A stretch of 22,300 bases of DNA, from positions 1 to 22,300 of IMG/VR virus record IMGVR_UViG_3300019093_000068, one strand, 5' to 3'. Source of the DNA: a virus. The stretch's first letter is position 1, and each line of letters begins with the position of its first letter. A program made the position numbers and the translations under genes. A model generated the notes under the pieces. That model worked only from the letters and a program-made list of their open reading frames with translations, had not been told where the DNA came from and did no database searches. This document shows, piece by piece, positions 1-22,300 of this stretch.

Positions 1-222
1 ATACAAGGTACATTAGGATATCAAGGCTTACAGGGTTGGGAAGGTGTACAAGGATTTACAGGCACACAAGGTCCAGTTGGGGTTGGTACTCAAGGTACTG
101 ATGGAAGTCAAGGTACTACAGGTAGTACAGGAGCTTTTGATATTTCATTGGCAGCGTTCAAACAATTAGTAGCAGACAGTACGGACTTTGCAGATTTCCA
201 AAGTAGAATAGCAGCTTTATAA
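1..222 (+). CDS. Collagen-like tail fibre/adhesin, C-terminal end (partial)
   Basis: The reading frame is open from base 1 and ends at TAA 220-222; the 5' part lies outside the window. The visible 73 residues begin with about 15 Gly-x-x triplets, many with Gln before Gly (QGT, QGL, QGP, QGT), which is the collagen-like triple-helix pattern common in phage fibre shafts. A short non-collagen tail follows (FDISLAAFKQLV onward) and ends in Ala-Ala-Leu. Such trimeric rods usually carry or extend receptor-binding parts at the tail tip. The next gene, 20 bases downstream, is also fibre-like, which supports the role. Which fibre or baseplate protein it belongs to cannot be told from this fragment. 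Confidence 0.75.
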   Translation: MQGTLGYQGLQGWEGVQGFTGTQGPVGVGTQGTDGSQGTTGSTGAFDISLAAFKQLVADSTDFADFQSRIAAL

Positions 223-242
223 GTAATAGAGAGGAATGATAA

Positions 243-2630
243 ATGTCAATTAATTTAGACCAGACGGGCCCATCGCATTTACTCAGTACCGACGAAGATG
301 GTCTAATCCTTAACGGCAGTCAGGTCATCAGCAAGAGTATTCACGTTGCTGCCACTCCTCCTCAAAACTTAAAATTACTTTGGTTAGACACTACTCAAGC
401 AGGCTATGCTGCCTTCCCATTAGGTGGTGGCACCGATTATATTCTTCGTACTGATGGACTTGGTAATGTTAGTTGGGTGCCTCCTAGTAGTCTAGATGTT
501 ACTAGATATCGCTATACTGCAAGTACTCTTACCACTACCACAGGTATAGATAATGGATCTACCAGGTCTGTTATAAGATTTAACAATGCGTCAATGAAAG
601 ATGCCAACATCATCTACATTAGTAATTACGATTTGGCCAACAATGATATATCAGAGTTTTTAGATAGTTTAAATTTGTTTAGAAATTATGTTAGAAGAGG
701 CTATATCAAAGTTGAAAAACAAAATAATCCCAATTGGTTTTTGATTTTTCAATATAAAGTAGTCACCGTCGATGATAACTATACCGAAATAACCGTAAGC
801 ATAGCTAGAAGTTATGGCAATTTTACCAATAATGATCCAGTTTATGTGACATTTAGTTCCAGTGGACCAGAGGGCACACCACAAGATCTCACAGTATTTG
901 CTACTATAACCACTCAACAGACGTTGACCAATAAGACATTGTCCAGTCCTTACATCAGTGGATTAAATTTACTTGATGGTAATATAGTATTTGAAGGTGC
1001 TACACCTAATAGTTATGAAACAACAATATCAGTAGTTGATCCTACGGCAGACAGAACGGTTTACATCCCGGATGCCAGCACAACTTTGGTTGGAACTGAT
1101 GTGACTCAGACGTTATCCAACAAGACATTAACTAGTCCTTACATTGATGATCCCGTAGTTAGGAACTCGATGACAGTTCAAACTGATATTTCTGTAGTCT
1201 CTGACAATATGAACTTGTTGGAATTAGAAGGTTCTGACCCAAATATCATACTTAATCAAACTGAAGGCGGAACTAACACAATACATTTTCAAGTAAATGG
1301 CACAGAAAAGTTTGCTCTTGGCCGCAATTCGAGTGATAATTTTTATATTACTAGACAGCCCGATGGCACTTGGATTGATAACACATTGATCATTAATATT
1401 GACTCAGGATCTGTAAGTATTGGATCTACAGAAGCTAGTTCAGATAAGCAAACGGGTGCATTAATTGTTGCTGGCGGAGCAGGTTTTGGTGGTAATATCT
1501 ATGCTAATGGTGTGGAAAATACTCCAATTGGTGCAGTAATACGTAATACAGGATCATTTACCACTGTAAGAGCCAATGGTGATGTGACTTTAACCAGTAC
1601 TACTCAAAGTGATAGTGCTGCTAGTGGTGCTTTGGTCTTGTCGGGCGGGGTTGGAATTGCTAAAAATTTACATATTGATGGCACAATTTATGCTGGTGCT
1701 AAGGCTTTTAACGAAACAACCCTAACAGGATATAATTTAGTAGTGCAAGGGCCTAATGCTAAAATGCGTATCGGGCCTAATTATACAGCTGGCGGTGATA
1801 GGAATTACATTGATATACTAAGTCAAAATACTCTTAGTACCATTTTAACAGAAAATGATAACTTTTTGATTAAAAATCTAAAAGATAGTGCTTTAATTAC
1901 TTTAGATGCACCTAATGGCACTGTGAATATATCGTCTTTAAAGGCTAGTTCGTCAAATACCACTGGCGCATTAACGGTAGTTGGGGGAGTTGGAGTACAA
2001 GGAAGCATTTACGCCAATGACATGTATAGCAATAATAGTCAAGTGGTCACATTGGCTGCTAGTCAAACTATATTAAACAAGACATTAACAGCTCCTACTA
2101 TATCAAATTTGACAGTAACTGGTGCATTGACAGTTGGTGGCACTACTGGTATTATTGGACAATATTTACAAACTACAGGTACGGGTATACAATGGGTTAA
2201 TCCATCTGCCTCGCCTACAGTGGTCTTTACTAAAGACGGCGACCAAACTACAGCCAGTGGCGGTGCAGTGGTAAGATTTAGTGCAACTCCTTCCTTACAA
2301 GTGGGTGCAAGTTTTGGCACAATGGCTAATAGTGGTATTTTTACATTTAGTGTTGTGGGCTATTATCAAGTTATTGTACACTATAATTTGGGTGCAGCAG
2401 GCGGCGGCGACGCTATGCCTACTAGTGATTTTTGGGGAAGACTTAACGGATCAGATACCCCAACAAGATATTTACAATTAAGCTCAACAGCAGTTAGAAG
2501 AGGTTCAGTGACTGACGTATTCAATATAGCTAATATTGGCGATACCGTTAGTTGGTTCGCCAATAATGCAATTGCCATATTAGGTACTGGAGCTACAGCC
2601 AGTAAAATTACCATACTTCGACTAGGATAG
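243..2630 (+). CDS. Large repetitive fibre protein with C1q-like C-terminal domain
   Basis: A 795-residue protein; the ATG at 243 has GAGAGG (229-234) as ribosome site. The body is built of recurring short modules. One is T-L-x-N-K-T-L-x-x-P (about residues 227, 290 and 609); another is S/T-G-A-L-x-V-x-G-G-x-G-x-x-x-x-I-Y-A (about residues 404, 461 and 574). The first two copies of module one are also similar as DNA (921-956 and 1110-1145). Modules of this kind are typical of long fibres in marine T4-like phages. The last 140 residues, from about 657, are beta-rich and look like a C1q/TNF-type jelly roll (VVFTKDGDQTTASGG, then GIFTFSVVGYYQVIVHYNL, then a Leu-Gly end), a fold used for receptor binding. 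No enzyme motif is seen. A structural adhesin is likely; the exact fibre is not assigned. Confidence 0.75.
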   Translation: MSINLDQTGPSHLLSTDEDGLILNGSQVISKSIHVAATPPQNLKLLWLDTTQAGYAAFPLGGGTDYILRTDGLGNVSWVPPSSLDVTRYRYTASTLTTTTGIDNGSTRSVIRFNNASMKDANIIYISNYDLANNDISEFLDSLNLFRNYVRRGYIKVEKQNNPNWFLIFQYKVVTVDDNYTEITVSIARSYGNFTNNDPVYVTFSSSGPEGTPQDLTVFATITTQQTLTNKTLSSPYISGLNLLDGNIVFEGATPNSYETTISVVDPTADRTVYIPDASTTLVGTDVTQTLSNKTLTSPYIDDPVVRNSMTVQTDISVVSDNMNLLELEGSDPNIILNQTEGGTNTIHFQVNGTEKFALGRNSSDNFYITRQPDGTWIDNTLIINIDSGSVSIGSTEASSDKQTGALIVAGGAGFGGNIYANGVENTPIGAVIRNTGSFTTVRANGDVTLTSTTQSDSAASGALVLSGGVGIAKNLHIDGTIYAGAKAFNETTLTGYNLVVQGPNAKMRIGPNYTAGGDRNYIDILSQNTLSTILTENDNFLIKNLKDSALITLDAPNGTVNISSLKASSSNTTGALTVVGGVGVQGSIYANDMYSNNSQVVTLAASQTILNKTLTAPTISNLTVTGALTVGGTTGIIGQYLQTTGTGIQWVNPSASPTVVFTKDGDQTTASGGAVVRFSATPSLQVGASFGTMANSGIFTFSVVGYYQVIVHYNLGAAGGGDAMPTSDFWGRLNGSDTPTRYLQLSSTAVRRGSVTDVFNIANIGDTVSWFANNAIAILGTGATASKITILRLG

Positions 2631-2632
2631 TC

Positions 2633-2660
2633 TTGACAAAGTAAAAAATTCCAGTATAAT
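2633..2660 (+). promoter_or_regulatory. Near-perfect sigma70 promoter of the glycan block
   Basis: TTGACA at 2633-2638 and TATAAT at 2655-2660 are both exact consensus hexamers, 16 bp apart. They begin three bases after the stop of the fibre gene and end 23 bases before the ATG at 2684. Transcription would start near 2667, giving a leader of about 17 bases. No late-type ATAAATA octamer is present here. The block downstream could therefore be read by unmodified host RNA polymerase early in infection (inference). Confidence 0.75.
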
Positions 2661-2683
2661 AGTAGCATAGATAACTATGTTAT

Positions 2684-3427
2684 ATGATAGATTTAGGAAT
2701 GTATTGTCTTTGTTATGTAGGCAAAGAACACAAAAAAATTCAGTTTGATCAGCGAAACATCATGTGTGGCGCTGCTAATTATGCACCTGCAGACTATGTT
2801 AATCTTCAGCATAGAGGGTTCATTATGGATAATATTGGTGAAAGTATTAGCCATATGAATAACGATTTTGGCAGTTTAACGGGGCTATACTGGGTTTGGA
2901 AGAATGCCAAGCATGATTTTAAAGGCACAAACACTTATAGAATTTATTGGGATGAGGAACTTAGTTTAAAACCCAATAGAGTACATGTTCCTAAAGCTAA
3001 AGATATAGTTACAGCCATAAAAGGTTTTGCTCCACATGTGGATAATGTCTATGATCACTTTAGTCATTGTCATAATAATTTAGGATGGCAGCTACTTTAT
3101 GGATTGGCAGGTGATAGACGTATACCTATTACTGTTGATATGATTAATGGATTGAGAAATTACAAATATCTCATACCATTTCATATGTTTACAGCAGATT
3201 CTGCTACTTTTGACCGTATATGTGAAGTACTTTTCACTGTATTATTTGAATTTCATGCTAATTATGCTAGTTTTCTTCCTGAAATATACAATAGAAATCA
3301 GCAAATTAGATTTTATGACTTTTTTGGCGAACGTATTTTACACCTTATTTTAACTAATAATTACCATTTTTTAGGTAATGTCGATGTTACACATTTAAAT
3401 ATACTGGATATAGATCATCATGCTTGA
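2684..3427 (+). CDS. DUF4422 glycosyltransferase-like protein
   Basis: A 247-residue protein. Residues 49-74 carry the hallmark of the DUF4422 family (DNIGESISHMNNDF, then LTGLYWVWKN), followed by YRIYWDEEL at 85-93. Family members sit in capsule and LPS clusters and are treated as glycosyltransferases; a histidine-rich stretch near 123-131 (YDHFSHCHNN) lies where the family has conserved polar residues. Donor and acceptor sugars cannot be read. It is the first gene after a consensus sigma70 promoter and overlaps the next gene by 8 bases, so the two are co-transcribed. No clear Shine-Dalgarno is seen before ATG 2684. Its place beside fibre genes suggests modification of a virion or host glycan (inference). 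Confidence 0.7.
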   Translation: MIDLGMYCLCYVGKEHKKIQFDQRNIMCGAANYAPADYVNLQHRGFIMDNIGESISHMNNDFGSLTGLYWVWKNAKHDFKGTNTYRIYWDEELSLKPNRVHVPKAKDIVTAIKGFAPHVDNVYDHFSHCHNNLGWQLLYGLAGDRRIPITVDMINGLRNYKYLIPFHMFTADSATFDRICEVLFTVLFEFHANYASFLPEIYNRNQQIRFYDFFGERILHLILTNNYHFLGNVDVTHLNILDIDHHA

Positions 3428-4682
3428 AGCAGATAAAATTCAACCCCATTTACTAGAATATATTAAAGATCCAACGGATCCCGAACGCAATTTTGCCATA
3501 GGTTTGCAGTATGATTTACTAGGTCAATCAGCTAGCGCAGTCAGTTTCTTTTTAAGAACAGCTGAACGTACGGATGATGAGCTATTAAGATATGAATGCT
3601 TACTTAGAGCAGCACTATGTTTTGAAAGACAAGGGTCTAGGAACTTTACCGTAAAAGGTCTATTGCTTCATGCAGTGGCGTTGCAGCCAAAGCGTCCTGA
3701 AGCCTACTATCACCTTAGTAGATTCTATGAAAGAAAGCCAGAAGATGGGCATTGGAATGAATGTTATACAGCAGCCAGCATCGGCGAAAGTGTTGCTGAT
3801 GATATTAATTCTGGATTAAGAACAGATATAGGTTATCCAGGTAAAGATGCTATTAGATTTCAAAAGGCCTTAAGTAGTTGGCACTGTGGGCTGTGTGATG
3901 AATCCCGTAGTTTGTTTAAAGAACTAATGCGTTCAAAAGAACTTTCAGAAGATTATAAAAAGATCATTTATAGTAATTTAAAATACATGAGTAATTATGT
4001 AGAGATTCCTTTTGATAATTATGAGCCTTCTAAAAATTATAAATTAAGATATAATTTCCCAGGATCAGAAACTATAGAAACAAACTATAGTGAAGCTTAT
4101 CAAGATATGTTTGTATTGAGCATGTTAAATGGTAAAAGAGATGGCACATTTATTGAAATTGGTGCCGGCAGACCATTTTATGGAAACAATACTGCATTAT
4201 TAGAAAAGCAATTTAATTGGCGTGGTATTAGTATTGATTTAGATGAACGCCAAGTTAGTACAGAACGTCGTACACCTTTCCTAATTAAAAATGCACTAGA
4301 AATTGATTATGCCAAAATTATTAGGGAAATGAATTTAGGACCAGCAGTTGACTATCTTCAATTAGATTGTGATCCGGCAGAAGTTACTTTTGAAATCCTA
4401 AAAAAGATTCCTTTTGACGAATATAAATTCAAAGTTATTACCTTTGAGCATGATCACTATAACACAGATAGAAAAGATTTAAGAGAATTATCAAGAGAGT
4501 TTTTAAAATCTAAGGGATATACCCTAGTGGTCAATGATATTGCTCCAGATGAATGGCGTAATTATGAAGACTGGTGGGTATGTGCTGAATATATTAACAA
4601 GGATATATTAAACAAGATGATTCTTATCAATGACAAAGTTAAGAAAGGCGAAGATTACGTTTTATCAGGCAGAGGTTATTAA
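3420..4682 (+). CDS. TPR-like protein fused to FkbM-type methyltransferase
   Basis: A 420-residue two-part protein. Residues 1 to about 200 are helical and TPR-like (alternating Ala/Leu/Tyr helices such as RPEAYYHLSRFYERKP), as in phage and bacterial glycosyltransferase helper domains. From about residue 220 the sequence resembles FkbM-family SAM methyltransferases: QDMFVLSMLNGKRDGTFIEIG contains the Gly-x-Gly SAM loop (FIEIGAGRP, about 244-252), then WRGISIDLDE binds the SAM ribose. Later DYLQLDCDP and VITFEHDHY fit the FkbM core. FkbM enzymes O-methylate sugars or polyketides. ATG 3420 overlaps the DUF4422 gene by 8 bases, and its TAA shares a base with the next ATG (TAATG at 4680-4684), which points to one coupled operon. 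The substrate is unknown. Confidence 0.75.
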   Translation: MLEADKIQPHLLEYIKDPTDPERNFAIGLQYDLLGQSASAVSFFLRTAERTDDELLRYECLLRAALCFERQGSRNFTVKGLLLHAVALQPKRPEAYYHLSRFYERKPEDGHWNECYTAASIGESVADDINSGLRTDIGYPGKDAIRFQKALSSWHCGLCDESRSLFKELMRSKELSEDYKKIIYSNLKYMSNYVEIPFDNYEPSKNYKLRYNFPGSETIETNYSEAYQDMFVLSMLNGKRDGTFIEIGAGRPFYGNNTALLEKQFNWRGISIDLDERQVSTERRTPFLIKNALEIDYAKIIREMNLGPAVDYLQLDCDPAEVTFEILKKIPFDEYKFKVITFEHDHYNTDRKDLRELSREFLKSKGYTLVVNDIAPDEWRNYEDWWVCAEYINKDILNKMILINDKVKKGEDYVLSGRGY

Positions 4683-5083
4683 TGATTCCAGTAATAGGCA
4701 CAGCAGTAGTTTTTGATACATATTGGGTTTCTAGGCTGTTAGCCAGTGTGGATTTCCCAGTGGAGAATTTTTTCATTGTTAATAACAATGGCAAAGGTGA
4801 AATTACAGAAGATCTTGACAACCTAGCCAAGATCAAGCATAGGTATATTAAAAAAATTCATGTATGCCATATGCCAGCTAATATGGGTGTGTCATTTTCT
4901 TGGAATTTAATTATTAAAAGTTATATGATGGCTCCATATTGGGTTATTGTAAATGATGATGTGAGTTTTGGTCCAGGATTGTTGGCTGAAATGTATCATA
5001 AAATAACTGGTGATCCAGAAGTGGGAATGATTCATGCCAATGGTGGAGACTTCAGTGTGTGGGTAGTTGGGATTTATTCTTAA
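4682..5083 (+). CDS. GT-A glycosyltransferase, N-terminal part (frameshifted)
   Basis: A 133-residue open frame from ATG 4682 (overlapping the upstream stop as TAATG). It begins MIPVIGTAVVFDTYWVSRLL, a nucleotide-sugar-binding beta-alpha start. It has YWVIVNDDVSFGPG with the metal-binding Asp pair at 92-93, the DxD-like signature of GT2/GT-A glycosyltransferases. The frame runs on as GDFSV and then into WVVGIYS and a stop at 5081-5083. The natural continuation (GSWDLFLIRD) is in another frame, reached by skipping two bases (TG, 5060-5061) in an alternating GTGTGTGGG stretch. This is therefore the front half of a single gene broken by a 2-base insertion, or read through by recoding, or an assembly error. 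Confidence 0.75.
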   Translation: MIPVIGTAVVFDTYWVSRLLASVDFPVENFFIVNNNGKGEITEDLDNLAKIKHRYIKKIHVCHMPANMGVSFSWNLIIKSYMMAPYWVIVNDDVSFGPGLLAEMYHKITGDPEVGMIHANGGDFSVWVVGIYS

Positions 5084-5463
5084 TCAGAGATACTGTGGTA
5101 AAGCAATATGGATTGTTTGATGAAAACATGTATCCGGCTTATAGTGAAGATGATGATTATATCATGCGTCTTGTACATAAACCAATTAAGAAAATTTTAG
5201 GATTAGATGCTAATTATTATCACGGTGCTGGTGATAAAACGCAATATCATTTTTATGGTGGTAACACACGTCGTAAAGATCCTGAATTTCAGCAAAAGGT
5301 TGATGCTGCACGTGATTTAAATATTGATTATTTGACTGATAAATGGGGAGAATATTGGCGAACGTGTTGGCCTACTTTTGAACCTTGGGAAGGCAAGGCA
5401 CATCATCTAAGCGAGCAGCGTTACGATTTAGAATTTATTAGAAGTAAATATGTAGGATTTTAA
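5059..5463 (+). pseudogene. GT-A glycosyltransferase, C-terminal part (frameshifted)
   Basis: This is the back half of the preceding glycosyltransferase, open to TAA 5461-5463. The first possible start is the GTG at 5059, with no ribosome site, so independent translation is doubtful. It reads GSWDLFLIRDTVVKQYGLFD, then AYSEDDDYIMRL. The acidic E-D-x-D-x-x-x-R block is the acceptor/catalytic-base region seen in GT2 enzymes, and 'LFDENMYPAYSEDDDY' fits that family closely. Removing two bases at 5060-5061 joins it to the first part, giving a protein of about 259 residues. Its stop codon overlaps the stop of the convergent Nudix gene (shared TTAA, 5460-5463). Confidence 0.7.
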
Positions 5464-5894
5464 ATCAAATCCATTACATCAAATACTGTTTGTAGTTTAG
5501 TCCTAATAACTCGACTATTAAAACTACTGCGTAATCCTTGATGTAATGGCTTTGGGGCTAGATCAATGGTACTCCAAGCCCACCCAGAATGCTCATCACT
5601 GATTGTTGGTATGAATTCGTTCTTAACTAAACAGAGATATGTGTGAAAATTGAACACGCTGTCATTACTAACAAATGTTTCCAAGGGAATTGATTTTAGA
5701 ATTTCAGGAGTAAATCCTAATTCTTCGTTTACTTCACGCATCAATCCTTGCCAAGCATTTTCACCTGCATCATTAGTGCCACCAACTAAACTCCAAGTGC
5801 CACGATGCTTGCCGTTGGCTTTTTGTAGTAGTAAAACACGACCTGTGTTTTTAGCATAAAATAATGCACCACTACAAACAATTTTTTCTTTCAT
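5460..5894 (-). CDS. Nudix hydrolase
   Basis: 144 residues from the ATG at 5894; this start overlaps the upstream gp15 stop as ATGA, implying translational coupling. The Nudix box is complete: Gly39, five residues, Glu45, seven residues, then REVNEELGF at 53-61, matching GX5EX7REUXEEXGU with all metal-binding glutamates. The strand before it (RGTWSLVGG) is also typical. Nudix enzymes cleave nucleoside diphosphates linked to another group, such as oxidised dNTPs, NDP-sugars, ADP-ribose or capped RNA; the substrate cannot be told here. T4 also carries a Nudix gene (nudE). It is unusual that it sits in a neck/tail operon, and it lies next to the glycan block, so an NDP-sugar substrate is one possibility (inference). 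Confidence 0.9.
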   Translation of the reverse strand: MKEKIVCSGALFYAKNTGRVLLLQKANGKHRGTWSLVGGTNDAGENAWQGLMREVNEELGFTPEILKSIPLETFVSNDSVFNFHTYLCLVKNEFIPTISDEHSGWAWSTIDLAPKPLHQGLRSSFNSRVIRTKLQTVFDVMDLI

Positions 5895-7540
5895 AACAAT
5901 ATACGCCAATATCCTTTGAGGTATTCACCTTCAAAACTTTTAACCCAACCAACTCCGTTCCATTTGTATTGGACATTTGTATATATGTTTGTTAGATAGC
6001 GTATGACATTTTTTGATATTGTGCTGTCAAAAATTATACGCCATTTTGTACCAGTCCACTCAATAATATCGTTAGTATTAGCTATAAAATCACTGCCATC
6101 TTGATTTCGCCAAGCACTAGGCCCATAGTCATTTGTAAATAGTTCATAAGTTATGCTGTCGTCTATTTGCGCTGATTGATCCAATCTAATCACTAATTTC
6201 CCTGCAATATTTAATACATCAAAATCTACAGGATGATTGTTAACATAAACTTCTGTTCGTAAAACTTTATTATGATCTATGGTAGTATCTATTCTATTAC
6301 TGGAATTTTCAGCAATCAAGGTTTCACGTATGCCACCACCAATATTATCAATGATCAAATACCTAGTACCAACGGTGGATGCAGGTAACCCGCTATTAGG
6401 ACCTTTAGTTTTTGGATCAATAATAGCATCAAATGTTCCCGGGCTATTGGGTCGATACTCACTGCCAATATCAGTATTACTTGGATAAGTGTCGGTGATC
6501 CATTCTATATTTAATATAGTTGGATCCAATGGATTGATAGCAATAGTGCCAACAACTTGAGTTCCATTAGGTTGAAGCAAGAATATTTTACTATCTCTAG
6601 AGTCCCATTGCCCAAGATGTTTGTCGAATATGATATTCCAATTAACTCGTTGTTCTGAATTTATATCAACATTGATTAAATCATTTTTATGTGACCCACT
6701 GGCATCTGGATAGAATATTCTAGCTTGTCCGCCATAAACAATAAGATTGTAATTGTCTATGACTGTAGCAGCAGCACCTATATTATTTAATTGAGTGGGA
6801 GCTATCCCTCCATCATCTACCCCTAATCCCTCAATATACCCGCCGCTACCTCGGCCTATTTGACTAAACATGCCCATGGACACACTTTCGATGACTCCTA
6901 GTCGTTTTACTTTACTTGGTGGGCTAATCCATATAGGCATGCTCAATGTCATTGTAGCAATATCAATTGGGCTGTCAGTGCCTATGGGAATTGATCGACT
7001 ACTAAAATTTATGTTATCCATATAGATCACACTTAAACTAGTCCAGTCTACATAATTGTCATTGGTTTGAATTTCAAGACTAGGATTGAACAACATCATC
7101 ATTTGTTCTAAAAGTTGTAATTTTTGTTCGGTACTGGAAGTCCAAATGTCTGCTTTCACTGTGAGTTTATAAGGTGTAGGCATGATTCTTTCTATGGTAT
7201 AGTTAGTACCTTCAGTACTAGTATATTCATCTCTGCCTGTTTCTGGATTGAATTCTATATTGCGTTCTCTTATGTTCATTTTGCCTACAAAAGTAGCATC
7301 GGCTAATCTATCTTTTTCCATTTCAAGGCTACTAATATATACAGCAATCCTTGGCATGCTGTTAATTTTATTTTCACTGTTTTGTCTTAAAATGTTTCCA
7401 ACTTGACGATCTTGGTCGCCATACATAACAGGCACTCTTGCTAAGGTGCCGTCGCTATATTTTACAACAAAATTACTGAGTAATCTTATAGTTTGTATAA
7501 GATAACGTCTTATTTGCCCGTCGTAGAAGAACTGAATAAT
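5891..7540 (-). CDS. gp15: Tail sheath stabiliser/completion protein gp15-like
   Basis: gp15 caps the contracted-sheath end of T4-like tails and joins tail to neck. The core reads RVPVMYGDQDRQ, then SMPRIAVYISSLEMEKDR, YTIERIMPTPYKLTVKADIW and DWTSLSVIYMDNI, the order seen in gp15 proteins. A further N-terminal segment, QFFYDGQIRRYLIQTIRLL, lies upstream of the first ordinary start (GTG 7435) and matches the gp15 N-terminus, so coding must extend to about 7537. The frame there begins only with ATT codons (7540, 7537) after an in-frame TGA (7546-7544); the true start is unresolved. The protein is about 549 residues against 272 in T4. The excess is a C-terminal extension with Trp-rich beta segments (NDIIEWTGTKWRII; VQYKWNGVGWVKSFEG) ending in GYWRILL. 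It is the middle gene of a minus-strand operon and overlaps the Nudix start. Confidence 0.75.
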   Translation of the reverse strand: MIQFFYDGQIRRYLIQTIRLLSNFVVKYSDGTLARVPVMYGDQDRQVGNILRQNSENKINSMPRIAVYISSLEMEKDRLADATFVGKMNIRERNIEFNPETGRDEYTSTEGTNYTIERIMPTPYKLTVKADIWTSSTEQKLQLLEQMMMLFNPSLEIQTNDNYVDWTSLSVIYMDNINFSSRSIPIGTDSPIDIATMTLSMPIWISPPSKVKRLGVIESVSMGMFSQIGRGSGGYIEGLGVDDGGIAPTQLNNIGAAATVIDNYNLIVYGGQARIFYPDASGSHKNDLINVDINSEQRVNWNIIFDKHLGQWDSRDSKIFLLQPNGTQVVGTIAINPLDPTILNIEWITDTYPSNTDIGSEYRPNSPGTFDAIIDPKTKGPNSGLPASTVGTRYLIIDNIGGGIRETLIAENSSNRIDTTIDHNKVLRTEVYVNNHPVDFDVLNIAGKLVIRLDQSAQIDDSITYELFTNDYGPSAWRNQDGSDFIANTNDIIEWTGTKWRIIFDSTISKNVIRYLTNIYTNVQYKWNGVGWVKSFEGEYLKGYWRILL

Positions 7541-7569
7541 ATTTCAACGGTGTTAAACCGAAGCCTCCA

Positions 7570-8763
7570 TTAAAAATCTGCCTTAGGTTTAAGTGCTTGG
7601 CTCAACGCCTGTCTTTCTATAACTGTCTTACCACCAATGGTATTCACATTATTGTTATTGATAAAGCCAGTTTTTTGAGTTGTACGATCATTGGTATTGG
7701 TTAATTTATGGCGAACAGCGTCCTCCACTTTGATCCAACGAGCACCGTCATATCTAAACAATCTATTTGGTGCAAAATCAGTTCTTAAATAATAGTCATT
7801 GAGGTATGGATTGGCTGGAAAATTTACACCGTGACCAAAATCATAACCATTGGGTGGAAATCCATCACCTAACAAATATCCCACATATCCACTTCTAACA
7901 GCACGACCATGTATTCGACTAGTATCAAGCCCCATACTGCTAGCATCAGGCGGAGTCATGTTGTCATCTACTGTTTCTAATATGGGATTACCATTGGTAG
8001 GATCAATGGCCAATGTGTAAAATTGTCTAGTTTCATATCCACTTAACGGAGTATCTGCTTCGGCCTGTGTTATGATAGCATCATTGATTTCTAATTCTCT
8101 ACTTTTAGTACTTAATACACTACGTAAGGTTTGATTTGTAGGATCACCATTAGCATCAGCAATAGGTTGATCTAGTATGTCGGCAAACTGTTGAGAGTCT
8201 GTAATTTTCTTAAGCTTTAATCTATATAAATGTGGCCACCAAGTAATGCTATACCCTTCACTGGCTCTGCTAACGTCCTCAATAACAAAGTATCTTGGCA
8301 GGGCAATATTATAATCGTTTAGAGCAAATTCATCTTTTAGGTGAGGCATTTCAACTACATCACCACTGATTGGTTTACGTCCTATGGTCTGAATCCAGTC
8401 GTTAATATGTACAGTGGCAAACACGGTGTCGTTGTCAATGAACAAGCCAAATTGGCTGAGATTAAAGTCTAAGTTTTGTACATTATAATGACCTCTAATC
8501 TTATAGATGCTAGGGTCATACTTTCTATCTCTATTTTCTAATAGGAGTAAATCTTGTATTTGAGTAGGGTCATATGTGGGATTGACACCATCTTTGGTAT
8601 AAAATGGAGTGGCAGCACTGGCATTTTCTGCTGAACTTTTTACACCCAAATATTTGTGTAAGTAGAAATCAGTACCACCAATGGCAAACATTTCACTGAT
8701 CTGACGATCTATGAATTTATAATCGTTTCCTCGTTCTGGACGGTAAAGGCTAAGTCTAGGCAT
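7570..8763 (-). CDS. gp14: Neck protein gp14-like
   Basis: gp14 forms, with gp13, the neck that closes the filled head and docks the tail. Recognisable parts are FIDRQISEMFAIGGTDFYLHKYLG near the start (shown here as 20-odd residues split: FIDRQISEMF and AIGGTDFYLHKYLG), LENRDRKYDPSIYKIRGHYN, LSQFGLFIDNDTVFA, ISGDVVEMPHL and YFVIEDVSRASEGYSITWWP. The last three correspond to the gp14 beta domain. The protein has about 397 residues against 256 in T4; extra sequence includes a C-terminal module YYLRTDFAPNRLFRYDG, then ARWIKVED. ATG 8763 (MPRLSLYRPERG) leaves a 40-base gap to gp13. In-frame ATG 8805 and GTG 8817 are alternatives overlapping gp13; none has a good ribosome site. The TAA is followed as TAATG by a five-codon stub. 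Confidence 0.7.
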   Translation of the reverse strand: MPRLSLYRPERGNDYKFIDRQISEMFAIGGTDFYLHKYLGVKSSAENASAATPFYTKDGVNPTYDPTQIQDLLLLENRDRKYDPSIYKIRGHYNVQNLDFNLSQFGLFIDNDTVFATVHINDWIQTIGRKPISGDVVEMPHLKDEFALNDYNIALPRYFVIEDVSRASEGYSITWWPHLYRLKLKKITDSQQFADILDQPIADANGDPTNQTLRSVLSTKSRELEINDAIITQAEADTPLSGYETRQFYTLAIDPTNGNPILETVDDNMTPPDASSMGLDTSRIHGRAVRSGYVGYLLGDGFPPNGYDFGHGVNFPANPYLNDYYLRTDFAPNRLFRYDGARWIKVEDAVRHKLTNTNDRTTQKTGFINNNNVNTIGGKTVIERQALSQALKPKADF

Positions 8764-8780
8764 ATGATATTTAGCAGCTG

Positions 8781-8787
8781 ATAAATA
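8781..8787 (+). promoter_or_regulatory. T4-type late promoter of gp13
   Basis: GATAAATA (octamer ending 8787) lies in the short gap between divergent gp14 and gp13. Spacing predicts a start near 8793, right at the GGGAGA ribosome site (8792-8797) of gp13. The surrounding 20 bases (8768-8787) are a nearly exact palindrome with TAAATA on both strands around CAGCTG, so a weaker minus-strand octamer faces gp14. Confidence 0.55.
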
Positions 8788-8803
8788 TACTGGGAGAACT
8801 AAC

Positions 8804-9577
8804 ATGGCGCCAGACACTACTATTGTTCAAGAAAGAGAAAACGTTTACAGATATTGTAAAGCCATGTTGGGTGATGGCATGGTTGATGTGGAATTGGACC
8901 CAATTCATTATGAAACTGCATTGAATAAAGCATTGGCCAAATTTAGACAACGTAGCAGTAATAGCGTAGAAGAAGGTTATTATTTTTTAGAATTTAAGAT
9001 GGATACAAATGACTATATTCTACCAAAAGAAATAGTTGAAGTACGTAGTGTTTATCGTAGAACCATTGGTTCAAGAACAGCAGGTGGTAGTGGCGGTACT
9101 AATTTTGAACCATTTAACCTAGCTTATACAAATACATATTTGTTGAACAGTACCATGTTAGGCGGTATAGCCACATATGAAATGTTTGCAGGATATCAAA
9201 AATTAGTAGGGCGTATGTTTGGTGCTTTCATTGAGTTTCAATGGATGCCAACTAGTCATACATTGAGAATTTTACAGAGACCCTATGGTGAGGGTGAGCA
9301 AATTTTAATCAGAGGATATAATTACAGACCAGATGATCACTTGCTCAAAGATACCTATGCTGCACAATGGTTCAAAGACTATACATTGGCCACATGCAAG
9401 GTAATTTTAGGTGAAGCACGTAGTAAGTTTGGTCAAATAGCAGGCCCAGGTGGAGCAGGTGGATTGAATGGAACCGATTTAAAATCAGCTGGTAAAGAAG
9501 AAGTTGAAAAGTTAGAAAAAGATCTTGATATGTTTATTGGCGGTGCAAGAGAAGGTTATTATTTCGTCATTGGTTGA
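8804..9577 (+). CDS. gp13: Neck protein gp13-like
   Basis: A 257-residue homologue of T4 gp13 (309 residues), which sits under the portal and, with gp14, completes the head. The N-terminal helix pattern (YCKAMLGDGMVDVELDPIHY, then LNKALAKFRQR) parallels the gp13 start. The C-terminal part also fits: a helix around ATCKVILGEARSKFGQ, a Gly-rich turn GPGGAGGLNGTDL, an acidic helix with EEVEKLEKDL, and a last FVIG close to gp13's FGILVG. The start ATG 8804 is supported by GGGAGA and a late octamer just upstream. It points away from gp14, whereas in T4 genes 13 and 14 run in the same direction; the three-gene gp14-gp15-Nudix unit has been inverted relative to it. Confidence 0.8.
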   Translation: MAPDTTIVQERENVYRYCKAMLGDGMVDVELDPIHYETALNKALAKFRQRSSNSVEEGYYFLEFKMDTNDYILPKEIVEVRSVYRRTIGSRTAGGSGGTNFEPFNLAYTNTYLLNSTMLGGIATYEMFAGYQKLVGRMFGAFIEFQWMPTSHTLRILQRPYGEGEQILIRGYNYRPDDHLLKDTYAAQWFKDYTLATCKVILGEARSKFGQIAGPGGAGGLNGTDLKSAGKEEVEKLEKDLDMFIGGAREGYYFVIG

Positions 9578-9584
9578 TTAATAT

Positions 9585-9613
9585 TTGACTTATTTGTTAA
9601 ATTACTTTATTAT
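9585..9613 (+). promoter_or_regulatory. Sigma70-like promoter of dNMP kinase
   Basis: TTGACT (9585-9590) and TATTAT (9608-9613) each match five of six consensus bases and are 17 bp apart. Predicted transcription starts near 9620, one base before the AGGAG of the next gene. There is no late octamer in this gap, in line with the early role of the kinase in T4. Confidence 0.55.
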
Positions 9614-9631
9614 TACAAAAAGGAGACTTTT

Positions 9632-10243
9632 GTGATAATTGGTATTTGTGGTTTTATTGGCAGCGGCAAGGATACTATAGCAGATTATCTAGTAAATTTT
9701 CATGAATTTAAACGTGAAAGTTTTGCTAATTCATTGAAAGATGCTGTTTCAGCTGTATTCGGTTGGGATAGAGATATGTTAGAAGGTAGAACAAAACAAA
9801 GTAGAGAGTGGCGTGAACAGGTAGATCCTTGGTGGGCTAGTCGATTGAATATGCCTAATCTTACTCCTAGATGGGTATTACAATTTTGGGGTACTGAAGT
9901 CTGTCGTAAAGCGTTTAATGATGATATTTGGATTGCCAGTTTAGAAAATAAATTAAAAAATACCACTGACAATGTGGTAATTAGTGACTGTAGATTTCCA
10001 AATGAAATATCAGCTATTAAAGGTGCAGGCGGCACTGTAGTTTGGGTACAAAGAGGGGAGTTACCTAGCTGGTATTCCTTGGCCTTGGCAGCTAATAATG
10101 GCAATATAGAGAAACAAAAGCAATTAGAAAGTTTAAAAATTCATGCTAGTGAGTGGAGTTGGGTTGGTACTGATTTTGATCTTGTCATAGATAACAATGA
10201 TAGTGTTGAAGATTTGTATCGTCGAGTTGAAGTTTTAATTTAA
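9632..10243 (+). CDS. gp1: Deoxynucleoside monophosphate kinase (T4 gene 1 type)
   Basis: A 203-residue P-loop kinase that phosphorylates dNMPs to dNDPs to feed phage DNA synthesis. The Walker A motif is ICGFIGSGKDT (Gly7, Lys13), the form found in T4 gp1 and its relatives. Later motifs include FANSLKDAVSAVFGWDRDML, PRWVLQFWGTEVCR and NVVISDCRFPNE, where VISDCRFPNE is highly typical of this family's Walker B region. Length is close to, but shorter than, the T4 enzyme (241). The start is GTG 9632, chosen because AGGAG (9621-9625) lies six bases upstream. It is a nucleotide-metabolism gene embedded between neck and sheath genes and appears to have its own sigma70-like promoter. Confidence 0.9.
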   Translation: MIIGICGFIGSGKDTIADYLVNFHEFKRESFANSLKDAVSAVFGWDRDMLEGRTKQSREWREQVDPWWASRLNMPNLTPRWVLQFWGTEVCRKAFNDDIWIASLENKLKNTTDNVVISDCRFPNEISAIKGAGGTVVWVQRGELPSWYSLALAANNGNIEKQKQLESLKIHASEWSWVGTDFDLVIDNNDSVEDLYRRVEVLI

Positions 10244-10300
10244 AACGGTGAGTTTTATTAGTTAGTTTTAAACCCAAACTCAAAGATTTTCTCCATTTAC

Positions 10301-10308
10301 TATAAATA
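10301..10308 (+). promoter_or_regulatory. T4-type late promoter of tail sheath
   Basis: An exact TATAAATA octamer, the T4 late consensus, lies 30 bases before the gp18 ATG. The predicted start is near 10314 and leaves a leader of about 25 bases holding AGGAG (10324-10328). The 57 bases between the kinase stop and this octamer contain no gene; a weak inverted repeat (GAGTTT ... AAACTC) is there but has no T-run. Confidence 0.75.
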
Positions 10309-10338
10309 CAATGAGTAAGATTTAGGAGAAATCGAACA

Positions 10339-13300
10339 ATGGCCCAATTAAATTCACCAGGCGTAGCCGTAACAGTTATTGACGAAAGTTTTTATGCTCC
10401 AGCAGCACCAAGTACAGTACCATTTATCCTTGTAGCTTCAGAAGAAAACAAGCAAAACGGTGCTAATTCTGGTATTGCCACAGGCACATTAAAATCTAAT
10501 GCAGGTAAAGCATACTTAATTACAAGTCAGCGTGATCTAGCAGATACATTTGGAACACCAATATTTAAGACTGATGCTAACAGTAATCCAATTCATGCAG
10601 GTGAACAAAATGAATATGGTTTACAAGCAGCATATAGTTTATTAGGTGTTAGTAATAGAGCATATGTAGTTAGAGCAGACATTGATCTTAAAGCGTTAAA
10701 TGCTAAGGCTGAAGCCCCAACTGCTGAACCAGAAAGTGGCACGTATTGGTTAGATACTGCCAATAGTCATTGGGGTATTTTTGAATGGAATAATGCTCCT
10801 AGATCTAATAAACTTGGTCAAAAGTTTGCACCAAAAACTCCTATAGTTATTACAGACACTGCCAAAGTTGTCGATTATGCAGATGGTGATTATACACCAA
10901 AGGCATCAGTTGGCGTTATTGGTGATTATGCAATTGTAAGTTTAATGGACTTAAACACTGACTATAACGGTTCAGATGTATTGTATTTTAAGAGTCCAGG
11001 AAATGGCACAAGAATTGATGCTGGAACATGGGTAGTTGTAGGTAGTGAGGATTGGACACTTAGCTGGCCAGTAATAGTTTCAACTCAATCAAATGCTCTT
11101 GCACTTCGCAATCAAACTTTAAGTGTAAATGGCCAACCAAACATCACTTTTTTAGAAACAGATCAGCCAGGCACCATAACTTTAAACGAAGTAGCTGCAA
11201 AAATCAATGCTAATTTTGAAGATAACGGAGTTATCGCTTTAGTAAGAAATGGTGTAATAGAATTTTATGCATTAAATCGTCAATCATTTACAATTTCAGG
11301 TAGTGCATGTGCCGCATTAGGATTTGCACCAGGAACATATTCCCCAGTAACTTTGGCAATTCAACCATTGACCAATGCTCCAGAATTTGCTCCAGTTTTT
11401 GTAAGTGGAGTTACTCCAGGCACCAATGAAGGAGCCAGAACAGGCAGTGTTTGGATTAGAACTACTGAGCCTAAAGGCGGTGCAAAATTAGCCATAAAGA
11501 AATATAATACAGTAACAGAATCTTTTGATAAAGTTGTAGCTCCTTTATATGCCAGTGGTCATGCTGCAATTTTTGGATTAGATAGAAGTGGCGGCGGCGC
11601 AAATATTGCTGCTGGCACAGTATATTGTCAAACAAATACCACCGAAGTAGAAAGTGACATTGGGCCTTACGTTGCCGATTTTAGATTATTTAGAAAATCA
11701 ATGCAAGGGCCAAATAGTATTACTAGTAAGAAGATTGTTGATGGTTGGCATAATAGTACAGGTCAACATTCTATAAATATTAGAGAAGGTTTAGTTGGTT
11801 CAGCTAGTTTATCTAACATTGTTAATGTAGAATTTGGATTACTCAATAATGCAAGTGATGCAGATACAATTGCTGGAGCTATCAATGCTGCTGGTCTTGA
11901 GAATATTGAAGTTAGCGTTGATGCACAAAGAAGAATCATTATTAGCCATAAATATGGCGGTGATTTTAGAATTGGTGAAGGGGAGAACGGATTTTTAAGT
12001 GCATTAGGTTTTACTGATAATAAGAATGTTTATGACGCCAATGGCGTCGATGCGGATATTCAGTATACAGTAAGTTTATGGGAACCATTAAGATTTACTG
12101 CTAGTAAAGATAGTCCTTCAACATTGACAACAAATGGTACATTATGGTATAGCAGTGTTATTGATGAAATAGATCTTTTAATTCATAATGGCAATAATTG
12201 GGTTGGTTATGCTCATCCATCCAGTCCATATTATAATGCAACCGATGACAAAAAGACAGACCCAATGGGCCCAATAGTTAGTGCAACTGTTCCATTAACA
12301 CAAAGCGATAAAACAAGTTTACGTAATGGTGACTTATGGGTTGATACTAGTGATTTAGAAAACTTCCCTAAAATTTATAAATTTGACGAAGCTAAATCAG
12401 GACCTATTGCTAAGAAATGGGTTGAATTAGATGTCACAGATCAAAATACACAGGATGGTGTTTTGTTCCATGATGCACGTTATAATACTACTGGAATGAA
12501 CAGTGACATGCCAGGCGACGTCGTTGACTTATTAGTCAGTGATTATGTTGACTATGATGCTCCAGATCCTGCACTATATCCAAAAGGCATGTTGCTATGG
12601 AATCTACGTAGAAGTGGATTTAATGTTAAGAAATTTGTACATAATTATGTTAATATTGATGATAACAACGTAAGATATGAAGACGAATCAATGGCTGGTT
12701 ATTATCCACATCGTTGGATTACAGTAAGTGGTAACCAAGACAATGGCTGTGGTTCATTTGGTCGCAAAGCACAACGTAAAGTTGTAGTACAAGCGTTACA
12801 GGCCACAATTAACAGTGCAACAGATATCCGTGAAGAAGCAAGAGTGTTTAATTTAATTGCTTGCCCAGGATACCCAGAGTTAATTGGCGAAATGATCACA
12901 TTAAACTTTGATCGTGCTTTAACAGCATTTGTGGTTGGAGATACACCAGCAAGATTATTACCAGATGCTACAAGCTTGATGGCATGGGGTAATAATTTAC
13001 GTTTAGCAGTAGAGGACAATGATATTGGAGCCCCAAGTTATGATGAATATATGGCTATGTTCTATCCATGGGGATTTAGCAGTGACAATTTAGGAAATAA
13101 CATTGTAGTGCCTCCAAGTCATATGATGCTAAGAACTATTGCATTAAGTGATAATGTAAGCTATCCATGGTTTGCCCCAGCTGGAACAAGACGTGGTGGT
13201 ATTACAAATGCTACAAGTGTAGGTTATATTGATAGTGAAGGTGAGTTTAAAGTTACTGCATTAAATAACGGCCAAAGAGATACATTGTATGATGTAAAGA

Positions 13301-13692
13301 TTAATCCAATTACATTCTTCACAGGTGTAGGATTAGTCAATTACGGTCAGAAAACTCGTGCTAAGAATGCCAGTGCATTAGATCGTATCAATGTAGCAAG
13401 GTTAATTGTTTATATGCGCAGACAGTTAGATATTATTGCTAAACCATATGTGTTTGAGCCAAATGACAAGATTACAAGAGATGAAATTAAGAACAGTGTT
13501 GAAAGTTTCTTACTTGAGTTAGTTGGTCAACGGGCATTATATGACTATGTTGTAGTTTGTGATGATTCTAATAATACCAGTGCAAGAATTGATAAGAATG
13601 AGTTGTATGTTGACGTGGCCATAGTACCAGTTAAGGCTGTTGAATTTATCTACATACCACTACGCATAAAGAGTACTGGTGGTCTAAAATAA
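10339..13692 (+). CDS. gp18: Contractile tail sheath protein gp18, enlarged
   Basis: gp18 forms the helical sheath that contracts to drive the tube through the cell envelope. The N-terminus is typical (LNSPGVAVTVIDES), with LITSQRDLADTFGTP and EYGLQAAYSLLGVSNRAYVVR following as in T4-like sheaths. The C-terminal third (VARLIVYMRRQLDIIAKPYV, then YIPLRIKS) is the conserved sheath core. At 1117 residues it is far longer than T4 gp18 (659). The middle holds inserted beta-type modules that start with Gly-x-x-Trp (Trp137, 372, 603, 667: GTYWLDT, GSVWIRT, GTLWYSS, GDLWVDT), probably exposed on the tail surface. It is preceded by an exact late octamer and AGGAG, and followed by the tube gene. Confidence 0.93.
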   Translation: MAQLNSPGVAVTVIDESFYAPAAPSTVPFILVASEENKQNGANSGIATGTLKSNAGKAYLITSQRDLADTFGTPIFKTDANSNPIHAGEQNEYGLQAAYSLLGVSNRAYVVRADIDLKALNAKAEAPTAEPESGTYWLDTANSHWGIFEWNNAPRSNKLGQKFAPKTPIVITDTAKVVDYADGDYTPKASVGVIGDYAIVSLMDLNTDYNGSDVLYFKSPGNGTRIDAGTWVVVGSEDWTLSWPVIVSTQSNALALRNQTLSVNGQPNITFLETDQPGTITLNEVAAKINANFEDNGVIALVRNGVIEFYALNRQSFTISGSACAALGFAPGTYSPVTLAIQPLTNAPEFAPVFVSGVTPGTNEGARTGSVWIRTTEPKGGAKLAIKKYNTVTESFDKVVAPLYASGHAAIFGLDRSGGGANIAAGTVYCQTNTTEVESDIGPYVADFRLFRKSMQGPNSITSKKIVDGWHNSTGQHSINIREGLVGSASLSNIVNVEFGLLNNASDADTIAGAINAAGLENIEVSVDAQRRIIISHKYGGDFRIGEGENGFLSALGFTDNKNVYDANGVDADIQYTVSLWEPLRFTASKDSPSTLTTNGTLWYSSVIDEIDLLIHNGNNWVGYAHPSSPYYNATDDKKTDPMGPIVSATVPLTQSDKTSLRNGDLWVDTSDLENFPKIYKFDEAKSGPIAKKWVELDVTDQNTQDGVLFHDARYNTTGMNSDMPGDVVDLLVSDYVDYDAPDPALYPKGMLLWNLRRSGFNVKKFVHNYVNIDDNNVRYEDESMAGYYPHRWITVSGNQDNGCGSFGRKAQRKVVVQALQATINSATDIREEARVFNLIACPGYPELIGEMITLNFDRALTAFVVGDTPARLLPDATSLMAWGNNLRLAVEDNDIGAPSYDEYMAMFYPWGFSSDNLGNNIVVPPSHMMLRTIALSDNVSYPWFAPAGTRRGGITNATSVGYIDSEGEFKVTALNNGQRDTLYDVKINPITFFTGVGLVNYGQKTRAKNASALDRINVARLIVYMRRQLDIIAKPYVFEPNDKITRDEIKNSVESFLLELVGQRALYDYVVVCDDSNNTSARIDKNELYVDVAIVPVKAVEFIYIPLRIKSTGGLK

Positions 13693-13698
13693 TAAATA
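13691..13698 (+). promoter_or_regulatory. Late-type promoter of tail tube
   Basis: AATAAATA overlaps the last bases of the gp18 stop. Predicted start is near 13704, followed by GGAG (13707-13710) and ATG 13721. The spacing is that of a usable T4 late promoter, giving the tube gene extra transcription beyond read-through from gp18. Confidence 0.5.
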
Positions 13699-13720
13699 AC
13701 TATAACGGAGCTTATAAATT

Positions 13721-14341
13721 ATGTCAATTGCAACATTAAATAGATTTACAGTGCCACTAGCTACAGATAGTAGTGCTAGTAGTCAAGGCACACTAATGCC
13801 AAAACTCAAGTATCGTTTTAGAATTTTATTTGAAAATTTTGGAATTAGCACACCAACAACTGAATTAACCAAACAGGTTCAAACAGCAGCTAAGCCAAAT
13901 GCACAGTTTGCAAATCAAGTTATTGAAACTTATAACAGTAAAATTAATTATGCTGGTAAAGTTACATGGCAAACTATTGCAATTACTTTGCGTGATGATG
14001 CTACTGGTGTAGTAAGTAAAATGATCGGTGAGCAAATGCAGAAACAATTCGATTTCTTTGAACAATCATCTGCAGCCAGCGGTACAGACTATAAATTCAC
14101 AATGAAAATTGAAGTATTAGATGGCGGTAATGGTATATGGAATGCTAATATTTTAGAAACTTGGGGATGTTATGGTTGTTATATTACACAAGCAAACTAT
14201 CAAAGTTTAAGCTATGCTGAAGCAACTCCGTCAACAATTGATTTAACAATTCAGCCTGATAACTGTATCCAGACTCCACAAGGTTCTGGTATTGGTGCAA
14301 ACGTTGGAAGAACTACAAGAACAATGGCCACAGGCGGTTAA
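13721..14341 (+). CDS. gp19: Tail tube protein gp19
   Basis: A 206-residue homologue of T4 gp19 (163 residues), whose hexamers stack into the inner tail tube. Typical segments are LKYRFRILFENFG (first strand of the tube fold), IETYNSKINYAGKVTWQTIA (corresponding to the 'NRKINVAGDRTF' region of T4), then FTMKIEVLDGGNG, ILETWGCYGCYIT and STIDLTIQPDNC, the final strand. It directly follows the sheath gene, as in T4. GGAG 11 bases upstream supports the start. The gene ends 14 bases before a strong terminator. Confidence 0.92.
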   Translation: MSIATLNRFTVPLATDSSASSQGTLMPKLKYRFRILFENFGISTPTTELTKQVQTAAKPNAQFANQVIETYNSKINYAGKVTWQTIAITLRDDATGVVSKMIGEQMQKQFDFFEQSSAASGTDYKFTMKIEVLDGGNGIWNANILETWGCYGCYITQANYQSLSYAEATPSTIDLTIQPDNCIQTPQGSGIGANVGRTTRTMATGG

Positions 14342-14354
14342 AAGTTCTTATTTT

Positions 14355-14380
14355 AAAAAAGGGTCTTCGGGCCCTTTTTT
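14355..14380 (+). terminator. Intrinsic terminator with UUCG loop after gp19
   Basis: An 11-bp stem (14355-14365 with 14370-14380, one G-U pair) closes a C(UUCG)G tetraloop and ends in six T. The A-run on the 5' arm makes it look bidirectional. It separates the sheath-tube unit from the next gene, which restarts from its own octamer at 14414. Confidence 0.9.
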
Positions 14381-14413
14381 ATTGACTAGTTATAATAGCA
14401 CTTTATTAAATAC

Positions 14414-14421
14414 TATAAATA
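14414..14421 (+). promoter_or_regulatory. T4-type late promoter before the tube-like gene
   Basis: An exact TATAAATA follows the terminator and ends only six bases before ATG 14428. With T4 spacing, transcription would begin at about 14427, so the mRNA would be nearly leaderless; no Shine-Dalgarno is seen. Confidence 0.65.
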
Positions 14422-14427
14422 AACTAT

Positions 14428-15501
14428 ATGACTAGTAAATTTAATTCATTATTAAATACTCTTGGTGCTGGATTCACTTTAAAAGATACAGCTAAAGGAT
14501 TCCTCAGACCTAAAGGGCAATTAGGTGATTGGCAACATGCTGCTAGGACCTTTACTGATGACAATTTTAGATTAGCGCCTAAAGCAAAATTTTTATATCA
14601 TGTTTACTTTGATATAAATGCTTCGGCATTGCGTGATACCAGTTTAAAAGATCGCCATCAATTTGAGATTGGATTATTAGTAAAAAGTGTCGATCTTCCT
14701 AAATTTTCTTTTAGAACAAGTACAGTAAATCAATATAATCGTAAAAAAGTAGTACAATTAACGCATGAATTACAACCTATAAATTTTAAATTTCATGATG
14801 ATAGATCACATATAATTAATAAACTTTGGCAAAATTATTATTCATATTATTATTCAGATCCATCAGTTGCTAGAAGTCAATTTTATACAAGAAATGCAAC
14901 AAACGGCCCAAATGATATTCAAGTTACTTATGGATTTGATAATAATTCGTCAATTCCTTTTTTTAATAAAATAGTATTATATCAACTCAATAAAAAAGAA
15001 TATAATAGTTATACATTGATCAATCCTTTGATCACATTGTTTAATCACGATACGCCAAATAGTGCAGAACAATCTGGGGGAAGTGCTGAATGTTCTATGA
15101 CAATAGCATATGAATCAGTTGCATATGATACAGGATCCATTACAGGGGATAATGTCATAGGATTTGCCAAAGATCATTATGATAAATTGCCAAGTCCATT
15201 AAGTCCTCTAGGCGGGGGAACAAAGACTTTGTTTGGAACAGGCGGTGTATTAGATGGGATTTCCAGTATTGCCGATAATCTTAATAAAGGCAATTACCTC
15301 TCTGCTGGTATTGCAGCACTTAATACATATGAAAATACAAGAGGTCTAACTAAAGCAGGAATTGCACAGGAAGGCACTAATTTATTAGGCGGGTTAGCAG
15401 TGATTGGAGTTGGAGCAGCTATCAGTGGTATTAAGGACACAGTATTCCCAGCTAAAAAGCCTAATAATTCAACTCAAGCTACTCCGCTAGATTTTCCGTA
15501 A
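14428..15501 (+). CDS. Tail-tube-like baseplate protein (gp48/gp54 type?)
   Basis: A 357-residue protein. Residues 45 to about 260 look like the tail-tube fold: AKFLYHVYFDIN (first strand), FEIGLLVKSVDLPKFSFRTS, a loop with VNQYNRKKVVQ, LQPINFKFHDD, then a helix rich in Tyr (WQNYYSYYYSDP) and late strands (SAECSMTIAYESVAYDTG). T4 has two larger tube homologues, gp48 and gp54, that begin the tube on the baseplate; this is the likely role but the assignment is inference. The C-terminal 90 residues are Gly-rich with a hydrophobic stretch (NLLGGLAVIGVGAAISGI, about 318-335), which could contact the tape measure or pack in the assembly. It lies after the gp19 terminator with its own late octamer. 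Confidence 0.5.
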   Translation: MTSKFNSLLNTLGAGFTLKDTAKGFLRPKGQLGDWQHAARTFTDDNFRLAPKAKFLYHVYFDINASALRDTSLKDRHQFEIGLLVKSVDLPKFSFRTSTVNQYNRKKVVQLTHELQPINFKFHDDRSHIINKLWQNYYSYYYSDPSVARSQFYTRNATNGPNDIQVTYGFDNNSSIPFFNKIVLYQLNKKEYNSYTLINPLITLFNHDTPNSAEQSGGSAECSMTIAYESVAYDTGSITGDNVIGFAKDHYDKLPSPLSPLGGGTKTLFGTGGVLDGISSIADNLNKGNYLSAGIAALNTYENTRGLTKAGIAQEGTNLLGGLAVIGVGAAISGIKDTVFPAKKPNNSTQATPLDFP

Positions 15502-15513
15502 TAAAGGTATACA

Positions 15514-15876
15514 ATGAGCAATTTACCACTAGATACCTCTTCAAATAGTCAAGAAGTTAGAACATTTTTTGATAAGTTCTTTTTAGGTCAGGTTACTTTC
15601 CCTAGTAATCAAATTGATGCAGTATTGGGATTTTTTATTAAAAGAGGGTTTGGTGAACAGGCTGCTCGTAGTACAGGAATTGTATTATTAAATCAAGCAA
15701 AATTAGATGGCATTAATATATTTGAAGTATTAGATAATCTTAAAGGACTTAATGATAGTCAATTAAGTCAAGTGGTTACAGAAGTATTAAATTATTATAG
15801 AGTTCAAACTAGTGTATTAGGCTACAAAGTCAGCAACAACAGTAATTCTTTTGAAAATCGCAATATATTGGTATGA
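15514..15876 (+). CDS. Small protein of unknown function, tail/head cluster
   Basis: A 120-residue protein with no motif I recognise. It begins MSNLPLDTSSNSQEVRTFFD and is predicted mostly helical and soluble: no signal peptide or membrane segment, with a hydrophobic helical middle (AVLGFFIKRGFGEQ, then IVLLNQAKLDGINIFEVLD). The end is Asn/Ser-rich. ATG 15514 has only a weak AAAGG site. It is 12 bases after the tube-like gene, and its stop overlaps the gp4 start as ATGA (15873-15876), so it is translated as part of the late structural operon. A minor virion or assembly role is likely from context only. Confidence 0.75.
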   Translation: MSNLPLDTSSNSQEVRTFFDKFFLGQVTFPSNQIDAVLGFFIKRGFGEQAARSTGIVLLNQAKLDGINIFEVLDNLKGLNDSQLSQVVTEVLNYYRVQTSVLGYKVSNNSNSFENRNILV

Positions 15877-16310
15877 GCAAGTTTGCTAAGGGCAAATTCA
15901 CCCCTAAAAATCCAGAAAAATATATAGGTATAAAGAGTCCAACATATCGCAGTAGTTGGGAATTTGCCTTTATGAATTTTTGTGATAGCCATCCTAGCAT
16001 ACAAAAATGGGCTAGTGAAAGCATAAAAATACCCTATCAAAATCCTTTAACTAAGCGTGTTACAGTATATGTTCCAGATTTTTTCATACAATATCTAGAT
16101 AAAAATAATAATCTATTTTCAGAAGTTATTGAAATTAAACCACAAAATCAACAGCTTTTAGAAAAAATAGGTCGTAATACGGCTAGACAAGCACAATATG
16201 TGGTCAATCAATACAAATGGGCCGCAGCTACAGCATGGTGTAAAGGTCATGGGCTGAAGTTTCGTGTATTAAATGAGACAGATATTTTCCACCAAAGTAA
16301 AACAAGATAA
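15873..16310 (+). CDS. gp4: Head completion protein gp4 (PD-(D/E)XK nuclease fold)
   Basis: A 145-residue homologue of T4 gp4 (150 residues), needed to finish filled heads so tails can join. The N-terminus GKFTPKNPEKYIG followed by TYRSSWEFAFMNF and WASESIKIPY parallels T4 gp4 closely (YRSNWEKFFFEW; WGSETAVIPY). The TnsA-like nuclease residues are all present: Glu30, Asp69 in VYVPDFF, and Glu87-x-Lys89 in EVIEIKPQ. The tail KWAAATAWCKGHGLKFRVLNE also matches. Whether it trims the packaged DNA end is not settled in T4; intact catalytic residues favour nuclease activity. It is coupled to the upstream small gene by an ATGA overlap. Confidence 0.88.
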   Translation: MSKFAKGKFTPKNPEKYIGIKSPTYRSSWEFAFMNFCDSHPSIQKWASESIKIPYQNPLTKRVTVYVPDFFIQYLDKNNNLFSEVIEIKPQNQQLLEKIGRNTARQAQYVVNQYKWAAATAWCKGHGLKFRVLNETDIFHQSKTR

Positions 16311-16313
16311 ATA
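16306..16313 (+). promoter_or_regulatory. Late-type octamer before gp16
   Basis: GATAAATA spans the gp4 stop and ends four bases before ATG 16318. With T4 spacing, transcription would start inside the start codon, so it either gives leaderless mRNA, serves a later gene, or is a chance result of TAA plus AT-rich DNA. Confidence 0.3.
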
Positions 16314-16317
16314 CTTT

Positions 16318-16794
16318 ATGACTAAAAAATTAGAAGAAGTGTTAAATTTACCTGAAAACAAAAAAATCATTAAAGAAGAATCAAAGGTCAAAGAAAAACC
16401 TGAGGCTTTTTTAAGAGATATGGAGGAATTTGACAAAATTACAGCAGCATTACCGCAGGTTAAAGGGTTAGGTGACATAAGTGACAAAGAATTTGACGCC
16501 TTAGCAGATCGTGCTACTAATGCCTATGATGATCTTATGGATTTGGGCATGAATGTGGAAGCTCGTTACAGCGGTCGTATTTTTGAAGTTGCTGGCACTA
16601 TGCTTAAAAACGCTATTGATGCTAAAGCAGCTAAAATTGATAAAAAGCTTAAAATGATTGAGCTGCAATTGAAAAAACAAAAAATTGATCAAGAAGCCAA
16701 TTCAGATAACACCAATGGGGTAGATATTCCAGGTAATGGTTATATTGTAGCTGACAGAAACAGTCTATTGGAAAAACTTAAAAATATTAAATAA
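16318..16794 (+). CDS. gp16: Small terminase subunit gp16
   Basis: 158 residues, close to T4 gp16 (164). The small terminase recognises phage DNA and stimulates the large-subunit motor. The N-terminus MTKKLEEVLNLPENK is the usual short conserved start. The centre has two long helices (YDDLMDLGMNVEARYSGRIF, then FEVAGTMLKNAIDAKAAKID and KKLKMIELQLKKQK), matching the oligomerising coiled coil of gp16. The C-terminus PGNGYIVADRNSLLEKLKN resembles the T4 end, where a short strand precedes a helix. An upstream in-frame ATG (16273) would overlap gp4 by 38 bases; I prefer 16318 because the family N-terminus begins there. It lies in the expected terminase cluster but two genes away from gp17. Confidence 0.75.
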   Translation: MTKKLEEVLNLPENKKIIKEESKVKEKPEAFLRDMEEFDKITAALPQVKGLGDISDKEFDALADRATNAYDDLMDLGMNVEARYSGRIFEVAGTMLKNAIDAKAAKIDKKLKMIELQLKKQKIDQEANSDNTNGVDIPGNGYIVADRNSLLEKLKNIK

Positions 16795-16797
16795 ATA
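16790..16797 (+). promoter_or_regulatory. Late-type promoter before unknown gene at 16816
   Basis: AATAAATA lies across the gp16 stop. The predicted start near 16803 leaves 13 bases holding GGAAAG before ATG 16816, a workable spacing. Confidence 0.45.
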
Positions 16798-16815
16798 TAG
16801 CATATTGGAAAGACT

Positions 16816-17418
16816 ATGAGCATATATAAGGAATACCTAATAGAAAGCATTAAAACCTATGAATTTAAGGTTAAAATTGCAGGTGACGTTGATGATAAAA
16901 TTGAAGAGAACATGAAAATGGTTCTTTCTAAGTTTGAATGTGTCAGTGTGAATAAGACCATGCGTACACCAATTGCTGAATCCCCAATGGATTTTCCTGA
17001 ACTCAAACATGTACATGTTAATCTTTATGATGTTACTTGTGGCTATCCAGTAACCAGTCATGAATTAGCAATTTATTTGTCAGAAAAATTAAAAATTAAT
17101 CCTATTCATTTAAGAGTCAGAACTTTAAAAGAACAAGAGGAAATAGAGCATAATATTGATAGTTATAGTAGAGTGGGCACTAAAAGTGAAGCTGTTTTAA
17201 ACAAGCCCTATGAAAAGGTAAACAATCAAGCAATGGCAGGTGAAAAGGCCAAACTAAGTTTTATAAAAGGTCTAGGTAAAGATCGTCATAGAGGTGAACA
17301 ATATAAAGGAGTCAATGATCAATTATTGGCTAAAAGTGCTCCTACAGAAAAAGCACATAATATGGAACAATCACAGTTCTTAAAGAGTGTGTTAAGTTCA
17401 ATCAACAGGACAGAATAA
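16816..17418 (+). CDS. Unknown protein between terminase genes
   Basis: A 200-residue protein I do not recognise. Residues 1 to about 105 look like a compact alpha/beta domain: YEFKVKIAGDVDDKIEENMK, a strand around ECVSVN, FPELKHVHVNLYDVTCGYP, then a helix (SHELAIYLSEKLKI) and HLRVRTL, a ferredoxin-like order of strands and helices (inference). The second half is charged and low in hydrophobics (AGEKAKLSFIKGLGKDRHRG), likely flexible. GGAAAG nine bases upstream and a late-type octamer support ATG 16816. The stop overlaps the next start as TAATG (17416-17420). In T4, gene 16 and gene 17 are adjacent; here this gene and the next separate them. A head-assembly or packaging accessory role is suggested by place only. 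Confidence 0.75.
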   Translation: MSIYKEYLIESIKTYEFKVKIAGDVDDKIEENMKMVLSKFECVSVNKTMRTPIAESPMDFPELKHVHVNLYDVTCGYPVTSHELAIYLSEKLKINPIHLRVRTLKEQEEIEHNIDSYSRVGTKSEAVLNKPYEKVNNQAMAGEKAKLSFIKGLGKDRHRGEQYKGVNDQLLAKSAPTEKAHNMEQSQFLKSVLSSINRTE

Positions 17419-18008
17419 TGGATTTCAAAAAATTACTACAGACCATATCAGATTTAGATCAAAACAAACAGATTTTAAAGGAATCAGTCCAGTCTATTGA
17501 AGAATGTGGTATTATGCCGCAGATTGGTGGAATGGGCATGATGGGTGGCGATAACCACCCACCAATCACAATGAATGTCAGTATGAATGCCACAGGCCCA
17601 GAAGGCATTCGTAATTTATTAAATGTACTAAAAGGGAATGGGGACGATGCACCTGGTGATGCAATGAGTAGTCCAGCAGGTGCAATTATAGCAGTTTCAG
17701 AGCCTGAAGATGACATGGACCACGATATGGATGACATGGGGCACGACATGCATGATCAGGGTCACGATATGGGACATGAGCATGATGATGCTGATGAATT
17801 AGAGTTAGAGTTAGATGAATACTCTAACAGTCCTGATGAAGAATACGCTGGTATGTCAGCAGCAGTGCCAAGTGGCGATGATTTAAATAAGCCTAAGAAG
17901 TCATTTAAGCATAATTATCGTGGCGGCGACAACCCAATGAACATGCCCATGCATGAAACTTTGAAATATAAGTTAAAAAACTTGTATACTGAAGTTAAAG
18001 GAAGATAA
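17418..18008 (+). CDS. Acidic His/Asp/Met-rich unknown protein
   Basis: A 196-residue protein with no family I can name. An N-terminal helix (MDFKKLLQTISDLDQNKQIL) is followed by a Met/Gly-rich patch (IGGMGMMGGDNHPPITMNVS). Residues 98-127 are an unusual block of Asp, His and Met in Gly-His-Asp-Met type repeats, with His at 102, 109, 112, 116, 120 and 122, followed by ELELELDE. The C-terminus is basic (LKYKLKNLYTEVKGR). Strong acidity with a basic tail is seen in phage scaffold and core proteins; the His/Asp block could bind divalent metal. Both are inferences. It overlaps its neighbours on both sides as TAATG, so it is translated together with gp17. Confidence 0.75.
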   Translation: MDFKKLLQTISDLDQNKQILKESVQSIEECGIMPQIGGMGMMGGDNHPPITMNVSMNATGPEGIRNLLNVLKGNGDDAPGDAMSSPAGAIIAVSEPEDDMDHDMDDMGHDMHDQGHDMGHEHDDADELELELDEYSNSPDEEYAGMSAAVPSGDDLNKPKKSFKHNYRGGDNPMNMPMHETLKYKLKNLYTEVKGR

Positions 18009-19591
18009 TGGGCAAGTCTCTGGATGGTGTACTTACTAAGAAAGCCTATAAGAAAGAAAAGTATACCGAACAGCAGGTCGAAGATCTCTTAAAATGCAGT
18101 GATCCTGATATTGGATACTTGCATTTTTGTACCAATTTCTTTTATATTCAACACCCAGTCAAAGGCAAGTTGCTATTTGAGCCTTTTGAATACCAAATAA
18201 GACTGTTACACGCATATCATAATCATAGATTTACTGTAAATATGTTGCCTAGACAGATGGGCAAGACCACCTGTGCGAGTGGGTACTTACTTTGGTATGC
18301 AATGTTCCACCCAGATCAAACCATACTAATTTCTGCTCATAAACAAGCAGGGGCATCAGAGATCATGCAGCGTATTCGTTATGCATATGAACTTTGTCCT
18401 GACTTTATTCGTTCTGGTGTGATCAATTACAATAAAGGTAGTGTGGAATTTGACAACGGATCACGTATTGTGTCCACAACTACTACTGGCAATACTGGTC
18501 GTGGTATGAGTATATCCCTATTATACTGTGATGAGTTTGCTTTTGTGCCTCTCAATATGGCCGATGAATTTTGGACATCAATTTCCCCCACGCTAGCAAC
18601 TGGTGGTAAGGCAATTATTACTAGTACACCTAACAGTGATGAGGATACTTTTGCTACTATTTGGAAAGAAGCCAATAATAACTACGATGAATTTGGCAAT
18701 GAACAAGAATTAGGGATGAATGGCTTCTTTCCATTTACTTGTCGTTGGGATGAACACCCAGATAGAGATGATGAGTGGGCTGCACAAGAACAAAGTAGAA
18801 TTGGGGAAGAGAGATTTCGACGTGAATACGGCTGCGAGTTCTTGATCTATGATGAAACGCTAGTCAATAGTATTAGATTGAGTGAATTAACTGGTAGGGA
18901 CCCTTTATTTAAAATGGGACAAACTAGGTGGTATAGTAGATTAAATCCAGATAACATATATCTAGTTAGTTTAGACCCCAGTTTAGGTACTGGCGGAAAC
19001 TATAGTGCTATAGAAGTGTTTGAATTACCCACATTTAAACAAGTAGCAGAGTGGCATCATAATACTACGCCTATACAAGGGCAGATTAAAATCTTAAAAG
19101 ACATATTAAAGTACCTTAGTGATGAAATGGGGGGATCTTCTAACAACATTTATTGGAGTATAGAAAACAATACTGTAGGTGAAGCAGGGTTAGTAGTGAT
19201 CAAAGACCTTGGTGAAGAGCAATTTGGGGGGTTAATGATATCAGAACCCATACGGAAAGGACATATACGTAAGTTTCGTAAAGGATTTAACACCACACAT
19301 AGTAGTAAAATATCAGCTTGTGCTAGGTTAAAGCACTTAATTGAAACAGGTCAGATGGAAATCAACAGTAAAAGTTTGATTAGTGAGTTAAAAAGCTTTA
19401 TTGCTGCTGGGTTTACCTTTAAAGCAAAGAGCGGTGATCATGATGACTTGGTAAGTGCCTTGTTATTGATGGTTAGAATGAGTACTTTAGTAGCTGATTG
19501 GGATCCAAGAGTATTTGAAAGTCTTAGTGGTGTACATACAGAAGAAGATTTTGAGGCTCCATTACCTATATTTGTTTCTAGCAGTTTCTAA
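18008..19591 (+). CDS. gp17: Large terminase subunit gp17
   Basis: A 527-residue DNA-packaging motor (T4 gp17 has 610). The ATPase domain has Walker A PRQMGKTT (81-88, Lys86), preceded by the adenine-binding FEPFEYQIRLL, and Walker B LLYCDEFAF with Asp175 and catalytic Glu176. The coupling motif is IITSTPN. The nuclease domain follows, with Asp323 in SLDPSLGTGG and the Asp pair 479-480 in GDHDDLVSA, the RNase-H-type metal ligands. The RMSTLVADW-type end lacks part of the T4 C-terminus. ATG 18008 overlaps the previous stop (TAATG). All catalytic residues I can place are intact, so it should be an active headful-type terminase. Confidence 0.95.
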   Translation: MGKSLDGVLTKKAYKKEKYTEQQVEDLLKCSDPDIGYLHFCTNFFYIQHPVKGKLLFEPFEYQIRLLHAYHNHRFTVNMLPRQMGKTTCASGYLLWYAMFHPDQTILISAHKQAGASEIMQRIRYAYELCPDFIRSGVINYNKGSVEFDNGSRIVSTTTTGNTGRGMSISLLYCDEFAFVPLNMADEFWTSISPTLATGGKAIITSTPNSDEDTFATIWKEANNNYDEFGNEQELGMNGFFPFTCRWDEHPDRDDEWAAQEQSRIGEERFRREYGCEFLIYDETLVNSIRLSELTGRDPLFKMGQTRWYSRLNPDNIYLVSLDPSLGTGGNYSAIEVFELPTFKQVAEWHHNTTPIQGQIKILKDILKYLSDEMGGSSNNIYWSIENNTVGEAGLVVIKDLGEEQFGGLMISEPIRKGHIRKFRKGFNTTHSSKISACARLKHLIETGQMEINSKSLISELKSFIAAGFTFKAKSGDHDDLVSALLLMVRMSTLVADWDPRVFESLSGVHTEEDFEAPLPIFVSSSF

Positions 19592-19597
19592 TAAATA
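19590..19597 (+). promoter_or_regulatory. Late-type octamer before the 774-residue gene
   Basis: AATAAATA overlaps the gp17 stop and ends five bases before ATG 19603. With T4 spacing the start would fall on the A of the start codon, implying leaderless mRNA. It may also be chance, since TAA stops in AT-rich DNA easily build this string. Confidence 0.35.
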
Positions 19598-19602
19598 TTG
19601 AT

Positions 19603-21927
19603 ATGAGTGCAAATTTTCAACAAATAGCTAAAGATTTGGGTAGACAATTACAAACAAGGTTCCCTAGCCTAGAAAAATCCACTGCGGATGATAAACCTAT
19701 TGACGGTGTTAATTTAAAAGATGCTGATGCAAGAAAGTTTAACTTTGATTTTACCAGTGAAGACGGTGAAAAAATAGTAAATGTTACTATTAGCTTATCA
19801 GAAGATGGTGAGGATCCTGGGTTAGATGTGCAATGGAGTGATACTGTAGATAATAGGTCTTGGGATAGGTTTATTAGAAATATATTACCTAAATTTGCTC
19901 AAACACATGGATTAAATTTTAATGCACAGAATCCGTCTAAAACTAATTTAGATAAAAGGGATTCCTCAGAGGAAAATGATATGAATGAATCAAAACTTTT
20001 TGGTACTAGTAAGACCAGTTATCAAGATATAGGTGAGGCTAAAATTATAGTAAGACACAGTCAACCTATTAATTTAAACTCAATGAATGGAAGATCTCAA
20101 CGTATTGAGCACATTTATGTTGAAAATGCCATGGGAGAACGGTTTTTATATCCAATTAAGCATTTAAATGGTGCCAGAGCATTAGCCATGCATGTTTCAG
20201 AAGGCGGTCATCCATATGATGAAATTGGCCAGTATGTCATTGGACTTAGTGAGGAACTTAGCAAATTAAGATTTTTTAAGAATTATGTAGATCGTAGCCC
20301 TGTTATTAGTGAAAACATGGGTAATATTCAACAAAAAGTTATTGAACGTATTAATAGTATTAAAAAAGAAGTGCATAGTTTGCAATCAGTAAAAAATTAT
20401 GGGTTGTTTAAAGAGGATTTTGAATCAAATCAATCACAGGATGTGCCAGAAGAAGTGCTTAATGATTGGATTGATAGATTAACTGTACGTAGTTTTAATG
20501 AAGAATTAAAAACAGCATTTCCTTATATCTACAGATTAATTGATGAATCAGAATTGCCTGTTAAAGAAATTGATACAGAAGAGGATATGCTAAAGACTGA
20601 TGATGGTAAAAAAGATTCAAAGTTAAAAAACAAAAAAATCAAAGAACTCAGTGCTTTTGAAAATTATCTAGATCAAATAGTCAAAGAGGATGATGATTTA
20701 TTTAATGATAATGAGGAATTACAGGCACAGGCCATGGCTGAGTTAAAGGATTTATTTACTAATGAATTGCCATTAGGTACAGATGGCGATAATATTAGAG
20801 ATAGTGTAAAGGGAATTATAGATAATAATAAATTAAATCGTGCTTTTCATCTATTAGCAGATTTAGGTTTGGATGAAATGGATGCCAGACCAATTATAGC
20901 TTCATATTTAAAATCACATGATAAAGAAAATGGCACAGATTTTAGTGATAAATTAGGGTTTAGTATGACAATGTCTGCTGGAGCAGGAGCACCACCGCCC
21001 CCAGCAGCAATGGCACCTCCACCTGAAGCAGCAATGGCACCTCCACCTGAAGCAGCAATGGCACCTCCACCTGAAGCAGCAGCGCCACCACCTGAAGCAG
21101 CAGCGCCACCAGGAGCACCTCCACTAGGAGCACCTCCACCTGAAGCAGCAGCGCCACCAGGAGCACCTGGACCAATGATTCCAAATCCTGCTCCACTTGC
21201 TGAAAGTGGCAATGGGCGTAAATTAGTTGATGAAATTCGTAGTCGTATTAGTGGATTCTTTAATCAAACTGAGGGAACCTTTACTATAGGTGAAGAAGGG
21301 TTTGTTACAAAAATGTGTAAGGAACTCAAAGAAAAATATCATGTTCCCCCGGGCACTCATAAGGCTGATAGATTTGATCACATGGTAGAAAGAGCCTGCA
21401 ATAATATCATGGAAAAATACAAGCAGCGTCATAGTCATTCAAGAGAGATATCAGACATGAGAAAAATGGCTGGAATTATGGAAGCAGGAATGCAAATGCC
21501 TGGTATGGATGATATGGGTGATATGGATGGTATGATGAAGAATATTCGAAGTAAAATCCCATCTGGTAATATGAAATCTTCTAATACTAGCAGTGGCACT
21601 ATTAATGGAAAACCAGCTAGTTATGATGATGCAATGGGCAAATTCAAGGGTATGGCTGGTGGCATGGGGCTTGATGCCAGCGGTGATGATCCAGTAGGCG
21701 GTATGTATAAGGGAATTCAGGGCAAATTTGGTGATATGATGAAGGGAATGAAACTGCCTGGTATGCCAGGATCTGATTCATCTAAAAATTCGAATCCTTC
21801 AGTATCACCTACAAGAGCAGGTACTACGCCAGATCTCAAAGTAGCATTAGCTAAAATGAAGCCAACTAGTCCTGATGATGCTATGAGAATGATAGGTGAT
21901 CTTAAGAAGTTGGCAGGATTGGCTTAA
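19603..21927 (+). CDS. 774-residue modular unknown protein with PPPEAA repeats
   Basis: I do not recognise this family. Residues 1 to about 120 form an alpha/beta domain (FNFDFTSEDGEKIVNVTISL; DVQWSDTVDNRSWDRF). Residues 140-260 are a second globular part (AKIIVRHSQPINL; HIYVENAMGERFLYPIKHL). A charged helical stretch follows to about 440. Residues 463-531 are a Pro/Ala/Glu linker of repeated A-P-P-P-E-A-A units. After it comes a domain with EIRSRISGFFNQTEG, MCKELKEKYHVPPGTHKAD, then DMRKMAGIMEAG, a Met/Gly-rich tract and a last MIGDLKKLAGLA. Two sequences of the form Ile-x-Glu followed by Ala (IGE-A, IME-A) resemble T4 prohead protease sites. A core, scaffold or internal head protein is possible (inference). 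No ribosome site precedes ATG 19603. It ends before the terminator that isolates gp32. Confidence 0.75.
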   Translation: MSANFQQIAKDLGRQLQTRFPSLEKSTADDKPIDGVNLKDADARKFNFDFTSEDGEKIVNVTISLSEDGEDPGLDVQWSDTVDNRSWDRFIRNILPKFAQTHGLNFNAQNPSKTNLDKRDSSEENDMNESKLFGTSKTSYQDIGEAKIIVRHSQPINLNSMNGRSQRIEHIYVENAMGERFLYPIKHLNGARALAMHVSEGGHPYDEIGQYVIGLSEELSKLRFFKNYVDRSPVISENMGNIQQKVIERINSIKKEVHSLQSVKNYGLFKEDFESNQSQDVPEEVLNDWIDRLTVRSFNEELKTAFPYIYRLIDESELPVKEIDTEEDMLKTDDGKKDSKLKNKKIKELSAFENYLDQIVKEDDDLFNDNEELQAQAMAELKDLFTNELPLGTDGDNIRDSVKGIIDNNKLNRAFHLLADLGLDEMDARPIIASYLKSHDKENGTDFSDKLGFSMTMSAGAGAPPPPAAMAPPPEAAMAPPPEAAMAPPPEAAAPPPEAAAPPGAPPLGAPPPEAAAPPGAPGPMIPNPAPLAESGNGRKLVDEIRSRISGFFNQTEGTFTIGEEGFVTKMCKELKEKYHVPPGTHKADRFDHMVERACNNIMEKYKQRHSHSREISDMRKMAGIMEAGMQMPGMDDMGDMDGMMKNIRSKIPSGNMKSSNTSSGTINGKPASYDDAMGKFKGMAGGMGLDASGDDPVGGMYKGIQGKFGDMMKGMKLPGMPGSDSSKNSNPSVSPTRAGTTPDLKVALAKMKPTSPDDAMRMIGDLKKLAGLA
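21004..21075 (+). repeat. 24-bp tandem repeat, three exact copies
   Basis: Three identical units of GCAGCAATGGCACCTCCACC plus TGAA lie head to tail in frame, encoding Ala-Ala-Met-Ala-Pro-Pro-Pro-Glu. Degenerate 21- to 27-bp copies (GCAGCGCCACCA-type) continue to about 21170. Being a multiple of three, unit gain or loss would change linker length without breaking the gene. Confidence 0.9.
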
Positions 21928-21953
21928 TTAGTCTTTTTTTCTTGTCTTTTTGC

Positions 21954-21982
21954 TTGCAGAGCTAAATAAAAACGCATATAAT
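21954..21982 (+). promoter_or_regulatory. Possible sigma70-like promoter of gp32
   Basis: TATAAT (21977-21982) is an exact -10 hexamer; 17 bp upstream is TTGCAG (21954-21959), which matches the -35 consensus at only three of six positions. The -10 lies inside the terminator stem. A start near 21989 would give a 69-base gp32 leader containing the palindrome at 22001-22020. Confidence 0.35.
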
Positions 21983-21998
21983 AGCTATATGCGTTTTT
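21968..21998 (+). terminator. Intrinsic terminator between the 774-residue gene and gp32
   Basis: A perfect 13-bp stem (21968-21980 with 21986-21998) around a 5-base loop, with CGCATATA at its core and a run of eight T (21994-22001). The A-run on the other arm lets it act in both directions. It ends the late operon before gp32. Confidence 0.9.
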
Positions 21999-22000
21999 TT

Positions 22001-22020
22001 TATCGGACACGTGTCTGATA
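22001..22020 (+). promoter_or_regulatory. Palindrome in gp32 leader, possible operator
   Basis: TATCGGACACGTGTCTGATA is a 20-base palindrome with one mismatch pair, which is G-U in RNA; its core is GACACGTGTC. As RNA it forms an 8-bp stem with an ACGU loop. It lies 37 bases before the gp32 ATG. T4 gp32 represses its own translation through a structured leader, so this may be the equivalent element; a protein-binding DNA operator is the other reading. Confidence 0.5.
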
Positions 22021-22057
22021 ATATAGGCAAAACATAGGCAATTACAGGAGAAACACT

Positions 22058-22300
22058 ATGGCAACTTTAGCAGAAATTCGAGCAAAATTAAAAGAACAAG
22101 AAGTAAAGGGCGGCGGAACAGGTACCGGCGATCTTTCAATTTATCCTTTCTGGAATCTTAAAGAAGGAGGTGAATCGGCTGTAAGATTCCTCCCAGACGG
22201 CGATGACTCTAACACATTCTTTTGGGTAGAACGTGCTATGATCAAGCTGGAATTTGCAGGCATGAAAGGCGAGACAGACAGCAAAAAAGTTAATGTGCAA
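22058..22300 (+). CDS. gp32: Single-stranded DNA-binding protein gp32 (partial, 3' cut)
   Basis: The first 81 residues are visible; the gene runs off the window. gp32 coats single-stranded DNA in replication, recombination and repair. The start MATLAEIRAKLKEQEVKGGG is the basic N-terminal arm used for cooperative binding. Then IYPFWNLKEGGESAVRFLPD and NTFFWVERAMIKLEF match the opening strands of the gp32 OB-fold (T4: W-x-L-x-x-x-N-x-G-x-A-V-I-R-F-L-P). The zinc ligands would lie beyond the edge. AGGAG (22046-22050) eight bases upstream fixes ATG 22058. It is isolated from the late genes by a strong terminator and has a structured leader. Confidence 0.85.
   Translation, partial: MATLAEIRAKLKEQEVKGGGTGTGDLSIYPFWNLKEGGESAVRFLPDGDDSNTFFWVERAMIKLEFAGMKGETDSKKVNVQ

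Follow-up and report, generated by a model that had tools for sequence, protein, structure and literature searches.

A glycosyltransferase gene that is a single open reading frame (ORF) in its relatives is split in this contig by two extra bases, and the break is best read as a sporadic, unprogrammed frameshift (probability about 0.94). On this view the gene, normally one ORF of about 259 codons, belongs to a T4-like phage with a contractile tail, where it sits in a glycan cassette adjacent to a tail-fibre gene. In this single contig, 2 bp within a short run of alternating G and T would have been duplicated in tandem, a sporadic event that interrupts the gene; the resulting shift would be neither regulated nor used by anything. 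The preferred form of this reading, to which we give slightly better than even odds, is a real and recent null mutation, in which replication slippage would have knocked out the enzyme in this strain. Slippage ordinarily gives rise to 2-nt duplications within a short alternation of this kind.

One glycosyltransferase in two frames

The two fragments and the point at which the frame changes lie on the plus strand of the window, by which is meant the whole stretch of 22,300 nucleotides that was analysed.

4682..5083, plus strand: GT2-type glycosyltransferase, N-terminal half; 133 aa; contains NDDVSF; TAA at 5081
5059..5463, plus strand: glycosyltransferase, C-terminal half; 134 aa; GTG start; contains SEDDDYIMRL
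5055..5063, plus strand: frame-change point, GTGTGTGGG; two bases longer than in every relative

The C-terminal ORF (5059-5463) stands in the +2/−1 frame with respect to the N-terminal ORF (4682-5083), and the two overlap by 25 bases. The N-terminal half is native to about residue 126 and then runs through seven out-of-frame residues to its TAA, while the two extra bases are placed in GTGTGTG at 5055-5061. The frameshift is genuinely present in the sequence of the window. The first half matches positions 20-137 of phrog_29879 and the second half positions 137-170, a stretch that an intact relative matches in a single piece (positions 20-170, E 4.4e-23). Because the two matches abut at 137, both ORFs are parts of a single protein; the GTG that opens the C-terminal half is a chance start. 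A tblastn search of each half against the relatives leads to adjoining coordinates in one frame. The split profile match and the tblastn result thus bear out the claim of an earlier note on this DNA, that a single GT-A glycosyltransferase lies here in two frames, and the ORF calls agree with the coordinates and motifs it gave.

The family assignment comes from profiles and fold. The first half matches PF00535 with an E value of 4e-4 and 20.8 bits, under the curated cut-off of 23.3; the same profile is matched by 8 of 20 intact relatives, at best with E 3.5e-10. An intact relative was modelled with AlphaFold (mean pLDDT 66, moderate), and a Foldseek comparison of the model with the PDB aligned it to the GT-A enzyme 6p61 (E 8e-9, rmsd 3.7 Å over 200 columns, TM 0.54 by query) among 557 matches at E<=0.001, many of them GT2 enzymes. 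A sequence search of the PDB with the family profile gave zero matches. As modelled, the intact protein is GT-A-like, and on profile (phrog_29879, PF00535) and fold the glycosyltransferase belongs to GT2 / GT-A.

Four residues, N91, D93, E155 and D156, are invariant in the relatives. They belong to the NDD motif (residues 91-93), presumably nucleotide- or metal-binding, and to the ED(D) motif (155-156), which we take to hold the catalytic base, as is usual in GT2 enzymes. The break at residue 126 falls between them, so that in the window the two motifs occupy different frames and not the single polypeptide of a GT2 / GT-A enzyme. Since it separates these motifs, neither fragment would be expected to be active if the break is real.

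Homologues and repeat at the break

Scans of IMG/VR recovered 25 loci with one half and 24 with the other, and where a contig was recovered by both, the halves match neighbouring stretches in the same frame. Ten of these contigs align with the window over 4-10 kb at 87-90% nucleotide identity; a stop-free frame of 262 codons is open in each, and the gene is one uninterrupted ORF in all the remaining IMG/VR relatives found. At the break site, where the window reads AGTGTGTG, the ten close contigs read AGTGTG or AGTGTA and more distant relatives AAAGTG, AATGTA, GGTGTA and the like; within the family the length is six bases throughout. A pattern scan that left the spacer free from 3 to 13 bases matched 64 stretches, a few of them unrelated ORFs caught by the pattern, and every spacer was divisible by 3. 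The exact junction of the window occurs in no other viral contig searched. With homologues in a single frame and the junction unmatched elsewhere, the break is therefore private to the window contig. In the Phages collection, a nucleotide search gave zero matches, and a protein search gave only one distant glycosyltransferase for the first half (Pontimonas phage, 28% identity) and zero matches for the second.

The closest intact homologues of the gene are in IMGVR_UViG_3300019093_000067 and IMGVR_UViG_3300013006_001913 (phrog_29879 'galactosyl transferase'; PF00535 GT family 2). They share the neighbourhood of the window gene (fibre, DUF4422, FkbM-like, glycosyltransferase, NUDIX), and each half is 96-99% identical to them in protein sequence. 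The difference is that theirs is one 259-codon ORF, whereas the window copy has two additional bases. These homologues speak to the possibility that the fragments are two naturally separate proteins, a case the earlier note had raised. Both fragments have a possible start codon, but the break falls inside the GT-A fold and the relatives in IMG/VR proved to be single ORFs, which refutes this arrangement and leaves it a negligible probability.

The repeat itself is unremarkable. The window has one GTGTGTG where shuffles predict 2.4, so the motif is not commoner than chance; dinucleotide tracts of at least four units are absent from the window. For comparison, one study set its threshold for a dinucleotide simple sequence repeat (SSR) at five units and gives (TA)9-11 as the phase-variable case (PMC2651432). 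In the relatives the short GT alternation is eroded by synonymous valine-codon changes and by changes in the preceding codon. Many relatives are without the GT repeat, and a slippage tract is therefore not maintained.

These results weigh against a phase-variable on/off switch driven by GT copy-number slippage. A 2-bp difference, a GT alternation and a glycosyltransferase gene beside tail-fibre genes all invite the idea, yet the alternation has only 3.5 units, within chance, the relatives read AGTGTA, AATGTA or AAAGTA, and none of them is in an off state, which makes a switch very unlikely. Less probable again is a low-frequency form, in which slippage at the short alternation would turn the gene on and off within the population and the contig would have caught the off state. 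What the window gene shares with SSR phase-variable glycosyltransferase genes such as those of Haemophilus and Neisseria is a repeat-like stretch whose length differs so as to change the frame; in contrast to those genes, it has no long tract, an unconserved repeat, no off-state relatives and no known polymorphism in copy number. SSR phase variation calls for a tract that is longer than chance, conserved and variable in length, and the tract in the window is none of these.

A use of the shift in translation fares no better. The overlap of the halves, together with a GGAG 10 nt upstream of the GTG at 5059, might suggest a programmed +2/−1 ribosomal frameshift, or reinitiation at that GTG, yielding a functional split or fused enzyme. 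However, the 25-base overlap holds no X XXY YYZ slippery heptamer, in agreement with the earlier note, no relative found uses a programmed shift, all of them being intact, and the GGAG belongs to conserved Gly-Asp codons that are present in intact relatives too. The probability of this explanation is vanishingly small. Phage genes with a programmed −1 frameshift, of the gpG/gpGT tail assembly type, resemble the window gene in having two overlapping frames in a −1 relation, but the window gene has no slippery heptamer and its frame break is unconserved. Programmed −1 frameshifting would entail both an in-frame heptamer and a break kept in homologues, and neither is present here, all the other homologues found in IMG/VR having a single frame. 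Of the four explanations offered in the earlier note, a fresh inactivating mutation and an assembly error survive, while the switch and the programmed shift are unsupported.

Mutation or consensus error

The state of the second half bears on the age of the break. Its dN/dS against the ten close relatives is about 0.03-0.06, the same range as for the first half and for the relatives among themselves, and of its codon changes private to the window, 7 are silent and 2 alter an amino acid. Had this half drifted neutrally since the break, changes of the second kind would be expected to outnumber the silent ones several times over. The second half thus shows normal purifying selection, with a near-absence of decay, and the break is therefore either very recent, at the tip of the branch, or not real. 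An old pseudogene was rejected for the same lack of decay.

The source of the contig bears on whether the break is real. The contig IMGVR_UViG_3300019093_000067 (L027, L102), which has 22,367 bases and is 85-89% identical to the window, begins and finishes at the same homologous base. Exactly 123 bases are identical at both ends (window 1-123 and 22178-22300), and the longest exact match in the interior is 121 bases; contigs from other samples match the window exactly over longer interior stretches (278, 170 and 155 bases). Within IMG/VR, both end sequences of the window occur only at the two ends of this sister contig. JGI metagenome studies have used MEGAHIT with the k-list 23,43,63,83,103,123 (PMC6081815, PMC6126044). 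The ends suggest that the window and its sister are probably the paths of two strains between 123-mers that they share, in a single de Bruijn graph built at k=123.

The glycosyltransferase gene of the sister contig is intact, but one base that all the relatives compared have is missing from the contig, and this deletion shifts the frame of another gene.

Around window 8497, minus strand: virion structural gene hit by the sister contig's frameshift; 415 aa

It is the only such frameshift in 193 gene-by-contig comparisons (197 kb); the coding sequence compared in relatives from other samples, about 187 kb, has none. Elsewhere the pairwise alignments contain paired 1-nt gaps (e.g. 6174/6181 and 6316/6320), which compensate for each other and are not frameshifts. 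Were it true, a frameshift in this structural gene would be expected to be lethal; the deletion is therefore likely a consensus error, and the assembly probably contains false indels. The chance of both frameshifts landing in this assembly is about 0.03.

The sister contig's own frameshift thus makes error a serious option for the window: the gene of the strain would be intact, and the extra bases would exist only in the contig through a consensus, sequencing or amplification error. That the two bases occur in no other IMG/VR contig, that the downstream half has not decayed and that the frameshift in the probable sister strain from the same assembly is implausible, while relatives from other samples have none, all fit such an error. 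On the other side, a 2-nt tandem insertion is unusual for Illumina, and several reads would have to carry it for it to survive a k=123 assembly. Illumina reads seldom share the same erroneous 2-nt insertion, and in a de Bruijn assembly a k-mer is present only if reads contain it. Nor can a mix-up of strains in the graph create the insertion, since it is absent from every other known strain. Error is accordingly given somewhat less than an even chance, and a real, recent mutation in this strain is the reading we favour.

The surrounding phage genome

The window carries a T4-like structural region, with sheath, tube, head-tail adaptor, head closure and terminase identified by PHROG match. Upstream of it lie a fibre gene, a DUF4422 protein, an FkbM-like protein, the glycosyltransferase and a NUDIX hydrolase. 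The immediate neighbours of the interrupted gene are intact:

2684..3427, plus strand: DUF4422 (glycosyltransferase-like) protein of the putative glycan cassette; PF14393, E 6.7e-24
3420..4682, plus strand: FkbM-like methyltransferase domain protein with a TPR-like N-terminus, putative glycan cassette; the TPR_17 match is weak and the FkbM assignment is by sequence reading, not database match
5460..5909, minus strand: NUDIX hydrolase, convergent neighbour downstream of the glycosyltransferase

Several other features of the window deserve mention. A 33-bp intergenic insert at 7535-7567 with a CGGT-GTTAA-ACCG hairpin is missing from most close relatives. It is present, at 36 bp, in relative L004, which is otherwise 99.98% identical to L027 and differs from it by the insert, and its 14-base core also occurs in relatives L017 and L018; the insert may be a small mobile element or something like a terminator. 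The tail sheath protein (10339-13692) has 1117 aa, which makes it much longer than its T4 counterpart; the conserved sheath core (phrog_23) is confined to 770-1114. Two adjacent tail-tube-like proteins, at 13721-14341 (206 aa) and 14428-15501 (357 aa), both match phrog_4542. A Pro/Ala-rich 24/48-bp tandem repeat at 20978-21174 lies within a 774-aa ORF, whose protein similarity ends or falls after about residue 455 in three relatives; the repeat region is therefore hypervariable.

The shared 123-bp ends are a useful by-product: they make IMG metagenome 3300019093 the probable source of the contig, and its reads the relevant ones, and they warn of frameshifts in this assembly. The break itself is a routine single-contig frameshift in an accessory gene of a phage and matters little.
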